DNA of 64,000 bases, from contig NZ_MLFK01000005.1 in the NCBI RefSeq assembly GCF_001879205.1, positions 496,001 to 560,000 of the forward strand. The letters are read 5' to 3'. Every line of letters begins with the position of its first letter. The first letter of the stretch is position 1. This DNA is from Flavobacterium johnsoniae (GTDB lineage Bacteria > Bacteroidota > Bacteroidia > Flavobacteriales > Flavobacteriaceae). A program made the translations under genes and the position numbers. Below, piece after piece: positions 1-64,000 of this stretch. The notes under the pieces were generated by a model that did no database searches, had not been told where the DNA came from, and saw only the letters and a program-made list of their open reading frames with translations.

Positions 1-298
1 AACTGCTATGCTGTGTTTTTGAAATTAATATAGAAGAGTGATCAAAGTCAATATCAATTTCATGACCTTTTGTGCCTTTGATACACATGGAAGTGCCAAT
101 TCCGAACTGTTCTTTCTGATAATTGGAGAAAATAATTACGAATTTATTTTCATCCAGGCTTTTTGTTAAATGATTTATTTTGGCTTTAACTTGCTGTATA
201 TGTTTAATAGGATGCCTTTTTGCATAATATCCCTCAGAATCTGTAAAATCTTTCTGAGGATCAATAATCACCAGTAATTCTTCTTTAGCTAATTTCAT
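1..298 (-). CDS. Isochorismatase-like cysteine hydrolase, N-terminal part (cut by window edge)
   Basis: Reading leftwards from the ATG at 298, the frame stays open to the window edge, giving 99 residues. The start contains LLVIIDPQKDFTD, the typical first strand and catalytic-Asp region of isochorismatase/nicotinamidase-like hydrolases, followed by a helix rich in Lys and a strand KFVIIFSNYQ. These enzymes hydrolyse amides or vinyl ethers using an Asp-Lys-Cys triad; the Lys and Cys regions lie outside or near the edge, so activity and substrate cannot be judged. The gene was too short inside the window to be an obvious call but the motif is clear. Confidence 0.7.
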   Translation of the reverse strand, partial: MKLAKEELLVIIDPQKDFTDSEGYYAKRHPIKHIQQVKAKINHLTKSLDENKFVIIFSNYQKEQFGIGTSMCIKGTKGHEIDIDFDHSSILISKTQHSS

Positions 299-464
299 GT
301 ATATTTTAATCTGCTTTTGAAGTTATTGTAAAGTACCAGCTTTTAGAAAAATCAGAATTTAGAGAGTATGAAGGTAACTATCTGCCTAAAAGCTTTTTTT
401 AATTTGTTTAAATTTGGTAAGGCTGTTCAAACAAATAGTTACGTTAAATGATAACATTTTGGCC

Positions 465-1247
465 TTAAACCATTTCTGTTTTCATTATAATTTCTTCTTC
501 AATCGCGTTCCAAAGCCCAATTCTTTTTTCTAAAGCCAGTATTGAAACTTCTTCTACTTCTTTCCATTTTTGAGCGTCATCTTCGCATAAATCTGTAATC
601 ATCTGCATCGCCATTGGTCCGTGTTCATCTGCATCTAATTCGATATGTCTTTCGAAATAATAAAGCAGTTTGCTTAAATCTGTATCCGGAAGGTTTTTTT
701 GAAAGTTTTTCAGGATTTCGGTAAACATACTCGGAATCAAATCTTCTCTTCCAAAGGTAAAAGCAGCTGCAATTTGATGTGGTTTTCCTTCTTCGATAAC
801 TCTAAAAGTAAAGTCCAGAAAAGCTTTAATCTCCGGATGAAGCGAACTTTGTTTAATGGCAACAAAAATATTATGAAGAGAATTTACAGAGTCTAAAAAC
901 TTGTTGATTTCTGTTGTATCTGCACCGCAGTCTTCCATTGCTTCAAGATACATTTCGTAATGACTTTGTCTTCTTCCGTCAATACTCAAATCTGTTTCTT
1001 CGGCAAGAACAATTTCGTTAATTAAATATCTTGTTTCCGGGTTTTTAGTGGCAAACCAAGGAGTTGTTGTACAGGTTAATTTAGCTTGAAGGGCTTTTAA
1101 TAGTGACATGAAATCCCAAACGGCAAAAACGTGATTTTGAAGAAAACAATGTAAATCGTCAATCGTTTGGATTTTATTGTAAAGAGAGTGTTTTAAAAGC
1201 TGTTCTTTTTGTGGTTGAATGCTATTGTGTATAGTTTCAATATTCAT
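465..1247 (-). CDS. DUF3050 family protein (heme-oxygenase-like fold)
   Basis: 260 residues, soluble, no signal peptide or membrane segment. The N-terminal pattern NHVFAVWDFMSLLKALQ and the later ERHIELDADEHGPMAMQ look like DUF3050, an all-helical family related to the heme-oxygenase/TenA-like fold in which conserved His and Glu residues can form a metal or di-iron site. That family relation is from memory; the substrate is unknown. It stands alone, with its ATG just after the terminator of the acyl-CoA dehydrogenase gene, and a TATCTTTG -7 element on this strand at 1265-1272. Length is normal for the family and no damage is seen. Confidence 0.75.
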   Translation of the reverse strand: MNIETIHNSIQPQKEQLLKHSLYNKIQTIDDLHCFLQNHVFAVWDFMSLLKALQAKLTCTTTPWFATKNPETRYLINEIVLAEETDLSIDGRRQSHYEMYLEAMEDCGADTTEINKFLDSVNSLHNIFVAIKQSSLHPEIKAFLDFTFRVIEEGKPHQIAAAFTFGREDLIPSMFTEILKNFQKNLPDTDLSKLLYYFERHIELDADEHGPMAMQMITDLCEDDAQKWKEVEEVSILALEKRIGLWNAIEEEIIMKTEMV

Positions 1248-1264
1248 TTAAATAAATTTTGATG

Positions 1265-1272
1265 CAAAGATA
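1265..1272 (-). promoter_or_regulatory. Candidate -7 element of the DUF3050 gene
   Basis: TATCTTTG on the minus strand, an exact TAnnTTTG, 17 nt before the ATG at 1247. No TTG is seen at the right distance upstream. It touches the base of the terminator hairpin of the preceding gene, so the two genes are separated by only this short element. Confidence 0.4.
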
Positions 1273-1302
1273 AAAAGCTTCCCGATTAGAAGAAGCTTTT
1301 TT
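1272..1302 (-). terminator. Intrinsic terminator after the acyl-CoA dehydrogenase gene
   Basis: Inverted repeat AAAAAGCTTC / GAAGCTTTTT (1272-1281 and 1292-1301) with a 10-nt loop and T-run in the minus orientation, 32 nt past the stop codon at 1334. Confidence 0.6.
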
Positions 1303-1333
1303 ATATTGATTTTGTATATAATTTAATAGTTGT

Positions 1334-2515
1334 TTATGATTTAAATGCTGGAATTCCAGTTACATCCATTCCGGTAATCAATAAATGTATGTCGTGTGTT
1401 CCTTCGTAAGTGATCACACTTTCGAGGTTCATCATGTGACGCATAATAGAGTATTCGCCTGTAATTCCCATTCCGCCTAACATTTGTCTGGCTTCGCGGG
1501 CGATATGAATTGCCATATCGACATTGTTGCGTTTTGCCATCGAAATTTGAGCTGTTGTTGCTTTTCCTTCGTTTCTTAAAACACCTAAACGCCAGGTTAA
1601 TAATTGTGCTTTTGTGATTTCTGTAATCATTTCAGCAAGTTTTTTTTGCTGCAATTGTGTGCCTCCAATTGGTTTTCCAAACTGGATTCTTTCTTTTGCA
1701 TAGCGCAAAGCAGTATCGTAACAGTCCATTGCAGCGCCTATTGCTCCCCAGGCAATTCCGTATCGGGCAGAATCTAAACAGCCAAGTGGCGCACCTAAGC
1801 CGGATTTGTTTGGTAAAAGATTTTCTTTTGGAACTTTTACATTATCAAAGATCAATTCTCCGGTTGCAGAGGCACGAAGAGACCATTTATTGTGTGTTTC
1901 CGGAGTTGTAAAACCTTCCATACCACGTTCTACGATTAAACCATGAATTCGGCCTTCTTCATTTTTTGCCCAAACTACAGCAATGTCAGCAAAAGGAGCG
2001 TTTGAAATCCACATCTTGGCACCATTTAAAAGATAATGGTCTCCCATATCTTTAAAATTGGTAATCATGCTTCCGGGATCAGAACCGTGATCTGGCTCTG
2101 TTAAACCAAAACATCCCATATATTCTCCGGTTGCCAGTTTTGGCAGATACTTCATGCGTTGTTCTTCATTTCCGTATTTCCAGATAGGATACATTACTAA
2201 AGAAGATTGTACAGATGATGTTGATCTTACACCAGAGTCACCGCGTTCAATTTCCTGCATAATTAACCCGTAAGAGATCTGGTCTAAACCTGCACCGCCA
2301 TATTCTACCGGAATATACGGCCCAAATCCTCCAATTTCTCCAAGCCCTTTTATGATTTGTTTTGGAAATTCTGCTTTTTGAGCATACTCTTCTATAATAG
2401 GAGAAACTTCTCTTTTAACCCATGCACGTGCAGATTCGCGAACTAATTTATGTTCATCTGTTAATAAATCGTCAAGGTTGTAGTAATCTGGGGCTTGAAA
2501 TAAGTCTGGTTTCAT
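1334..2515 (-). CDS. Acyl-CoA dehydrogenase, glutaryl-CoA dehydrogenase type
   Basis: 393 residues from the ATG at 2515; a longer frame exists, but the extra N-terminal residues come from the promoter region and are not family-like. It would oxidise and decarboxylate glutaryl-CoA to crotonyl-CoA with FAD in lysine/tryptophan degradation. Seen: RGDSGVRSTSS (about 91-101), characteristic of glutaryl-CoA dehydrogenases, the FGLTEPDHGSDPG flavin-loop motif, and ITYEGTHDIH near the end with the catalytic Glu at about residue 371. Length equals the family norm. No electron-transfer flavoprotein or thiolase genes lie next to it. Another short-chain acyl-CoA dehydrogenase is the alternative, less likely given the Arg/Ser motif. 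Confidence 0.85.
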   Translation of the reverse strand: MKPDLFQAPDYYNLDDLLTDEHKLVRESARAWVKREVSPIIEEYAQKAEFPKQIIKGLGEIGGFGPYIPVEYGGAGLDQISYGLIMQEIERGDSGVRSTSSVQSSLVMYPIWKYGNEEQRMKYLPKLATGEYMGCFGLTEPDHGSDPGSMITNFKDMGDHYLLNGAKMWISNAPFADIAVVWAKNEEGRIHGLIVERGMEGFTTPETHNKWSLRASATGELIFDNVKVPKENLLPNKSGLGAPLGCLDSARYGIAWGAIGAAMDCYDTALRYAKERIQFGKPIGGTQLQQKKLAEMITEITKAQLLTWRLGVLRNEGKATTAQISMAKRNNVDMAIHIAREARQMLGGMGITGEYSIMRHMMNLESVITYEGTHDIHLLITGMDVTGIPAFKS

Positions 2516-2536
2516 TTTTGATAGTTTTTTGCAAAA

Positions 2537-2568
2537 CAAATTTACGTAATAAAAATATAACAAAACAA
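2537..2568 (-). promoter_or_regulatory. Promoter of the acyl-CoA dehydrogenase gene
   Basis: Minus strand TTG (2566-2568), 21-nt spacer, TAAATTTG (2537-2544), matching the Bacteroidota -33/-7 pattern. The -7 element ends 21 nt before the ATG at 2515, which supports that start over the longer frame that would begin within the promoter region. Confidence 0.55.
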
Positions 2569-2654
2569 AGCTAAATTGTTATAATTTCATACATTAGTTA
2601 AAAAATAATCACAAATAAGGTAAATTAATTTTAGTTTATTGATAATATATAAAC

Positions 2655-2662
2655 TAATTTTG
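2655..2662 (+). promoter_or_regulatory. Candidate -7 element of the TPR/AraC gene
   Basis: TAATTTTG, an exact TAnnTTTG, 23 nt before the ATG at 2686. No TTG is seen at the usual spacing upstream, so support is the -7 box only. Confidence 0.35.
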
Positions 2663-2685
2663 AGATTCCAAAAAACATACATTGA

Positions 2686-4440
2686 ATGAGGCTGATCATC
2701 TCTTTTTTACTTTTTTTTGTTGTAAACATGGGTTTTTCTCAACAAAACAGAGAATTAACAGAACAAGAGTATTTACTATTGCAGGATAAGATTCGACTGA
2801 ATTTGAATGCTGATAGAGATAGCGCTGCAATATATGCAAATGAAATGGCAAAGTCCGGGAACTATAAACATTTGGCTTTTGCAAATGTAGCAATTGCTTA
2901 TTTACTTCAATTAAAAGACGATACGGCAAAATCTAAGGAAAAGTATAATCTGGCATTTAAATACCTGGATAAAATGCCTGAGTCTAAAGACAAAACGCAG
3001 CTTACCGCTTACTTGTATAATTATGGCGGGATGATTGAGGGAGCAAGAGAGAACTACAGTAAAGCTCTTGAAAACTATCAAACAGGAATGAAAATCTCTA
3101 CTAAGATTGGAGATATAATTCAGATAGCAAAATTTAAAAGTAATATTGCAATTATAAATGAAGCGATTGGGAATTATCAATTGGCCATAAAAAATTTAAA
3201 GCAGTTAAATGTTTTTCTTGATAATAATGAAAACTATTACACAAAGGAGCAATTTAATACCATAAAGAGCAGTAATAATCTCACTTTGGCTGCATCATAC
3301 GAAGGTTGGTATATGAAAAACCAATCTTCAATGTATTTATTAGATTCTGCTGCCTACTTTTATAAAAAAACGGTTTCATATTCTCAAAATTTACCCATTA
3401 ATAATGTTAAGGCAAAAATTAGTCTTGGAAACGTTTATTCTATAAAAAAAGATTATCAGAACGCTGAGAAAACCTATTATAACATTGTTTTTTATGCAAA
3501 ACAGAATAATTTGAACAGAGAATATAAAATTGCCAATTATAATTTAGGCAACTTATATTATGAAACAAAAAAGTATGATAAGGCATTGGTGTTTTTTAAA
3601 AAGGTTGATTCCGTTTCAGAGATCGATAATCAAAAAGATGAAAGCTTTTTAAAATCAAATTATTATCAGGCTAAAATATACAATATATATAATGAGCCGC
3701 AGGAAGCATTTAAACATTCTAAAATATACCTGGATAATTATGAGAAATCTGAGGCTAAACTCAATAATGAAGCTTTAGAAGTAAATTATAAGCTGGGTAC
3801 AGGAAATCTAAGCGACGAAATGGTCGTGATCCAGGAAAAATATGAAAAAGATGTTTTGCTAAATAAAGCATTAAAAGTATTTTACGTATTACTGGTAGTG
3901 GGAATTGTCTTTTTATTGATCAAAAATATAATAGACAAGAATAAAGCACATAAAAAAATGAATGCTTTAATTGAAGAATTTAAAGCAAATCTTGAAAAGA
4001 AAAACAATGCCGAAGCTGAAATTGCACAGACATCGACAGCTGTTGAATTAGAAGAAGTAAGTGTTAAAAAAGAGAGTATAACCCTTAGTATTGACGAAGC
4101 TAAGGAGAATAAAATAGTTGAAAAATTACTGGCACTTGAAAGTAAATTAGAATATTTAAATTCTGATTTTACATTGCAGCATGTGGCTAAAAAAATCAAA
4201 ACCAACACGACTTATTTGTCTTATGTTGTAAATAAACGATTCGGGAAATCATTTGGTGAATATTCGAACGAGCTTAAAATTAATTATGTAATCAATGAAA
4301 TGATTACCAACCATATGTATCGTAAATATTCAACACAAGCGATAGCGGAAAGTGTAGGTTTTAAAAATGCCGTATCGTTTGCTAAATCATTTCGCAAAAG
4401 AACTGGAGTTTCTCCAGCTCAATTTGCGAATAACATTTAA
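2686..4440 (+). CDS. TPR-repeat membrane regulator with C-terminal AraC-type HTH
   Basis: 584 residues. A signal-like N-terminus (hydrophobic residues 3-18 ending FSQQN) is followed by about 350 residues of tetratricopeptide-like helical pairs with repeated Tyr/Ala/Asn pattern, one membrane helix near residues 395-412 (VFYVLLVVGIVFLL), a Lys/Glu-rich linker and an AraC/XylS-type DNA-binding domain over roughly the last 110 residues (LQHVAKKI to GVSPAQF). This architecture is frequent in flavobacteria and suggests a one-component regulator with a periplasmic sensor and a cytoplasmic HTH. The gene is convergent with the minus-strand peptide genes and is the only regulator near the peptide export cluster. 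A role in controlling it is inference from position. Confidence 0.8.
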   Translation: MRLIISFLLFFVVNMGFSQQNRELTEQEYLLLQDKIRLNLNADRDSAAIYANEMAKSGNYKHLAFANVAIAYLLQLKDDTAKSKEKYNLAFKYLDKMPESKDKTQLTAYLYNYGGMIEGARENYSKALENYQTGMKISTKIGDIIQIAKFKSNIAIINEAIGNYQLAIKNLKQLNVFLDNNENYYTKEQFNTIKSSNNLTLAASYEGWYMKNQSSMYLLDSAAYFYKKTVSYSQNLPINNVKAKISLGNVYSIKKDYQNAEKTYYNIVFYAKQNNLNREYKIANYNLGNLYYETKKYDKALVFFKKVDSVSEIDNQKDESFLKSNYYQAKIYNIYNEPQEAFKHSKIYLDNYEKSEAKLNNEALEVNYKLGTGNLSDEMVVIQEKYEKDVLLNKALKVFYVLLVVGIVFLLIKNIIDKNKAHKKMNALIEEFKANLEKKNNAEAEIAQTSTAVELEEVSVKKESITLSIDEAKENKIVEKLLALESKLEYLNSDFTLQHVAKKIKTNTTYLSYVVNKRFGKSFGEYSNELKINYVINEMITNHMYRKYSTQAIAESVGFKNAVSFAKSFRKRTGVSPAQFANNI

Positions 4441-4476
4441 TTAAAATAATTTGATTTTATTAAAATCAGTATGGAT

Positions 4477-4656
4477 TTATCCAACTGATCCCGTTCCTCC
4501 TTTAATAGGATCTACATCATTAGCAGCGGCATTGGCATTGACAGCCGGAGGAGGAGGTGCAATTGTAGTATCATCGCCTCCACGAATTGATTTTTGTTGA
4601 TTTCTATCTATTTTTTCTGCTTTGAAATTTTCTATATTTAATTTGATGTTTTTCAT
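4477..4656 (-). CDS. Double-glycine leader peptide precursor, conserved VDPIKGGTGSVG tail (paralogue 1)
   Basis: 59 residues, too short for standard ORF calling. The leader ENFKAEKIDRNQQKSIRGG ends in Gly-Gly at residues 26-27, the cleavage signature of C39 peptidase exporters. The core is proline- and alanine-rich (IAPPPPAVNANAAAND) and ends in VDPIKGGTGSVG, which recurs exactly in the neighbouring paralogue at 4890-5027. There are no cysteines, so it differs in kind from the plus-strand peptides. The tail carries Asp, Lys, Thr and Ser that could be ester- or thioether-linked, but no ATP-grasp, LanB or LanM enzyme lies in the window. Related leaders are known from Bacteroidota natural-product precursors. 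The product and its modification are unknown. Confidence 0.75.
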   Translation of the reverse strand: MKNIKLNIENFKAEKIDRNQQKSIRGGDDTTIAPPPPAVNANAAANDVDPIKGGTGSVG

Positions 4657-4768
4657 GATTTTTTAATATTTAAAAGTATATTTGTGCGGTAAAAGCTATA
4701 TTCCATCCAAAGTCTAACTACACCTTTTTAAATCGGATTTTTCATCTTTGAGAATAGTAATATAATTA

Positions 4769-4846
4769 TTATCGCAAATTGATTTTTGCTAATTTTTCTG
4801 CCTTGAAGTTTTCCATATAAATTTTCCATCTTTTGTAATTAGACAT
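4769..4846 (-). pseudogene. Frameshifted remnant of a third leader peptide gene
   Basis: From the ATG at 4846 the frame reads MSNYKRWKIYMENFKAEK and then goes off pattern to a stop at 4769. One frame over, the same DNA reads KISKNQF, which continues the leader consensus (EKISKNQQK in the paralogue). Loss of one A in the run at about 4793-4797 explains it: five A residues are present on the minus strand where six would keep the frame. No Gly-Gly or VDPIKGGTGSVG tail follows in any frame, so the core is also lost. It sits between two intact paralogues on the same strand. Confidence 0.65.
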
Positions 4847-4889
4847 TTTAAATTTATAGCTGTATACTTACAAAGTGTTTTTTTGATTT

Positions 4890-5027
4890 TTATCCAACTG
4901 ATCCGGTTCCACCTTTAATTGGGTCTACTTCGGGAGTTGTTTCCTCTCCTCCTCTTACCATTTTTTGTTGATTTTTAGATATTTTTTCATCTTGGAAATC
5001 TTCGAATTTTAGTTTCATATTTGCCAT
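4890..5027 (-). CDS. Double-glycine leader peptide precursor, conserved VDPIKGGTGSVG tail (paralogue 2)
   Basis: 45 residues from the ATG at 5027. Leader FEDFQDEKISKNQQKMVRGG ends in Gly-Gly at 26-27; the core is only 18 residues, EETTPE plus VDPIKGGTGSVG. Compared with paralogue 1, the leader and the last 12 residues are kept and the Pro/Ala stretch is missing, so the tail is evidently the constrained part. An exact TAnnTTTG box (5057-5064) lies 29 nt upstream. The Gly-Gly leader suits the C39 exporter encoded at 8.4 kb, though these peptides lie on the opposite strand. Function unknown. Confidence 0.75.
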   Translation of the reverse strand: MANMKLKFEDFQDEKISKNQQKMVRGGEETTPEVDPIKGGTGSVG

Positions 5028-5056
5028 CTCTTTATGTGTTAGGGTTACTGATATGT

Positions 5057-5064
5057 CAAAACTA
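5057..5064 (-). promoter_or_regulatory. Candidate -7 element of peptide gene 4890-5027
   Basis: Minus strand TAGTTTTG, exact TAnnTTTG, ending 29 nt before the ATG. No -33 TTG at usual spacing. Confidence 0.4.
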
Positions 5065-5287
5065 CAGAAAATGAAAAGCGTTTGATCGAGAATCGGGTTT
5101 TGAGCTTTCTGTTGAAAAAAAAATTAGCATAATTAATTGATATTCAGCGGTATAAATCTAAGACTATGCCTGCTATAATTTATAAATTGTATGTAGTATA
5201 ATTAATAAAATGTATGCTATTGACGTTTTTTTTTCAATAAAAACCCCAATATTTGCATTGTAATTATGATTTAAAAGCGTCCCAAAA

Positions 5288-6847
5288 ATGTTAAAACTTA
5301 TTCAAAAATTTCTTCAAATAAACAGATACTCGGAAGTTAAAAATGAGTTTAAGGATTTGTTTTTATCTCATCCAAATTATCCAAGCTTATTTGCGATTAC
5401 AGATTCATTCGATTTATTGTCTGTAGAAAATGCGGCTATAAGAGTTCCTAAGGAACAGATCGTGGATTTGCCGTCAAACTTTCTGGCTTATTTTAAAGAT
5501 GAATTGACATTGGTTGAAAAGGCTAAAAATTTTGTTAGAATCAGTACGATAAAAAAAGGAATTCAAAAAATATCATACGAGAAGTTTCTTTTAGACTGGA
5601 ATGGTGTTATTGTGGCGATTGAGCCAAATAATGTTGTGGCAAGAGAAAATTTAAAAGTTGAATTGAGCTGGTTAAAATATTTGGTGCCTTTTGTGCTTTT
5701 AGGAGGTTTGTCCTTTTTTTATAATTCGTATGACCTTTTTAGCTTTACGTTCTTACTTATATCTTCTTTAGGATTAATTGTCAGCATTTTGATTGTTCAG
5801 GAGAAACTCGGATTTAAAAATGGTATCATTTCTAAATTTTGCAGTTTAAGCACTAACTCATCTTGTAATTCGGTAATTAATTTTAATGAGAACTACGATA
5901 ATAAATGGATAAGTTTTTCAGATCTGCCATTATTGTTTTTTGGAGCAAGTTTTATAGCCGTTTTGGTTCAGCCTTTAAGCTCGTCTGTTTTTATTGGTTT
6001 TTTGAGTTTATTGGCTATACCTATAATAGTATCTTCAATGTGGATTCAAAAATTTGAGCTGCAAAAATGGTGTGTTATGTGTTTAATGGTTTCATTCTTG
6101 ATTTTTACTCAAAGCTTAATATGGTTTTCATCAGACTTGTTTACGTTAAGTTTTAGTTTCAATGAAGTTTTCCCATTTTTATTCTCATTGGTTCTTCTTG
6201 TTCCAATTTGGTTTGTAATAAAATCTGTGGCTAAAAATGTATTAGACAATGAAAACTCGTTAAAAGAGCTGAAAAAATTTAAAAGAAATTATTCACTGCT
6301 TAATTTCTTATCTAAAAAAGTGCCTCTTACAAATGGATTTGAAGATTTAAGAGGAATCAATTTTGGTAACAGAAATGCAGTAGTGAAATTATCAATAATT
6401 ATTAGTCCAAGCTGTGAGCATTGTCATAAAACATTTCAGGATGCCTTTGATTTGGTTTTAAAATTTCCGGAAAAAATATTTTTAAGCGTTTTATTTAATA
6501 TCAATCCAGAGAATGTAGACAATCCTTATAAAGCAGTCGTTGAGCGTCTTTTAATAATAAATAGACTAACACCAGGAAAAACTGTAGAAGCAATTTCTGA
6601 CTGGCATATAAAAAAGATGAGTTTAAAGAAATGGTTAAAGAAATGGCATGTAGATTCAGTGAGCATGATGATTAACCAGGAAATAAACAAACAATATGAA
6701 TGGTGTGCTAAAAATGATTTTAATTATACACCGGTAAAAATTGTAAATGAAAAATTGTTTCCTAATGAATATGAATTAAGTGAATTGAAATATTTCTTGA
6801 ATGATTTTGTTGAAGAAAAAGAAACAATCCTTGAAAAGACGGCCTAA
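5288..6847 (+). CDS. Membrane VKOR-thioredoxin fusion with degenerate C39-like N-domain
   Basis: 519 residues. Residues 1-115 resemble a C39 peptidase fold (YPSLFAITD, and KKGIQKISYEKFLLDWNGVIVAIE) but lack the catalytic Cys-His-Asp. About six membrane helices follow (130-146, 149-170, 211-230, 233-251, 262-282, 293-313). The middle four match the vitamin K epoxide reductase bundle with its two Cys pairs, C185/C193 and C262-x-x-C265. Residues about 365-500 form a thioredoxin-like domain with C376-E-H-C379. Such proteins pass electrons to quinone and make disulfides in substrates outside the inner membrane. It is the first plus-strand gene of the peptide cluster, and the five precursors downstream all have even cysteine counts. 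A role in oxidising those peptides is inference, but well supported by context. Confidence 0.88.
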   Translation: MLKLIQKFLQINRYSEVKNEFKDLFLSHPNYPSLFAITDSFDLLSVENAAIRVPKEQIVDLPSNFLAYFKDELTLVEKAKNFVRISTIKKGIQKISYEKFLLDWNGVIVAIEPNNVVARENLKVELSWLKYLVPFVLLGGLSFFYNSYDLFSFTFLLISSLGLIVSILIVQEKLGFKNGIISKFCSLSTNSSCNSVINFNENYDNKWISFSDLPLLFFGASFIAVLVQPLSSSVFIGFLSLLAIPIIVSSMWIQKFELQKWCVMCLMVSFLIFTQSLIWFSSDLFTLSFSFNEVFPFLFSLVLLVPIWFVIKSVAKNVLDNENSLKELKKFKRNYSLLNFLSKKVPLTNGFEDLRGINFGNRNAVVKLSIIISPSCEHCHKTFQDAFDLVLKFPEKIFLSVLFNINPENVDNPYKAVVERLLIINRLTPGKTVEAISDWHIKKMSLKKWLKKWHVDSVSMMINQEINKQYEWCAKNDFNYTPVKIVNEKLFPNEYELSELKYFLNDFVEEKETILEKTA

Positions 6848-6907
6848 TATTAGATTAATGAATGATTTAATATTGAAAGAATACCCCAAAACGAAAAATT
6901 AAGAGCT

Positions 6908-7084
6908 ATGTTAAAAAATATTTTAAATCTGGAAGGATCACAAGAAATAAGTGCCAGCGAACAAAAAACGATAGTTGGTGCCAATATTAAAGAGATTACG
7001 GCTAAATGTGATTCGTGGAACTCTATGATATACGAAGATTGTGCTGAGTATTATCCGGAGCTGACTTATGCTAATGCAAATTAA
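6908..7084 (+). CDS. Small cysteine-containing leader peptide, variant GA site
   Basis: 58 residues. The leader MLKNILNLEGSQEISASEQK matches the other plus-strand precursors, but where they have Gly-Gly this one has Gly-Ala (residues 24-25, TIVGAN). C39 peptidases also accept GA or GS, so it may still be cut. The core is acidic and aromatic with two cysteines (C34, C45), enough for one disulfide. It begins 60 nt after the VKOR gene and is probably co-transcribed with it. No homology to a named bacteriocin was recognised. Confidence 0.7.
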   Translation: MLKNILNLEGSQEISASEQKTIVGANIKEITAKCDSWNSMIYEDCAEYYPELTYANAN

Positions 7085-7170
7085 AAAACTGCATAATAAT
7101 TGAATGAATAAATTTAGTCAGATTGATGCAGAATTGTATTAGTATGATTGAATCAAAATAATACCCGGTT

Positions 7171-7362
7171 ATGTTAAAGAAAATTTTGAGTCTCGAACAT
7201 GCTCAGCATATTAGCAAGAGCGAACAAAAAACAATAAAGGGTGGAATTCCTGAGTGCTGGGTTTATGCAATAGAGGCAGGATGTGTGCTGATCCCGAGTG
7301 GAGAAGTTTGTCCGGTTAATACAGAAGCAGGAATTTGCGATACAAATCGACTTTGCTGCTAA
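7171..7362 (+). CDS. Double-glycine leader peptide, six-cysteine core
   Basis: 63 residues. Leader MLKKILSLEHAQHISKSEQK then TIKGG with Gly-Gly at 24-25. The 38-residue core carries six cysteines (29, 38, 47, 56, 62, 63), spaced 9, 9, 9, 6 and 1, and ends in Cys-Cys. An even number and regular spacing suggest up to three disulfides, which fits the VKOR-thioredoxin gene upstream and the C39 exporter downstream. Secreted antimicrobial or signalling peptide is the likely role; the core resembles nothing I can name. Confidence 0.8.
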   Translation: MLKKILSLEHAQHISKSEQKTIKGGIPECWVYAIEAGCVLIPSGEVCPVNTEAGICDTNRLCC

Positions 7363-7737
7363 TTAAGTAGAAAAATTATTTGAAAGTAATATACGATAAA
7401 GCCTTTTTAAAATTTAGTCATGTTTTTTTTAATTTGTAGGCGCTCGATCGTGGAACATTGAGCAAATTATCCCAACATTGATGATTGGTGTCGGGATTCT
7501 CAGGAAAATTGGTCACTGGGTCGGTTTTATTTGGTTAGGGCTGATCAAGTGCCATCTCCTAGAGAAATTGGTATTACTGAAATATATTGAATATAAGAGA
7601 GGATTTATTCTCTCTTTTTTTTATTCAAAAATAAAATAGTAATAAAAATACTACTCTTATGCTTTTTTAATAAAAGACGGAAGCTTCAACTGTCTTAAAA
7701 TGATTGAAGTATAAACAAATCAAAAAACACCAAAATT
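7363..7737 (+). other. Gap with a possible broken peptide gene
   Basis: No intact gene. From about 7430 one frame reads VGARSWNIEQIIP, which recalls the end of a leader (compare TIVGAN in the 6908 gene). The neighbouring frame, from 7462 to the stop at 7590, reads as a plausible hydrophilic peptide (ANYPNIDDWCRDSQENW and onward). No recognisable MLKKIL-type leader precedes either. A degraded precursor with a frameshift is possible but unproven. The rest of the gap holds the terminator at 7596 and AT-rich DNA before the next precursor. Confidence 0.3.
7596..7622 (+). terminator. Intrinsic terminator inside the peptide cluster
   Basis: Stem AGAGAG / CTCTCT (7596-7601, 7610-7615), 8-nt loop, then eight T. 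It would separate the VKOR and first two precursor genes from the next two precursors. Confidence 0.6.
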
Positions 7738-7902
7738 ATGTTAAAGAAAATTTTAGAATTAAAAGGAACTCAAGAGTTAAGCAGAAAACAACAACAATTA
7801 ATCAGAGGTGGAGTTGCTTGTGGTCCCGGACTACCTGCGTGCAGAAGTGGTTTTCACTGTGTTATTCCGGATGAAGGCGAAGGATATTGCAAAAGCAATT
7901 AA
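7738..7902 (+). CDS. Double-glycine leader peptide, four-cysteine core
   Basis: 54 residues. The leader (MLKKILELKGTQELSRKQQQ then LIRGG, Gly-Gly 24-25) is nearly the same as in the neighbours. The 29-residue core has cysteines at 28, 35, 41 and 51 and a PDEGEGYC segment echoed as HPGEGETC in the next gene, so these two cores may share ancestry. Four cysteines allow two disulfides. It follows the terminator at 7596 and so should have its own promoter, though no TAnnTTTG box is seen directly upstream. Confidence 0.8.
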   Translation: MLKKILELKGTQELSRKQQQLIRGGVACGPGLPACRSGFHCVIPDEGEGYCKSN

Positions 7903-7969
7903 TTTGCTGGTTTGTGTAAGCAGCAATTCGTTTTATTAATTTATTTAACATCAAACAAAAAATCAAATT

Positions 7970-8161
7970 ATGAAAAAATTAAAAAGCTTAATTGGAGTTG
8001 AAGTTTTAAGTGCTAATGAAAAGAAAAATATTAATGGCGGAGGTCCGGGCATAGAAGCTTGTTATTGCCCGGGAACAGGTATTTTTGCCGGCATTATACA
8101 TCCTGGTGAAGGCGAAACTTGTGCCTCAGTAATTCAGGAAAACTGTCCTTTAGATTCTTAA
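7970..8161 (+). CDS. Double-glycine leader peptide, four-cysteine core with CxC
   Basis: 63 residues. A variant leader (MKKLKSLIGVEVLSANEKKN) leads to INGG at 21-24. The core is glycine-rich with cysteines at 31, 33, 51 and 59; C31-Y-C33 is a tight pair. The segment HPGEGETC parallels PDEGEGYC in the previous core. A clear terminator hairpin follows. It is the last precursor before the exporter gene 221 nt downstream. Secreted peptide; activity unknown. Confidence 0.8.
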   Translation: MKKLKSLIGVEVLSANEKKNINGGGPGIEACYCPGTGIFAGIIHPGEGETCASVIQENCPLDS

Positions 8162-8185
8162 AAGGTTTTATCAAATAAGTATTAA

Positions 8186-8224
8186 AAGAGCTTTGCTATT
8201 TGTTTAGCAAGGCTCTTTCTTTTT
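8186..8224 (+). terminator. Intrinsic terminator after the peptide gene 7970-8161
   Basis: Stem AGAGCTTTGCTA / TAGCAAGGCTCT with a short TTTGT-type loop and following T-run. It sets the small peptide genes apart from the exporter genes. Confidence 0.65.
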
Positions 8225-8382
8225 GTAAGATTAAATTGATTTACTATTAAAATTAAATATTGGATTTATAAAAGAATTAAATGCTGGTAAAAATCCAATT
8301 TGTATTAAGTTATTTAAATGATTTTTTACTTTTTTTAAGAATTTTTGTATAATATTGCTAGAAACAAACCCAAATACTAGAA

Positions 8383-10575
8383 TTGAAAAAATTCACGCAT
8401 TACAAACAGGCAGATTTTAAAGATTGCGGCCCTACGTGTTTAAAAATAATTGCTAAGCATTACGGCAAAACGATCACTATTCAGGAATTACGCGACAGCA
8501 GTGAGACTACTCGCGAAGGAAGCAATCTGCTTTTTTTGAGTGATGCCGCCGAGAAAATTGGTTTTAGAACGCTGGGCGTAAAACTAAGTGAAGAAAGATT
8601 AGAAGAAGCGCCATTGCCATGTATTCTGCATTGGAATAAAAATCATTACGTTGTACTTTACAAAATAAAAAAAGGGAAGTATTATATTTCAGACCCTGCT
8701 TTTGGTTTGCTAGAATATAACAAACAGGAATTTCTTAAATTCTGGATTGGTAATAATGCTGATGAGTTTACTCAGGAGGGAGTTGCATTATTGATAGAAG
8801 CTACGCCAAAATTTTTTCAGTCGGATTTTGATAAAGAAGATCAGAAAGGAATTGGTTTTGGTTTATTGTCGCAATATGTGCTTCGTTACAAGTCATTTCT
8901 TATTCAGCTAAGCATCGGGCTGCTGGCCAGCAGTTTATTACAGCTTATATTTCCGTTTTTAACGCAGAGTATCGTCGATGTTGGAATCCAGAACCAAAAT
9001 ATTCATTTCATATACCTGATTCTTTTTGCGCAGTTGTTTTTATTTGCCGGAAGAACTGGTCTTGAACTTATACGAAGCTGGATATTACTCCATCTTTCTA
9101 CTAGAATCAACATTTCACTAATTTCAGATTTCTTCATTAAGTTAATGAATCTTCCTATTTCATTTTTTGATGTGAGAATGACAGGTGATATTATGCAGCG
9201 AATAAACGACCACCGCAGGATCGAGAAAATTTTAACAACATCATCGCTCAATGTTTTGTTCTCCGTAATTAACATGTTTGTAATGGGAGCGGTTCTGGCA
9301 TATTTTAATCTCAAGATATTTTTAGTTTTTTTCGCAGGAAGTCTTCTTTATTTTGGATGGATTACTCTATTCTTGAAACGAAGAGAAGTTCTGGATTATA
9401 AACGTTTTGCTGAGGTTTCAAATGAACAGGGAAAAGTCATGGAACTTATTAACGGAATGCAGGAAATCAAGCTCCATAATGCCGAAAAACAAAAGCGCTG
9501 GGGATGGGAATATGTACAAGCGAGGCTTTTTAGGGTTTCGATAAAAGGTTTGGTTTTAGAACAGTCGCAAACCATTGGTTCTTCGGTAATTAATGAATTG
9601 AAGAATATCTTTATTATATTTTTATCGGCAAAATTAGTAATCGACGGTTCTATTACACTTGGTATGATGCTGGCGATCAGCTCGATTGTGGGGAGTTTAA
9701 ACGGACCCGTAGTGCAGCTTATAGAATTTGTCCGCGAACTTCAGGATGCCAAAATCTCATTGGCACGACTATCTGAAATTCATGAAAAAGAAGATGAAAC
9801 CCAGCAGGAAGTACATCAGAGCAATGATGTTCCGTATGATTCAGATATTGAAATAAAAAATATTTCGTATCGCTATTTAGGATCAGATATTCCGGTATTA
9901 GATAATTTGAGTTTAACTATTCCGGCCAATAAAGTAACAGCGATAGTAGGCGTGAGCGGCAGCGGTAAAACGACACTGATGAAACTGCTTCTTAAATTTT
10001 ACGAACCCGAGAAAGGGGAAATCAACATTGGCAGTTCGCAGCTTAAAAATATTTCTCAACGAGCCTGGCGGTCTAATATTGGTGCTGTCATGCAGGAAGG
10101 TTTTATTTTTAGCGATACTATTGCCAATAACATTGCCTTTGGAGTTGATAAAATTGATAAAGAAAGATTGCTCTATGCAGCAGATGTAGCTAATATTAAG
10201 CAGTATATAAGTGAGCTCCCTTTAGGATATAATACCAAAATTGGTGCTGAAGGACTCGGAATGAGTACCGGACAAAAACAGCGATTGTTGATTGCAAGAG
10301 CTGTTTATAAAAACCCCGAGATATTATTTTTTGATGAAGCAACTTCTGCCTTAGATGCCAACAACGAAAAAGAGATTATGCAGAAACTGGGCATTTTCTT
10401 TAAAAATAAAACAGTAATTGTAATTGCCCACCGATTGAGTACCGTGATGAATGCTGACCAGATTGTTGTTTTGGATAAAGGGAAAATTATCGAAATTGGA
10501 AATCATGCCGCTTTAGTAGAACGAAAAGGGAATTATTTTGAACTGGTTAAAAATCAATTGCAGTTAGGAAGTTAA
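8383..10575 (+). CDS. Peptidase-containing ABC exporter (C39 domain, TM, NBD)
   Basis: 730 residues starting at a TTG; a TAG stop lies in frame just upstream and the TTG places the catalytic motif correctly. The N-terminal C39 peptidase is intact: Q9 (oxyanion), C15 in DCGP, H88 in NHYVVLY and D104 in SDPA. A six-helix membrane domain lies at about 165-450 and an ATPase domain after about 490: Walker A GVSGSGKTT near 523, signature MSTGQKQR near 627 (the usual LSGGQ changed), Walker B ILFFDEATSALD near 647, and the switch His in IAHRLS near 683. Such exporters cut leaders after Gly-Gly and move the core across the inner membrane with ATP. The precursor genes on both sides are its evident cargo. 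The HlyD gene begins 2 nt later. Confidence 0.95.
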   Translation: MKKFTHYKQADFKDCGPTCLKIIAKHYGKTITIQELRDSSETTREGSNLLFLSDAAEKIGFRTLGVKLSEERLEEAPLPCILHWNKNHYVVLYKIKKGKYYISDPAFGLLEYNKQEFLKFWIGNNADEFTQEGVALLIEATPKFFQSDFDKEDQKGIGFGLLSQYVLRYKSFLIQLSIGLLASSLLQLIFPFLTQSIVDVGIQNQNIHFIYLILFAQLFLFAGRTGLELIRSWILLHLSTRINISLISDFFIKLMNLPISFFDVRMTGDIMQRINDHRRIEKILTTSSLNVLFSVINMFVMGAVLAYFNLKIFLVFFAGSLLYFGWITLFLKRREVLDYKRFAEVSNEQGKVMELINGMQEIKLHNAEKQKRWGWEYVQARLFRVSIKGLVLEQSQTIGSSVINELKNIFIIFLSAKLVIDGSITLGMMLAISSIVGSLNGPVVQLIEFVRELQDAKISLARLSEIHEKEDETQQEVHQSNDVPYDSDIEIKNISYRYLGSDIPVLDNLSLTIPANKVTAIVGVSGSGKTTLMKLLLKFYEPEKGEINIGSSQLKNISQRAWRSNIGAVMQEGFIFSDTIANNIAFGVDKIDKERLLYAADVANIKQYISELPLGYNTKIGAEGLGMSTGQKQRLLIARAVYKNPEILFFDEATSALDANNEKEIMQKLGIFFKNKTVIVIAHRLSTVMNADQIVVLDKGKIIEIGNHAALVERKGNYFELVKNQLQLGS

Positions 10576-10577
10576 TT

Positions 10578-11873
10578 ATGGCAGAAGATAAAGAAACATT
10601 CGAATTAAGAAGTGAGGAAGTTCAGGACATTCTCACCAAAGTACCAAACTGGATGATCCGCTGGGGAACTCTCCTTATTTTTGCTATTATATTAATGCTG
10701 TTTTTTGTTTCCTGGTTTATCAAATATCCGGATGTGGTCAATACTGAAATTGTAATTACAACCAATATTCCGCCAGAGAAAATTGTCTCAAAATCATCCG
10801 GAAGAATTGAAGCTATTTTAGTAAAAAACAAAGCAATAGTTCCTAAAAACAGTATACTGGCTATAATTGAAAATACAGCAAGGTATCAAGATGTATTTTT
10901 ATTAAAAAGTATTGTTGATCATTATAATATAAATGATCCAAAAACAACGTTTCCATTTTCAAAACTAAAAAATACACAATTAGGGGAAATCGAAAGTGCG
11001 TATGCGGTTTTTCAGAAAGATTATCAGGCTCAGGAATTAAATCATGACCTGCAGCCTTTTGCAATCGAAAACAGAGCGCAGGTTTCGGAGAAAATTCAAA
11101 TAAAAGAAAGATTAGAGATTTTGCAGCAGCAAAAAGTAATTAATGAAAGCGAATTACAGCTTCAAAAAAATGAAATTGCCCGCTTTGAAGCATTATTCAA
11201 CAAGGGAATTATTTCGGCTCAGGAAATGGAAGCAAAGAAATTAGGATTTCTTCAGGCGCAAAAGAATTACAAGAGCCTTTTGTCGTCTATTTCTCAGTTA
11301 AGATCCTCTTTGATAGATAATACAAAATCGAGTCAGAATTCGCAGATAAACAGCACTAAAGAAGAAGTTAACCTGGGAAGAAACATGGCGCAGTCATTTT
11401 ATCAGCTGAAAAAAGTGATAAAAGACTGGGAGCTGGCTTATGCGTTAAAATCGTCTATAAGCGGAAAAGTTACTTTTTTGCAGGTTTGGACAGAAAACCA
11501 AACCATAAATATAGGAGATAACGTTTTTTCTATCATTCCGGACGCAAAAAATGGTTTTATCGGCAAAGTAAAAGCACCGGCGTTAAATTCCGGAAAAATA
11601 AAAACCGGACAACGGGTAAACATTCGTCTGGCAAACTTTCCCGACAGGGAATTTGGTGTTTTAAAAGGCAAAATTCAAAACATTTCGCTGGTTCCGGATA
11701 AAGACGGAAATCTATTGATAGATGTTGCACTGCCAAATGGACTGCTGACTTCTTACAACAAACAAATTGTTTTTCAACAGGAAATGAAAGGAGGTGCCGA
11801 AATTGTAACCGAAGATTTACGATTAATCGAAAGAATTTTATATCAGTTCAAAAGTATTTTTGAGCAGGTTTAA
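10578..11873 (+). CDS. HlyD-family adaptor of the peptide exporter
   Basis: 431 residues, two nt after the ABC exporter, so one operon. A cytoplasmic N-terminus is followed by one membrane helix (about 31-50, GTLLIFAIILMLFFVSWF), a beta segment, a long coiled coil (about 150-260, rich in Gln, Lys and Glu) and a second beta-barrel part (AYALKSSISGKVTFLQVW and the GQRVNIRLANFPD motif). It would bridge the exporter to an outer-membrane TolC-like channel. No TolC gene is in the window, so a general one is probably used. Length is normal. Confidence 0.92.
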   Translation: MAEDKETFELRSEEVQDILTKVPNWMIRWGTLLIFAIILMLFFVSWFIKYPDVVNTEIVITTNIPPEKIVSKSSGRIEAILVKNKAIVPKNSILAIIENTARYQDVFLLKSIVDHYNINDPKTTFPFSKLKNTQLGEIESAYAVFQKDYQAQELNHDLQPFAIENRAQVSEKIQIKERLEILQQQKVINESELQLQKNEIARFEALFNKGIISAQEMEAKKLGFLQAQKNYKSLLSSISQLRSSLIDNTKSSQNSQINSTKEEVNLGRNMAQSFYQLKKVIKDWELAYALKSSISGKVTFLQVWTENQTINIGDNVFSIIPDAKNGFIGKVKAPALNSGKIKTGQRVNIRLANFPDREFGVLKGKIQNISLVPDKDGNLLIDVALPNGLLTSYNKQIVFQQEMKGGAEIVTEDLRLIERILYQFKSIFEQV

Positions 11874-12028
11874 ACTCTTATTGAGGTGTTTTAAAATGGA
11901 AGATTTGTAAAGTAAATTACTATTGAAATTAAATAAAAATGTTAAAAATATTCTTGCGCAAGATTAGACATAAAGCTCAAGTGTCTTTAATTTATTGAGT
12001 AATAAACTAAACAAAAAAACTTTAAATT

Positions 12029-12208
12029 ATGTTAAAAACAATTTTAAAACTGACAGGAGTTGAAGAACTGACAAAGAAACAGAAACAAACCATTTCGGGT
12101 GGAGATTCGAGGTATTCAGAAGCAACAGGTTATTGTGTTAATCCAAGCCCGACTTGTGGAGGCGCATATCCTGTGCAATATCCAGGAAGCTGGTGCTGTC
12201 AGAAATAA
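12029..12208 (+). CDS. Double-glycine leader peptide downstream of the exporter, four cysteines
   Basis: 59 residues. Leader MLKTILKLTGVEELTKKQKQ then TISGG (Gly-Gly 24-25), the same family as the precursors before the exporter. The core has cysteines at 36, 43, 56 and 57 and ends SWCCQK; the terminal Cys-Cys recalls the six-cysteine peptide at 7171. It lies 155 nt after the HlyD gene and ends in a strong hairpin, so it belongs to the same cluster. Likely a disulfide-bonded exported peptide of unknown activity. Confidence 0.82.
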   Translation: MLKTILKLTGVEELTKKQKQTISGGDSRYSEATGYCVNPSPTCGGAYPVQYPGSWCCQK

Positions 12209-12218
12209 ATTTTATTTA

Positions 12219-12246
12219 ATAGAGGGAAAGCTTGCTTTCTCTCTAT
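12219..12246 (+). terminator. Hairpin between the peptide gene and trmN6 (bidirectional)
   Basis: Stem AATAGAGGGAAAGC / GCTTTCTCTCTATT with one G-T pair and a TT loop. It lies between convergent genes and may serve both; T-runs are weak on the plus side. Confidence 0.6.
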
Positions 12247-12250
12247 TGTA

Positions 12251-12958
12251 TTAAAACTTTAAATAAAAATCTTTCGTCAACTCAATATATTCCGGAGTAT
12301 AAACATGTCTGTCGATTTCGATTGTCAATTCGTCGATTTCGATTTGGGTAGTTTCATTTCGGCTGAAAGCCAATAAGCTTCTTTTAATTGCGGCTGTTGG
12401 AGTTCCTTTTACGCGGGTAATTTTTGTTGGATATAATTCGGCTTCTTTTGCTAAGGCGATAAATTTTGCTTCTTCTTTATAAGGCAGAATTATAGCAAAT
12501 ATTCCATTTTCAGACAAAAGTAAATCGGCAGCCTCGACTAATTCTTCAAAAGGCATTGCATCTTGAAAACGAGCTAAATCCCGCTGTTCATTTTCGGTTT
12601 TATAATCTTCGGCATAAAAAGGTGGATTCGAAACAATTAAATCGTATTCGTCTTCCGGTTCTTCTATAAATTCATCTAAACCAGCATGAAAACAAAACAA
12701 ACGATCTCCCCAAGGCGAATTTTCGAAATTTTCTACTGCTTGTTCATAAGCATCTTCGTCAATTTCAAGAGCGTCAATTTGTTCTGCATTTGTTCTTTGC
12801 GCAAGCATTAAAGCAATAATTCCAGTTCCTGCGCCAATGTCTAAAACGCTAAACGGATTGTGATTTACCGGAACCCAAGAGCCTAGTAAAACACCATCAG
12901 TACCCACTTTCATAGCACAGCGATCTTGATGAATTGAAAACTGTTTGAATTGGAACAT
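12251..12958 (-). CDS. trmN6: tRNA1(Val) adenine-37 N6-methyltransferase-like
   Basis: 235 residues. The start FQFKQFSIHQDRCAMKVGTD is characteristic of the YfiC/TrmN6 family. A Rossmann SAM-binding motif VLDIGAGTGIIALMLAQR lies near 40-57, the acidic strand ALEIDEDAYEQA follows, and the N6-adenine catalytic motif NPPF appears near residue 110. The enzyme methylates A37 of a valine tRNA in E. coli. It lies 78 nt after rimM on the same strand and is probably the third gene of the ribosome-biogenesis operon. The alternative is a related methyltransferase with another RNA substrate. Confidence 0.88.
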   Translation of the reverse strand: MFQFKQFSIHQDRCAMKVGTDGVLLGSWVPVNHNPFSVLDIGAGTGIIALMLAQRTNAEQIDALEIDEDAYEQAVENFENSPWGDRLFCFHAGLDEFIEEPEDEYDLIVSNPPFYAEDYKTENEQRDLARFQDAMPFEELVEAADLLLSENGIFAIILPYKEEAKFIALAKEAELYPTKITRVKGTPTAAIKRSLLAFSRNETTQIEIDELTIEIDRHVYTPEYIELTKDFYLKF

Positions 12959-13036
12959 GTCTAGTTTATAATTTAGATTAAAGGTTTAGTTTCAGAAGAA
13001 AAACTGAATACTTAAAACTACAAACTGAATACTCTT

Positions 13037-13561
13037 TTAAAGGTACATCTCAATAAGACCTTCCGGAAGATTCATGATAACCTTTTTGTTTTCTCGGTCG
13101 ATTTTTACAAGGAAATGATCGATCATCGGAATCAGCATTTCGACTTCGCCATTTAAAACCTCAAAAAGAGGCTGGGCCGTACTGTCGTTTACGGCAGCAA
13201 TTTTTCCGAAGACACCTAAGCGTTGGTCTTCGATTTCAAATCCGATAACTTCGTGGAAATAAAATTTATTGCCCGAAAGTTTTGGAAGCATGCTTAGCGG
13301 CAGGTAAATTCCATTGCCAATAAGAGCATCTGCATCTTCCTCGGTATTTACATCTTCAAAACGAATTCTAAGGAAATCGTTTTTGTGTAATGAACTTGTT
13401 TCAATAAAAAAAGGAACCAAGTGTTTGTTGCATTCAACAAACACTGATTCCAGATTTTCGTATAACTCAGGTTCGTCTGTGTCTAAATAAGCCAGAACTT
13501 CACCTTTGAAACTAAATTTTTTAGCGATTTTACCTAAATAAAAACATTCTTCTTTACGCAT
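13037..13561 (-). CDS. rimM: Ribosome maturation factor RimM
   Basis: 174 residues. The N-terminal RimM barrel starts ECFYLGKIAKKFSFKGEVLAYL, and a C-terminal PRC-like barrel contains YFHEVIGFEIED and the end motif EVEMLIPMIDHFLVKID. RimM binds S19 and helps 30S head assembly. It is 15 nt downstream of rpsP, the usual pairing. In many bacteria trmD follows; here trmN6 does. Confidence 0.95.
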   Translation of the reverse strand: MRKEECFYLGKIAKKFSFKGEVLAYLDTDEPELYENLESVFVECNKHLVPFFIETSSLHKNDFLRIRFEDVNTEEDADALIGNGIYLPLSMLPKLSGNKFYFHEVIGFEIEDQRLGVFGKIAAVNDSTAQPLFEVLNGEVEMLIPMIDHFLVKIDRENKKVIMNLPEGLIEMYL

Positions 13562-13576
13562 TCTCGCTAAGTAAAA

Positions 13577-14143
13577 TTATGCTTCAGTTGTTTCGTTATT
13601 CTCTTCAGCAGCAGGAGCTTCTTCAGTAGATGCTTCTACTTCAGCAACTTCTTCTTCAACTGCAGGAGTTGCAGCAGCGATAGCATCAGCTTCAGCCTGA
13701 GCTGCAGCAGCTAAACGTTTAGCATTAACTTCTTTTTCTGCTTTTAAAGCTTTAGCTCTAGCATCAGCTTGCGCTTTTGATAAACCATCTTTTTTAGCAT
13801 CAACTTTTCCAGCTTTAGCCTCTAACCAAGCAGCTAATTTTGCGTCAGCTTGCTCTTGAGTTAAAGCTCCTTTACGGATACCTCCATCAAGGTGGTGTTT
13901 CAATAAAGCACCTTTGTAAGAAAGGATAGCTCTAGCAGTATCAGTTGGTTGTGCACCATTGTGTAACCATTTAACTGCGCTGTCAAGGTTTAACTCAACA
14001 GTTGCTGGGTTTGTGTTTGGATTGTAAGTACCGATTTTCTCTAAGTATTTACCATCTCTTTTTGAGCGTGCATCTGCAGCTACAACCCAGTAAAAAGGTT
14101 TTCCTTTTTTACCGTGTCTTTGTAATCTAATTTTTACTGACAT
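13577..14143 (-). CDS. rpsP: 30S ribosomal protein S16 with long Ala/Glu tail
   Basis: 188 residues. Residues 1-85 are a normal S16 (MSVKIRLQRHGKKGKPFYWVV, then GTYNPNT and DTARAILSYKGA). About 100 extra residues follow: first Lys/Ala-rich, then strongly acidic (EEEVAEVEA, EEAPAAEENNETTEA). Standard S16 is about 80-100 residues; extended forms occur in Bacteroidota. First gene of the rpsP-rimM-trmN6 run, with a TATCTTTG box upstream. Confidence 0.95.
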   Translation of the reverse strand: MSVKIRLQRHGKKGKPFYWVVAADARSKRDGKYLEKIGTYNPNTNPATVELNLDSAVKWLHNGAQPTDTARAILSYKGALLKHHLDGGIRKGALTQEQADAKLAAWLEAKAGKVDAKKDGLSKAQADARAKALKAEKEVNAKRLAAAAQAEADAIAAATPAVEEEVAEVEASTEEAPAAEENNETTEA

Positions 14144-14192
14144 AATCTTATGATTAAATTTTGAGGTACTCGACCTCCGTTAATTAAGGGCG

Positions 14193-14200
14193 CAAAGATA
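14193..14200 (-). promoter_or_regulatory. Candidate -7 element of the rpsP operon
   Basis: Minus strand TATCTTTG, exact TAnnTTTG, 50 nt before the rpsP ATG; no -33 TTG seen. Confidence 0.4.
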
Positions 14201-14305
14201 TAATTTTTTTATGAATTATTCGTTTTAAAGGCATTAATTATCTTTAGGATTGTTTTTTAGCATTTTTTTGACTTTTATTTCCTCACATTTTATCGCGTAA
14301 TGCAA

Positions 14306-14313
14306 TACTTTTG
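14306..14313 (+). promoter_or_regulatory. Candidate -7 element of the lipoprotein gene
   Basis: TACTTTTG, exact TAnnTTTG, 17 nt before the ATG at 14331. A GTG that would extend the frame lies at its last base, which rules out the longer start. Confidence 0.5.
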
Positions 14314-14330
14314 TGTTAAATTTATTTTCT

Positions 14331-14822
14331 ATGAAAAAATACTTTTTCTTTTTGTCTTTTTTATTCTTGTTGACATCTTGTACAGAAGATGTTAAGTTTA
14401 ATAATCCAGCATTTCAGACTTTGAAGAATAATGTTTTTTGGAGGGCACAAAGTTACAGTGCTTTTTTTAATACAAATGGGAGTGTGGTAATTGAAGGGAA
14501 TTTAGGGTATGAAAAAATTACTCTGCATACTCAATCTTCTGAAAAACAAACTTATGTTTTAGGTCTTGATGCTTCTTCTACAGCGTCTTATGAGAATGCA
14601 CTTCCTGCTGACCTGTCTTTTTTTTCAACTGGAACAAATGCCGGGAGCGGTCAGATAGTGATCACAGAATATGATTCTGAAAATAAAACTATTTCCGGAA
14701 CATTTAAATTTACCGCAGTAAATGAAGATGAAACTGATACTGAAAATCCTAAGATTAATTTTACGGAGGGTGTTTTCTATAAAGTTCCAATTAAAGTAAG
14801 CGATATCGTTCATCATATTTAA
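14331..14822 (+). CDS. Small lipoprotein, DUF6252-like
   Basis: 163 residues from the ATG at 14331. Signal peptide with lipobox LLTSC, lipid-attached Cys at residue 17, followed by a beta-rich domain with repeated Thr/Ser/Gly strands (YGYEK-like, SGQIVITEYDSENKTISGTF). The SGTFKFTA motif near the end is typical of the family annotated DUF6252 in flavobacteria, as I recall it. Anchored in a membrane facing the periplasm or surface; function unknown. Confidence 0.75.
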   Translation: MKKYFFFLSFLFLLTSCTEDVKFNNPAFQTLKNNVFWRAQSYSAFFNTNGSVVIEGNLGYEKITLHTQSSEKQTYVLGLDASSTASYENALPADLSFFSTGTNAGSGQIVITEYDSENKTISGTFKFTAVNEDETDTENPKINFTEGVFYKVPIKVSDIVHHI

Positions 14823-14915
14823 TTTTTTGGGATCCTTGATTTTATGCGCTGATTTTTAAAATCAAAATAAAAACATAAATAAACTAATATATAGTAGATT
14901 ACAGAAAAATAAGAC

Positions 14916-14923
14916 TACATTTG
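14916..14923 (+). promoter_or_regulatory. Candidate -7 element of the RRM gene
   Basis: TACATTTG, exact TAnnTTTG, 24 nt before the ATG at 14948. Confidence 0.4.
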
Positions 14924-14947
14924 CTACATTATTATAAATAAGTACAT

Positions 14948-15298
14948 ATGAACATTTTTGTTGGAAGCCTTCCATTCAGTATTGAGGAAGCAGATTTAAG
15001 AGAGTCTTTCGAGGCTTATGGAGCAGTTGATTCAGTTAAAATTATCACTGATAAATTTACTGGAAGAAGCAAAGGATTTGGTTTTGTTGAGATGCCAAAC
15101 GATGCTGAAGCTCAAAAAGCAATTGATGAATTGAACGGAGCTACTGTTCAAGGTCGTTCAATTGTAGTAAATAAATCTGAACCAAAACCTGAAGGTGAAA
15201 GAAGAAGCTTCAATAACAACCGTGGAGGTGATTCTCGCGGAGGTTACGGAAACAGCCGTGGCGGAAACGACCGTGGTGGTAACAGAGGAGGATATTAA
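14948..15298 (+). CDS. RRM-type RNA-binding protein with glycine-rich tail
   Basis: 116 residues. One RNA recognition motif (residues 1-80) with RNP2 IFVGSLPF and RNP1 SKGFGFVEM, then a short Arg/Gly/Asn tail with repeated RGG-like units. The layout is that of small cold- or stress-linked RNA-binding proteins of Bacteroidota and cyanobacteria, which stand in for RNA chaperones. A very strong terminator follows, as expected for a highly expressed gene. Confidence 0.93.
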   Translation: MNIFVGSLPFSIEEADLRESFEAYGAVDSVKIITDKFTGRSKGFGFVEMPNDAEAQKAIDELNGATVQGRSIVVNKSEPKPEGERRSFNNNRGGDSRGGYGNSRGGNDRGGNRGGY

Positions 15299-15318
15299 TA
15301 TTTTTTTCTAAATATACA

Positions 15319-15349
15319 AAAGGGATCAACGAAAGTTGATCCCTTTTTT
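15319..15349 (+). terminator. Strong terminator after the RRM gene
   Basis: Perfect 12-bp stem AAAGGGATCAAC / GTTGATCCCTTT closed by a GAAA tetraloop and followed by T-run. Confidence 0.85.
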
Positions 15350-15355
15350 GTTGTG

Positions 15356-15450
15356 TTGTTTTTTGGTTTCGGTTTGTTTCTGGTTTCAAGTTTCAGGTTG
15401 GAAACTTGAAACAAAATAAACCTGAAACCTGAAACCTGAAACAAATAAAA
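15356..15450. repeat. Short-word hairpin repeat (CCTGAAA units)
   Basis: Words of period about 7 (TTTCAGG, TTTCAAG) on one side and their complements (CCTGAAA three times) on the other, forming an imperfect long hairpin between the RRM terminator and the leuB stop. Same build as other gaps in this window. Confidence 0.6.
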
Positions 15451-16512
15451 CTATAAATTAGCTACAAGCCAGTCTCCAACTTCGCTTGTTTTGTATGCTT
15501 TTGATCCTTTTGGAGCTAAATCTTCAGTAACAACTCCTTGTTCCAGCGATTTATTTACAACAGCGCGAATTGCATCAGCTTCTGCTTTTAATCCGAAAGC
15601 ATCTTCGAACATCATCGCAGCCGACAAAATGGTCGCTAACGGATTTGCAATATTTAATCCGGTTGCCTGAGGATAAGATCCGTGGATTGGTTCGTATAAT
15701 GAAGTGTGTTCTCCAACAGAAGCAGAAGGCATTAATCCCATTGAACCTGAAATTACAGAAGCTTCATCTGTTAAGATATCTCCAAATAAGTTCTCAGTAA
15801 TTAATACGTCATAAGAATTTGGCCATTGAACTAAACGCATGGCAACAGCATCAACAAATTCGTAAGAAACCGTAACTTCCGGATAATCTTTTTCCATAGC
15901 CTGAACTGTTTCTCTCCATAAACGTGAAGTTTCCAGAACGTTTGCTTTATCAACGCAGCATAATTTTTTGTTACGTGTCATAGCTAATTCAAAACCTTTT
16001 TTAGCTAAACGCTGTACTTCGGCTCTTGTGTAAACGCAATTGTCAAAAGCAGTATCTCCGTTATCTTTTCTTCCTTTTTCTCCAAAGTAAATTCCGCCTG
16101 TTAATTCTCTTAAGAAAACCAAATCAGTTCCTTCAATTCTTTCTCTTTTTAAAGGAGAATTATCAATCAAAGAAGGAAAAGTAAATGTTGGACGTACGTT
16201 TGCAAACAACCCTAATTTTTTACGCATTAATAATAATCCTTGTTCCGGACGAACTGGCGCACTTGGGTCATTATCATATTTCGGGTGTCCAATTGCTCCA
16301 AATAAAACCGCATCTGCTTTCATACAAACTTCATGAGTTTCATCTGGATAAGGAACTCCAACTGCGTCGATTGCGCAAGCTCCGGTCAAAGCTGGTGTCC
16401 AGGTTATTTCGTGATTGAATTTTTTTGCAATAGCATCAGATACTTTTACAGCTTCATTTATTACCTCAGGACCAATTCCGTCTCCTGCTAAAAGGGCTAT
16501 GTTAAATTTCAT
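15451..16512 (-). CDS. leuB: 3-isopropylmalate dehydrogenase
   Basis: 353 residues. Start KFNIALLAGDGIGPEV, then LLMRKKLGLFANVRP with the substrate-binding Arg, ENLFGDILTDEAS with the metal-binding Asp residues, and the NAD motif EPIHGSYPQATGLNIANP. It oxidises and decarboxylates 3-isopropylmalate in leucine synthesis. Last gene of the leuC-leuD-leuA-like-leuB order on this strand, separated from the previous gene by a repeat-filled gap of 165 nt. Confidence 0.96.
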   Translation of the reverse strand: MKFNIALLAGDGIGPEVINEAVKVSDAIAKKFNHEITWTPALTGACAIDAVGVPYPDETHEVCMKADAVLFGAIGHPKYDNDPSAPVRPEQGLLLMRKKLGLFANVRPTFTFPSLIDNSPLKRERIEGTDLVFLRELTGGIYFGEKGRKDNGDTAFDNCVYTRAEVQRLAKKGFELAMTRNKKLCCVDKANVLETSRLWRETVQAMEKDYPEVTVSYEFVDAVAMRLVQWPNSYDVLITENLFGDILTDEASVISGSMGLMPSASVGEHTSLYEPIHGSYPQATGLNIANPLATILSAAMMFEDAFGLKAEADAIRAVVNKSLEQGVVTEDLAPKGSKAYKTSEVGDWLVANL

Positions 16513-16677
16513 TTTTTAAGTTTTTATAATTTTTAAGGTTCTAAGATTCTGAGTTCCTAAGGTTCTAAGTTTTTTATTCTTATTGGCTTAGTTTTATTTT
16601 TTAGAGGTACTGAGCTGTTAAGATGCTAAGTTCAAAGAAAAAATCTTTGTAACTCAGGATCTTTGTGCCTTAGCACC
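16513..16677. repeat. Short-word hairpin repeat (TTCTAAG/CTTAG units)
   Basis: Words such as AAGGTTCTAAG, TTCTGAG and TTCCTAAGG at a period of about 10, mirrored further right by CCTTAGCACCTTAGG. Lies inside the leu operon between the leuA-like and leuB genes and could shape or stabilise the mRNA. Confidence 0.55.
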
Positions 16678-18198
16678 TTAGGCTATTACATTCAACATCT
16701 TTTGAGTCGCAATAATCGCAGCAACAGTTTGATCTGAATCTAAGCCGCGGGTTTTGAATTCTTTTCCGTTGTTTACCCAGGTAATAATCGTTTCGCACAA
16801 AGCATCAGAACTACTTCCTGGTGGAATTCTTACCGCATAGTCAATCAATTTCGGAAGCGTTAGTTTTTTGCTTTTGTAAATTTTAGTCAATGCATTCATA
16901 AAAGCATCAAACTGACCATCTCCCTGTGCATTTTCTTCGATGATTTCTTCGCCAAATTTTAAACACAAGGTTGTAGAAGGCCGCATTCCTTTTGAGTGTA
17001 CTAATATATAGGACTCAATTTTTATTTTTTCTTCGTAAGTATGACTGTCCAAAACATCTGAAATGATGTAAGGAAGGTCTTCCTTAGTAACGGTTTCTTT
17101 TTTATCGCCTAATTCGATGATCCTTTGGGTAACCAATTTCAAATCTTCATTATTCAGTTTTAAACCTAATTCCTGAAGATTTTTTTCGATATTGGCTTTT
17201 CCGGAAGTTTTTCCTAAAGCGTATTTTCTTTTTCTTCCGAAACGTTCCGGAAGTAGATCATTAAAATATAAATTATTTTTATTGTCTCCGTCCGCATGAA
17301 TTCCGGCAGTTTGTGTAAAAACATTGTCACCCACAATTGGTTTGTTGGCGGGAATTCTATATCCTGTAAAAGTTTCAACCAGCTTACTTACCGTATACAA
17401 AGAAGTCTCCTTTATATTGATGCTTACTTCTGGCAGATAATCGTTTATAACGGCGACAGTGCTTTCTAGCGGTGCATTTCCGGCGCGTTCTCCCATTCCG
17501 TTTACGGTTACATGAAGTCCGTTGATGCCTGCTTTTATTGCTTCCATAACATTCGCGATGCTTAAATCGTAATCGTTATGTGCATGAAAATCAAAGTGAA
17601 TCTGTGGGTATTTTGCTCTTATTTTTGAAATGAATTCAAAAGTTAAAGATGGAATTAAAACGCCTAAAGTATCCGGAAGTAAAATTCTTTTTACGGGCTG
17701 CGTTGATAGAAAATCCAGAAATTGAAAAACATATTCCGGAGAATTTCGCATTCCGTTGCTCCAGTCTTCCAGATAAACATTCGTTTCAATATTGTTTTCT
17801 TTTGCTAAAGCGATGATTTGAGCAATTTCAGAAAAATGCTGCTCGGGAGTTTTTTTTAACTGATGCGTTAAATGATTCATTGATCCTTTGGTCAATAAAT
17901 TCTGCACTTTAGCACCGGCTTTTTTCATCCATTCGATTGAAACTCCTCCGTCTACAAACGAAAGAACTTCAATTCTGTCGATATATCCTCTTTCTTCGGC
18001 CCAGGAAGTAATGCCTTTTACGGCTTGAAATTCTCCTTCGCTTACGCGTGCCGAGGCAATTTCGATTCGATCAATATTTAATTCCTCCAACAACAATTGT
18101 GCAATGGTTAGTTTTTCTGCAGCAGAAAAAGATACTCCAGAGGTTTGTTCACCATCACGGAGTGTCGTATCCATTATTTCAATTTTTCTTTTTTCCAT
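16678..18198 (-). CDS. 2-isopropylmalate/citramalate synthase family enzyme
   Basis: 506 residues. HMGL-like TIM barrel with MDTTLRDGEQTSGVSFS at the N-terminus, metal ligands in FDFHAHNDYDLS near residue 205, and a C-terminal LeuA-type regulatory domain over about 385-500. It condenses acetyl-CoA with a 2-oxo acid. The leu operon position favours 2-isopropylmalate synthase. The sequence is of the LeuA2 kind that can be hard to tell from (R)-citramalate synthase, so the substrate is not certain. The regulatory domain suggests feedback inhibition by leucine or isoleucine. Confidence 0.85.
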   Translation of the reverse strand: MEKRKIEIMDTTLRDGEQTSGVSFSAAEKLTIAQLLLEELNIDRIEIASARVSEGEFQAVKGITSWAEERGYIDRIEVLSFVDGGVSIEWMKKAGAKVQNLLTKGSMNHLTHQLKKTPEQHFSEIAQIIALAKENNIETNVYLEDWSNGMRNSPEYVFQFLDFLSTQPVKRILLPDTLGVLIPSLTFEFISKIRAKYPQIHFDFHAHNDYDLSIANVMEAIKAGINGLHVTVNGMGERAGNAPLESTVAVINDYLPEVSINIKETSLYTVSKLVETFTGYRIPANKPIVGDNVFTQTAGIHADGDNKNNLYFNDLLPERFGRKRKYALGKTSGKANIEKNLQELGLKLNNEDLKLVTQRIIELGDKKETVTKEDLPYIISDVLDSHTYEEKIKIESYILVHSKGMRPSTTLCLKFGEEIIEENAQGDGQFDAFMNALTKIYKSKKLTLPKLIDYAVRIPPGSSSDALCETIITWVNNGKEFKTRGLDSDQTVAAIIATQKMLNVIA

Positions 18199-18219
18199 AT
18201 TGATAATCTAATTTCTAAT

Positions 18220-18392
18220 AGGCTGGATATTATTGATATCCAAATTTTAATTGTGACGCTGATTTTACTGGATTTTAACTTCGGTTAAAAATAAAATCTG
18301 TTTTATCTGCGTTCTTTGTTTTCTAATTTAATTTAGAAAGACCCGATAGGTTTTGAAGCCTGTCGGGTCTAATAGACTGAATAATATTTCTA
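18220..18392. repeat. Repeat gap with AGACCCGATAGG hairpin
   Basis: A 12-bp stem AGACCCGATAGG / CCTGTCGGGTCT (18339-18350, 18359-18370, one wobble pair) follows AT-rich words resembling GATTTTACTGGATTTTAAC. Hairpins with a CCTGTCGGGT arm recur in flavobacterial genomes, from memory. Lies between leuD and the leuA-like gene. Confidence 0.55.
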
Positions 18393-18989
18393 TTAGTAAG
18401 GAAGTTTATCGGCGAAAGCCTTAATGTCTTCTTTAATGTTTTGTAAATAATCAATGTCGTCAAAACCATTGATCATATTGTTTTTTTTGTAGCCATTAAT
18501 CGCAAAAGATTCTGATTGACCTGTTGCCAATAAAGTAATGGTTTGGTTTGGCAAGTTTATTTCTAATTGGGTATTAGGATCAGCTTCGATTGCTTTGAAA
18601 ATAGTGTCAGCAAATTCAGGGCTTACCTGAACTGGTAAAACGCCAATATTTAAACAGTTCCCTTTAAAGATGTCAGCAAAGAAACTTGAAACTACAGCTC
18701 TAAAACCGTAATCGTAAACGGCCCATGCTGCATGCTCTCTTGAAGATCCTGAACCGAAGTTTTTTCCTCCAACCAAGATTTTTCCGCTGTAAGTTGAATC
18801 ATTTAAAACGAAATCTGCTTTTGGAGTATCGTCTCCGTTGTATCTCCAGTCTCTGAAAAGGTTATCTCCAAAACCTTCACGTTTTGTAGCTTTTAAGAAA
18901 CGAGCTGGAATAATTTGATCTGTATCTACGTTCTCGATTGGCAGCGGCACTGCACTGCTGGTAAGTATATTAAATTTATCGTATGCCAT
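18393..18989 (-). CDS. leuD: 3-isopropylmalate dehydratase small subunit
   Basis: 198 residues. [13 protein letters not shown] and [15 protein letters not shown] are the swivel-domain signatures of LeuD. With LeuC it isomerises 2- to 3-isopropylmalate. It lies 169 nt after leuC with a repeat-filled spacer. Confidence 0.96.
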
Positions 18990-19158
18990 TTTAATTTTTG
19001 CTTTAGGCTGTTTTCTGCTTTAGGCTATAAGCTGTATGCTTTAAGCTTTTTGCACAGCGTTTATTTTTTATTTGCTTTAGGCTATAAGCTTTAAGCTGTA
19101 GGCCTTTTTTAAATTCTGTTGGAAGCTTAAAGCCTAGTGCTTAAAGCTTACGGCAGAA
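18990..19158. repeat. Short-word hairpin repeat (TTTAGGCT/AAGCTT units)
   Basis: Repeated words GCTTTAGGCTATAAGCT, GCTTTAAGCT and their complements (AGCTTAAAGCC, GCTTAAAGCTTACGGC) at a period of 8-9 form a long imperfect hairpin between leuC and leuD. Confidence 0.6.
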
Positions 19159-20553
19159 TTAAAATAATTCTCTCGGGTCTGTTAGTTTTCCTGTAACAGC
19201 AGCAGCAGCAGCCATAATTGGACTTGCAAGAAGCGTTCTTGAACCAGGGCCCTGACGGCCTTCAAAGTTTCTGTTTGAAGTACTTACTGCGTATTTTCCG
19301 GCAGGAACTTTATCATCATTCATTGCTAAACAAGCAGAACATCCAGGTTGACGTAATACGAAACCAGCTTCTGTCAAAATATCTAAAATGCCTTCTTCTT
19401 TAATCTGCGCTTCAACAACGTGAGAACCTGGAACTAACCAAGCGGTAACATTATCTGCTTTTTTTCTTCCTTTTACAATTTCAGCGAAAGCTCTAAAATC
19501 TTCAATACGTCCGTTTGTACAACTTCCTAAGAAAACATAATCAATTGGTTTTCCAATCATCACATCATCTTCATGGAAGCCCATGTAAGCCAAAGATTTT
19601 TTGTAAGTTTCCTCACCGCCTTCAACTTGGTTGGCATTCGGAATATGTTTTGTAATACCAATTCCCATTCCAGGATTAGTACCATAAGTAATCATAGGTT
19701 CAATATCTTCTGCTTTAATGTTTAATTCAGCATCAAACACAGCATCAGCATCCGTTTTAAGTGTTTTCCAATATTCAACGGCTTTTGTCCAGGCTTCTCC
19801 TTTTGGAGCGTATAATCTTCCTTCAAGGAAATCGAAAGTAGTCTGGTCAGGAGCAATCATACCGCCTCGCGCACCCATTTCGATACTTAGGTTACAAACC
19901 GTCATACGGCCTTCCATAGTCATGTTTTCAAAAACATCACCGGCATATTCAACAAAATATCCAGTTCCTCCGGAAGTAGTCAATTGTGCAATAATATAAA
20001 GGGCAACGTCTTTTGGACCAACACCTTTGCTTAATTGACCGTTTACGTTAATACGCATTTTCTTTGGTTTAGGCTGCATAATACATTGAGTAGAAAGCAC
20101 CATCTCAACCTCAGAAGTTCCGATACCAAAAGCAATGGCTCCAAAAGCACCGTGAGTAGAGGTATGCGAATCCCCGCATACAATAGTAGAACCTGGCAAA
20201 GTAATTCCGTTTTCAGGACCAACTACGTGTACAATACCATTTTTTTGGTGTCCTAATCCCCAGTGAGAAATTCCGTATTCTGTCGCGTTATCTTCAAGAG
20301 CTTTAAGCTGATTGGCTGATAAAGCGTCCTGAACTGGTAAATGTTGGTTTATGGTTGGTGTATTGTGGTCTGCAGTTGCAAAAGTACGTTCAGGATATAA
20401 TACTGAAACACCTCTTGATTTTAATCCTAAAAAAGCAACAGGACTCGTAACTTCATGAATGAAATGGCGGTCAATAAAAAACACATCTGGTCCATCTTCA
20501 ATTTTACGCACTACATGTGAATCCCATACTTTGTCAAATAATGTCTTACTCAT
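19159..20553 (-). CDS. leuC: 3-isopropylmalate dehydratase large subunit
   Basis: 464 residues. Starts [14 protein letters not shown]; the 4Fe-4S ligands are in [14 protein letters not shown] and [12 protein letters not shown], and the substrate loop is [15 protein letters not shown]. First gene of the leu operon, with a good promoter 66-95 nt upstream. Partner LeuD is the next gene. Confidence 0.97.
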
Positions 20554-21079
20554 TTTTTATTTTTTTTAATTGTAATTTCTATAACCACAGCAATTTCCTG
20601 TTCATTATAATAGCAAAACAAAAGTAAAAAAAGATACAAAGGCGTCAATTTCAATATTTCATTATATACGATACCCAAACTAAAATACAAATTGCCAAAC
20701 GGCTTTTGCAGCTTCAATTTTGAAAGAAAAATGATTTAGAAACTGATTTTGTTTTTCTTTTTCAGCTCAAGTTTTCTTTAATTGTTTTTTGTTTTAATAG
20801 TTTGCAAATTTATCTCAAAATCACTATAAAATATAAGGTTTAATTTAAAAAAATGTAACAAAATGAATAAAAATAGTAATAATTGTTAGTTTTGATTTCG
20901 TTCTCGGAAAGGTGCTTTTTAGGTTTTTAAAAGCTTTTAAAGCTATTTTTTGGTCATTATTTAGATTCAATAAATGGTCTAAATACTACGACATCCAAGA
21001 AGTATATTTTTATGAAATTTATCTCTTTTAAGAGAAAACAGAGTTGAGGAGTAAGATGGTCTAAGAATAGTCCTGAAGT
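20554..21079. other. Leader and promoter region of the leu operon
   Basis: 526 nt without a gene. The right-hand end follows the AraC-regulator stop. It holds the leu promoter (20619-20648) and a second minus-strand TAAATTTG (20805-20812). I looked for a T-box, leucine-rich leader peptide or attenuator and saw none. Confidence 0.5.
20619..20648 (-). promoter_or_regulatory. leu operon promoter
   Basis: Minus strand TTG (20646-20648), 19-nt spacer, TACTTTTG (20619-20626): a full Bacteroidota -33/-7 match. Start of transcription would fall near 20612, leaving a leader of about 60 nt. Confidence 0.65.
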
Positions 21080-22000
21080 CTAATTCAATGAATTTTTAAA
21101 CTCTAAAGGAGTCAGGTTAGTTTTCTTTTTGAAGAGTTTGCTGAACGATTGAGGATATTCAAAACCCAATTGGTATGCAATTTCTGCTACCGAAAGATTG
21201 GTGGTAATCAGGAAATCTTTTGATTTTTCTATTAGTTTTGAATGAATATGCTGCTGCGCATTTTGTCCCGTTAAATTTCGAAGCATGTCGCTTAAATAGT
21301 GAGTAGAAACGTTAATTTGTGAAGCAAGAAAATCAACTGTGGGCAAGCCTCGTTTCAAAGTTTCTGCATTATTAAGATAATTGTCCAGCGTTTCTTCTAC
21401 TCTGAGTAATAAATCATGGCTTATCGTTTTGCGCGTAATAAATTGGCGTTTGTAAAAACGATTACTGTAATTAAGCAAAACGTCAATATAAGAAACAACT
21501 ACATCCTGGCTCATTTCGTCAATTGCAGTGTGAAGTTCGTTATCAATGCTGGTCAATAGTCCTATAATAATTGTTTTTTCGCTGTCAGAAAGATGCAGTG
21601 CTTCATTGGTATCGTAGGAAAAGAAACCGTATTTTTTGATGTTTTTCCCTAAAGGATAATTTCGAATAAAGTCCGGATGAAAAAGCAAAGTATAACCGCC
21701 ATATTCGGCTCCTTCTTCATTATCAGTAAAAATCAATTGATTGGGAGAAGCAAACATTAATCCTCCTTCATTAAAATCATAATAACCCTGACCGTAACCC
21801 ATTTTTCCGTGGGTAGAAAATTTATAGGATATTTTATAAAAATCGAGCAAAAAAGAAGTGTTTGTTAAATCTCCATTTATAATAAGCTGTGTATTATCAA
21901 CCAGACTTATCATGGGATGAAGAGGTTTAGGCAGCTTCAATAAAGAATGAAATTGCGATATAGAGGAAATTTTTGCAGGATTGTTACTTTTCTTTTCCAT
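21080..22000 (-). CDS. AraC-family transcriptional regulator
   Basis: 306 residues. An N-terminal cupin-like ligand or sensor part is followed by an AraC/XylS double HTH over the last 100 residues (VDFLASQINVSTHYLSDML, then SVAEIAYQLGFEYPQSFSKLFKK and TPLEF). Downstream of the SDR gene on the same strand with 273 nt between, a common pairing where the regulator controls the reductase. Ligand unknown. Confidence 0.9.
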   Translation of the reverse strand: MEKKSNNPAKISSISQFHSLLKLPKPLHPMISLVDNTQLIINGDLTNTSFLLDFYKISYKFSTHGKMGYGQGYYDFNEGGLMFASPNQLIFTDNEEGAEYGGYTLLFHPDFIRNYPLGKNIKKYGFFSYDTNEALHLSDSEKTIIIGLLTSIDNELHTAIDEMSQDVVVSYIDVLLNYSNRFYKRQFITRKTISHDLLLRVEETLDNYLNNAETLKRGLPTVDFLASQINVSTHYLSDMLRNLTGQNAQQHIHSKLIEKSKDFLITTNLSVAEIAYQLGFEYPQSFSKLFKKKTNLTPLEFKNSLN

Positions 22001-22082
22001 GATATAAATGTATAAAAAATAAAGGATTAATTAGATTTTTCGAAAAATATTGAACGGCCTTCCTGATTTTGAAAGACCGGCT

Positions 22083-22239
22083 TCGGAGAAGCTAAATATT
22101 TATTGAAATCGTATTTATTATGGAGAGAGAAGCTCCCGCGGAGCGAAATATTTATTGTAATACAAGTATATTTCGCTCCATTGGAGCTCTTTTGTATCTG
22201 GATTATTGAATTTCTATAAATATTCTGCTCCGCTGGAGC
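22083..22239. repeat. REP-like element: three GCTCC-NNN-GGAGC palindromes
   Basis: Palindromes at 22132-22144, 22175-22187 and 22227-22239 share GCTCC...GGAGC with different centres. The first two are joined by a 12-bp perfect stem GGAGCGAAATAT / ATATTTCGCTCC. A degenerate extra copy of the AATATTTATTG arm lies at 22083-22105. It fills the gap between the SDR and AraC genes. Confidence 0.7.
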
Positions 22240-22273
22240 TTAATACTTTTCGGGCATTCTTAATTAAAAATTA

Positions 22274-23077
22274 TTATGCGCCTAAAAACTGTTTGCCAAA
22301 TGCAGCACGAAAAACTTCGTCTCCTTGTTCCTGTCTTTGTTTGTAAAGCGCTTTAGCATCTTCACCAGCAACATATCTCAGTTGGGTTTTTCCGTCTGTA
22401 GCGGCTTCATAAACAACATCTGCAATTTGTTCCGCCGTTGATGCCATTTCAAACATTACATCTACATTTTCAAACATTTTGTCTGCCATTGCCTGGTATT
22501 CCGGTTTAACTCCGGTATCAAGTGAACCATGAAGGAATTCTGTTTTAATACCACCCGGAGAAACGGTTTTAATGTTTATTCCAAATGGGTTTAATTCATA
22601 CGCCATGCTTTCGCTCCAGCCTTCAAGTCCCCATTTTGTTGCGTGATATACAGATCCTAAAGGAAACGAAATCAAACCGCCAATAGAAGTTGTAGAGATA
22701 AATAACCCGCTTTTTCTTTCTCTGAAATACGGAATAAAAGCGTTGGTAACACGAATAACTCCAAGCAAATTAGTATTAAGCTGTTTGGTAATCTGATCAT
22801 CAGAAAGGCTTTCCAGAGGCCCAATTAAACCGTACCCGGCATTATTGAAAACAATATCAATGTCGCTTAATTGAATGGCTTTTTGAACCGTGTTTTGTAT
22901 TTGCTCATAATTGGTAACATCTAATGGTAATAGCGTTACATTTTTCAAATCAGAAAGTTCCGTTTCCTTTTCAGGATTTCTCATTGTTGCGATAACATTC
23001 CATCCTTTTTGCTGAAATAATTTTGCTGTAGCTTTTCCTAATCCTGAAGAAGCACCTGTAATAAAAATAGTTTTCAT
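22274..23077 (-). CDS. Short-chain dehydrogenase/reductase
   Basis: 267 residues from the ATG at 23077; the longer frame adds residues not found in the family. NADP-binding TGASSGLG at 7-14, NNAG motif (VFNNAGYGLIGPL), active site Ser in STTSIGG and Y-x3-K in YHATKWGLEGW. Classical SDR length. Substrate unknown. A 9-bp inverted repeat upstream could be a regulator site. Confidence 0.92.
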   Translation of the reverse strand: MKTIFITGASSGLGKATAKLFQQKGWNVIATMRNPEKETELSDLKNVTLLPLDVTNYEQIQNTVQKAIQLSDIDIVFNNAGYGLIGPLESLSDDQITKQLNTNLLGVIRVTNAFIPYFRERKSGLFISTTSIGGLISFPLGSVYHATKWGLEGWSESMAYELNPFGINIKTVSPGGIKTEFLHGSLDTGVKPEYQAMADKMFENVDVMFEMASTAEQIADVVYEAATDGKTQLRYVAGEDAKALYKQRQEQGDEVFRAAFGKQFLGA

Positions 23078-23405
23078 AATAATTGTTTTAAATTGATAAG
23101 GCAAAGTTCAGGATAGCGTGCAGTTAAAAAGTGCTCATTTTGGTGCAATGAGTATCCAAAATGAATAATCGAATTTTTTAGGATTAAAGAATCCAAATTT
23201 TATCATTTTTATTGGTTTTTAACAGTTTCTAATAATGATTTTGATTAATGCTTTTTGTTTAATTCTTTATTTCCTGAAGCCAAAAAAAAACGTAAATTTG
23301 AACTTCCTCCATTTTTAATTTCTCGTTTTTTCAGAGTCCATATAATCAAGGATTTATATTGGAAAAACTTGTGGTTTGGAACTTTAATTTTTGTATTTTA
23401 ACTCT
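23078..23405. other. Divergent gap between SDR and dnaE
   Basis: 328 nt. Contains the inverted repeat TCATTTTGG / CCAAAATGA (23135-23143, 23156-23164), AT-rich DNA and the dnaE start region. No small gene seen. Confidence 0.5.
23135..23164. promoter_or_regulatory. Candidate operator upstream of the SDR gene
   Basis: Perfect 9-bp inverted repeat TCATTTTGG / CCAAAATGA with a 12-nt centre, 58-87 nt upstream of the SDR ATG. A binding site for the neighbouring AraC regulator is possible; AraC sites are more often direct repeats, so this is weak. Confidence 0.3.
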
Positions 23406-26400
23406 ATGTATTTAATATTCGATACCGAAACAACCGGATTACCAAAACGCTGGGATGCCCCAATAACCGATTCTGATAACTGGCCTCGCTGTATTCAGAT
23501 TGCTTGGCAGCTTCATGACGAAATGGGACAGCTTATAGAGCATCAGGATTATTTGGTAAAACCAGAAGGATTTAATATTCCGTATGATGCTGAGCGTATC
23601 CACGGAATCTCCACTGAATTGGCTGAAGCCGATGGAATCTCTTTGGCCGAAGTTTTAGAGAAATTCAATATCGCTTTAAGCAAAACCAAATTTATTGTTG
23701 GTCAGAATTTAGGTTTTGACGTTAACATTATGGGGGCCGAATTCCATAGAATGGGAGTGGAGTCTCAAATGAGCTCAATGCCGGTTTTGGATACTTGTAC
23801 CGAAGTTACGGCTTCGTTATTACAGCTTCCCGGAGGTCGTGGAGGAAAGTTCAAACTTCCAACCCTTACCGAGTTGCACAGCTATCTTTTCGATCAGCCT
23901 TTCGCGGAAGCGCACAACGCAACTGCCGATGTTGAGGCAACTACGCGTTGTTTCCTGGAATTGGTAAGAAGAGAAGTTTTTACAAAAGAAGAATTAGACG
24001 TTCCGAAGGAATATTTCAAAGAATTTCAGGAAAGAAATGCTGAACCATTTAAGTTAATTGGTTTAAAGCATATCAACTTAAAAGCAGCTTCTGATAAAAT
24101 CAGAGAACAGCTTAAAGCTTTACAATCAGACGATAAGCAGACTACCGTTTCAGAAGCGGACAAAGCCGATTTTAAAGCTGCAAAATTTGCACACTTACAC
24201 AACCATACGCAGTTTTCGGTTTTACAATCTACTATCGGAATTGGGAATATTGTTGTGGCTGCAGCCAAAAACGGAATGCCTGCCGTTGCCATGACCGATA
24301 CCGGGAACATGATGGGAGCTTTTCACTTTGTGAGCGCCGTTATGAATCACAACAAAGCCGCATCCGGAAAAAATAAAGCTTTGGTTGAAGCAGGAGAAGA
24401 ACCAACCGAAACTGAGGTAAAACCAATTGTAGGTTGTGAATTTAATATTTGTGAAAACCATTTAGACAAAAGCAAAAAAGACAATGGTTATCAGGTTGTG
24501 CTATTGGCCAAAAATAAAGCAGGTTATCATAATCTGGCCAAAATGGCGTCGATTGCTTACACGGAAGGATTTTATTATGTCCCGAGAATTGACCGCAAAA
24601 TTGTGGAACAATACAAAGGAGATATTATGGTTTTGTCCGGGAATTTATATGGTGAGATTCCGAGTAAAATCCTGAACATAGGTGAAAATCAAGCCGAAGA
24701 AGCTTTGATTTGGTGGAAAGAACAATTTGGCGAGGATTTCTATTTAGAGGTAATGCGCCACAATCAGGAAGATGAAAATCGTGTCAACAAAACCCTGATT
24801 GATTTTGCTCAAAAACATAATGTCAAATTAATTGCGACAAACAATACTTATTATTTAAATAAGGAAGATGCCAATGCACACGACATTTTACTTTGTGTAA
24901 AAGATGGTGAAAAGCAGGCAACGCCAATTGGTCGTGGACGCGGCTATCGTTATGGACTTCCAAATCAGGAATACTATTTCAAGTCGGAAGAAGAGATGAA
25001 AAAACTCTTTGCCGATTTGCCAGAAGCAATTATTAACATTCAGGAAATTATCGATAAAGTAGAAGGATACTCGCTCTATCGTGATGTATTGCTTCCGAAA
25101 TTTGATATTCCGGAAGAATTTGTTGATCCTGAGGATGAAAAAGACAATGGTGTTCGTGGTGAAAATGCGTATTTGCGCCATCTTACCATGGAAGGGGCAA
25201 AAAGAAGATATGGCGAAATTACAGAATCAATTCAGGAGCGTTTGGATTTTGAGTTGCTAACGATTTCGAATTCAGGTTATCCGGGTTATTTCTTGATTGT
25301 ACAGGATTTCATTGCTGAAGCCAGAAAGATGGATGTATCTGTTGGGCCGGGACGTGGATCTGCAGCGGGTTCTGCCGTTGCTTACTGCCTCGGAATTACC
25401 AATATTGACCCTATTAAATACGATTTGCTTTTTGAGCGTTTCCTAAATCCTGACCGTGTATCGATGCCCGATATTGATATCGACTTTGATGACGAGGGTC
25501 GTGGACGTGTAATGGATTACGTAATCAATAAATATGGTCAAAAACAGGTAGCGCAGATTATCACTTATGGTAAAATGGCGACCAAATCGGCAATTCGTGA
25601 TACCGCTCGTGTACTGGATTTGCCGTTGTTTGAAGCCGATAGAATTGCAAAACTGATTCCAGGAATGATGCCGTCAAAATGGAATTTGGCGCGTTTTATT
25701 TCTGAAAGCGAAGAAGAGGTGAAAAAAGCCCTTCGATCTGACGAATTTGACAATGTAAAAGAATTAATTGCGATTGCCAACGAAGATGATTTGGCAGGAG
25801 AAACCATTCAGCAGGCAAAAATCCTCGAAGGATCAATGCGTAATACCGGAATTCACGCCTGCGGGGTAATCATTACACCGTCGGATATTACAAATTATGT
25901 TCCCGTTACTACAGCAAAAGATTCTGATTTATATGTAACGCAGTTTGATAACTCGGTTGCAGAAAGTGCCGGACTGCTTAAAATGGACTTCTTGGGTCTG
26001 AAGACCCTTACACTGATAAAAGACACCGTTAAACTGGTAAAATACAGAACAGGAATTGATTTAGATCCTGATACTTTTCCTATTGATGATGAGGAAACGT
26101 ATGCGCTTTTCCAAAGAGGTGAAACGGTTGGTATTTTCCAATACGAGTCACCCGGAATGCAGAAATACATGAAAGATCTGAAGCCGACGGTTTTTGGGGA
26201 TTTAATTGCGATGAATGCACTTTATCGTCCAGGACCTTTAGAGTATATTCCGTCTTTCGTTCGAAGAAAAAATGGTGATGAGGAAATCAAATACGATTTA
26301 GATGCCTGTGCCGAATATTTGTCTGAAACCTATGGAATTACGGTTTACCAAGAGCAGGTAATGCTTTTGTCTCAGTCTTTGGCAGGATTTACAAAGGGTG

Positions 26401-27944
26401 AGGCCGACGTACTTCGTAAAGCGATGGGTAAGAAACAAAAAGACGTACTAGATAAAATGAAGCCTAAGTTTGTGGAACAAGCTGCAGCAAAAGGTCACGA
26501 TGCCAAAATTTTAGAGAAAATCTGGAAAGACTGGGAAGCCTTTGCGAGTTACGCCTTCAACAAATCACACTCAACTTGTTATGCCTGGATTGCGTACCAG
26601 ACAGCTTACTTAAAAGCGCATTATCCTGCCGAATATATGGCAGCGGTACTTTCGAATAACATGAACGATATCAAACAGGTTTCGTTTTTTATGGAAGAAT
26701 GTAAACGCATGGGCTTAGAAGTTTTAGGGCCAGATGTAAACGAATCATACTATAAATTTACGGTAAACGATAATTATGCCGTTCGTTTTGGAATGGGGGC
26801 TATAAAAGGTGTTGGTTCCGGAGCTGTTGAAACCATTGTCGAAAACAGAAAAGACGGCAGATATAAATCTATTTTTGATTTGGCGAAACGAATCGATTTG
26901 CGCGCAGCCAATAAAAAAGCAATTGAAAACTTAGCCCTTGCCGGTGGTTTTGATTCATTTGAAGGAACAACCAGAGCGCAGTATTTTCATGATGATGGTG
27001 ACGGAATTACGTTTTATGAAAAAGCGATGCGTTATGGATCGAAATTTCAGGAAAATGAAAATTCATCTCAGGTAAGTTTATTTGGAGAAACCAGCGAAGT
27101 ACAGATTGCTGAGCCAGTTGTACCGCCTTGCGAAGACTGGAGTACGATGGAAAAACTGGCCAAAGAAAAAGAGGTTGTAGGGATTTATATTTCCGGGCAT
27201 CCGCTTGATGATTTTAGGTTTGAGATGAAATACTTCTGCAACGCCCGATTAGAGGCCTTAAAGAGTATGAACGAATATGTGGGTAAAAACCTGAACTTTG
27301 CCGGAATCATCAATAACGTGCAGCATCGTGTAGCGAAAAACGGAAAAGGCTGGGCGGTATTTAATTTAGAAGGGTATGACGAAAGTTTTGAGTTTAAGAT
27401 TTTTGGTGAAGAATACTTAAAGTTTCGCCATTTCCTGATTCAGAACAATTTTGCGTATTTAAAAATATTGATAAAAGACGGATGGGTGAATCATGATACA
27501 GGTAAAAAATCAGATCCAAGAATGCAGTTTGTTGAGATTCGCCAGCTGCAGGATATTTTGGAAGCATTTGCTAAAAAACTGATTCTTTTATTGGATATCA
27601 AAGATTTACATGCTGATTTTATTCATAGATTAAGCCATTTGTTTAATGAAAATAAAGGCGATAATTCGGTGAGTTTTGAGATAATGGAAATCGAAAATGT
27701 AAAACGTTTGGTTGAGGTCGAAACTACAAGTGAGTTCGAAGACAGCAGTGATGCTGTTTTTGAAGATGAAAGTGATGATAACGAAGCGGCTGCGGCAGAA
27801 GCCAAGATGCAGGAAGTTAAAGAAGTTGAAGAAGTGAAAGTGGTTACGAAGCTGACAATGCCAAGCAGAAGGTTAAAAGTTCGGATTTCGGCCGAACTTC
27901 TTCAGGAATTAGAAAAAATGCAGATAAATTTTAAGCTGAACTAA
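23406..27944 (+). CDS. dnaE: DNA polymerase III alpha subunit with N-terminal proofreading exonuclease
   Basis: 1512 residues from the ATG at 23406; a TTG five codons earlier is less likely. Residues 1-200 are a DnaQ-type exonuclease with intact DEDDh motifs: FDTETTG, GQNLGFDVN and HNATADVEAT. Next is the PHP domain (FAHLHNHTQFSVLQST), the palm with the catalytic triad in PDIDIDFDDEGR near 690, the fingers (VYQEQVMLL, FNKSHSTCYAW), and a C-terminal OB fold followed by an acidic tail. It is the replicative polymerase. In E. coli proofreading comes from a separate epsilon subunit; here it is built in, a known arrangement in Bacteroidota. No frameshift or truncation seen. Confidence 0.95.
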   Translation: MYLIFDTETTGLPKRWDAPITDSDNWPRCIQIAWQLHDEMGQLIEHQDYLVKPEGFNIPYDAERIHGISTELAEADGISLAEVLEKFNIALSKTKFIVGQNLGFDVNIMGAEFHRMGVESQMSSMPVLDTCTEVTASLLQLPGGRGGKFKLPTLTELHSYLFDQPFAEAHNATADVEATTRCFLELVRREVFTKEELDVPKEYFKEFQERNAEPFKLIGLKHINLKAASDKIREQLKALQSDDKQTTVSEADKADFKAAKFAHLHNHTQFSVLQSTIGIGNIVVAAAKNGMPAVAMTDTGNMMGAFHFVSAVMNHNKAASGKNKALVEAGEEPTETEVKPIVGCEFNICENHLDKSKKDNGYQVVLLAKNKAGYHNLAKMASIAYTEGFYYVPRIDRKIVEQYKGDIMVLSGNLYGEIPSKILNIGENQAEEALIWWKEQFGEDFYLEVMRHNQEDENRVNKTLIDFAQKHNVKLIATNNTYYLNKEDANAHDILLCVKDGEKQATPIGRGRGYRYGLPNQEYYFKSEEEMKKLFADLPEAIINIQEIIDKVEGYSLYRDVLLPKFDIPEEFVDPEDEKDNGVRGENAYLRHLTMEGAKRRYGEITESIQERLDFELLTISNSGYPGYFLIVQDFIAEARKMDVSVGPGRGSAAGSAVAYCLGITNIDPIKYDLLFERFLNPDRVSMPDIDIDFDDEGRGRVMDYVINKYGQKQVAQIITYGKMATKSAIRDTARVLDLPLFEADRIAKLIPGMMPSKWNLARFISESEEEVKKALRSDEFDNVKELIAIANEDDLAGETIQQAKILEGSMRNTGIHACGVIITPSDITNYVPVTTAKDSDLYVTQFDNSVAESAGLLKMDFLGLKTLTLIKDTVKLVKYRTGIDLDPDTFPIDDEETYALFQRGETVGIFQYESPGMQKYMKDLKPTVFGDLIAMNALYRPGPLEYIPSFVRRKNGDEEIKYDLDACAEYLSETYGITVYQEQVMLLSQSLAGFTKGEADVLRKAMGKKQKDVLDKMKPKFVEQAAAKGHDAKILEKIWKDWEAFASYAFNKSHSTCYAWIAYQTAYLKAHYPAEYMAAVLSNNMNDIKQVSFFMEECKRMGLEVLGPDVNESYYKFTVNDNYAVRFGMGAIKGVGSGAVETIVENRKDGRYKSIFDLAKRIDLRAANKKAIENLALAGGFDSFEGTTRAQYFHDDGDGITFYEKAMRYGSKFQENENSSQVSLFGETSEVQIAEPVVPPCEDWSTMEKLAKEKEVVGIYISGHPLDDFRFEMKYFCNARLEALKSMNEYVGKNLNFAGIINNVQHRVAKNGKGWAVFNLEGYDESFEFKIFGEEYLKFRHFLIQNNFAYLKILIKDGWVNHDTGKKSDPRMQFVEIRQLQDILEAFAKKLILLLDIKDLHADFIHRLSHLFNENKGDNSVSFEIMEIENVKRLVEVETTSEFEDSSDAVFEDESDDNEAAAAEAKMQEVKEVEEVKVVTKLTMPSRRLKVRISAELLQELEKMQINFKLN

Positions 27945-28090
27945 ATTTTAACAGTTAAAATTTAGCATAAAACATTTTTTTAGTGTTAAAATTATGCATG
28001 CATAATAGTTTTTTAGTAATATTGTCCAAAATTACAACGATTTCGTACCAAGTCTAACAATGCAAACTATAAGAATATGTTAAAAAAATC

Positions 28091-28098
28091 TAAGTTTG
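28091..28098 (+). promoter_or_regulatory. Candidate -7 element of the barrel gene
   Basis: TAAGTTTG, exact TAnnTTTG, 25 nt before the ATG at 28124. Confidence 0.4.
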
Positions 28099-28123
28099 TA
28101 AAAAAACAATTAAAATCAGAATT

Positions 28124-29047
28124 ATGAAAAAGAACCTATTTTTATTAGGATTATTAGTTTGCTCTATGGCGGGAATGGCGCAAACAACAGAAAAGCCAGA
28201 AAGCTGGTATTTTAAATTAGGAGGATCTTATTTTAATCAAACGGCTTCTACTGAGTTTCCAACCGTTGGAGGACATGATGCAATGGATAGAACTTATGTT
28301 GGAGGAAAATTAGTATCTGAAGAAAGTGTTACAGGTTCTTTCGGACAAGGTTTTAGAACTGGTATAACTGCTGGTTACCGTTTTTCAGTACGTTTAGGAG
28401 TTGAGTTAGGAGTGAATTATTATACTAGTAATGATAAAAAAATGGCGCAAACCAGATCAGATTTGCCTATTACACCAAGTGGTGTGTATAGCTTTAAATC
28501 AGTAGGTCAAATTAGTGCTTTTGATGTAGCTCCTGCACTTGTAATGTTTTTAGGTGAAGCTCATGGTTTTGAACCATATACTAAAGTTGGAGTTTTAGTT
28601 CCTATTCATGGAGATTTAGAAATCACTTCTGATGCCTATGCTCCAATTGCTTTTAACCAAACTACAGGAGCTCCGATAGCTTTTGGAGATGTTCATAGTG
28701 TTGATAAAGTGAAGCCTAATCCTACTTTAGGATTTACAGCGGCTTTAGGAACGTCTTATAAATTAGGAAAACATATTTCTGCCTTTGCTGAGTTAGAATA
28801 CAGAAACTTTACTGTACATGGTAAAACAAAAGAAACTACTGAATTCACAGTAAATGGTCAAGATGCTTTAGCTACTAGAACTACAGCGCAAATCCACACA
28901 AATTATAGAGATGGTTTAAATGTTAATTCAAACAATGTTTTAACAAACCCAAATGGAGTTGATAAAGATAAGCCAATGGATGAATTAAGCTCTTACGTTG
29001 GTATCTCTGGTTTAGGTTTAACTCTAGGACTTAAATACAGCCTATAA
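28124..29047 (+). CDS. Outer-membrane beta-barrel protein
   Basis: 307 residues. Signal peptide ending AGMAQ at about 20. The rest alternates amphipathic strands and glycine turns (SYFNQTAST, FRTGITAGYRFSVRLGVELGVNYY, FAELEYRNFTVHG) and closes with GLTLGLKYSL, whose terminal aromatic-hydrophobic pattern fits an OmpA/OmpW-like 8-10 strand barrel. Function unknown; probably abundant, given the strong terminator. Codon use is very even and AT-rich, which suits high expression. Confidence 0.85.
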   Translation: MKKNLFLLGLLVCSMAGMAQTTEKPESWYFKLGGSYFNQTASTEFPTVGGHDAMDRTYVGGKLVSEESVTGSFGQGFRTGITAGYRFSVRLGVELGVNYYTSNDKKMAQTRSDLPITPSGVYSFKSVGQISAFDVAPALVMFLGEAHGFEPYTKVGVLVPIHGDLEITSDAYAPIAFNQTTGAPIAFGDVHSVDKVKPNPTLGFTAALGTSYKLGKHISAFAELEYRNFTVHGKTKETTEFTVNGQDALATRTTAQIHTNYRDGLNVNSNNVLTNPNGVDKDKPMDELSSYVGISGLGLTLGLKYSL

Positions 29048-29075
29048 TTTTATAGAAGTTTTTTATAGTTTTTTT

Positions 29076-29110
29076 AAAAGAGGATATTCGAAAGAATATC
29101 CTCTTTTTTT
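29076..29110 (+). terminator. Strong terminator after the barrel gene
   Basis: Perfect 14-bp stem AAAAGAGGATATTC / GAATATCCTCTTTT with a GAAA loop, then T-run. Confidence 0.85.
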
Positions 29111-29115
29111 GGTTT

Positions 29116-29155
29116 TTGTCATTTCTCTCCCGAAGTCTGGGGATCGAAATGACAA
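29116..29155. repeat. TTGTCATTTC...GAAATGACAA inverted repeat
   Basis: Perfect 10-bp ends around 20 nt containing CCCGAAG. The same TGTCATTTC-type end occurs at 61705-61809, so it is a family of short intergenic repeats. Confidence 0.6.
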
Positions 29156-29157
29156 TA

Positions 29158-30153
29158 TTAAGATTTAGAATTTCTAAATTCCTTCAAAACTTCATCAATA
29201 ACCCAGGTTGTCCTTGCGCCTGAGGTTCCTTTTGATGGCGACGCGCCTTCTTTGCCTAAAAGTTCGGCAATTACAGTTTCTATAAATGGCTGCTGAATAT
29301 GTAATGGATTTTCTATAGCGATACTTTCTTTTTCGCCGTTTGGATATTGAATATGAATCGGATCGTTTCCAAAAGTCGAAAAGGAGATTTTACCTTTATC
29401 GCCCACAATTTCGGCATTGTCATAACGTTCAAAACTGCCAAAGTTCCATAAACCGGTTCCGTGAATTCCGTTTTCGAACAAAAATGACATTGACACAGCG
29501 TCTTCTGCAGGGTAAGCTTTAAGCTGCGATGTTGCATGACCGCGAACTGATTTTATCGGGCCCAAGACAAAATCCAAAAAGTCTAAAGTATGGCAGGCTA
29601 AATCAACGAAGATTCCTCCACCAGAAATATGAGGTAAAACGGTCCAGGGAAGATTGATTTCGTCATCATAACGTTCCTCAAAGGGATGATATAAAACACA
29701 GTTTACGTGTCTGATAGTTCCCAGTTTTCCTTGGTCGATTATTTCTTTTATTTTTAGAAAACGCGGTAAAGCTCTTCTGTAATAAGCAACAAACAAAGGT
29801 ACGTTGTGTTCTTTGCAAACGCTTATCATTTCGCTGCATTCTTCAAAAGTCAATGCCATTGGTTTTTCGACATAGACTGGTTTTCCAGCTTTGGCACATA
29901 AAATAGTATATTCTTTATGAGAAGATGGAGGAGTGGCGATGTAGACAGCATCAACTTCAGGATCGTTTATTAAGTCGGCTGCATTTGAGTACCATTTTGG
30001 AACATTATGACGTTTGGCATAATCTTCTGCAAGGGCAGCATCTCTTCGCATAACAGCCACTAAAGCGGAGTTTGGCGCTTTTTGAAAAGCCGGGCCACTT
30101 TTAACTTCAGTTACATTACCGCAGCCTATAATTCCCCATTTTATAATTTTCAT
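29158..30153 (-). CDS. Gfo/Idh/MocA-family oxidoreductase
   Basis: 331 residues. NAD-binding GIIGCGNVTEVKSGP at the start, AVYIATPPSSH, the family motif EKPMAL near residue 97, and an alpha/beta C-domain. These enzymes oxidise or reduce sugars or related alcohols with NAD(P). Stands alone with its own promoter. Substrate cannot be told. Confidence 0.92.
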   Translation of the reverse strand: MKIIKWGIIGCGNVTEVKSGPAFQKAPNSALVAVMRRDAALAEDYAKRHNVPKWYSNAADLINDPEVDAVYIATPPSSHKEYTILCAKAGKPVYVEKPMALTFEECSEMISVCKEHNVPLFVAYYRRALPRFLKIKEIIDQGKLGTIRHVNCVLYHPFEERYDDEINLPWTVLPHISGGGIFVDLACHTLDFLDFVLGPIKSVRGHATSQLKAYPAEDAVSMSFLFENGIHGTGLWNFGSFERYDNAEIVGDKGKISFSTFGNDPIHIQYPNGEKESIAIENPLHIQQPFIETVIAELLGKEGASPSKGTSGARTTWVIDEVLKEFRNSKS

Positions 30154-30173
30154 TGTTTGGTTTTTTAGTTTCT

Positions 30174-30202
30174 CAAATTTAAAGGAAAAAAGTCAGCTGC
30201 AA
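30174..30202 (-). promoter_or_regulatory. Promoter of the Gfo/Idh gene
   Basis: Minus strand TTG (30200-30202), 18-nt spacer, TAAATTTG (30174-30181), ending 20 nt before the ATG. Confidence 0.55.
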
Positions 30203-30360
30203 ATTCGCGAATTAATTTTTCACGCAGATTTTGCAGATTCAGCAGATTTTTTGCACACAGAATCTGCTGAATCTGTCAAATCTGCGACAGTAAATAATAA
30301 CAAAAAAAACAGCCGCGAAATCACGAAAAATTCGTGAATTCGTGGCTGATAAAGATTAAA
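30195..30360. repeat. Two stacked word hairpins (CAGATTTTGCAGATT; TTCGTGAATTCGTGG)
   Basis: First hairpin: GCAGATTTTGCAGATTCAGC against GCTGAATCTGTCAAATCTGC. Second: CAGCCGCGAAATCACGAA against TTCGTGAATTCGTGGCTG. Both are long imperfect inverted repeats made of 7-10 nt words, between the prolyl oligopeptidase and Gfo/Idh genes. Confidence 0.65.
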
Positions 30361-30371
30361 AGATTAAAGTT

Positions 30372-32474
30372 TTATTTTTTAGGTAAAGCCTTAAATCCCA
30401 TATTATAAAGTGTGAAAGCCTGAATATCTACATTCTCCTGGATTGTAGCAGCAACAGATTTTCCGGCACCGTGACCTGCTTTTACATCAATACGAATTAA
30501 AACCGGATTTTCTCCCGCTTGTTTGTCTTGTAATTCTGCAGCAAATTTAAAACTGTGAGCCGGAACAACACGGTCATCATGATCCCCGGTTGTTACCATT
30601 GTTGCCGGATATTTTGTCCCTTTTTTAACGTTTTGAACAGGAGAATATCCTTTTAAGTATTCAAACATTTCTCTGCTGTCCTGAGCTGTTCCGTAATCGT
30701 AAGCCCAACCCGCACCAGCTGTAAAAGTGTGATAACGAAGCATGTCCATAACACCAACAGCAGGCAGTGCCACTTTCATTAAATCAGGACGCTGCGTCAT
30801 AGTTGCACCAACCAATAAACCGCCGTTAGATCCTCCGCGGATAGCTAAATAATCAGATGAAGTATATTTTTGAGCAATTAAATATTCTGCAGCAGCGATA
30901 AAGTCATCGAATACATTTTGCTTTTGCAATTTTGTTCCGGCATCGTGCCATTTTTTACCATATTCACCGCCGCCTCTTAAATTAGCTACCGCATAAACAC
31001 CTCCATTTTCCATCCAAACTGCATTTGCAATACTGAAACTTGGAGTTAAACTAATATTGAATCCGCCATAACCATAAAGGATTGTTGGGTTTTTTCCGTC
31101 TAGTTTAGTTCCTTTTTTATAGGTAATAATCATCGGAATTTTTGTTCCGTCTTTTGAAGTGTAGAAAACCTGCTTAGACTCATAATCTTCACTTTTGAAA
31201 TCCACTTTTGGTTTTTGATATACTTCTGATTTACCCGATTTTGGTTCAAAAGAATAAATGCTGCCCGGAGTCGTATAATTTGTAAAGCTGTAATACAACG
31301 TTTTTTCGTCCTTTTTTGCGCCAAATCCGTTTGCTGTTCCTACTGCGGGAAGTTTGATTTCACGAACTAATTTACCGCTGTAATCGTATTGTAAAACCAA
31401 TGATACGGCATCTTTTGTATAATTGGCAAAGAAAAATCCTCCTCCTGTAGATGGAGATAAAACATTTTCAGTTTCTTTGATAAAATCTTTCCAGTTTTCT
31501 GGTTTTGGATTGCTAACATCAACAGAAACCACACGGCCGTTAGGTGCATTTAAATCTGTTTCTATAAATAATTTTGATCCTTCGTTTTCGATAATAGAAT
31601 GCGAATTATTAAAATTATCTACAATCGTAATAATCGGACTGTTTGGGGTTTTTAAATCTTTAATATAAAGTTCATTGCCGTATGTCGAATTGGCAGCCGT
31701 AATTACTAAATAATGATTGTCTTCGGTAACATAACCTCCAACATATCTTCTTTTTTGATCGGCACCAAAAATAACCTTATCCTCTTTTTGAGAAGTTCCT
31801 AACTTATGGAAATACAATTTATGCTGATCTGTTTTAGCTGATAATTCGCTTCCTTTTGGTTTGTCGTAACTAGAATAATAGAATCCTTCATTTCCAAGCC
31901 AAGAAATACCGCTGAATTTCACATCAACCAGAGTATCTTCTAAAACTTTTTTAGAAACCGCATCAATAATAATAACTTTTCTCCAGTCGCTTCCTCCTTC
32001 AGAAATTGAGTACGCTGCTTTATTTCCATCTTTAGAAAAATCTAGTCCGCCAAGCGAGGTGGTTCCGTCTTTAGAGAAAGTATTTGGGTCTAGAAAAACT
32101 TCTTCTTTCCCGTTTTGATCTTTTCTGTATACAACAGATTGATTTTGAAGTCCGTTATTTTTAGAATAATACGTGAATTTTCCTTCTTTAGATGGAGCAC
32201 CTATTTTTTCATAGTTCCAAAGTTTTTCCATTCGTTTTTTTAGTTCTTCACGAAACGGAATTTTATCTAAATAAGAATACGTTACTTCATTTTCAGCTTT
32301 TACCCAAGCACCCGTTTCGGCAGATTTATCATCTTCCAGCCAGCGGTAAGGATCGCTTACTTTTGTGTCAAAATATACATCGACAGTTTCCCCTTTTTTT
32401 GTTTCGGGATATTTAGTTTGTGCAAACGAAACCCCTGCAGTTGTAAGTGCCATTAATAAAAATGTTTTTTTCAT
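30372..32474 (-). CDS. Prolyl oligopeptidase (S9A), exported
   Basis: 700 residues with a signal peptide ([18 protein letters not shown]). N-terminal part and seven-bladed propeller (about 20-420), then the alpha/beta-hydrolase domain with the nucleophile in RGGSNGGLL (Ser about 549), the Asp in DHDDRVVP (about 630) and His in KAGHGAG (about 668). It cleaves after proline in short peptides, here in the periplasm or outside. Length is normal. A TATTTTTG box (32497-32504) lies upstream. Confidence 0.94.
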
Positions 32475-32519
32475 AGTTAGTTTTTATCTGTTGTAACAAA
32501 AATAGAACTTTTTGTGAGA

Positions 32520-32632
32520 TTGGTAAATGTTTAACCGCAAAGTACGCAAGGAAAAAGCGCAAAGAGCGCAAAGTTTTATTTGCTTTTGCGAACTTTGCGC
32601 TCACCTTAGCGTCTTTGCGGTTAAATAAAAAT
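32520..32632. repeat. Word hairpin repeat (GCAAAG/CTTTGC units)
   Basis: Units AACCGCAAAG, TACGCAAGG, GCGCAAAG (twice) on the left are mirrored by CTTTGCGCTC, TTAGCGTCTTTGCGGTT on the right, period about 9. Lies between the TonB receptor stop and the oligopeptidase start. Confidence 0.65.
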
Positions 32633-32633
32633 C

Positions 32634-34841
32634 TTATAAGTTGAAATTAACCCCCAAAACGATGTTTCTTCCAATGTTTGGAATACCGTCTGTTTTTAAT
32701 CTTGAAAGGTGCGCAATGTATTTTTTATCAAATAAGTTGTTTCCGTTCAGGTTGACATCAAAAGCTGTTTTTCCTAGCTTTACTGTTCCTCCAAAACCTA
32801 AATTCACCAAAGTATAACCCTTAGAAGCCGTTTCGAAACCGCTTACATTATCTTGGTTAAAAGTCGAAGAAACATTCAAAGAAGCAAAACCTTCGCTTAA
32901 CCAGTTTTTGATATTAAATTCGGTTCTAATGGTATTATTCCAGTTATTAGCAGGAATTAAAGGCAGATAATCGTCGTTGTCTTTTTTGCCCGTTACGGTT
33001 TCAAAGCTGGTTTCAAAATGTAACCAGTCTAACGGATGAGGGTGAAAATGCAGTCCAACCTCACCACCGTATAATTTTGCATTATCCTGAACGTAAGCAA
33101 AAACATCATTATCTTCACGAGTTTCCCCAGTTGGAGAAGTATAAATATAATTGTTTACGTGATTGTAGAATCCGTTTACGAAAAACTCAAAATGTGTGTT
33201 TTTGTATTCTAAGTTTAAATCAGTCTGAACGTTTTGTTCTGTTTTTAAGTCAGCATTTCCAATTTCATAACGGTTTGTTCCTTCATGTACACCGTTTGAA
33301 GTTAATTCGGCTAAGTTTGGTGCTCTAAAACCAGTTGCAACATTTAGACGAAGCGTTAGCGGCTCGGCTAATTTTGCTTTATATCCCAATGAGGCATTAA
33401 AGCTGTCAAAAGATCTGTCAAGAGGAAGGAAATAACCTTCTTCGCCTTCAGTTCCGTGTGCATCAGACGTAATGTTTCTGTTGTCAAAACGCAGTCCGGC
33501 TTGTAAAACGCTGTTATCCCATTCGTAATTTGCAGTTCCAAAAACACCAAAATCATTTGTCACTGCATCCGGAATTAAGTATTCTTCTCCCGAATTTTTA
33601 TTGGTTTGATGCATTCCCTGAACCCCTATAATAGTTTCGATTTTTCCGAATTTAGGGAAATGGTATTTTGCGTTGTAATTGAAAGTATTCAGTTTCATGT
33701 GAAGAGAAGCTTCGTTGCTGTCTTCAAATTCGCTTCGGTCGTTCGAAATGTAACCTAAATCAACGTCTAATTTTGAGTTTTCAAAAAAGATAACATTATT
33801 CAAACTCAACAAATGATTAAAAATTCCCTGTCTTGGAAATTGAGTGTCTTTGCTTGAAGATTGTTCTGCAATTCCATCTTCTGGAATTCCAATATCCAGT
33901 TTGTTATAATTGTATCTCAAAACACTTGAAAAACTTGAGTTGCTGTAACCAATTCCCGTTTTAAAATCGGTTTCATTGTAACGTGAATTTGTTACACGGT
34001 CGCCGTCGGCAATTTTATAATCAGAATGCGTGTTGTAACTTCCTCGCGCCAGGAATTTCCAATTGTCGGTAGAAGTTTTTAATCCAATTGAAGAATTGCT
34101 TCCTTGTGTATTGGTGAAATATTTTTGACTGAAATTGGCTCTAAAAGTACCTGCGTCAGCAAATTTTTCGGGATTAAAATATAAAACGCCTCCCAAGGCA
34201 TCAGAACCATATAGTAATGATGCAGGGCCTTTGATAACTTCAACACTTTCGATTCCGGCATCATTTAAACCCAAACCGTGTTCGTCCCCAAACTGCTGGT
34301 TTTCGATACGTACACCTTGAGAATAAACCAAAACACGATTACCGCTTAAACCTCTAATAACGGGCTTTCCGATAGAAGTTCCAGTTGAAATCTGTGAAAC
34401 TCCCGGAATTGTAGCCAAACCTTCAATTAACGTTGAGGTTCCTTTTTGCTGTAAAGTTTTAATGCTTTCATGCTCGATTTTCATTACGTTTTGCGATTGC
34501 AATTTGTTGAAGGGGGTAGAAACCACCACTTCGTCCATTTCTAAAATAGACTCCAAAAGCGTTATGTCTAAAGTATTCTGCTTGACTAATTTAGCAATAG
34601 TATTGTTTTGGGTAGCGTATCCAACATATGAAAAGGAAAGACGCAGACTTCCGCTTGGAAGATTGTTTAATTCGTATTTTCCGTTTGCATCTGTTGTTGT
34701 TCCTTTATGCAGTTCGGGCGCATATACAGAAACGCCTGGTAATGGCTGGTTTTGATTGTCGGTTACGGTTCCTGATACCGAATTTTGGGCAGAAAGCAAG
34801 CCCGAAAACCCTAAAAGAAGGGCAATTATTATTTTTTTCAT
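32634..34841 (-). CDS. TonB-dependent receptor, probably metal-related
   Basis: 735 residues. Signal peptide (LLGFSGLLSAQ), a carboxypeptidase-like carrier domain (SGTVTDNQNQPLPGVSV), a plug domain (LIEGLATIPGVSQISTG, GKPVIRGLSGNRVLVYSQG) and a 22-strand barrel closing in NIGRNIVLGVNFNL. It moves a substrate across the outer membrane with TonB energy. His-rich loop HFHPHPLDWLHFE and the His/Cys-rich exported protein encoded just upstream suggest a metal ion or metal chelate, by analogy with zinc/copper receptors; this is inference. The upstream gap contains a near-perfect 17-nt palindrome. Confidence 0.9.
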   Translation of the reverse strand: MKKIIIALLLGFSGLLSAQNSVSGTVTDNQNQPLPGVSVYAPELHKGTTTDANGKYELNNLPSGSLRLSFSYVGYATQNNTIAKLVKQNTLDITLLESILEMDEVVVSTPFNKLQSQNVMKIEHESIKTLQQKGTSTLIEGLATIPGVSQISTGTSIGKPVIRGLSGNRVLVYSQGVRIENQQFGDEHGLGLNDAGIESVEVIKGPASLLYGSDALGGVLYFNPEKFADAGTFRANFSQKYFTNTQGSNSSIGLKTSTDNWKFLARGSYNTHSDYKIADGDRVTNSRYNETDFKTGIGYSNSSFSSVLRYNYNKLDIGIPEDGIAEQSSSKDTQFPRQGIFNHLLSLNNVIFFENSKLDVDLGYISNDRSEFEDSNEASLHMKLNTFNYNAKYHFPKFGKIETIIGVQGMHQTNKNSGEEYLIPDAVTNDFGVFGTANYEWDNSVLQAGLRFDNRNITSDAHGTEGEEGYFLPLDRSFDSFNASLGYKAKLAEPLTLRLNVATGFRAPNLAELTSNGVHEGTNRYEIGNADLKTEQNVQTDLNLEYKNTHFEFFVNGFYNHVNNYIYTSPTGETREDNDVFAYVQDNAKLYGGEVGLHFHPHPLDWLHFETSFETVTGKKDNDDYLPLIPANNWNNTIRTEFNIKNWLSEGFASLNVSSTFNQDNVSGFETASKGYTLVNLGFGGTVKLGKTAFDVNLNGNNLFDKKYIAHLSRLKTDGIPNIGRNIVLGVNFNL

Positions 34842-34917
34842 TTGAAAAATGTGCTATAGTTAAATTGATTTTTTTTCTTTTAAATGAAATCCAAAACCAA
34901 CAACAAAGCATTCTGAT

Positions 34918-34934
34918 CTTATTTAATAAATAAG
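34918..34934. promoter_or_regulatory. Candidate operator upstream of the TonB receptor
   Basis: CTTATTTAATAAATAAG, a palindrome perfect around its central base, 77-93 nt upstream of the receptor ATG. Dyads of this size are typical of Fur/Zur-type regulators, but AT-rich palindromes also arise by chance. Confidence 0.35.
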
Positions 34935-35002
34935 ACGAGGAAACTCAATGTTACTTTGAATTTAAATTAAAAAAAGGTAAAAATATTTCGATGGTTCGAA
35001 AT

Positions 35003-35356
35003 TTAAGAAACTATAGAAGCAGGAGGACCGCGTAATAAATACGAAGTGGTTGAAATGGAAAAGATCTTTTCAGACAGTGGAAAGAAATAAGGAATTTCGC
35101 TGCTGAAAGAATGAAATTGAAAAGAAAAACTATCAGGAACAATAAAACTTTCAAAAGCAGAATTACAAACATAACAAAGATCATAATTGTGATGCTGATG
35201 TGTTATTTCGCCATTTGGATCATTATAATCGTGATGACATTGTTTTTCTGAAAGCTGTTTTACAATATGCTCATAACTGTGTATCGACTGAAACAATATT
35301 GAGAACAATACTGTTACAGCAAATGAGAAACTTAATATGAGCTGCTTTTTCTTCAT
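35003..35356 (-). CDS. Small exported His/Cys-rich protein
   Basis: 117 residues from the ATG at 35356; a TTG three codons earlier would fall in the promoter. Signal or anchor segment at about 6-24, then a region dense in His and Cys: EKQCHHDYND, THQHHNYDLCYVCNSAF. The C-terminus holds LLRGPPAS. Small proteins with a His/Cys patch and an RGPP end precede TonB receptors in many Gram-negatives and are thought to bind metals; the link is from memory. Encoded upstream of the TonB receptor with 161 nt between. Confidence 0.75.
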   Translation of the reverse strand: MKKKQLILSFSFAVTVLFSILFQSIHSYEHIVKQLSEKQCHHDYNDPNGEITHQHHNYDLCYVCNSAFESFIVPDSFSFQFHSFSSEIPYFFPLSEKIFSISTTSYLLRGPPASIVS

Positions 35357-35362
35357 GCACGA

Positions 35363-35391
35363 CAAAGGTATAAAAGATCACCCAAATACAA
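35363..35391 (-). promoter_or_regulatory. Promoter of the His/Cys-rich gene, possibly leaderless
   Basis: Minus strand TTG (35389-35391), 18-nt spacer, TACCTTTG (35363-35370). The -7 box ends only 6 nt before the ATG, so transcription may start at or next to the start codon. Confidence 0.5.
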
Positions 35392-35505
35392 ATTCATTTT
35401 TTGATTTCTGCTGCATATTCTTTGAAAAAACTTCAGCGAATGCTATTATTTGTAATCAAAAAAAGAATAATTACTTTCTAATCACGTCCTGAACTAGCAT
35501 TATAT

Positions 35506-35513
35506 TATATTTG
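35506..35513 (+). promoter_or_regulatory. Candidate -7 element of the PorT-like gene
   Basis: TATATTTG, exact TAnnTTTG, 65 nt before the ATG at 35579. Confidence 0.3.
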
Positions 35514-35578
35514 TAAGTAAAATAAATTGATCCAGTCAACCGTTTGTTTTATAAACCCGTTTTAAATTCAAAAAATAT

Positions 35579-36286
35579 ATGCGATTACTTTTTAGCTGTT
35601 TGTTTCTAGTTTCGTTTTTTAATGCTTTTTCGCAAGAAGATGTAAAGGCAGAAGTGAAACCTATAGTTAAAATAGATTCGTTGTATAGAGAAGATCAGTT
35701 TTATTTTTCTGTAACCTATAATATGTTTACAGATATACCGCAGCAATTTAAGCAGAATAAATTTTCTCTTGGTTTGTCGGGTGGTTTTTTGCGCGATATG
35801 CCGGTCAATAAATCAAGAACGGTTTCAATAGCTGCAGGTTTAGGATTAAGTTATCAGAATTATTATCAGAACCTTACCATTTCAAAAGACGGAGCAGGTG
35901 CTGTAATTTACAATGTAAACAGTTATGGCGAGTTTGTTTCTAATCGCTACAGACAATATTCTGTTGATCTTCCGATAGAATTTAGATGGCGAAATTCTAC
36001 TTATGAAAGTACGAAGTTCTGGAGAATTTATGCCGGAGTCAAACTAAGTTATGTATTCTCGAATACATCAATTTTAGACGACGGCGAAAATACATACAGG
36101 ATCAATAACAACGATGCTATTAATAAATTTCAATACGGACCTTATCTTTCTACTGGTTATAATACCTGGAATCTCTATTTGTATTATGGCTTAAGCCCTT
36201 TGTTTAAAGACGGTACTACAACTTTAACCGGAGAAAAAGTTACCATGAAAACACTTAATGCCGGCTTGATTTTTTATATTTTATAA
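35579..36286 (+). CDS. PorT-like outer-membrane beta-barrel protein
   Basis: 235 residues. Signal peptide ending NAFSQ at about 19, then eight or so amphipathic strands (KFSLGLSGGFLRDMP, QYSVDLPIEFRWRNS, FWRIYAGVKLSYVFS, NLYLYYGLSPLF, LNAGLIFYIL) with a C-terminal aromatic residue pattern. It resembles the PorT family; whether it takes part in type IX secretion cannot be told. Its stop codon shares the palindrome TTATAA with the stop of the convergent gene. Confidence 0.8.
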   Translation: MRLLFSCLFLVSFFNAFSQEDVKAEVKPIVKIDSLYREDQFYFSVTYNMFTDIPQQFKQNKFSLGLSGGFLRDMPVNKSRTVSIAAGLGLSYQNYYQNLTISKDGAGAVIYNVNSYGEFVSNRYRQYSVDLPIEFRWRNSTYESTKFWRIYAGVKLSYVFSNTSILDDGENTYRINNNDAINKFQYGPYLSTGYNTWNLYLYYGLSPLFKDGTTTLTGEKVTMKTLNAGLIFYIL

Positions 36287-36886
36287 CCACAAATACAAGA
36301 ACAATAACTGTGGTAAAACACCAATAACTAAACCAATCAGTAATTCTTTTGGTGTGTGGGCGTCCATTTCTAATCTTGATGAAGTGACAATTCCCGACAA
36401 TAAAATTAAAAGCGCACCCCAATACGGATTGTGCAGCTGTAAATGAATATTTAACCCAATTGCAAATATTGTAAACCCGCTTATTGCTGCTACATGCAGG
36501 CTCGCTTTGATTTTAAAAAGAGACAAAACCAAAGCTAAAATGGTGGTAAATAAGGCACCCAGAAAAAAGAAGTGAAGTTCTGGATATCGCATTATCACAA
36601 TACTTCTTTTAACTAATAAAATATATAAGAAACATTGGAGCACAAGAGGAATAAGGCGTTGTGAAGTTTCTGGAAGCATCATCGATTTTACGTGTCCTGT
36701 AGAACGGAGCAGCATAAAAAACAATACCGGAACGATAATCGTAATAACCAATATTTGAAATAAAACAAAGTATTTTTCCTGCGTTGTAAAAATATCATCT
36801 TTACAATACAAGTAAAATAATGTAGCATACATCGATATAAAAATCGGATGGAGTATATAGGAGAATAGTGGAAGTATCTTTTTCAA
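36281..36886 (-). CDS. PAP2-like integral membrane protein
   Basis: 201 residues, mostly five to six membrane helices. Degenerate PAP2 phosphatase motifs: QRLIP (first motif), SLHVAAISG (in place of PSGH) and SSRLEMDAHTPKELLIG (SR-x5-H with E for D). These would dephosphorylate lipid phosphates such as undecaprenyl diphosphate; the altered motifs leave activity uncertain. It overlaps the end of the PorT-like gene by 6 nt tail to tail. Confidence 0.75.
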   Translation of the reverse strand: MKKILPLFSYILHPIFISMYATLFYLYCKDDIFTTQEKYFVLFQILVITIIVPVLFFMLLRSTGHVKSMMLPETSQRLIPLVLQCFLYILLVKRSIVIMRYPELHFFFLGALFTTILALVLSLFKIKASLHVAAISGFTIFAIGLNIHLQLHNPYWGALLILLSGIVTSSRLEMDAHTPKELLIGLVIGVLPQLLFLYLWL

Positions 36887-37314
36887 AATGCTTTATTTTT
36901 GTGGTATTGAACAAATATAATAATGTTTTCTGCCATGAATCGCACCAATTTTCACAAATTATTGTTTAATTTTTTGCGGCAGATTTCAGGATTTAAAGAT
37001 TTATGTGGTTTAGTTTTTTTACCACAGATTAAAGGATTAAAAGATTTAGGTTTTTATTTGCCACGAATTGTACGAATTATTATTTCAAGATTTAGTGATT
37101 TTATAATTATTGGAAATCTTTTGATCTGTGGCGATAAATTTAACATGCAGTAAATAAATTAATTCGTGCAATTCGTGGCAAGCCCTTTTAAAAAAATCAT
37201 TAAAATCTCTTAATCTGTGGCTATAAATTAAGCATGCAACAAATAAATAATTATTGAAAATTTGGCAAATTCATGGCAAACCTTTTTTTAAATTTGACAA
37301 AAAGAAATTTCTAA
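36887..37314. repeat. Gap with CTGTGGC/ATTCGTGGCA word repeats
   Basis: 428 nt. Words ATCTGTGGC-ATAAATT-CATGCA-AAATAAAT occur twice (about 37122-37160 and 37211-37251), with interspersed GCCACGAATTGTACGAATT, ATTCGTGCAATTCGTGGCA and ATTCATGGCA. A 76-codon frame here (36923-37153) is made of repeat words and is not a gene. The right end holds the TAAATTTG box of murF-alr. Confidence 0.6.
37289..37296 (+). promoter_or_regulatory. Candidate -7 element of murF-alr
   Basis: TAAATTTG, exact TAnnTTTG, 18 nt before the ATG; a TTG at 37262-37264 sits 24 nt upstream, slightly long spacing. Confidence 0.45.
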
Positions 37315-39783
37315 ATGAGCATAAATTTAAAAAGCCTTATCCCCGTTTTTAACGCCCAATGGATAGGCTCAGATACTGATATTTTTGTTGATCACATTTC
37401 GATCGACAGCCGTTCTTTACAAAACGGATCCAAAACATTGTTTATTGCCCTTTCAGGAGTCAATAACGACGCTCATTTGTACATCCCGGAACTGATAGAA
37501 AAAGGCGTTCAAAATTTCGTTGTGCAGTATATTCCCGAAAATGTAAAAGATAAAGCCAATTTTTTCGTCGTAAAAAATACGCTGAAAGCACTTCAGGAAT
37601 TGGCCGGTTATTATCGTCAATTATTCGATTTTCCTATAATTGGGTTAACTGGAAGCAACGGAAAAACTATCGTAAAAGAATGGCTTAATTTTCTGTTAAG
37701 CCCGGATTATAACATTATCCGAAGTCCGAAAAGCTATAACTCGCAGGTTGGCGTACCGCTTTCTGTAATCGCTATAAACGAAAAACACAATCTAGGGATT
37801 TTCGAAGCCGGAATTTCAACGGTTAATGAAATGGTTAATCTGGAGAAAATCATAAAACCTACGATTGGAGTACTTACTAATATTGGAAGTGCGCACGACG
37901 AAGGATTTTTGAATTTAGTGCAGAAGATTGACGAAAAATTACTTCTGTTTAAGGACTGCCCAATCATTATCTATCAAAAAAATGAAGTTGTAGATTCGTG
38001 TTTAACTCAGTTTGCAGCCGAATATATGATGCATCCGAGAAAACTTTTTTCATGGAGTTTTACAGATGACAGCGCCGATGTTTTTATTCTGAAAAAAGAA
38101 ACTAAAAACGATTCAACTCAAATTAAATATCAATATAAAAACGAAGTTTTCGATTTAGAAATTCCGTTCAGCGATTCGGCTTCTATTGAAAATGCCATTT
38201 CCTGTTTATTGGTCTTGCTGCATTTTAAATATGATTTTGCAGTTATTCAAAACCGTATGAAAATGCTTTATCCGGTTGAAATGCGTCTGGAAGTTAAAAA
38301 CGGAATCCATAATTGCAGTTTGATCGACGATAGTTACAGCTCCGATTTTCAATCGCTGAAAATTGCTTTGGACTTTCTGGAAAGCCAGAAAAAGAATGCT
38401 TCCAAAGCCGTCATCCTTTCAGATATTTTTCAAAGCGGCTTTTCAAACGAAGAATTATATTCAAAGGTAGCCCAGTTAATTTCCGATAATAAAATAAACC
38501 GTGTAATTGGAATAGGAACTACGATTTCGTCTTTTGCTGCTAAATTCCCAAACAGTACCATGTTTCAAAATACTGCTGAATTTATAGCGGCAATCGAAGA
38601 TTTGAATTTCCATAATGAAACGATTTTGATAAAAGGCGCAAGATCATTTCAGTTTGAAGAAATTGTTTCGATGCTTGAAGAAAAAACACACGAAACAGTT
38701 CTCGAAATCAATCTGGATGCAATCAGTCACAATTTAAATTATTTCAAATCAAAACTTGCCGAAGATGTAAAAATCATGGTGATGGTGAAAGCTTTTGGTT
38801 ACGGAAACGGCGGACTCGAAATTGCAAAATTACTCGAACACAACAAAGTAAATTATTTAGGTGTGGCTTTCGCCGATGAAGGAATTTTACTTAAAAACGG
38901 AGGCATTAAACTGCCAATTATGGTTTTGAATCCGGAATCGACGAGTTTTCCTTCGATAATTCAATATAAATTAGAACCGGAAATTTACAGTATAAAAGGA
39001 TTAAATGCTTTTTTGAAAATTGCAAGGGAAAAGAATTTGAAAGATTTCCCAATTCATATAAAAATAGATACAGGAATGCATCGTTTGGGTTTTGAAGACA
39101 ATACGATTGATGAATTGATTGCAACTTTAAAAGGAAATTCAACTGTTCGTGTTCAAAGTGTTTTATCGCATTTGGCAACAAGCGACGAGCCAAAACATTT
39201 TGAATTTGTAGAAAAACAAATCAGTTTATTTGACAGATTATCTTCAAAATTAATCGCAGAATTAAACATAAACCCAATTCGTCACATTTTAAATACTTCC
39301 GGAATCAGTAATTTTCCGGATGCGCAATTTAATATGGTCCGTTTAGGAATCGGATTATATGGCGTTTCTAACGATTCATCAGAACAAAAGTACCTGGAGA
39401 ATGTGGGAACTTTAAAATCGATTATTTCTCAGGTTCGTACTATTCCGGCTGGAGACAGTGTAGGTTACGGACGACGTTTTATGGCTGAAAAGGAAACCAA
39501 AATTGCGACAATCCCAATAGGTTATGCCGATGGAATTTCGAGACTTTGGGGGAATCAGGTTGGTTTTGTGACCATTAAAAATCAAAAAGCCTATATCCTA
39601 GGAAGCGTGTGTATGGATATGTTAATGGTAGATGTAAGTCATATAGACTGCAAAGAAGGCGATTCGGTAATTATTTTCGGCGAAAGCCCAACTGTTATTG
39701 AAATGGCTGAAGCATTGAAAACCATTCCGTATGAAATAATGACAAGCATTTCGCAGCGAGTAAAAAGGGTATTTTTTAGATAG
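37315..39783 (+). CDS. MurF ligase-alanine racemase fusion
   Basis: 822 residues, two enzymes in one chain. Residues 1-455 are a Mur ligase: ATP loop GLTGSNGKTIVKEW near 107-120, NYNSQVGVPLS-type substrate motif (SYNSQVGVPLSV), and a C-domain. Residues 460-822 are a PLP-dependent alanine racemase: MVKAFGYGNGG with the PLP lysine at 492, IKIDTGMHRLGF, and GYADGISR. The N-half adds D-Ala-D-Ala to the muramyl tripeptide, and the C-half makes the D-Ala. The fusion is well known in Bacteroidota and puts substrate supply next to its use. No separate alr or ddl is seen here. Confidence 0.95.
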   Translation: MSINLKSLIPVFNAQWIGSDTDIFVDHISIDSRSLQNGSKTLFIALSGVNNDAHLYIPELIEKGVQNFVVQYIPENVKDKANFFVVKNTLKALQELAGYYRQLFDFPIIGLTGSNGKTIVKEWLNFLLSPDYNIIRSPKSYNSQVGVPLSVIAINEKHNLGIFEAGISTVNEMVNLEKIIKPTIGVLTNIGSAHDEGFLNLVQKIDEKLLLFKDCPIIIYQKNEVVDSCLTQFAAEYMMHPRKLFSWSFTDDSADVFILKKETKNDSTQIKYQYKNEVFDLEIPFSDSASIENAISCLLVLLHFKYDFAVIQNRMKMLYPVEMRLEVKNGIHNCSLIDDSYSSDFQSLKIALDFLESQKKNASKAVILSDIFQSGFSNEELYSKVAQLISDNKINRVIGIGTTISSFAAKFPNSTMFQNTAEFIAAIEDLNFHNETILIKGARSFQFEEIVSMLEEKTHETVLEINLDAISHNLNYFKSKLAEDVKIMVMVKAFGYGNGGLEIAKLLEHNKVNYLGVAFADEGILLKNGGIKLPIMVLNPESTSFPSIIQYKLEPEIYSIKGLNAFLKIAREKNLKDFPIHIKIDTGMHRLGFEDNTIDELIATLKGNSTVRVQSVLSHLATSDEPKHFEFVEKQISLFDRLSSKLIAELNINPIRHILNTSGISNFPDAQFNMVRLGIGLYGVSNDSSEQKYLENVGTLKSIISQVRTIPAGDSVGYGRRFMAEKETKIATIPIGYADGISRLWGNQVGFVTIKNQKAYILGSVCMDMLMVDVSHIDCKEGDSVIIFGESPTVIEMAEALKTIPYEIMTSISQRVKRVFFR

Positions 39784-39852
39784 TTTTAGGAAACTTTCAG
39801 GAAAATTCCGTATTTTCGATATTCAATTATTATAAATATAAACAAATCAGAT

Positions 39853-40236
39853 ATGGGATTTTTTTCAGAATTTAAGGCATTTGCAATGAAAGGCAACGTA
39901 GTTGATCTTGCTGTTGCAGTAATTATTGGAGCTGCTTTTGGTAAAATTGTGAGCTCATTTATCGAAGATGTAATTACGCCCTTGGTATTAAAACCTGCTT
40001 TAGATGCAGCTAATTTGTCAAAAATAGAAGATTTAACAGCTTTTGGCGGCGTTAAGTATGGTATGTTTCTTTCGGCAGTAATTAACTTTATTATTGTGGC
40101 TTTTGTTTTGTTTTTGATAATTAAAGGAATAAACAGTCTTAAAAAGAAAGAAGAACCAGCTCCAAATCAACCTGCAGCACCAACTCAGGAAGAATTGCTT
40201 ACTCAAATTAGAGATTTATTGAAAAATAAACAATAA
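39853..40236 (+). CDS. mscL: Large-conductance mechanosensitive channel
   Basis: 127 residues. FFSEFKAFAMKGNVVDLAVAVIIGAAFGKIVSSF is the N-helix and first membrane segment (named here in two parts); the pore helix has the glycine/alanine pattern, a short periplasmic loop follows, then a second helix (INFIIVAFVLFLIIKGI) and a charged C-terminal helix with EELLTQIRDLL. Opens under membrane tension to relieve osmotic shock. Normal length. Confidence 0.95.
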   Translation: MGFFSEFKAFAMKGNVVDLAVAVIIGAAFGKIVSSFIEDVITPLVLKPALDAANLSKIEDLTAFGGVKYGMFLSAVINFIIVAFVLFLIIKGINSLKKKEEPAPNQPAAPTQEELLTQIRDLLKNKQ

Positions 40237-40266
40237 TACAATATACCGCTGCACTAAGTCTAACTT

Positions 40267-40295
40267 AACCGCTTCTTGATTGGAGCGGTTTTTTT
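40267..40295 (+). terminator. Terminator after mscL
   Basis: Stem AACCGCT / AGCGGTT (40267-40273, 40284-40290) followed by T-run. Confidence 0.75.
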
Positions 40296-40341
40296 GTGTT
40301 TTGTTTGAATTATAACATTTTGTTATTTTTTGTGAAGCACA

Positions 40342-40371
40342 TTGTTTTGTTTTTTATTATAGCTACTTTTG
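40342..40371 (+). promoter_or_regulatory. asd promoter
   Basis: TTG (40342-40344), 19-nt spacer, TACTTTTG (40364-40371): full Bacteroidota promoter pattern, 40 nt before the ATG. Confidence 0.65.
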
Positions 40372-40411
40372 TAACTCAAATTAGATTAATTGATATTATA
40401 AAAATATAAAA

Positions 40412-41401
40412 ATGAGAATAGCGGTTGTAGGCGCTACCGGAATGGTGGGCGAAGTAATGCTTAAAGTTTTAGCGGAAAGAAATTTTTCTGTTACAGAATT
40501 AATTCCTGTTGCATCTGAAAGATCAGTAGGAAAAGAAATTGAATATAAAGGAACAAAATATAAAGTTGTTGGTTTACAGACTGCAGTAGATATGAAAGCA
40601 GATATTGCTGTTTTCTCTGCGGGAGGAGATACTTCATTAGAATGGGCTCCAAAATTTGCTGCTGCCGGAACAACCGTTATTGATAACTCGTCGGCATGGA
40701 GAATGGACCCGAGTAAAAAATTAGTGGTTCCGGAAATCAATGCTTCTGTATTAACAAAAGAAGATAAAATTATTGCAAACCCAAACTGCTCAACTATTCA
40801 AATGGTATTGGCTTTGGCTCCTTTGCATAGAAAATACAATATCAAAAGAATTATTGTTTCTACTTACCAATCGATCACAGGTACGGGCGTAAAAGCGGTA
40901 AAACAATTAGAGAACGAATACGCAGGAATTCAAGGTGATATGGCTTACAAATATCCAATTCACAGAAATGCAATTCCACACTGTGATAGTTTTGAAGAAA
41001 ACGGATACACTAAAGAAGAAATGAAATTAGTTCGCGAAACTCAAAAAATCCTTGGTGATAATACTATTAGAGTTACTGCTACTGCAGTTCGTGTACCAGT
41101 CGTAGGCGGACACAGTGAAGCGGTAAACGTTGAGTTTACAAATGATTTTGATGTAAGCGAAGTTCGTGAAATTCTGCATAACACTGATGGAGTAGTGGTG
41201 CAGGATAATTTAGATACCTTTACCTACCCAATGCCATTATATGCAGAAGGTAAAAATGATGTTTTTGTTGGAAGAATTCGTCGTGACGAAAGCCAGCCAA
41301 ATACATTAAATATGTGGATTGTTGCTGATAACTTGAGAAAAGGAGCTGCAACAAACACGATTCAAATCGCTGAATACTTAATTCAGGCAGGTTTGGTATA
41401 A
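40412..41401 (+). CDS. asd: Aspartate-semialdehyde dehydrogenase
   Basis: 329 residues. NADP-binding VVGATGMVGEVML, active-site Cys in NPNCSTIQMV near 130, SYHSITG-equivalent STYQSITGTG, and a conserved C-part with GRIRRDE and NLRKGAATNT. It reduces aspartyl phosphate in the shared path to lysine, diaminopimelate, methionine and threonine. Single gene flanked by terminators. Confidence 0.97.
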   Translation: MRIAVVGATGMVGEVMLKVLAERNFSVTELIPVASERSVGKEIEYKGTKYKVVGLQTAVDMKADIAVFSAGGDTSLEWAPKFAAAGTTVIDNSSAWRMDPSKKLVVPEINASVLTKEDKIIANPNCSTIQMVLALAPLHRKYNIKRIIVSTYQSITGTGVKAVKQLENEYAGIQGDMAYKYPIHRNAIPHCDSFEENGYTKEEMKLVRETQKILGDNTIRVTATAVRVPVVGGHSEAVNVEFTNDFDVSEVREILHNTDGVVVQDNLDTFTYPMPLYAEGKNDVFVGRIRRDESQPNTLNMWIVADNLRKGAATNTIQIAEYLIQAGLV

Positions 41402-41434
41402 ATCTGAAAGATTAAAGAAAATTGTTATAAAGAG

Positions 41435-41471
41435 AAAACCGTAATTGCAGCAATGTAATTACGGTTTTTTT
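41435..41471 (+). terminator. Terminator after asd
   Basis: 12-bp stem AAAACCGTAATT / AATTACGGTTTT, 10-nt loop, T-run. Confidence 0.8.
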
Positions 41472-41522
41472 GTGAAAAAATATTTTTATTAATTGGTAAC
41501 TTAGCAGTTAAAATTAGATTTT

Positions 41523-42026
41523 ATGAATTTCGATAACTACAAAATAATCCCAAATTACCAGACTAATAAAACGGATTTATTTACAGCCGATGAAGCAGAG
41601 ATTCTAGCCTGCGAAAAAACATTAAATGTTCTTTTTGATGAAGATTATAAAGAGTACGTTTTACAATACGGAAGCGGAATTTTGGGCGGTACTTATGTAA
41701 GGATGTTCCTTCCTGAAACTATAATATTAACTCTCGAAGAATGGAGAAAACGCATTACAGAATATTGGTTTTGGGATGAAGGAAAAGATGTTTTAACAAA
41801 AGAAGAAGTGCTTAAATCCATTAGAATTGGAGATACTTTTGACGGAGATGAAATCATTCTGCTAAACAATCAATATTACATTCTGCCGAGATACAGCGAA
41901 ATGATTTATAAAGCCGGAAATACACTTGAAGAAACCATTACCTGGTTATGTTCGTCCGGAATTTTGACAGAAGCCTTTTCAGAAAGAGAATTTGAGCCTT
42001 TTGACCCAACAGGTCTGTCGTTGTAA
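41523..42026 (+). CDS. SMI1/KNR4 (SUKH) domain protein
   Basis: 167 residues, soluble. The core pattern AEILACEKTLNVLFDEDYKEYVLQYGSG-type (seen from residue 24) and later TFDGDEIILLNNQYYILPRY match the SUKH fold. Many SUKH proteins are immunity proteins to polymorphic toxins, but no toxin, WXG or Rhs gene is near, so a different or lost role is possible. Confidence 0.8.
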   Translation: MNFDNYKIIPNYQTNKTDLFTADEAEILACEKTLNVLFDEDYKEYVLQYGSGILGGTYVRMFLPETIILTLEEWRKRITEYWFWDEGKDVLTKEEVLKSIRIGDTFDGDEIILLNNQYYILPRYSEMIYKAGNTLEETITWLCSSGILTEAFSEREFEPFDPTGLSL

Positions 42027-42040
42027 TTCTAAATAAAAAA

Positions 42041-42080
42041 TCCAAATTACAATAGTATTTTGTGTCCTATTGTAATTTGG
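42041..42080. terminator. Bidirectional hairpin between SUKH gene and ferredoxin
   Basis: Perfect 14-bp stem CCAAATTACAATAG / CTATTGTAATTTGG, 11-nt loop. Next to it is the palindrome CCCGAAGCTTCGGG (42090-42103). Confidence 0.65.
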
Positions 42081-42118
42081 AATTTTATCCCCGAAGCTTC
42101 GGGATTGAAATTTTTATT

Positions 42119-42436
42119 TTAGTATTCAGGGGCCAGTTCTAATTCCAGTCCTTCTAATTCTGTAGTAATTGGTATCTGACAACCTAAACGGCTGTTAGAT
42201 TTAACGTAAAATGCTTCCGAAAGCATGGCTTCTTCTTCATCTCCCATTTCAGGTAATGCAACATCGTTAAGAACATAACACTGGCAGGAAGCGCACATTG
42301 CCATTCCTCCGCAGGTTCCTTCCACAGGAAGTTCGTATGCTTTGCATAACTCCATTATATTCATTGCCATATCAGTTGGAGCCTGCAATTCGTGTATAAC
42401 TCCTTCTCGATCTTTAATCTTTATTAATACATCCAT
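42119..42436 (-). CDS. 2Fe-2S ferredoxin
   Basis: 105 residues. Ligand pattern C42-x5-C48-x2-C51 ... C86 in GTCGGMAMCASCQC and RLGCQIP, typical of adrenodoxin/Isc-type ferredoxins. One-electron carrier. It lies near NifU-like and Mrp genes, so a link to Fe-S cluster assembly is likely. Confidence 0.93.
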   Translation of the reverse strand: MDVLIKIKDREGVIHELQAPTDMAMNIMELCKAYELPVEGTCGGMAMCASCQCYVLNDVALPEMGDEEEAMLSEAFYVKSNSRLGCQIPITTELEGLELELAPEY

Positions 42437-42497
42437 TTTTAATTATTGGAATTTTATTGCTCAGGATTTTATAACGTGAAAAAATCCTTTATTAATA

Positions 42498-42977
42498 TTA
42501 GCTTGTTGGTTTTGTGCTAAACGCGTACTCTCTTCTGTTTCCTTCTTTAAGACGCATTTTTACACCTAGAACATTATCATCTTTTTCAAGAATTGTAACG
42601 ATTGCAATTACAGAGTAATAATCTTTATCAGACTGAAAAATCAATGTTCCTTCATAAGTTGTATTCAAAACGCCTTGTTTATCTGTTGTTGCAGATACTT
42701 TTCTTGGATTTGAAAATGCTGCTGAACTGTATGTGGCTTTGTTTGAAAATTTGCCTTTTCCTTCGACAAAATCATACAGAAAGTCATAATTTCCAATTCT
42801 CAGGCTGCCTGGCTGCTCGTTTGGATTGATTGAAAATACAATTCGTCCTGCATATGAAAAATCAGTCCATTCTTCTGATTCGTTTACCCAAGCCCTGTCA
42901 GCAATAACCGTTTTACTTTGAGCATAATTTACAGTCACAAAAAACAATAATAAAAATAGAGTGTAAAGCTTTTTCAT
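42498..42977 (-). CDS. Exported protein of unknown function
   Basis: 159 residues. Signal peptide ending VNYAQ at about 20, then a beta-rich domain with many aromatic residues (WVNESEEWTDFSYAGRIVFS, GNYDFLYDFVEG). No family recognised. TAAATTTG box at 43003-43010 upstream. Likely periplasmic. Confidence 0.75.
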   Translation of the reverse strand: MKKLYTLFLLLFFVTVNYAQSKTVIADRAWVNESEEWTDFSYAGRIVFSINPNEQPGSLRIGNYDFLYDFVEGKGKFSNKATYSSAAFSNPRKVSATTDKQGVLNTTYEGTLIFQSDKDYYSVIAIVTILEKDDNVLGVKMRLKEGNRREYAFSTKPTS

Positions 42978-43193
42978 AGATTTCAGATTTAGGGTTATGT
43001 TACAAATTTAAGTTAAAAATGTAACAATTACTTAACTGAAACTCTTAAATCTTTGCATTGTTTTTTACTAAATCCTCAATAAGACGCTTAAAAAAGGCTT
43101 TTCGGTTGAGTTTTTAGCAAAACAATCACTTAAAGGTTTATTATTCTTGTTAATTTGACGAGATGGAAATCAGCCTAAATGTAACGCATTTTG

Positions 43194-43433
43194 TTACATA
43201 ATATTAACCACAGTTTCAATTTGCGGCGCATATTTTTTTATAGTTGTTTCAACTCCTGCTTTAAGTGTCATTTGATTTACACTACAGCTGATACATGCTC
43301 CTTCAAGACGAACTTTAACATGCTTGTCTTCGTCTATAGATATTAGCGTAATGTCTCCGCCATCGGATTTTAAAAATGGCCTAATCTCATCTAAAGCCAA
43401 TAAAACATTATTTGTTAATTCTTCTGTTGTCAT
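43194..43433 (-). CDS. NifU-like C-domain Fe-S scaffold
   Basis: 79 residues from the ATG at 43433 (a TTG four codons upstream is less likely). RPFLKSDGGDITLI and the cluster-binding C47-I-S-C50 followed by SVNQMTLKAGVE match the NfuA/NifU C-terminal domain. Binds and passes on a 4Fe-4S cluster. Encoded right after mrp on the same strand. Confidence 0.93.
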   Translation of the reverse strand: MTTEELTNNVLLALDEIRPFLKSDGGDITLISIDEDKHVKVRLEGACISCSVNQMTLKAGVETTIKKYAPQIETVVNIM

Positions 43434-43535
43434 AATATTTGTCAATTAGAAAATTAGTCAATTAGAAAATGTTATAATTGCCTGTTTGTTATAAACAATT
43501 ATTTAATTTTCCAATTATCTTATTATCTCATTAAG
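43434..43535. repeat. Word repeat TCAATTAGAAAAT
   Basis: TCAATTAGAAAAT is present twice in tandem (from 43442), mirrored further right by AATTTTCCAATTA-type words, another short-word hairpin, here between mrp and the NifU-like gene. Confidence 0.5.
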
Positions 43536-44666
43536 TTAATTTTTCTTTACTGCAGAGCAGCCTGCCATAGTAGTAATTTTGATAGCTTCAGTAGCCGGAA
43601 GACTTTCGTTTCTGTTTACAACTTCCTGAACTACATTTCGTGTAATTTCTTCAAAAACTTTTTCGATTGGCGATGCAGTCTGTAAAGCGGCCGGGCGTCC
43701 GTAATCTCCTGCTTCACGAATCGACTGTACAATTGGAACTTCTCCTAAAAACGGAACATTTAAATCTTCTGCAAGATTTTTTGCTCCTTCCTGGCCAAAA
43801 ATATAATATTTGTTATCAGGTAATTCTTCTGGTGTAAAGTAAGCCATGTTTTCGATAATTCCTAAAACAGGAACATTGATATTATCCTGCATAAACATCG
43901 AAACCCCTTTTTTGGCATCTGCAAGAGCAACAGCCTGTGGCGTACTCACTACAACAGCTCCGGTAATTGGAAGCGACTGCATGATAGAAAGGTGAATGTC
44001 TCCGGTTCCTGGAGGTAAATCCAGAAGCATGAAATCTAATTCTCCCCAATCTGCATCAAAAATCATTTGGTTTAATGCTTTTGCCGCCATTGGTCCTCTC
44101 CAGATTACAGCCTGACTTGGTGCTGTAAAAAATCCAATAGAAAGCATTTTGATTTCGTAACTTTCAATTGGTTTCATTTTTGATTTTCCGTCAACGGTAA
44201 TAGAAACCGGTTTTTCGTTTTCAACATCAAACATAATCGGCATCGAAGGACCGTAGATATCAGCATCTAAAACTCCAACTTTGAAGCCCATTTTTGCAAG
44301 TGTTACGGCAATGTTGGCAGTAACAGTTGATTTTCCAACTCCTCCTTTTCCAGAAGCAACGGCAATGATATTTTTAATTCCCGGAATAGCACGGCCTTTA
44401 ATTTCGGCTTTTTCAGGAGTTTCTACTTTAATATTTACTTTAATTTTAGCATCGGCAGATATTAATTCGTGAATTGTTTTTTTAATATCATCTTCAGCTC
44501 TTTTTTTGATATGCATGGCTGGCGTGTGTAATACTAAATCAACTACAACTTCATCGCCAAAAGTAAGTACGTTAGCAACCGCACCGCTTTCAACCATATT
44601 TTTTCCTTCTCCGGCAATAGTGATTGTTTCTAATGCTTTAAGAATTTCTTTTCTATCTAATTTCAT
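43536..44666 (-). CDS. mrp: Mrp/ApbC-family Fe-S cluster carrier ATPase
   Basis: 376 residues. An N-terminal MIP18-like (DUF59) domain (about 1-85) then a deviant-Walker P-loop ATPase: VASGKGGVGKSTVTANIA near 99-116, GVLDADIYGPSMP, LDLPPGTGDIHLS. Carries 4Fe-4S clusters to target enzymes using ATP. Followed by the NifU-like gene; both probably one transcript from the promoter at 44740-44768. Confidence 0.95.
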   Translation of the reverse strand: MKLDRKEILKALETITIAGEGKNMVESGAVANVLTFGDEVVVDLVLHTPAMHIKKRAEDDIKKTIHELISADAKIKVNIKVETPEKAEIKGRAIPGIKNIIAVASGKGGVGKSTVTANIAVTLAKMGFKVGVLDADIYGPSMPIMFDVENEKPVSITVDGKSKMKPIESYEIKMLSIGFFTAPSQAVIWRGPMAAKALNQMIFDADWGELDFMLLDLPPGTGDIHLSIMQSLPITGAVVVSTPQAVALADAKKGVSMFMQDNINVPVLGIIENMAYFTPEELPDNKYYIFGQEGAKNLAEDLNVPFLGEVPIVQSIREAGDYGRPAALQTASPIEKVFEEITRNVVQEVVNRNESLPATEAIKITTMAGCSAVKKN

Positions 44667-44739
44667 TTTATTGCGCTATTATATATGGGAAAGAAATCGA
44701 TTTAAAATATCTATGTTAATTTAAACTGATTTCAGACTG

Positions 44740-44768
44740 CAAAGATAACAGATTAAGTTCGGATTCAA
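44740..44768 (-). promoter_or_regulatory. mrp promoter
   Basis: Minus strand TTG (44766-44768), 18-nt spacer, TATCTTTG (44740-44747); leader of about 65 nt. Confidence 0.6.
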
Positions 44769-45012
44769 ACCCTTTTGAATTGTATTTATTGATATTGAGA
44801 TTGGTCAAAATGATGAAAATTGATTTTTTGGCAGCATTAAAATCAGAGCCGCATGTTTGGAAACCTTATTTTTCAAAAGTTTACTTTCATTTCTAATCTG
44901 TAAAAATTCGTATGAAATTTACGTCAATAATTACAAAAATGTCAATTATCTTAACTAAATTTGGTTACCCTAAATCGAAGAATTCCAAATAATACAAAAA
45001 AGCATGAAAACT

Positions 45013-45020
45013 TATTTTTG
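45013..45020 (+). promoter_or_regulatory. Candidate -7 element of the L,D-transpeptidase gene
   Basis: TATTTTTG, exact TAnnTTTG, 68 nt before the ATG at 45089. Confidence 0.3.
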
Positions 45021-45088
45021 GAGCTTCTTTATGAGTTTTCGTTATTTTTTAAAATGATTTTTTGTTTAAAAATTTAAACCTTGAAAAT

Positions 45089-46705
45089 ATGCGAAATTTT
45101 ACTTCCCTTGCTTTAACGATTGCTTGTAGTTTTTTAATGTTTTCTTTTAATTCGACAGGCAATAACACAAAATTGAATAAGACTTTAGAGCTTGAAAACG
45201 TTTTTAAACTCAAAGATAAATTTGTATTAGGAAAAATCGATGCGACATCAATAAACAGCTTTTTTAAAAAATATCCCAAACTAAGTAAATATCAAAAAGA
45301 TGTGGAAGAGCTTTATAAAAAGAAAGATTACAGCATGCTCTGGTATGATGATAAAAGTGTGAGCGAATTTGGCTCATTATTGTATCATAAAGTCAATCTT
45401 TTAAGTGAGCAGGGAATCAAAGCCGAAATGCCCTATATGGATTTGGTTGATGATGTTTTTAATGAAAACGTTTCTAATAAATTACCGCAGATAGATACCG
45501 AGCTTTTGTTATCTAATATGTATGTTTTTTATGCGAGTAATGTATATTCGGGTGTTGATCCGCAGACATTGAAAAAGATTGGATGGTTTCTTCCAACCAA
45601 AACAATTTCGTATGATAGGATTTTAGATTCATTAATGGGAGATCCAAACCGATTAAATAAAGATGAAGATCTGTTATTCAGCCAATATTATAAACTTCAG
45701 GATGTTTTAAAAAGATATCGAAATATTGAGAAAAAGGGCCTTTGGAAAAAAATCCAGATTGATGAAGCAAATTTTAAAGAATTAAAACCTTTAGACAGCG
45801 GAAAAGTTATCCAGCAAATTAGAGAACGTTTGTTTGTTGTGGGCGATTTAAAAGAAGATTCTAAGAGTCAATATTATGATCAGGAGATGATGGATGCTGT
45901 TCTAAAATATAAAAAAAGATACGGACTTAAATTGAATTATGCTTTTACGAAAGAACAAATAGATCAGATGAATGAGCCAATTAGCAGCAGAATTCGAACT
46001 ATTATGCTAAATATGGAACGCTGTCGATGGATTCCTGCAAAACTTGAGAAAGCAAATGAGTATGTTATGGTTAACATTCCGTCTTTTAGATTGGTGTATG
46101 TAAAAAATGGAAAATATGATTTGGTTTCGGATGTTTTTGTGGGCACAAGAATGACCGAGACGGTAATTTTCAGCGGTAATATTGATCGAATCGTTTTTAG
46201 CCCGTATTGGTATGTTCCGGCGAGTATCATTAAAAATGAATTAAAATTAAAAATGGCCGAAGATAAAAACTATCTCGCAGATCATAATATGGAATGGAAC
46301 GGAGGAAATGTGCGGCAAAAACCGGGTCCGCAAAACTCTTTAGGCCTGGTTAAATTTATGTTTCCAAATCCTAATGATATTTATCTGCACGATACGCCGG
46401 CAAAAAGTTTGTTTGATTTTGAAAAACGCATCTTCAGCCACGGTTGTATTAACGTAAAAGAAGCTAAGCAGCTGGCATTGGAAATATTAAAAGACAATCC
46501 AGACTGGCCGGTAGATAAAATTAATGATGCCATGAGCGGTGAAAAAGAAACAACTTGCATGTTGAAAAATAAAATTCCAATTTACATAGGGTACTTTACT
46601 GCCTGGGTAAACGATGATGGCGAAATTGGTTTTTATCCGGATGTTTACGATCGAGATAAGAGTTTGGATAAACTGCTTTATTCTGATTCTGTTGCGCAAA
46701 AATAA
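45089..46705 (+). CDS. L,D-transpeptidase (YkuD) with N-terminal scaffold
   Basis: 538 residues from the ATG at 45089, which begins a signal-like segment (FTSLALTIACSFLMFSF); the longer frame adds an unlikely N-terminus. The middle part resembles the scaffold and peptidoglycan-binding region of YcbB-like enzymes. The YkuD domain follows with VFVGTRMTETVIFSG and the catalytic FSHGCINVKEA near residues 450-460 (His, Gly, Cys all present). Makes 3-3 cross-links or anchors proteins in the periplasmic wall. Ends in a very strong hairpin. Confidence 0.92.
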   Translation: MRNFTSLALTIACSFLMFSFNSTGNNTKLNKTLELENVFKLKDKFVLGKIDATSINSFFKKYPKLSKYQKDVEELYKKKDYSMLWYDDKSVSEFGSLLYHKVNLLSEQGIKAEMPYMDLVDDVFNENVSNKLPQIDTELLLSNMYVFYASNVYSGVDPQTLKKIGWFLPTKTISYDRILDSLMGDPNRLNKDEDLLFSQYYKLQDVLKRYRNIEKKGLWKKIQIDEANFKELKPLDSGKVIQQIRERLFVVGDLKEDSKSQYYDQEMMDAVLKYKKRYGLKLNYAFTKEQIDQMNEPISSRIRTIMLNMERCRWIPAKLEKANEYVMVNIPSFRLVYVKNGKYDLVSDVFVGTRMTETVIFSGNIDRIVFSPYWYVPASIIKNELKLKMAEDKNYLADHNMEWNGGNVRQKPGPQNSLGLVKFMFPNPNDIYLHDTPAKSLFDFEKRIFSHGCINVKEAKQLALEILKDNPDWPVDKINDAMSGEKETTCMLKNKIPIYIGYFTAWVNDDGEIGFYPDVYDRDKSLDKLLYSDSVAQK

Positions 46706-46711
46706 AAACAT

Positions 46712-46753
46712 AAAAATCCCCGCTGGAGAAATGAATCTGGCGGGGATTTTTAA
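46712..46753. terminator. Bidirectional terminator after the L,D-transpeptidase
   Basis: 12-bp stem AAAAATCCCCGC / GCGGGGATTTTT with A- and T-runs on the two sides, between convergent genes. Confidence 0.85.
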
Positions 46754-46768
46754 AAATGGCCTACAAGT

Positions 46769-49195
46769 TTATTCGTATTTTAAATATTTTAAAATATCTA
46801 TTTTAGTTACCTGATATGCTTTTGCTAAAACAATCAGTAAAGTAAGAACTAAAAGCAAAACAAGTGCAATGCTGAATGGAAAAGGAGAAACATCGATCCT
46901 GAAAGCAAAATTCTCCAGCCATTTTCTTAATAGAATATACGCAGGAATAATCCCGATTATAAATCCCATTAAACAAAACAGTACATATTGTTTTGATAAT
47001 TCTTTCAGCAAAACATCCGTTTCTGCACCAAGTGTTTTTCTAATTGCAATTTCTTTCAGCCTTCTCTCCATCGAAAATGATGCCAAAGCAAACAATCCAA
47101 AAACTGCAATGATGATTACGACTAAATTTAGGATGAAAAACAAGTTTTTTTGTTTTACCTGCTCTTCATAAGTTTTAGCAAATCCTTTATTAACAAATTC
47201 ATAGTCAAAAGGATAGTCGGGATTTACATTGGTCTCCCAATAGGTTTTTAACTTCGCCAGAGTTTCGCTTAAATTATTCGGAGAAACTTTTGCATAAACA
47301 TTCTGGAAGTTATTCCATTTTAAAGTTTTAGTGTTTATAAAAACCATTGGAGGTACTTTATTTTGTAATCCTGTAATATGAAAATCCTTTACAACCCCAA
47401 CGATCTTAAACTTTAAGTTCCCTTTTTCATTTCCCCAGCCTGAGTTTATTACAGTGTTTATAGGGTTTTTGAGCCCTAAGTCTTTAACTAAGGTTTCATT
47501 AACAAGCCAGTTATCGATTGTGTCCGAAGCAAATTTTGGAGATAGATTTCGACCCTGAACGATTTTAATTTTCATCATTTCTAAAAAGCCAAAATCCATT
47601 TCAACATTACGAGGCTGTACAAAAACACCGTTATGGGTAAAACCGGAACTCGAATTAGTGCTGTATCCAAACGTACCGGCAAAAGTAGAAACTTCCTGAA
47701 CTCCAGCTATTTTAAGGATTTCCTGTTTTGTAGTTTCGTATTTCTGGCCTTTTTTGTCATAATCTTTATAGATAAAAGGAATTCTAATTACCTGATCCCC
47801 TTTAAAACCAAGATCTTTATTCATCATGAAATCAACCTGAGAATTTACAATTAAAGCGCCAATAATGAAAAAGGCAGCAATACCAAATTGAAAAATAAGC
47901 ATCGAATTTCGAATCCAGATACCGCTTTTACTTCTTGAAAAATTACCTTTTAGAACTTTTAGGGTTTCAAAATTTGAGATATAAATAGCAGGAAAAATAC
48001 CAGCAAGAATGATAACTAATCCAAAAATCAAAAGAAGCTGCAGGTAAAATTCGCCGCCATTCATAGTCAAAGTCTTTCTTAAAAAAGTGTTGTAATATGG
48101 TAATGAAAGCTCAACAATTGCCAGTGCAAACAAAATTGAAAGCGTAACAATTATAGCCGTTTCAAATATAAATTGTGTAATAATTTGTTTTTTTGAAGCG
48201 CCAACTACTTTACGAACACCTACTTCTTTAGCGCGTTTTATGGCAGAAGCAGTAGCCAGATTAATGTAGTTTACCAATGACAAAACTAAAATCAAAATGG
48301 ATAAACCACCCATGATGTAAAGAAGCTGTAAATTCCCGCTTCCTTCCGGAGAAGCTGATCCAGAAGTTTTTGTACCGTGCAGATGAAGTGTTTTTAACTG
48401 ATCCAGTATAATTTTGATTTCACCGTTTTCTTTGATGTAGTCCGCAACACTTTTACCACTCTCTTTGGCATCTTTTAAAGTTCTGTTTACATAATTAACA
48501 TGATGCATTTTCTTTAAAACAGTATTAACGTCAACGCCTCTTTTGGTTTTAATCATTAAGCCGTAACTGAAATTTCCCCATTGATTAAGGTCGTTTTCGC
48601 GTATGATATTGCCAAATACATAATTAGGTTCAACAGAAGAAGGTTTTATGATACGATAAACAGATTTTACGATATAAGCGTCGTCGTCATAAGTAATCGT
48701 TTTGCCAATAGGGTCTTCGTCGTTAAAAAGCAGTTTAGCCTGATCTTCAGAAATAGCCACACTGTTTTTTTCTTTTAAGATATCTTTTTTGGCGCCCTTT
48801 ATTATTGGGAAAGGGTAAAAATCAAAAAAGTTGCTGTCTGTTTTTGTGATCTTTTTATCAATTATTTTTTTATTCTGATATTTTATTACCCCCTCTGCAT
48901 ACCAATCGTTCATAAAGCAAATCTGCTCAATTTCAGGAATGGTAGCCTTACAAGTCTGTCCAAACGGAATTGAACTTGTAGACCATACATCTCCGGTTGA
49001 TCCTATTCCGTTCATAACCTGATACACATTTTCTTTCTCCGGGTTCCATTGATCGTAAGCGTGTTCGTTATTCCAGTATAAGATGGCAAAAATCACACCG
49101 GCAATCCCGATGCTTAATCCTAAAACATTTAAAAGCGAAAACAGTTTGTTTTGCCTTAAATGATAAATAAATATTTTAAACCAGTTAAAAATCAT
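46769..49195 (-). CDS. MacB/FtsX-type ABC transporter permease
   Basis: 808 residues from the ATG at 49195, which starts the FtsX-like entry FNWFKIFIYHLRQNKLFSLLNVLG-type motif; the longer frame adds 26 poor residues. Two halves, each with a first membrane helix, a MacB-like periplasmic domain and FtsX helices (YINLATASAIKRAKEVGVRKVVGA; SFSMERRLKEIAIRKTLGA). About eight membrane helices. Works with the ATPase and adaptor encoded upstream to act on a periplasmic substrate or export a peptide or lipid. Third gene of the operon. Confidence 0.92.
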   Translation of the reverse strand: MIFNWFKIFIYHLRQNKLFSLLNVLGLSIGIAGVIFAILYWNNEHAYDQWNPEKENVYQVMNGIGSTGDVWSTSSIPFGQTCKATIPEIEQICFMNDWYAEGVIKYQNKKIIDKKITKTDSNFFDFYPFPIIKGAKKDILKEKNSVAISEDQAKLLFNDEDPIGKTITYDDDAYIVKSVYRIIKPSSVEPNYVFGNIIRENDLNQWGNFSYGLMIKTKRGVDVNTVLKKMHHVNYVNRTLKDAKESGKSVADYIKENGEIKIILDQLKTLHLHGTKTSGSASPEGSGNLQLLYIMGGLSILILVLSLVNYINLATASAIKRAKEVGVRKVVGASKKQIITQFIFETAIIVTLSILFALAIVELSLPYYNTFLRKTLTMNGGEFYLQLLLIFGLVIILAGIFPAIYISNFETLKVLKGNFSRSKSGIWIRNSMLIFQFGIAAFFIIGALIVNSQVDFMMNKDLGFKGDQVIRIPFIYKDYDKKGQKYETTKQEILKIAGVQEVSTFAGTFGYSTNSSSGFTHNGVFVQPRNVEMDFGFLEMMKIKIVQGRNLSPKFASDTIDNWLVNETLVKDLGLKNPINTVINSGWGNEKGNLKFKIVGVVKDFHITGLQNKVPPMVFINTKTLKWNNFQNVYAKVSPNNLSETLAKLKTYWETNVNPDYPFDYEFVNKGFAKTYEEQVKQKNLFFILNLVVIIIAVFGLFALASFSMERRLKEIAIRKTLGAETDVLLKELSKQYVLFCLMGFIIGIIPAYILLRKWLENFAFRIDVSPFPFSIALVLLLVLTLLIVLAKAYQVTKIDILKYLKYE

Positions 49196-49324
49196 GGTGA
49201 ATAATTTTATAGTTGCGTTATTGTTTTTGGCGTTAGAAAACTCCTTAAAGAAGTGTAAAAATTGTGCAAACAAACCCCACCAGAGCTAAGATTGCGGTAA
49301 TAATAAAATTTATCATTTTTAGAA

Positions 49325-50032
49325 TTATTTAGCGTCCATAAAAACATCAACATTTCGTTGATTTAATTTTTCAGAAAATATAACTCCGTCTTTCATATGA
49401 ATGGTTCTTTGCGAAAAAGAAGCATCATAGTCAGAGTGGGTAACCATCAAAATTGTAGCGCCTTTCGCGTGTAAATCAGTTAAAAGTTCCATTACTTCAT
49501 TACCATTTTTACTGTCCAGATTTCCTGTCGGCTCATCGGCTAAAATGATTTTTGGGTCATTTACCAAGGCTCTTGCAACGGCCACCCTTTGCTGCTGTCC
49601 TCCCGAAAGCTGCTGCGGAAAATGTCTCAATCGGTGCGAAATATTTAGTTTCTCGGCAATGGCTTCTATTTTTTGTTTTCTTTCAGATGCTTTTACGTTG
49701 TTGTAAAGCAATGGCAGTTCTATATTATCATAAACTGAAAGCTCATCTATAAGGTTAAAATTCTGAAAAATGAATCCGATATTTTCCTTACGAACCTGCG
49801 CTCTTCCTTTCTCCTTTAGCCCAATCATTTCCTGATCCAGCAATTTGTAGCTTCCGCTGTCTGCGCTGTCCAAAAGACCAATAATATTTAACAAAGTCGA
49901 TTTCCCGCAGCCCGAAGGTCCCATGATGGTCAGGAAATCCCCTTTTTTAATTTCCAGATTAATACCGCTCAAAGCCGCAGTTTCTACTTCTTCGGTTCTA
50001 AATACTTTGGTTAAATTTTGTATCGTTATCAT
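49325..50032 (-). CDS. MacB/LolD-type ABC ATPase
   Basis: 235 residues. Walker A MGPSGCGKSTLLN (38-50), Q-loop NFNLIDELSVYDN, signature LSGGQQQRVAVARAL, Walker B IILADEPTGNLD and switch His in MVTHSDYD. Powers the FtsX-type permease encoded downstream. Lies between adaptor and permease genes on the same strand. Confidence 0.95.
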   Translation of the reverse strand: MITIQNLTKVFRTEEVETAALSGINLEIKKGDFLTIMGPSGCGKSTLLNIIGLLDSADSGSYKLLDQEMIGLKEKGRAQVRKENIGFIFQNFNLIDELSVYDNIELPLLYNNVKASERKQKIEAIAEKLNISHRLRHFPQQLSGGQQQRVAVARALVNDPKIILADEPTGNLDSKNGNEVMELLTDLHAKGATILMVTHSDYDASFSQRTIHMKDGVIFSEKLNQRNVDVFMDAK

Positions 50033-50040
50033 ACTTTTAA

Positions 50041-50152
50041 AGATTAGTTAATTAATTACGTTTTTTGATTGATGATTGATGTTTTTATATTTTGTGTAAA
50101 CTGTAAACTGTAAACTGTGAAATGTAAACTGTGAAATGTAAACTGTGACTGA
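50041..50152. repeat. Tandem GTAAACT-type words
   Basis: GTAAACT occurs at a 7-nt period with GTGAAAT variants between (about 50096-50147), in the gap between the adaptor and ATPase genes. Unlike other gaps it has little mirrored arm. Confidence 0.55.
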
Positions 50153-51391
50153 TTACTGAATATTAAGCTCTTCGATATCCTTATAATCTGAGTAAGAGGA
50201 AATAATTACAGATTCGCCTTCTTTTAATCCTTCCAGAACTTCATAATACGAAGGGTTTTCTCTTCCTAATTTTATGTTTCTCTTTTCGGCTTTATTTCCT
50301 TTTACAACAAAGATCCATTTTCCTGCAGTTTCCTGATTAAAGCTTCCTTTTTGCAGTACCAGGATTTTATTTTTTTCAGATAAAATAAGCTTAACACCAA
50401 AACTTAAACCGTCTTGTAAAGCGATATTTTCTTTAGATACAAAAGCCAGTTCTACAATAAAATGCCCATTTTTTACTTCCGGAATTACCTTTGTTACAAT
50501 AACTTCAAGTGTTTTTCCTTTAAATTCTACCTGACCTTTTAAACCTTCACGAATTTTCTCCAAATAAAACTCGTCAACATTCGCGGATAATTTATAACCT
50601 TGTTTTGAATCGATTTTCCCGATGCTTTCTCCGGCCTGAAACGTTTTTCCTAAAACAGGTTCAAAAGAAGTTAGTCGTCCGGTTTCCGGGGCTGTAATCA
50701 AAAAATTCTTTTTGTTATTTCTTAAAATATCCAGACTTTTTTCCATGGTTTGAATCGAACGGTTAATTTGAGCAATCTGAATTTGATTGGTTTGTTTTTC
50801 TTTTTGAATGCTTTGCTGAATTGTTTTTCTTCGTTCTTCCTGAAAACGTAAACTTTCTTTAAAAGTATTCCAGTCGTTTTTAGAAATCACATCTTTCGCA
50901 AACAATTTTGCGTTAACATCGTATAACCTTTTAGCGTCATTATAATCATGGTCGATTAAAACAAAATCTTTGGTTAGGTTCAACTCCTGATTTCTAATGT
51001 TTAATTTTCCGGTATTCAAATTATTAATCTGCTCAATAATCGCTGTTTCCTGCGTTAAGTAATTCAGTTCGGTATTTGGGTTGTACAAACGAGCCAGCGA
51101 TTGGCCTTTTGTAACCGTTGCGCCGTTTTCAACAAAAATCTCTTTTACAGATCCTCCTTCCGTAACATTTACAAGCATTACGTTGAGTGGTTCTACTTTT
51201 GCCTGAAAAACAACAAAATCTTCAAAAAAAGCTTTTTCAACTTTTTGAACCGAGAGTTCGTCTGCTTTTACATTTAAACTTCTTTTAGAACTAAAAGAAA
51301 AAAAGATGATTACAGCCAAAACTAAAAAAACTCCAATTGCTATTGTGAGATATCTAAATTTTCTATTTTTACGAGGAATTACCTTGTCCAT
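50153..51391 (-). CDS. Periplasmic adaptor (HlyD/RND-type) of the ABC exporter
   Basis: 412 residues. N-terminal membrane anchor (about 12-31, YLTIAIGVFLVLAVIIFFSF), biotinyl-lipoyl-like part (VTEGGSVKEIFVENGATVTKGQ), a coiled-coil hairpin (about 110-230) and barrel domains. First gene of the operon, 28 nt downstream of a near-consensus sigma-54 promoter. Links the FtsX permease to an outer-membrane channel. Confidence 0.9.
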   Translation of the reverse strand: MDKVIPRKNRKFRYLTIAIGVFLVLAVIIFFSFSSKRSLNVKADELSVQKVEKAFFEDFVVFQAKVEPLNVMLVNVTEGGSVKEIFVENGATVTKGQSLARLYNPNTELNYLTQETAIIEQINNLNTGKLNIRNQELNLTKDFVLIDHDYNDAKRLYDVNAKLFAKDVISKNDWNTFKESLRFQEERRKTIQQSIQKEKQTNQIQIAQINRSIQTMEKSLDILRNNKKNFLITAPETGRLTSFEPVLGKTFQAGESIGKIDSKQGYKLSANVDEFYLEKIREGLKGQVEFKGKTLEVIVTKVIPEVKNGHFIVELAFVSKENIALQDGLSFGVKLILSEKNKILVLQKGSFNQETAGKWIFVVKGNKAEKRNIKLGRENPSYYEVLEGLKEGESVIISSYSDYKDIEELNIQ

Positions 51392-51419
51392 TTTTTAAAT
51401 AATTTACTGATAACCAATA

Positions 51420-51435
51420 GGTAAATACTGTGCCA
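51420..51435 (-). promoter_or_regulatory. Sigma-54 promoter of the adaptor-ATPase-permease operon
   Basis: Minus strand TGGCACAGTATTTACC against the consensus TGGCACGNNNNTTGCW: the -24 GG and -12 C are kept, with only G to A next to the -12 C. It would start transcription near 51409, 18 nt before the adaptor ATG. The divergent gene encodes a sigma-54 activator, which supports the call. Confidence 0.7.
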
Positions 51436-51498
51436 CAAAATTTATTTTTTATAAAGTATTGATTTTAAAGAGGCTCTAAAAACCATTAAAAAAACAGG

Positions 51499-51514
51499 TG
51501 TTCGATAATGAACA
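51499..51514. promoter_or_regulatory. Candidate enhancer site for the sigma-54 activator
   Basis: Inverted repeat TGTTC-N6-GAACA, about 90-105 nt upstream of the predicted start at 51409, the usual distance for NtrC-type enhancers. A second half-site GTTC lies at 51522-51525. One copy only, so tentative. Confidence 0.4.
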
Positions 51515-51548
51515 GTTGATCGTTCAAAATCGGACAAAAAAACACAGC

Positions 51549-52904
51549 ATGAGAAAAAAACAAGCCCAAATATTAGTTGTTGATGACCAGGAAGAAATTC
51601 TTTTTTCGGCCAAAATGATTCTCAAAAAACATTTTGAAACGATTTTTACGACAAATAGCCCCAAAAAAATCATTTCAATTTTGAATGAAAATGAAATAAA
51701 TGTGGTTTTGTTAGACATGAATTACCGAATTGGTTTTGAAGACGGGCGAGAAGGAATTCACTGGCTGAAAGAAATTAAAACACTCTCACCGCATACTGTT
51801 GTAATTTTAATGACCGCTTTTGGAAAAATTGACACAGCGGTTGAAGGCATAAAAATTGGCGCTTTTGATTATGTTTTAAAACCCTGGCACAACGAAAAAC
51901 TATTGGAAACAATTGATAAGGCTGTCGCCGAAAGCAGAAAAAACAGCAAAAAAACAATTGAAGAAAAAAAAGAAAAACGATATTTCGTTGGGACTTCTCC
52001 AAAAATAAAACAAGCCTATTCTATTGCTGAAAAAGTAGCCCGAACAGATGCCAATGTATTGATTTTGGGTGAAAATGGTACGGGAAAGTATGTTTTTGCT
52101 GAATTTATTCATCAAAATTCAGAGCGAAAAAACGAATCTTTTGTGCATGTCGACTTAGGATCTTTAAGTGATAATTTATTCGAAAGTGAATTATTTGGTT
52201 ATGCCAAAGGTGCTTTTACCGATGCCAAAACCGATACAGCCGGAAGATTTGAAATGGCACAAAACGGAACCATATTTCTGGATGAAATTGGGAATATTCC
52301 GCTTCATTTACAATCAAAATTATTGCACGTTCTGCAAACTAAAACGGTTACCCGTTTAGGCGAGAGCAAAGCAAGACCGTTGAATGTGAGAATAATTTCG
52401 GCAACCAATAATGATATTAAGGCCGAGGTGAAAAGTAAAACTTTTAGAGAGGACCTGCTCTATAGAATTAATACGATGGAAATAAACCTGCCATCGCTTC
52501 GGGAACGAAAAGAAGACATTGTTCCCATGGCCAATTTTATTTTAGACAATATTGCCGAAAAATACAGTCATGGTCCCGAAGTTTCGAGATGGCGTTTTGA
52601 CGAAAACGCGGCGCCGTATTTAGAACGATATCCATGGAAAGGCAATGTTCGTGAAATGGAAAATAAAATTGAACGTGCTTTGATTTTGGCTGATAATAAC
52701 ACTATTTCTGTAACCGATTTGGATATTTTGGATTTTGAGGAAATTCAGGAAAACGATGATAATCCGTTATCTGAAATGGAAAAAACAGCCATCGAAAAAG
52801 CACTTTTTAAACATCACGGAAACATTTCTAAAACCGCCGAAGAGTTAGGTTTATCAAGAGCTGCTTTGTATAGAAGAATTGAAAAATACGATTTGAAGAA
52901 TTAA
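51549..52904 (+). CDS. Sigma-54-dependent response regulator (NtrC family)
   Basis: 451 residues from the ATG at 51549. Receiver domain with acidic pair D12/D13 and phospho-acceptor D56 in LLDMN. AAA+ domain with Walker A GENGTGKY (K180; Tyr where Glu is usual), the sigma-54 contact loop as GAFTDA (221-226, in place of GAFTGA) and Walker B IFLDE. A Fis-type HTH ends the protein (NISKTAEELGLSRAALYRR). It should activate the divergent exporter operon when phosphorylated by the kinase encoded next. GAFTDA is a variant seen in Bacteroidota, from memory. Confidence 0.95.
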   Translation: MRKKQAQILVVDDQEEILFSAKMILKKHFETIFTTNSPKKIISILNENEINVVLLDMNYRIGFEDGREGIHWLKEIKTLSPHTVVILMTAFGKIDTAVEGIKIGAFDYVLKPWHNEKLLETIDKAVAESRKNSKKTIEEKKEKRYFVGTSPKIKQAYSIAEKVARTDANVLILGENGTGKYVFAEFIHQNSERKNESFVHVDLGSLSDNLFESELFGYAKGAFTDAKTDTAGRFEMAQNGTIFLDEIGNIPLHLQSKLLHVLQTKTVTRLGESKARPLNVRIISATNNDIKAEVKSKTFREDLLYRINTMEINLPSLRERKEDIVPMANFILDNIAEKYSHGPEVSRWRFDENAAPYLERYPWKGNVREMENKIERALILADNNTISVTDLDILDFEEIQENDDNPLSEMEKTAIEKALFKHHGNISKTAEELGLSRAALYRRIEKYDLKN

Positions 52905-53010
52905 AAAGAAAGAAGCAAGAGGTAAGAATCAAGATTTTTATTAAAAGAATTAAAGAGATTTTTTATCGACTTAAATCTGCAAAATCTGTGTGAAACAAAA
53001 AAATAAAGGA

Positions 53011-54336
53011 ATGAAAAACTGGAAATTTTATAACGCATTCTTCGTAAGGGTTTTGTTTGTCATGATACTCTTTTTCTGCTGCTTTTTCCTCATTTATAAA
53101 ATGTTTTATTACAATGCGCTTTTGGTTGGCTTTTTTGCTTTTTTGATGCTTGCCGAAATGTATTTTTATGTAAAAAACCAATTGCAGTTCTACGATAGAA
53201 CATTGCTTTCTATTTTAAAAAATGATTTCTCAACCAATTTCCCTGAAGAAAATAAAAGAGATAATTTTAAGAGCCTGTATCTTTTATACGAAACCCTGAA
53301 AGAACAACAGCAGGAACAAACTTCTAAAGAATTGATTTATCGTTCGCTTTTAAATAATATCGATACCGCAGCTTTAATTCTGGAAAAAGAAAATGAAGAT
53401 TGGAATATTTTTTTAATGAACGACTGTTTTTCAGACTTGTTTAAAGTTCCCAAAGTAAGTCACTGGAAATATCTTAAAAATTATCTGCCTTCGCTTTGCC
53501 TGGAAATTGAAAAGACAGATTTCAGCGAATTAAAAGCGGCTATTTCTATTAAAATTGAAGAGCAGGATTTACAGACTTTTATGCTGCAGACCTCCAGAAC
53601 GCAAAGTTACAAGAAAGAGTATTTTATTATTCTATTAGACAGTATTCAGCGCGTTATTGAGAAAAAAGAAAAAGAAGCGTGGATTAACCTGATGAAGATT
53701 ATTTCGCACGAATTAATGAATTCCTTAACGCCAATTCGGGCACTTTCGCAAAATTTACTTCACATTGTAGATCAGGATAAGTTAGAAGAAGATGATTTTG
53801 AGGATATCAAAAGCAGTATTTCGACAATTATAAATCGAAGTGATCATTTGCAGGTTTTTGTTGAAAATTACCGAAAACTGGCGATGCTGCCAACGCCAAC
53901 CAAACAAATGACACCGATCAATTCCTTATTTGAAGATTGTATTAGAATCATGAATCCGATTTTGAAACAAGAAAATATCGAATTGATAAATGATATTCAC
54001 AGTTCGCGTTCTATTTTAATTGATAAAAACCAAATGGAACAGGTAATTATTAATTTGATTACCAATAGTGTGTATGCCTTAAAAGAGAAAAGCGAGAAAA
54101 AGATGTATATATCGAGTTACACCGAAAATAACCGCTTTTTTATCACCATTTCAGACAACGGAAGAGGAATTGATCCTGAAATTCAGGACAAGGTATTTCT
54201 TCCTTTTTTCACCACCAGAAAAGACGGCGCCGGAATTGGATTAACACTTTCTAAAAATATCATTGAAGCACACGGCGGTTATTTAAGTTACCAAACGGAT
54301 GAAGATAAAACGAGCTTTGTGATTTGTTTGATTTAA
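53011..54336 (+). CDS. Sensor histidine kinase
   Basis: 441 residues from the ATG at 53011, preceded by AAAGGA, rather than the GTG seven codons earlier. Two membrane helices (about 9-28 and 33-50) with almost no periplasmic loop, a PAS-like region (about 95-200), the phospho-acceptor His in ISHELMNSLTPI near 228, N-box INLITNSVYAL, G1 DNGRGID and G2 KDGAGIGLTLS. The tiny outer loop suggests sensing inside the membrane or cytoplasm, as in envelope-stress kinases. Partner of the response regulator encoded just upstream. Confidence 0.94.
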   Translation: MKNWKFYNAFFVRVLFVMILFFCCFFLIYKMFYYNALLVGFFAFLMLAEMYFYVKNQLQFYDRTLLSILKNDFSTNFPEENKRDNFKSLYLLYETLKEQQQEQTSKELIYRSLLNNIDTAALILEKENEDWNIFLMNDCFSDLFKVPKVSHWKYLKNYLPSLCLEIEKTDFSELKAAISIKIEEQDLQTFMLQTSRTQSYKKEYFIILLDSIQRVIEKKEKEAWINLMKIISHELMNSLTPIRALSQNLLHIVDQDKLEEDDFEDIKSSISTIINRSDHLQVFVENYRKLAMLPTPTKQMTPINSLFEDCIRIMNPILKQENIELINDIHSSRSILIDKNQMEQVIINLITNSVYALKEKSEKKMYISSYTENNRFFITISDNGRGIDPEIQDKVFLPFFTTRKDGAGIGLTLSKNIIEAHGGYLSYQTDEDKTSFVICLI

Positions 54337-54339
54337 AAT

Positions 54340-54462
54340 AAACCATATAAGTAATATAAGTTCAGTTTAGGTGAGTGTAAAACTGCATGAACTTTTACAA
54401 AGTTGATCGACTACAAAAAAGCACTTTTTTTAAATGAACTTATATCACTTATATGTTCAAAA
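54340..54462. repeat. Inverted repeat CATATAAGTAATATAAGTTC
   Basis: 21-nt arms beginning CATATAAGT near 54345 and ending ACTTATATG near 54455, one mismatch, enclosing about 70 nt of less regular words (GTGTAAAACTGCATGAAC, TTTTACAAAGTT). Probably also the shared terminator of two convergent genes. Confidence 0.6.
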
Positions 54463-54778
54463 TCTCAGGCTGCCAAAAATGTTTGTCAAAATCTACAATT
54501 TGATTGTCAACGACTTTAATGCCTTCGTTTTCTAAAAGCTGCTGCATTAAATTAGTCCCGTCAAAATGATGTTTTCCTGTCAAAAGTCCTTTTCGGTTTA
54601 CAACCCTGTGCGCGGGAACATCATCCATATTATGGCAGGCATTCATTGCCCAGCCCACCATTCTGGCAGAACGGGCTGTACCCAAAGCCTTGGCAATTGC
54701 GCCATAAGAAGTTACTTTCCCGTATGGAATTTGTCTTGCAACTGCATAAACTCTTTCGAAAAAATTTTCCTCAGCCAT
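54449..54778 (-). CDS. Alkyltransferase-like (ATL) DNA-binding protein
   Basis: 109 residues. MGMT C-domain fold (PYGKVTSYGAIAKALGTARSARMVGWAM) with the active site PCHR replaced by PAHR (55-58), so no alkyl acceptor Cys (Ala56). ATL proteins bind O6-alkylguanine and hand it to nucleotide excision repair. Normal length for ATL. The ATG follows the LysE gene by 24 nt. Confidence 0.9.
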   Translation of the reverse strand: MAEENFFERVYAVARQIPYGKVTSYGAIAKALGTARSARMVGWAMNACHNMDDVPAHRVVNRKGLLTGKHHFDGTNLMQQLLENEGIKVVDNQIVDFDKHFWQPEILNI

Positions 54779-54802
54779 AAAATGTTTTTTTGCTGCCTAT
54801 AT

Positions 54803-55441
54803 TTACCCAAAATAATAGTTCAAAATATTAAAAAGCGTTGCAATGGCAACCAAACCGGTAATGCTCCCAATGATTGTGTTCATATTTCGCATCAGGTAAT
54901 CGGTTTTCTTTTCAATTCTTCCAAAGAAGGCAATGTAGCTGTACAAAACCACAAAAGAGCCTAAGACAGAACCCAGAACAAAAGTAAAAATAATACTGTT
55001 TTCAAACACAAAAAGGCTGTAAGAAGCCAAAGTAACGCTTACTACAACATAATACGGAATTGGAAAAAAGTTTAATCCCGAAAGCAGCATTCCTAAAAAG
55101 AAACGACTTTTTTTACTGCTCTTTTTAATCTTCGATTTCTTTTTGGTTTTTGGGTCTTTGGCAATAAACAAAAAGTATATCGTTAAAATCGAAAAAATAA
55201 CAAAACCAACTTCACGAAGGAGTGTTACAACATCCGGTCTGTTGTCAATCACGCGTGCGAATAAAACGGCTACGTAAACCTGAAAAAAGATGACTAAAAG
55301 AGCACCAATCACAAACCACATGGCATTCTTTTTTCCTTCTTTGAGGTTTATTTTGGCTGCCGTCATGTTGATTAATCCTGGCGGAATAATCCCAATTGCA
55401 GCGGCAATAAAGCCTGAAAGTAATGGAGTAAGATATACCAA
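54803..55441 (-). CDS. LysE-family transporter
   Basis: 212 residues with six membrane helices. Starts LTPLLSGFIAAAIGIIPPGLINMTAA, the LysE/RhtB entry motif with PPG. A Lys-rich cytoplasmic loop (DPKTKKKSKIKKSSKKSRF) divides the two halves. Exports amino acids or similar solutes; substrate unknown. Between trmB and the ATL gene on the same strand. Confidence 0.85.
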   Translation of the reverse strand: MVYLTPLLSGFIAAAIGIIPPGLINMTAAKINLKEGKKNAMWFVIGALLVIFFQVYVAVLFARVIDNRPDVVTLLREVGFVIFSILTIYFLFIAKDPKTKKKSKIKKSSKKSRFFLGMLLSGLNFFPIPYYVVVSVTLASYSLFVFENSIIFTFVLGSVLGSFVVLYSYIAFFGRIEKKTDYLMRNMNTIIGSITGLVAIATLFNILNYYFG

Positions 55442-55480
55442 TTCAGTTGTTTAAGCGGTTAAAAATGTTTTAAAATTAAA

Positions 55481-56158
55481 TTAGTCTTTAATTTTGAAAC
55501 GAATATACGTAATTGCCTTGTTAATTTCTAAATATTGTTTCTCGTAAAAAGTTTGAAATGCAGTAACTTCTTCCGGGCTTCCTTCATTTTTGTACACATT
55601 ATGATTGGCATATAAAACTTCGTGGCCTTCACCATGAAGCAGTCCAAGTGTATAACCGTGCATAAATTCGCTGTCGGTTTTAAGATTTACGACACCGTCT
55701 TTTTTAAGGATTTTTTTGTATAATTTCAAAAACTCAGAGTTTGTCATTCTGTGTTTTGTTCTTTTGTATTTGATCTGCGGATCCGGAAAAGTAATCCAGA
55801 TTTCATCCACTTCATTTTCGGCAAAAATATGATCGATCAATTCGATTTGAGTTCTTACAAAAGCAACATTATGAAGACCGGTTTCAACAGCAGTTTTAGC
55901 ACCACGCCAGAAACGTGCGCCTTTAATGTCTATTCCGATAAAATTTTTGTTAGGATATTTTTCTGCTAATCCAACTGAGTATTCACCTTTCCCGCATCCT
56001 AATTCTAAAACCAGAGGATTATCATTTTTAAAGAAATCCGAATTCCATTTTCCTTTCAAAGGCATTAAATTGCCTACAACTTCTTCTCTTGTTGGTTGAA
56101 AAACGTTTTGAAATGTTTCGTTTTCTCTGAATCTTTTGAGTTTATTTTTACTTCCCAC
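55481..56158 (-). CDS. trmB: tRNA (guanine-46-N7) methyltransferase
   Basis: 225 residues. SAM motif LELGCGKGEYSVGLAEKYP, NFIGIDIKGARFWRGAK, WITFPDPQIKYKRTKHRM with the PDP motif, and the C-terminal TxYExxF-like VTAFQTFYEKQY. Methylates G46 of tRNA. Minus-strand TAATTTTG box at 56178-56185 upstream. Confidence 0.96.
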   Translation of the reverse strand: MGSKNKLKRFRENETFQNVFQPTREEVVGNLMPLKGKWNSDFFKNDNPLVLELGCGKGEYSVGLAEKYPNKNFIGIDIKGARFWRGAKTAVETGLHNVAFVRTQIELIDHIFAENEVDEIWITFPDPQIKYKRTKHRMTNSEFLKLYKKILKKDGVVNLKTDSEFMHGYTLGLLHGEGHEVLYANHNVYKNEGSPEEVTAFQTFYEKQYLEINKAITYIRFKIKD

Positions 56159-56214
56159 TTTTTACAAAAATTTTCAGCAAAATTAAGGAATATAAACGGA
56201 ATGTTTGTCGGGGA

Positions 56215-56330
56215 ATTGTGTTTAAATTTTCTACCGCGAATTACACGAATTTTTACAAATTAATTTTAAGAAGCATGATCAAAAAAAAATTAGTAAAAAT
56301 TAGCGTAATTCGTGGCAGACAAAAATATTT
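56215..56330. repeat. Word hairpin repeat (CGCGAATTACACGAATT / AGCGTAATTCGTGGCAG)
   Basis: CCGCGAATTACACGAATTTTTACAAATT-type words (from 56233) are mirrored by AATTAGTAAAAATTAGCGTAATTCGTGG, an imperfect hairpin between amt and trmB. The words match those at 36.9-37.3 kb. Confidence 0.6.
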
Positions 56331-56332
56331 TT

Positions 56333-57715
56333 TCAGCCGTAATGCGGTTCTGTAATTGGTTTAGATTTTGGATCAAGGGTTTCATCGTGTTGTGATAAAT
56401 CTAACCCGATGTGTTCTGATTCTTCTGAAACACGAAGCGGAATAATGAAATTCGTTACTTTAAATAAGAAATAAGCTCCGAAGAAAGTAAATATAGAAAC
56501 CAGAACTAAAGCCATCATGTGATGTCCAAACACGTTCCATCCTCCGTGTAATAAACTTGCATTTTCGCCATGAGCAAAAATTGCAGTTAAAATCATTCCC
56601 ATAATTCCTCCAACTCCGTGGCAGGCAAAAACATCCAGAGTATCATCAAATCTTTTTGAGAAACTGCAGTTTACAACAGAATTTGAAACCAAAGCTGTAA
56701 TGAATCCGAAAAACATACTTTCAGGAACAGAAATAAATCCTGCAGCTGGCGTTATGGCAACTAAGCCAACAACAGCTCCAATACAAGCTCCAAGAGCCGA
56801 AACTTTTCTACCGTTCATTCTATCGAAGAAAACCCAGGTTAACATGGCTGCTGCCGATGATGTTGTAGTGGTTGCAAAAGCCATAGCGGCAGTTCCGTTG
56901 GCGGCAAGAGCAGATCCGGCGTTGAATCCGAACCAGCCAAACCATAACATTCCTGTTCCTAATAATACAAACGGAATATTGGTTGGAATATGCTGGCTGT
57001 TTTTTCTTTTTCCTAAAACCAAAACGCCAGCCAAAGCGGCAAAACCAGAGCTCATGTGAACTACGGTTCCTCCGGCGAAATCTTTTACTCCAAAATAACT
57101 TCCTAAAACACCCGTTGGGTACCAGACAGCGTGACACAAAGGAGCATATATAAAAATGGTAAATAAGCTGATGAAAACTAAATAAGAAATAAAACGAACG
57201 CGCTCTGCAAACGAACCCGTAATAATTGCCGGGCAGATAATGGCAAATTTCATTTGAAACAAAGCAAAAAGCATAAACGGAATCGTGTTTGCTAATTGTT
57301 TATGAGGCAAAACGCCAACATAATCCATAAAAGCAAAAGTAGTTGGGTTTCCAAAAAAGCTGTAGAAATGATCTCCCGAACCAAAACCAACCGGTTCTCC
57401 AAATGCAAGACTAAATGCTACAACAACCCATAAAAGAGTGACAACACCCAAACAGATGAAACTCTGCAGCATGGTAGATATTACATTTTTTTTGCCTACC
57501 ATTCCGCCATAAAAGAAAGACAATCCAGGCGTCATGATTAAAACCAGACAGCTTGAAGTAAGCATCCAGGCAACATCTGCAGGAACAATTTGATCTGTAG
57601 TTCCAAATTCTGATAAAACATAACTATTTTCTGTTACCGTTGGCCAAAATGCACCTATAGTACAAACGACACTGATCATAATAAAGGAAATAATCCAGCG
57701 TTTTTCTATTTTCAT
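56333..57715 (-). CDS. amt: Ammonium transporter (Amt family)
   Basis: 460 residues. N-terminal signal-like helix, then eleven membrane helices. Conserved Amt features: DVAWMLTSSCLVLIMTPGL, FAGGTVVHMSSGFAALAG with the first pore His, VFACHGVGGIMGM with the second, and a phenylalanine gate region. The C-terminal tail is short and acidic. No glnK/glnB gene is adjacent, unlike most amt loci. TAACTTTG box at 57754-57761 upstream. Confidence 0.95.
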   Translation of the reverse strand: MKIEKRWIISFIMISVVCTIGAFWPTVTENSYVLSEFGTTDQIVPADVAWMLTSSCLVLIMTPGLSFFYGGMVGKKNVISTMLQSFICLGVVTLLWVVVAFSLAFGEPVGFGSGDHFYSFFGNPTTFAFMDYVGVLPHKQLANTIPFMLFALFQMKFAIICPAIITGSFAERVRFISYLVFISLFTIFIYAPLCHAVWYPTGVLGSYFGVKDFAGGTVVHMSSGFAALAGVLVLGKRKNSQHIPTNIPFVLLGTGMLWFGWFGFNAGSALAANGTAAMAFATTTTSSAAAMLTWVFFDRMNGRKVSALGACIGAVVGLVAITPAAGFISVPESMFFGFITALVSNSVVNCSFSKRFDDTLDVFACHGVGGIMGMILTAIFAHGENASLLHGGWNVFGHHMMALVLVSIFTFFGAYFLFKVTNFIIPLRVSEESEHIGLDLSQHDETLDPKSKPITEPHYG

Positions 57716-57753
57716 TTTTAAAATACTTTGTTTAACCCTATTTTTTTTGGGGT

Positions 57754-57761
57754 CAAAGTTA
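57754..57761 (-). promoter_or_regulatory. Candidate -7 element of amt
   Basis: Minus strand TAACTTTG, exact TAnnTTTG, 38 nt before the ATG. Confidence 0.35.
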
Positions 57762-57977
57762 AAAAAAAATAAAGATTCTTGTTTTAGAGCCTGTTAAATT
57801 AGAGGTGTAGGTTTTATTTTGATGTATTTTTTAAAATTAGTTCTGTTTTTTTGAGACTATCTTATTTTTGGCTTTCCAAAAGATGGTCTTTTTGCAATAT
57901 CTGTTATAATTAATTAGGCAGCGCTAATCGTAAAGCGCTATAAAAGTTATGTTTATAAGAATAAAGCCTGAAAATGT

Positions 57978-58466
57978 TTATTTTTTTTGAAGCTTTGCAA
58001 TCAAAGCGTCTTCAATAGGGGCTTTTATTTTAGTTACGGCATCCACTTCATCATTCGGAATTGTCATGGATAAAACGTAATGCTGGATTTTCCATTCCTT
58101 GCCCACTTTTACCAAAACACCAGAACCACGGCAGATTTTCATTTGCGTATCCAGCAATTCGTCAAACCAAGCCACTTTTCCTGATTTATCAAAAAAGATA
58201 TGACGTTTGAGCGCTTTAAAATTCCACGTTGTTCCTTTGTCGAAATAAGGTTTAGCCCAAATGCTGAATTCTTTTTTGGTCCAGTTTTCGGTGGCATCAG
58301 TTCCAATATAAATAGCGTCATCTGCCAAAGTATTAAAATAAGCATCAAATTTTACTTCGCCGGCCGCTTTGTGCCAGGCATCAAGAGTTTGATTGATTTT
58401 GTCTTTATCAGTTTGTGCATTGGCAAAAGAAGCGACGAATAATAATAGTAAAAGTGTTTTTTTCAT
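57978..58466 (-). CDS. Exported NTF2-like (SnoaL/DUF4440) protein
   Basis: 162 residues. Signal peptide ending ASFANAQ at about 17. NTF2-like cone fold: INQTLDAWHKAAGEVKFDAYFNTLADDAIYIGTD, WTKKEFSIWAKPYF, and a closing beta part (GSGVLVKVGKEWKIQHYVLS). Periplasmic small-molecule-binding or enzyme-like protein of unknown role. Single gene. Confidence 0.88.
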   Translation of the reverse strand: MKKTLLLLLFVASFANAQTDKDKINQTLDAWHKAAGEVKFDAYFNTLADDAIYIGTDATENWTKKEFSIWAKPYFDKGTTWNFKALKRHIFFDKSGKVAWFDELLDTQMKICRGSGVLVKVGKEWKIQHYVLSMTIPNDEVDAVTKIKAPIEDALIAKLQKK

Positions 58467-58495
58467 GAGAGATTATTTTGAGTTTTAAAGGTAAG

Positions 58496-58680
58496 AATTT
58501 TTTAAACTGCCACGAGAATGGTGCATGGATTTTACTGATTTGAACAAGTTACTTACAGATAAAATCATTTAATTATCTGCCCAATCGGTGAAATCTGTGA
58601 GTAAAAATTGATTGGCGGATCAATAAAAAAATCATAGTTAAACTTAAATTATCTTACATTTCTTCTATGATTTAATCTCA
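58496..58680. repeat. Weak word repeat (GATTTTACTGATT / AATCGGTGAAATC)
   Basis: GGATTTTACTGATTTG and GCCCAATCGGTGAAATCTGTG form a loose mirrored pair, similar to but weaker than the other gaps, ahead of the lipoprotein promoter. Confidence 0.4.
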
Positions 58681-58689
58681 AAAAACAAG

Positions 58690-58697
58690 TATATTTG
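58690..58697 (+). promoter_or_regulatory. Candidate -7 element of the HGQPGHRCD lipoprotein gene
   Basis: TATATTTG, exact TAnnTTTG, 22 nt before the ATG at 58720. Confidence 0.45.
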
Positions 58698-58719
58698 AGT
58701 GCTTCAAAAATAAATTACT

Positions 58720-59394
58720 ATGAATTCTAAAATCTTTATAAGCTCACTGGTTATTTCTTCATTGGTTTTTATTTCCTGTAAAAAGGAATTAGAACCGCAA
58801 GAAAGTACCTCAACATCTGAATTGGTTAGACTTGGACTTGCAAAAGATACAACGAAGACGTCTTCAGTCGTGCAGCAAACACAAGCTTCACCTTCAAATC
58901 CAAATACTGTTTTAAGTGAAACAAAAGGATTAAATCCTGCTCACGGACAGCCAGGACACCGCTGTGATATTGCTGTTGGAGCCCCTTTAAACTCGGCACC
59001 AGCACAGCAGCAAGTACAAGCAACGACAACACAAACGGGACAAACTGTACAGGTAAACCCAAATCAGAAAAATGTGGTTACGACAACGACATCGCCTGTA
59101 AAAACAGCAAAAGGAATGAACCCGCCGCATGGTCAGCCAGGTCATAGATGCGATATTCCGGTTGGAGCGCCTTTAAATTCTCCAGTGGCAAAAACAACAG
59201 CGACGGCTTCGACACCGCAAAGCGGAACAGTAACAGAAAACTTTACGGTTACGCCTCCGCCAGCTTCAAATCCCGTTCCGGCTTTATTAAGCACAGAAAC
59301 CAATAAAACAGTTGCAGACGGAATAAATCCTGCACACGGACAACCAGGACATCGATGTGATGTTGCCGTAGGAGCGCCTCTGCCAAAATCATAA
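58720..59394 (+). CDS. Lipoprotein with three HGQPGHRCD repeats
   Basis: 224 residues. Signal peptide with lipobox FISC (lipid Cys at 20). The chain is low-complexity (Thr, Gln, Pro, Ser, Ala) except for three copies of a 20-21 residue block, G-[LMI]-NPxHGQPGHRCDxxVGAPL, at about 70-91, 132-153 and 201-222; the last copy ends the protein. Each block has two His and one Cys, suggestive of metal or heme binding; the spacers show no conservation. I recall similar blocks in other Bacteroidota proteins but no named domain. Probably displayed on the outer membrane or periplasmic side. Confidence 0.85.
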   Translation: MNSKIFISSLVISSLVFISCKKELEPQESTSTSELVRLGLAKDTTKTSSVVQQTQASPSNPNTVLSETKGLNPAHGQPGHRCDIAVGAPLNSAPAQQQVQATTTQTGQTVQVNPNQKNVVTTTTSPVKTAKGMNPPHGQPGHRCDIPVGAPLNSPVAKTTATASTPQSGTVTENFTVTPPPASNPVPALLSTETNKTVADGINPAHGQPGHRCDVAVGAPLPKS

Positions 59395-59400
59395 GACACA

Positions 59401-59433
59401 AAAAAACCGAATACAACTTGTATTCGGTTTTTT
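59401..59433 (+). terminator. Terminator after the repeat lipoprotein
   Basis: Near-perfect palindrome AAAAAACCGAATACAA-C-TTGTATTCGGTTTTTT; works in both directions between convergent genes. Confidence 0.85.
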
Positions 59434-59452
59434 GTTTTAAATAGAATAGGAG

Positions 59453-60613
59453 TTATTCGATTTCAAAAATCGCCTGAATTTCTACAGCCGAATTTATTGG
59501 TAACGAAACAGCCCCAATTGTTGCTCTGGCGTGTTTTCCTTTTTCTCCAAAAACCAATGCTGTTAAGTTCGAAGCCGAATTCATAATTGCCGCATGCTGT
59601 GTGTATTCCGGAGTTGTATTAAAAAATCCCGTTAATTGCACACATTGTTTTACTTTATTCAAATCGCCTCCGCAAGCTTCTTTTAAAACGGCTATCACAT
59701 TAAGCATGGTTTGATAAGTTGCATCTTTGGCCTGATCGTCAGTAACTGCTGCGCCAATTTTTCCCGGATTTAAAATCTTTCCGTCTTTTAAGGCCACCTG
59801 ATTAATATAAACCTTATGATCTGAAATCGTGTACGGAACATAATTTCCAACCGGTTTAGGCGCTACGGGAAGAACAATATTGTTGTCTTTTAATGTTTTA
59901 TTGATGTCGATTTTAGTTTCTGCCGAAGTTGCTTTTAAACTTTTTATATTTTCTGTGTTTTTCAATCCTGCAGCTGCTCTTGCCAAAGCTTTTCCTTGTT
60001 CTTTAGCCAGATTTAATTCGCTTTGAGAAGGTCTCGTTCCGGTTGATCCTGCTAATGAAGTTGCTCCAAATGGTGTATTTCCCTGCGGAACTGATTTCTC
60101 TAAAGTCGCTGTTCCCATAATTCCGGTTGGCACAATGATCATTCCGTGTGAAGCGAGAATATTCCAAAAAGATAAAATTGCCGCTTCTTTTCCTGCTCCA
60201 GATCCTGCAGACATAAAAACTGTTGCTGGTTTTCCTTCTAAAACTCTCGATGTCCAAAGCGGAATACTTTGACTAAAAAAGGAATTCATATCGGCGCTGA
60301 TATTAGCAAAATGAACCGGACTTCCAAAGGCGATTCCGTCATAATTAGCTAATTCTTCGATTGTCGCAATTGGTAATTTTTCAACATCGGCATTTAATTT
60401 TTCTTTCGGATTTATGGAAGGAACTCTTTTTAGAGTCGCTTTTGTATTTGGATATTCCTGAATTCCGTCAGCAATTGCTTTTGCCATTTTGTATGTGCCT
60501 CCGTTTTGAGAATAAATCAAAACCAAGACATTTGTGTCGGATGATTTTACCTGCGCTTTTACGCCAAAACCTAAAAAGACTGTGATTAATAATACGAGTA
60601 ATTGCTTTTTCAT
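59453..60613 (-). CDS. Exported flavodoxin-like/RidA-like fusion protein
   Basis: 386 residues. Signal peptide (LLVLLITVFLGFGVKAQ). Residues about 28-215 resemble WrbA/flavodoxin: VLVLIYSQNGGTYKMAKAIADG for FMN phosphate, IAFGSPVHFANISADMNSF, and VFMSAGSGAGKEAAILSF. Residues about 265-386 are a YjgF/RidA domain: INQVALKDGKILNPGKIG, QTMLNVIAVLKEACGGDLNKV, and a C-terminal RATIGAVSLPINSAVEIQAIFE with the RidA arginine. Both domains are usually cytoplasmic and separate; here they are joined and exported. Redox handling plus imine hydrolysis in the periplasm is one guess. Minus-strand TAAATTTG box at 60696-60703. Confidence 0.85.
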   Translation of the reverse strand: MKKQLLVLLITVFLGFGVKAQVKSSDTNVLVLIYSQNGGTYKMAKAIADGIQEYPNTKATLKRVPSINPKEKLNADVEKLPIATIEELANYDGIAFGSPVHFANISADMNSFFSQSIPLWTSRVLEGKPATVFMSAGSGAGKEAAILSFWNILASHGMIIVPTGIMGTATLEKSVPQGNTPFGATSLAGSTGTRPSQSELNLAKEQGKALARAAAGLKNTENIKSLKATSAETKIDINKTLKDNNIVLPVAPKPVGNYVPYTISDHKVYINQVALKDGKILNPGKIGAAVTDDQAKDATYQTMLNVIAVLKEACGGDLNKVKQCVQLTGFFNTTPEYTQHAAIMNSASNLTALVFGEKGKHARATIGAVSLPINSAVEIQAIFEIE

Positions 60614-60729
60614 GAATCTGTTTTTAATAATTTATTGTAATAAGCCCAATCCATATACTTGTTTTCGAAGAATTGCAAGTTTGTTTTTGGGACTGCAAAT
60701 TTACTTCTTACAATACCGAAAAGCGTTAT

Positions 60730-60948
60730 AATTATCTTAATTGTGCTCGAAATTACTTCGTCAGTTTCGCTTTTGCCTGAATCATAAAAATCATTTAACA
60801 CATAGAAACATAGGTTTTATGTGGGCAAAAGAGCGTAAAAAGAAACTGGTTTCTAACACATAGCTGTCTATGTTTATTTTAAACAAGTGAAATGCCTTTT
60901 TCGAGACTGCTAAATCTATGTTTCTATGTGTTAAAATTAATTGCGTTT
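60730..60948. repeat. Tandem repeat copy 1 with internal 17-bp inverted repeat
   Basis: 219 nt beginning AATTATCTTAATTGT. Contains AACACATAGAAACATAG near 60796 and its exact complement CTATGTTTCTATGTGTT near 60917, so each unit can fold into one large hairpin; inside are CATAGCTGTCTATG and GGTTTTATGTGGGCAAAAG. Confidence 0.85.
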
Positions 60949-61182
60949 AATTATCTTAATTGTACTCGAAATTACTTCGTGAGCTCGCTTTACCTGAATC
61001 ATAAAAAACATTTAACACATAGAAACATAGGTTTTATGTGGGCAAAAGAGCGTAAAAAGAAACTGATTTCTAACACATAGCTGTCTATGTTTATTTTAAA
61101 CAAGTGAAACGCCTTTTTTTGAGAGTGCTAAATTTATGTTTCTATGTGTTAAAGTTAATTGTGTTTAATTATCTTAATTGTA
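60949..61182. repeat. Tandem repeat copy 2 plus partial third copy
   Basis: About 95 per cent the same as copy 1 by eye, with scattered changes, some of them compensated by the hairpin arms being untouched. A third AATTATCTTAATTGT starts at 61167 and stops, so the array ends in its first 16 nt. Confidence 0.85.
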
Positions 61183-61224
61183 AACAAATTCATTATTTGC
61201 AGAAAATGAGAACTGTATTAAAAT

Positions 61225-61265
61225 AAAAAATGGCATTATCCTGATTTGAGATAATGCCATTTTTT
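61225..61265 (-). terminator. Terminator of hpf
   Basis: Perfect 16-bp stem AAAAAATGGCATTATC / GATAATGCCATTTTTT, 9-nt loop; T-run in minus orientation, 19 nt past the stop. Confidence 0.85.
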
Positions 61266-61283
61266 AAATTGTCGATATATAAA

Positions 61284-61598
61284 TTAATGTGCTTTTAATT
61301 TTTCGAAAGTTGTGGTTAGAGATTTTTTTGCTTTACTCAAAGCACCGTTAAAAGCTTTTTCAAGAGTTTCTGCATGCTCTGTTACAGTGATTGGCTGTAA
61401 TTTTGCAGTGCGTACTTCAAGAACACATTTTTTATCATTCAGGCTGAATTTCTCGCCATTTTCATCTCCAAAATGTACTTCGATTCGCGTGATTTTATCT
61501 TCAAAACGCGCTAAGCCTTTTTCTAATTCTTCAGAGAAATATTTTTCTAATCTTTGGTGTCCTTCGATGTTTTTGTCGGTGTTGATTTGAATCTTCAT
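61284..61598 (-). CDS. hpf: Ribosome hibernation factor (HPF/RaiA family, short form)
   Basis: 104 residues. KIQINTDKNIEGHQRLEKYFSEELEKGLARFEDKITRIEV (N-half, seen as two parts), CVLEVRTAKLQPITVTEHAETLEKAFNGALSKAKKSL at the C-half with the usual basic face. Binds the 30S decoding site in slow growth. TAGATTTG box at 61626-61633 upstream on this strand. Confidence 0.93.
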   Translation of the reverse strand: MKIQINTDKNIEGHQRLEKYFSEELEKGLARFEDKITRIEVHFGDENGEKFSLNDKKCVLEVRTAKLQPITVTEHAETLEKAFNGALSKAKKSLTTTFEKLKAH

Positions 61599-61625
61599 AA
61601 CGGTTTATATTTAATGATTGTTTCT

Positions 61626-61633
61626 CAAATCTA
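61626..61633 (-). promoter_or_regulatory. Candidate -7 element of hpf
   Basis: Minus strand TAGATTTG, exact TAnnTTTG, 27 nt before the ATG. Confidence 0.4.
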
Positions 61634-61704
61634 TCCATTTTAAAAGGAAAAGCCAAGGGAGTTAATAAAACATTATGATATTTTATTGGAGATTTTACTC
61701 TCAG

Positions 61705-61809
61705 TTTGTCATTTCGACAAAAGGAGGAATTGTACAAGTATTTTCAAACAGAAATCCGCCAATCTTTGTCGAGTCTCGAGTACGATTCCTCGTTCCCCCG
61801 AATGACAAA
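61705..61809. repeat. TTTGTCATTTCGACA...GAATGACAAA repeat element
   Basis: Ends TTTGTCATT and AATGACAAA are inverted; interior words TTTCGACAAAAGGAGGAA, TTTGTCGAGTCTCGAGTACGAT and CGTTCCCCCG resemble the TGTCATTTCGA-type elements common in flavobacterial gaps (from memory). Related ends occur at 29116-29155. Confidence 0.6.
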
Positions 61810-61828
61810 ACTATCCGATAAGTTATTT

Positions 61829-64000
61829 TTACTTATCTTTCTTCCCCCACTTAATTTTCATTTTCCCTTCATCGTCAACGGCAAGTAAATGCAGTACAAT
61901 ACCACGTTCGCGCACAGCATCGCGTTCGGCTTTACTGGCGAGTTTGGCGTCGTTTTTAGAATTTCGGAGAGGGATTGTCAGGGCGAGATTGGTGCCTCGG
62001 CCGAAAGAATAAATTCCGTTGACATCGATGTTCAGGACACTCGAACTAATGGTTAAATTGGTAACGTCGACTTGCTCTCCCCGCATATTGAGATGACCGG
62101 ATAAATCACTGAAAGTAATATTTTCGACATCGCGAAACGGAAAAGCAAATTTCCCCACTTTTACAATAGGCTCAAAATTGAGTAATGCGCCTTGGTTAAC
62201 TTTAAAATCCAGTTTTCCGTGCATCGAATTGGTGATTAATTCACCTTGGCCGTTGATAAACCCGCTTACGTTTGCAGTACTCGTTAATCTTCCCTTTATA
62301 TTATTTGGATTAAAAGATTTGATCCCGAAATTGTTAAACGATCTTAAAAAACTCGCAATATCCACTCTGTTTACCTGCGCGTTTGAGCTGAAAGCATAAT
62401 TTTTTCCGCTTGGTAAAATTTCACTGTTAAAAGTAATATTTCCGCCGGAAGTCTGCAGAGAACCATTTTTAATGACCAGTTTCGAGTCGAGCATTTGTAT
62501 ACTTGCCGTTGTATTTGTCGCGGTCAATTTATTGTAATTGATTTTATCAGCTTTAATGTCGATTACTACAACACATTTTTCGATTACCGTTCGGAGATGA
62601 TTGGAAATCGTTGGCCGTTTGGTGTTTTTAACTGCTGTTTTCTTTTTTTGTGAAGAAGCCAAAACGCCTAAAAACTGTTTCAGGTCAATATTTGGGCAGT
62701 AAATTTTCCAGTTTACGAGCATTTTTTCGGGTGCGTCGTAATATAAGTTGAGGAAATTGTCGATTTTTCCTTCTATGAAAATAGTATTCTTTTTGTGTTT
62801 GTAGGCAATTTGTTTGATAAGCAGTGCTTTTTCGGTAAAATCGAGATGAATATTGGTTTTTACCGCCTGAATATTTTTTGGGATATAATGAAACGAAGCA
62901 TCATCAACATCAATATTTCCTATAAATCTAGGTTTGGTAATATACAAATCGACAATATCAAATTGAAATTTCAGATTGGCTTTGGCATGGCCATCTGTAA
63001 AATGAATCCATTTTTCGTTGCTGACTTCGTTGAGTCTTTCGATATCAAAATCAGAACTAACATTTCCGGTTGCAATGGGTTTTTCGAGATTGCTGATCAC
63101 GACTTGCGGAATCGTAAGCGGAATATTTTCATATTCTCCCGAAAAGCGCGTTAAAATAACAGCAGAGTTCGGATCATTAAATCCATCCTTTGGTTTGAAA
63201 TTGTTGGTAAAAATCCCCCTGAAATTACATTTGTCAATTTGACCGTCGGGAATCGTGAGTTCGTTGTTTTTGGCTACAGCCTGAACCACAATTTTAGGAT
63301 CGTCGTGAACATTCAAATCCCCTTTCAGATCGCAATTTACGTCAATTGGTTTCTTCAAATCAAACCTGTTCAATTTTGAACTGATATTTCCGGATAGCAA
63401 ATTAGAAGCGTTACTCCATAAAATGCGGGTATTAATGTTGATTCCGAAAAGAGAATTGGTTTTGCCAATGTTAAAATAGGCCACAATATCAAAGGAATCA
63501 GAACCAATTTTTAAGTTTTTGGTCGAGACATCAATCTTTTGCTTGTCGGCATGATAAGTAACAGCCAGAGTTCCTTTGAGTTCTTTTTGTTTGGCAAAAC
63601 TTCCGTGTACGGTATTAAACGCCAGGCTGTTTATTTTGGTTTCAATAAACAAATTGGTATTCCAGTCGTCTCCGTCATAATCAACTTTCGATTTTAAGTT
63701 GTGAACATCAAAATCAAACAATTTATTTCCAAGCTGATTGTCGATTGTAATATGAACATCGCTGAGGTCAATTTCATCAATTGTGGTTTCGGTTTCAGAT
63801 TTTTTACTGGGCGTTTTTTTCTTTTTCGGTTTAAAAATATCAGAGTTTGTGTAACCGTCTTTGGTTTTGTAAATGTAAACAGCAGCGTCGTTAATGAGGA
63901 TTTTATGAATGTTGACTTCCTTTTGCAGTAAACTCCAGACGTTTAAACGGGCTTCGATTTCTTTGGCTTTTAATAAGGTATGATGATGCGTGTTCCATTT
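61829..64000 (-). CDS. AsmA-like large periplasmic protein, C-terminal part
   Basis: The frame is open from the window edge to the stop at 61829, about 723 residues; the true start is outside, and a TTG at 63721 that opens a shorter frame is internal. The sequence is long runs of beta strands with repeated short-loop pattern, ending in LTSTANVSGFINGQGELITN, HLNMRGEQVDVTNLTISSSVLNIDVNG and SFGRGTNLALTIPL, typical of the AsmA C-terminal domain. A Lys-rich stretch KPKKKKTPSKK lies near the left limit. AsmA-like proteins span the periplasm and carry lipids to the outer membrane or affect its assembly. Confidence 0.85.
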   Translation of the reverse strand, partial: KWNTHHHTLLKAKEIEARLNVWSLLQKEVNIHKILINDAAVYIYKTKDGYTNSDIFKPKKKKTPSKKSETETTIDEIDLSDVHITIDNQLGNKLFDFDVHNLKSKVDYDGDDWNTNLFIETKINSLAFNTVHGSFAKQKELKGTLAVTYHADKQKIDVSTKNLKIGSDSFDIVAYFNIGKTNSLFGININTRILWSNASNLLSGNISSKLNRFDLKKPIDVNCDLKGDLNVHDDPKIVVQAVAKNNELTIPDGQIDKCNFRGIFTNNFKPKDGFNDPNSAVILTRFSGEYENIPLTIPQVVISNLEKPIATGNVSSDFDIERLNEVSNEKWIHFTDGHAKANLKFQFDIVDLYITKPRFIGNIDVDDASFHYIPKNIQAVKTNIHLDFTEKALLIKQIAYKHKKNTIFIEGKIDNFLNLYYDAPEKMLVNWKIYCPNIDLKQFLGVLASSQKKKTAVKNTKRPTISNHLRTVIEKCVVVIDIKADKINYNKLTATNTTASIQMLDSKLVIKNGSLQTSGGNITFNSEILPSGKNYAFSSNAQVNRVDIASFLRSFNNFGIKSFNPNNIKGRLTSTANVSGFINGQGELITNSMHGKLDFKVNQGALLNFEPIVKVGKFAFPFRDVENITFSDLSGHLNMRGEQVDVTNLTISSSVLNIDVNGIYSFGRGTNLALTIPLRNSKNDAKLASKAERDAVRERGIVLHLLAVDDEGKMKIKWGKKDK

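Follow-up and report, generated by a model that had tools for sequence, protein, structure and literature searches.

The window, a stretch of 64,000 nucleotides from Flavobacterium johnsoniae (contig NZ_MLFK01000005.1), contains a compact locus that begins with the plus-strand gene of REG (2686..4440), a TPR-transmembrane-AraC regulator assigned on the basis of Pfam domains, a structure model and synteny, which we propose to be a pheromone receptor. Next to it, on the minus strand, are S1 (4477..4656), the remnant of a third S leader (4769..4816; MENFKAEKLAKINLR, then a stop) and S2 (4890..5027). S1 and S2 encode cysteine-free peptides with Gly-Gly (GG) leaders, here proposed to be signals, and their tails are identical, S1 ending in VDPIKGGTGSVG. 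In front of S2, the minus-strand site TAGTTTTG (5057..5064) matches TAnnTTTG, which we take to be the Bacteroidota −7 consensus, and a site of this type is found in front of 61 of the 87 VKOR-proximal S genes. Enriched k-mers upstream of the S genes were dropped, as by eye they derive in part from the coding tail of the adjacent S gene. Between the S genes and the VKOR gene there is a 43-bp tandem direct repeat (5174..5216, plus strand) of two 20-bp half-sites with a period of 23, the proposed binding site of REG. It is followed by AATATTTG (5248..5255, plus strand), a 7/8 match to TAnnTTTG that is conserved before VKOR.

The remaining genes lie on the plus strand. The VKOR fusion (5288..6847) consists of a non-catalytic C39-like, a VKOR and a DsbA/ScsC-like domain. 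Downstream of it are two peptide genes, B1 (6908..7084; two cysteines, family of 2) and B2 (7171..7362; six cysteines, the commonest B family, 57 loci), a structured RNA element with a terminator hairpin (7401..7622), of which positions 7411-7430 are nearly invariant, and two more peptide genes, B3 (7738..7902; four cysteines, family of 5) and B4 (7970..8161; four cysteines, found in 18 loci). Then come the C39 peptidase ABC exporter (8383..10575), the HlyD-type adaptor (10578..11873) and B5 (12029..12208; four cysteines, family of 5). The ORF list for 4440 to 12250 has no further frame of at least 110 residues and no gene for a five-TM protein. The locus also has no TolC-like gene, a point against the circuit proposed below, and no histidine kinase or response regulator, its sole regulator being the TPR-AraC protein, which has no kinase domain.

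A sequence-only reading of this DNA had placed a system that makes, oxidises and exports disulfide peptides at 4477..12208. Its seven small frames, VKOR fusion, C39 exporter and HlyD adaptor are all present as described, and the small frames are conserved in relatives, so that the loss named as refuting the reading is not observed. The system extends beyond these limits, however, as REG belongs to it; this regulator had been overlooked, together with the conserved DNA repeat that accompanies it and the structured RNA.

Oxidation and export

All six VKOR/thioredoxin cysteines are found in 126 of 126 aligned VKOR proteins, and the fusion has the two VKOR cysteine pairs and the CxxC thioredoxin-fold domain that characterize a VKOR-thioredoxin oxidase. 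In a laboratory F. johnsoniae strain that has the locus (G159), the VKOR match ends near residue 491 and contains two stops. The fusion had been recognised from the sequence, but not its extra N-terminal C39-like domain, in which the part with the catalytic Cys is missing. This domain is matched by Pfam at E=0.0016, which is below Pfam's own cut-off (profile positions 45-132), and by hhalign at E=1e-4 with a probability of 57. In the structure model, the N-terminal domain has low confidence and the VIA-align list spans residues 332-513 only, so that the C39-like call rests on the sequence profiles; Foldseek with this model gives some PCAT1 matches at E near 1e-3. The protease of the exporter is intact, as had been claimed, with Cys15, His88 and Asp104 in 107 of 107 aligned exporters. 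The non-catalytic C39-like domain may hold the cargo leaders while the fusion oxidises the cysteine-paired B cores, which would then be exported by C39-ABC/HlyD.

Two classes of peptides

Comparison of 127 loci divides the peptides by their cysteines. The minus-strand S peptides number 220 in 87 loci, of which 215 are cysteine-free, while 343 of the 351 plus-strand B peptides have an even number of cysteines (2, 4, 6 or 8). One uniform disulfide-peptide family is rejected, since the S cores have no Cys. Disulfides are thus possible for the five plus-strand products of the window and not for the two minus-strand ones, and the description as a make-oxidise-export system is supported for the former five, not for all seven as one class. 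The leaders also require a correction, as that of B1 ends in Gly-Ala.

The S cores are small, hydrophilic and rich in Gly, Pro and Asp. In 39 of 51 loci, the paralogous cores share a stretch of at least 6 residues (median over pairs), and this tail stretch is species-specific, being common to 79 of 3741 locus pairs; the 12 of 51 loci without a long common stretch count against a pheromone circuit. The nonsynonymous/synonymous ratio is 0.56 for cores and 1.61 for leaders within a locus, and 1.62 and 1.91, respectively, between close species; the synonymous counts are summed over paralog pairs, which means that old duplications are counted more than once. GG-type inducer families (ComC/BlpC/EntF type) give only sub-threshold NCBIfam hits. 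The B cores are diverse, with 102 families of which 53 are singletons.

If S and B peptides were entirely signalling and none of them killed, this would agree with the lack of an immunity gene, and also with the B cores, which match no named bacteriocin family above the cut-off. We consider this scenario quite improbable. The B cores are diverse within single genomes (locus L019 has 17 B peptides between VKOR and ABC) and have even cysteine numbers, comparable to Bacteroidales bacteriocin clusters (PMC6671954). According to the same paper, bacteroidetocin (class IIf) producers lack an evident immunity gene, and their own toxin inhibits them; the missing gene is for this reason no argument against toxins. 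The choice between bacteriocin and signal, left open for all seven peptides, is split by the comparison: the plus-strand products look bacteriocin-like and the minus-strand ones signal-like. The even-cysteine B peptides are likely antibacterial, and REG is predicted to switch on their production.

The regulator and its association with S genes

REG has Pfam matches to HTH_18 (E=1e-12) and TPR_12 (E=2e-10). In the structure model (pLDDT 77.4), helical repeats at 26-363 are followed by a long helix at 375-438 and then the HTH; by sequence, hydrophobic segments are an N-terminal helix and a stretch near 396-416, where the model has long helices. In structure comparison the TPR part resembles peptide-binding TPR proteins including RapI and NprR-NprX. 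Its closest matches, better than RapI/NprR, are to LGN, which is no pheromone receptor, and this speaks against the pheromone circuit.

REG is upstream in 93 of the 130 VKOR copies counted. S genes are located beside 87 of the 93 copies with REG and beside 0 of the 35 without it, these being 37 minus two that are contig-cut at the S genes; the controls of the S finder gave 0 and 1. VKOR copies with a phmmer score below 230 (L024-L028) are excluded from the 93/37 split, and six VKOR match rows were not fetched (two G084:C14 fragments, G336:C34, and second copies in G290, G312 and G111). REG was scored absent when its score was below 300 (L164, 157) or when it was truncated at the end of the fetched sequence (L130). 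Among the 35 copies lacking REG, six are the second VKOR copy of a locus that has REG elsewhere. L119, L155 and L157 are on short contigs that leave 77, 1738 and 295 bases upstream, respectively. The half-site of the repeat, allowing at most 2 mismatches, is associated with REG in the same way (90 of 93 copies with REG, 1 of 35 without). It is found upstream of ABC in 0 of 112 cases, and the exact half-site occurs twice in this genome, both times in this repeat. L155 has a half-site and no REG in its 1.7 kb upstream, which is another point against the pheromone circuit.

One alternative is that the seven peptides, including the two cysteine-free ones, are without exception bacteriocins, and that REG senses another periplasmic cue and merely regulates the cluster. 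Both classes indeed have GG leaders with identical residues at −4, −6, −7 and −12 (the B leader is 25 residues long in 322 of 351), and regulators of the general TPR-AraC type are common, most of those examined here having no peptide alongside. However, S is absent from the 35 REG-less copies while B peptides occur in 22 loci without REG, and the S cores of one genome stay similar to each other, in contrast to the varied B cores. This alternative is therefore unlikely in our judgement. S is not a companion of every TPR-AraC regulator, an idea that was rejected as four inspected REG-like genes, out of 12 other such matches in this genome, have no GG peptide beside them; this too counts against the pheromone circuit.

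Covariation of S cores and ectodomain

The ectodomain is the most variable part of REG, and the DNA-binding part is nearly fixed. The S core distance tracks the ectodomain distance after controls, with r=0.21 (77 loci) and 0.18 (60 loci) at p=0.002, which is the floor of the test; the 77 are what remains of 87 loci after dropping ten for incomplete ABC or HlyD. Its fit to the ectodomain is better than to the DNA-binding part (in this test including a variable linker), though the DNA-binding part is encoded nearer S. The correlations that remain are modest. HlyD (0.245 for 77 loci, 0.062 for 60) and the C39-like part of VKOR (0.219) correlate too when fewer controls are applied, and the S leader distance tracks the ectodomain in 77 loci (0.188) and not in 60 (0.016). 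Mantel-type tests correct for shared ancestry incompletely, and since REG lies next to S, their joint transfer can look like coevolution. The F. johnsoniae ectodomain in the comparison is 10% from that of the window, yet the S core distance is 0.51, which disfavours the circuit; in L058, with an ectodomain 37% from the window's, the core distance is similar, 0.49.

The S peptides could also serve the export machine as accessory parts, or shield the producer as decoys, their link to REG reflecting joint inheritance. Although their core composition and position adjoining REG would suit such a role, loci without REG retain VKOR, exporter and B peptides, yet have no S, and the preference of the cores for the ectodomain over the nearer DNA-binding part points the other way, making this explanation very improbable. 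The S peptides are instead likely to be a species-specific chemical signal read by the adjoining membrane receptor.

The structured RNA

The RNA element inside the operon has covarying helices, which indicates a conserved structure, and is present in 70 of 70 core loci; it was found in 72 loci, with 70 in one alignment and 58 in further alignments and fold tests. Rfam has no match for 2500-13000 at E<=1. The possibility of 7401-7640 being a decayed peptide gene was rejected, as relatives conserve the DNA but have stops and shifts in the frame. The tested fold was derived from the window sequence and is thus favoured over slid versions; three of its one-pair helices pair in only 13-39% of cells, and further pair types show no excess (58 vs 56.4 in shuffles). 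A target search by complementarity gave 69 genome matches with at most 3 mismatches vs 99 for the reversed control, i.e. no enrichment, and naming targets in this way alone was rejected.

Proposed circuit and related systems

We consider it probable, and the most likely interpretation, that the locus makes disulfide-bonded bacteriocins under the control of a peptide pheromone. The C39 transporter would trim and export the cysteine-free GG-leader S peptides, which would have to get back to the periplasm, where the TPR domain of the membrane-bound REG would sense them. REG, predicted to bind the tandem repeat, would then activate the VKOR-peptide-RNA operon and, in the divergent direction, the signal genes.

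Gram-positive GG-peptide inducers of the ComC/BlpC/EntF type are read by histidine kinases. The present locus is like these systems in having a cysteine-free GG-leader peptide together with a C39 exporter and bacteriocin-type genes, the peptide being proposed to exit via the bacteriocin exporter and to induce the bacteriocin genes, but the neighbour here is a one-component TPR-transmembrane-AraC protein. In agr-type loci, the peptide-signal operon also encodes a structured RNA, as does the proposed one here; there is, on the other hand, no AgrB-like or kinase gene, and RNA, peptide and receptor differ. RRNPPA receptors (Rap, NprR and kin) are cytoplasmic (PMC9765709), whereas the TPR part of REG is predicted to be periplasmic and linked via a membrane helix to the AraC domain. 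With the bacteroidetocin clusters (PMC6671954) the locus shares the GG leader, paired cysteines, a thiol oxidoreductase with a C39 ABC exporter and the lack of an evident immunity gene. It differs in its leaders (25 residues, 15 there), in having no five-TM protein, and in its several products per locus, C39-like/VKOR fusion, HlyD, REG, S peptides and RNA; the word "regulator" does not appear in the text of that paper. The open-access literature searched yielded no description of a Bacteroidota peptide-pheromone circuit that uses a TPR-AraC receptor.

More speculative, and in our estimate somewhat on the doubtful side, is a Gram-negative counterpart of agr/Blp, in which a one-component TPR-transmembrane-AraC receptor would sense a GG-leader peptide pheromone in the periplasm and pherotype modules (core plus ectodomain) would be exchangeable around a fixed DNA-binding domain and repeat. 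The output would be disulfide bacteriocins together with a small structured RNA, the fixed unpaired stretch of which would target translation starts, e.g. that of a secreted 128-residue protein.

If correct, the pheromone circuit would provide a receptor class together with a single DNA target site and RNA as an output, and species-specific signal sequences could be read from genomes in a group that includes the laboratory species F. johnsoniae. It would also explain why one exporter lies among so many unlike peptides, some being cargo and some the switch. Relatives with a changed ectodomain and a constant DNA-binding domain and repeat would constitute a natural experiment in signal specificity.

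An order-wide search gave REG matches at E<=1e-40 in 43 of 395 genomes. Outside the family, L304 and L305 have no GG-type frame after REG, and L301-L303 have a small minus-strand GG-type frame directly after it, with cysteines in the cores.

Results and Discussion

The locus is best interpreted as a pheromone-controlled system that would make several disulfide bacteriocins, with a TPR-transmembrane-AraC protein as the receptor and an RNA within the operon. The anatomy and evolution of the locus are observed, and from them we infer the roles in signalling, regulation and killing. The gene order is the regulator gene REG (2686-4440, plus strand), two small genes on the minus strand, the VKOR fusion (5288-6847, plus), four small plus-strand genes, the C39 exporter ABC (8383-10575, plus), its HlyD adaptor (10578-11873, plus) and one more small plus-strand gene. 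Judged by reading, the flanking frames resemble an acyl-CoA dehydrogenase and a methyltransferase, here as in close relatives. The sequence-only reading had described the seven small genes, the VKOR fusion, the exporter and the adaptor, and they are indeed present in the window; its observation was sound but incomplete.

The VKOR fusion is 93% identical to that of Flavobacterium strain HSC-32F16, REG shares 90% identity with proteins labelled F. johnsoniae, and a search of 398 genomes from the genus found the fusion in 117 (E<=1e-60). In the F. johnsoniae locus L063, the VKOR match ends near residue 491 of 519 and has two stop codons within the aligned stretch, and the oxidase may thus be shortened there. 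For the comparisons, GG-leader frames were listed in 126 further regions and the window.

The peptides fall into two classes, called S for the minus-strand GG-leader peptides between REG and VKOR, and B for the plus-strand ones downstream of VKOR. While all seven small genes had been taken to encode disulfide peptides, this can hold for the plus strand, where 343 of 351 B peptides have 2, 4, 6 or 8 cysteines (8 have an odd number), but not for the minus strand, where 215 of 220 S peptides, from 87 loci, are cysteine-free and 5 have one cysteine. On the opposite strands, taken as a control, the finder gave no candidates in the REG-VKOR gaps (plus strand) and one between VKOR and ABC (minus strand). 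The leader has 27 residues in 211 of the 220 S peptides and 25 in 322 of the 351 B peptides. Both classes have L/I at -12, Q at -7, K at -6 and mostly I/V at -4, which is compatible with a single C39 exporter serving both. One locus, L019 (G004), carries a large array, with 17 B genes between VKOR and ABC (10148-14613) and one after HlyD (18574), which encode different peptides with paired cysteines. In the window, a remnant of a third S leader, terminated by a stop, lies between S1 and S2 (4769-4816, minus strand).

The S peptides occur with REG. The regulator lies upstream of 93 of the 130 VKOR copies counted, and S is found in 87 of those; by eye, the other six have minus-strand frames with S-like leaders and ends other than GG. 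S is missing in 35 of the 37 REG-less copies, and in the remaining two (L102 and L112) the contig ends just past the S genes. B peptides were found in 22 REG-less loci.

REG consists of TPR and AraC-type HTH domains. Since the sequence also has a hydrophobic helix at its N-terminus and is hydrophobic again near residues 396-416, we predict a periplasmic TPR part and a cytoplasmic HTH part. AraC-family sites are typically tandem direct repeats, and alignment of the S-VKOR intergenic regions revealed one at 5174-5216, with a period of 23 bp and beginning 114 bp upstream of VKOR. Its 17-bp half-site (<=2 mismatches, <=300 bp upstream of VKOR) was found in 90 of 93 REG copies, compared to 1 of 35 REG-less ones (L155); with the same length and mismatches, none of 112 regions upstream of ABC has it. 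In the whole genome, a 20-bp pattern with zero mismatches matches only the two half-sites, and with <=3 mismatches it has 50 matches, compared to 29 when the pattern is reversed as a control. Toward the S side, a -7-type element is present in 61 of the 87 VKOR-proximal S genes. As the candidate site is a single one between divergent genes, REG could use it to activate the operon on one side and its own signal genes on the other.

The S cores look like a pheromone. The stretch common to paralogs (median over pairs) is at least 6 residues in 39 of the 51 loci having two or more S genes, and between loci this is the case for 79 of 3741 pairs. DTIRGNGKGS is present in all five S paralogs of L067, and IDPSKGDGKG in those of L072 and L074, twice in one L074 precursor. 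In the window, S1 (4477-4656) and S2 (4890-5027) have the common ending VDPIKGGTGSVG, and the DNA encoding it differs between them at several synonymous positions. Within a locus, the ratio of nonsynonymous to synonymous codon differences is 0.56 for cores and 1.61 for leaders, and between close species (264 pairs) it is 1.62 and 1.91, respectively. Selection holds the S copies of one genome alike while their common sequence drifts among species, as expected if all must be read by one receptor.

On average, two loci are 0.47 apart in the REG ectodomain, against 0.30 in the DNA-binding part of REG and 0.12 in ABC. In a 60-locus clade, most of the ectodomain has an entropy of ca 0.8-1.5 bits per position, while residues 461-584 have 0.04-0.38 bit. 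Between the window and L058, VKOR is 7% apart, the DNA-binding part 11% and the ectodomain 37%, and the S tails differ. With VKOR, ABC, HlyD, the DNA-binding part and the leader all held constant, the S core distance still tracks that of the ectodomain (r=0.21 for 77 loci and 0.18 for 60; p=0.002, the lowest value that the test can give). Against this, with fewer controls HlyD also correlates with the S core (0.245 and 0.062, respectively), as does the C39-like part of the VKOR fusion (0.219 in either set), and the leader tracks the ectodomain at 0.188 in the 77 loci, but at 0.016 in the 60. Moreover, the ectodomain of L063 is 10% from that of the window, but its core is scored at a distance of 0.51, about as far as the L058 core (0.49), although DPIKGG can be seen by eye in the cores of both L063 and the window. 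The covariation is real in numbers but modest, and shared ancestry has been removed only in part.

The operon also contains a structured RNA (7401-7622). Its DNA is conserved in 72 of 127 loci, where it mostly follows a B gene at a distance of 30-44 nt; all 70 loci with a VKOR score above 700 have it, versus 2 of 57 below. It is single-copy in the window's genome, and an Rfam search gave zero matches. Its folding beats every one of 200 shuffles (z=-3.67). Among 58 sequences, both sides change in 22 of the 60 pairs, a number that 0 of 500 shuffles reach (mean 13.6). Double-changed cells number 138, compared to 45.5 when shuffled and 6-19 when the fold is slid; the count of further pair types shows no excess over shuffles. 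At its 3' end is a terminator hairpin, which also covaries. Of 398 genomes, 69 contain the head of the RNA (71 occurrences), and all 69 belong to the 117 that have the VKOR fusion; among the genomes searched, the RNA always accompanies this locus.

Twenty bases of the RNA (7411-7430) are identical in 70 of the 72 loci, and complements of this fixed stretch are found at A-rich translation starts. A single-mismatch match (17/18) covers the start codon of the same secreted-type protein of 128-130 residues in the window's genome (L320, G000:C11:241508-241525) and in 10 of 14 relatives tried (L353-L357, L359-L361, L363 and L364). The protein has a weak, below-cut-off resemblance (E=1.4e-4) to the Por secretion tail domain. 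The 18-mer is found in 39 of 62 RNA-bearing genomes versus 2 of 296 others, but close orthologs of the protein (at least 70% identity) belong, bar one genome, to the same clade as the RNA-bearing genomes. Genome-wide matches to the fixed stretch show no enrichment. The complementarity is a lead, confounded with clade, rather than evidence of pairing.

Known systems match parts of this arrangement. RRNPPA receptors, which are TPR proteins but cytoplasmic, match half the logic, as do the GG-peptide inducers of Gram-positive bacteria, which have kinase receptors. Bacteroidetocin clusters likewise combine a thiol oxidoreductase and a C39 exporter with GG-leader peptides whose cysteines are paired, and they too have no evident immunity gene; they differ in encoding a five-TM protein and in that their leader is shorter (PMC6671954). 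The closest idea in the literature searched is a remark in a Bacteroidales RiPP survey, which finds genes with TPR domains in the vicinity of two clusters and points to pheromone-response roles of such domains elsewhere (PMC10352776). Searches of an open-access paper library found no account of the circuit.

The window's genome has a second VKOR-fusion locus (L025, G000:C13:96000-115500; VKOR fusion 28% identical), with C39-ABC, HlyD and GG-leader cysteine peptides, and without REG or S. In another family of the order, other TPR-AraC regulators at three loci (L309, L316 and L317) are closely preceded by a small GG-leader frame on the minus strand, one core with a single cysteine and two cysteine-free, possibly a second type of regulator-peptide pairing.
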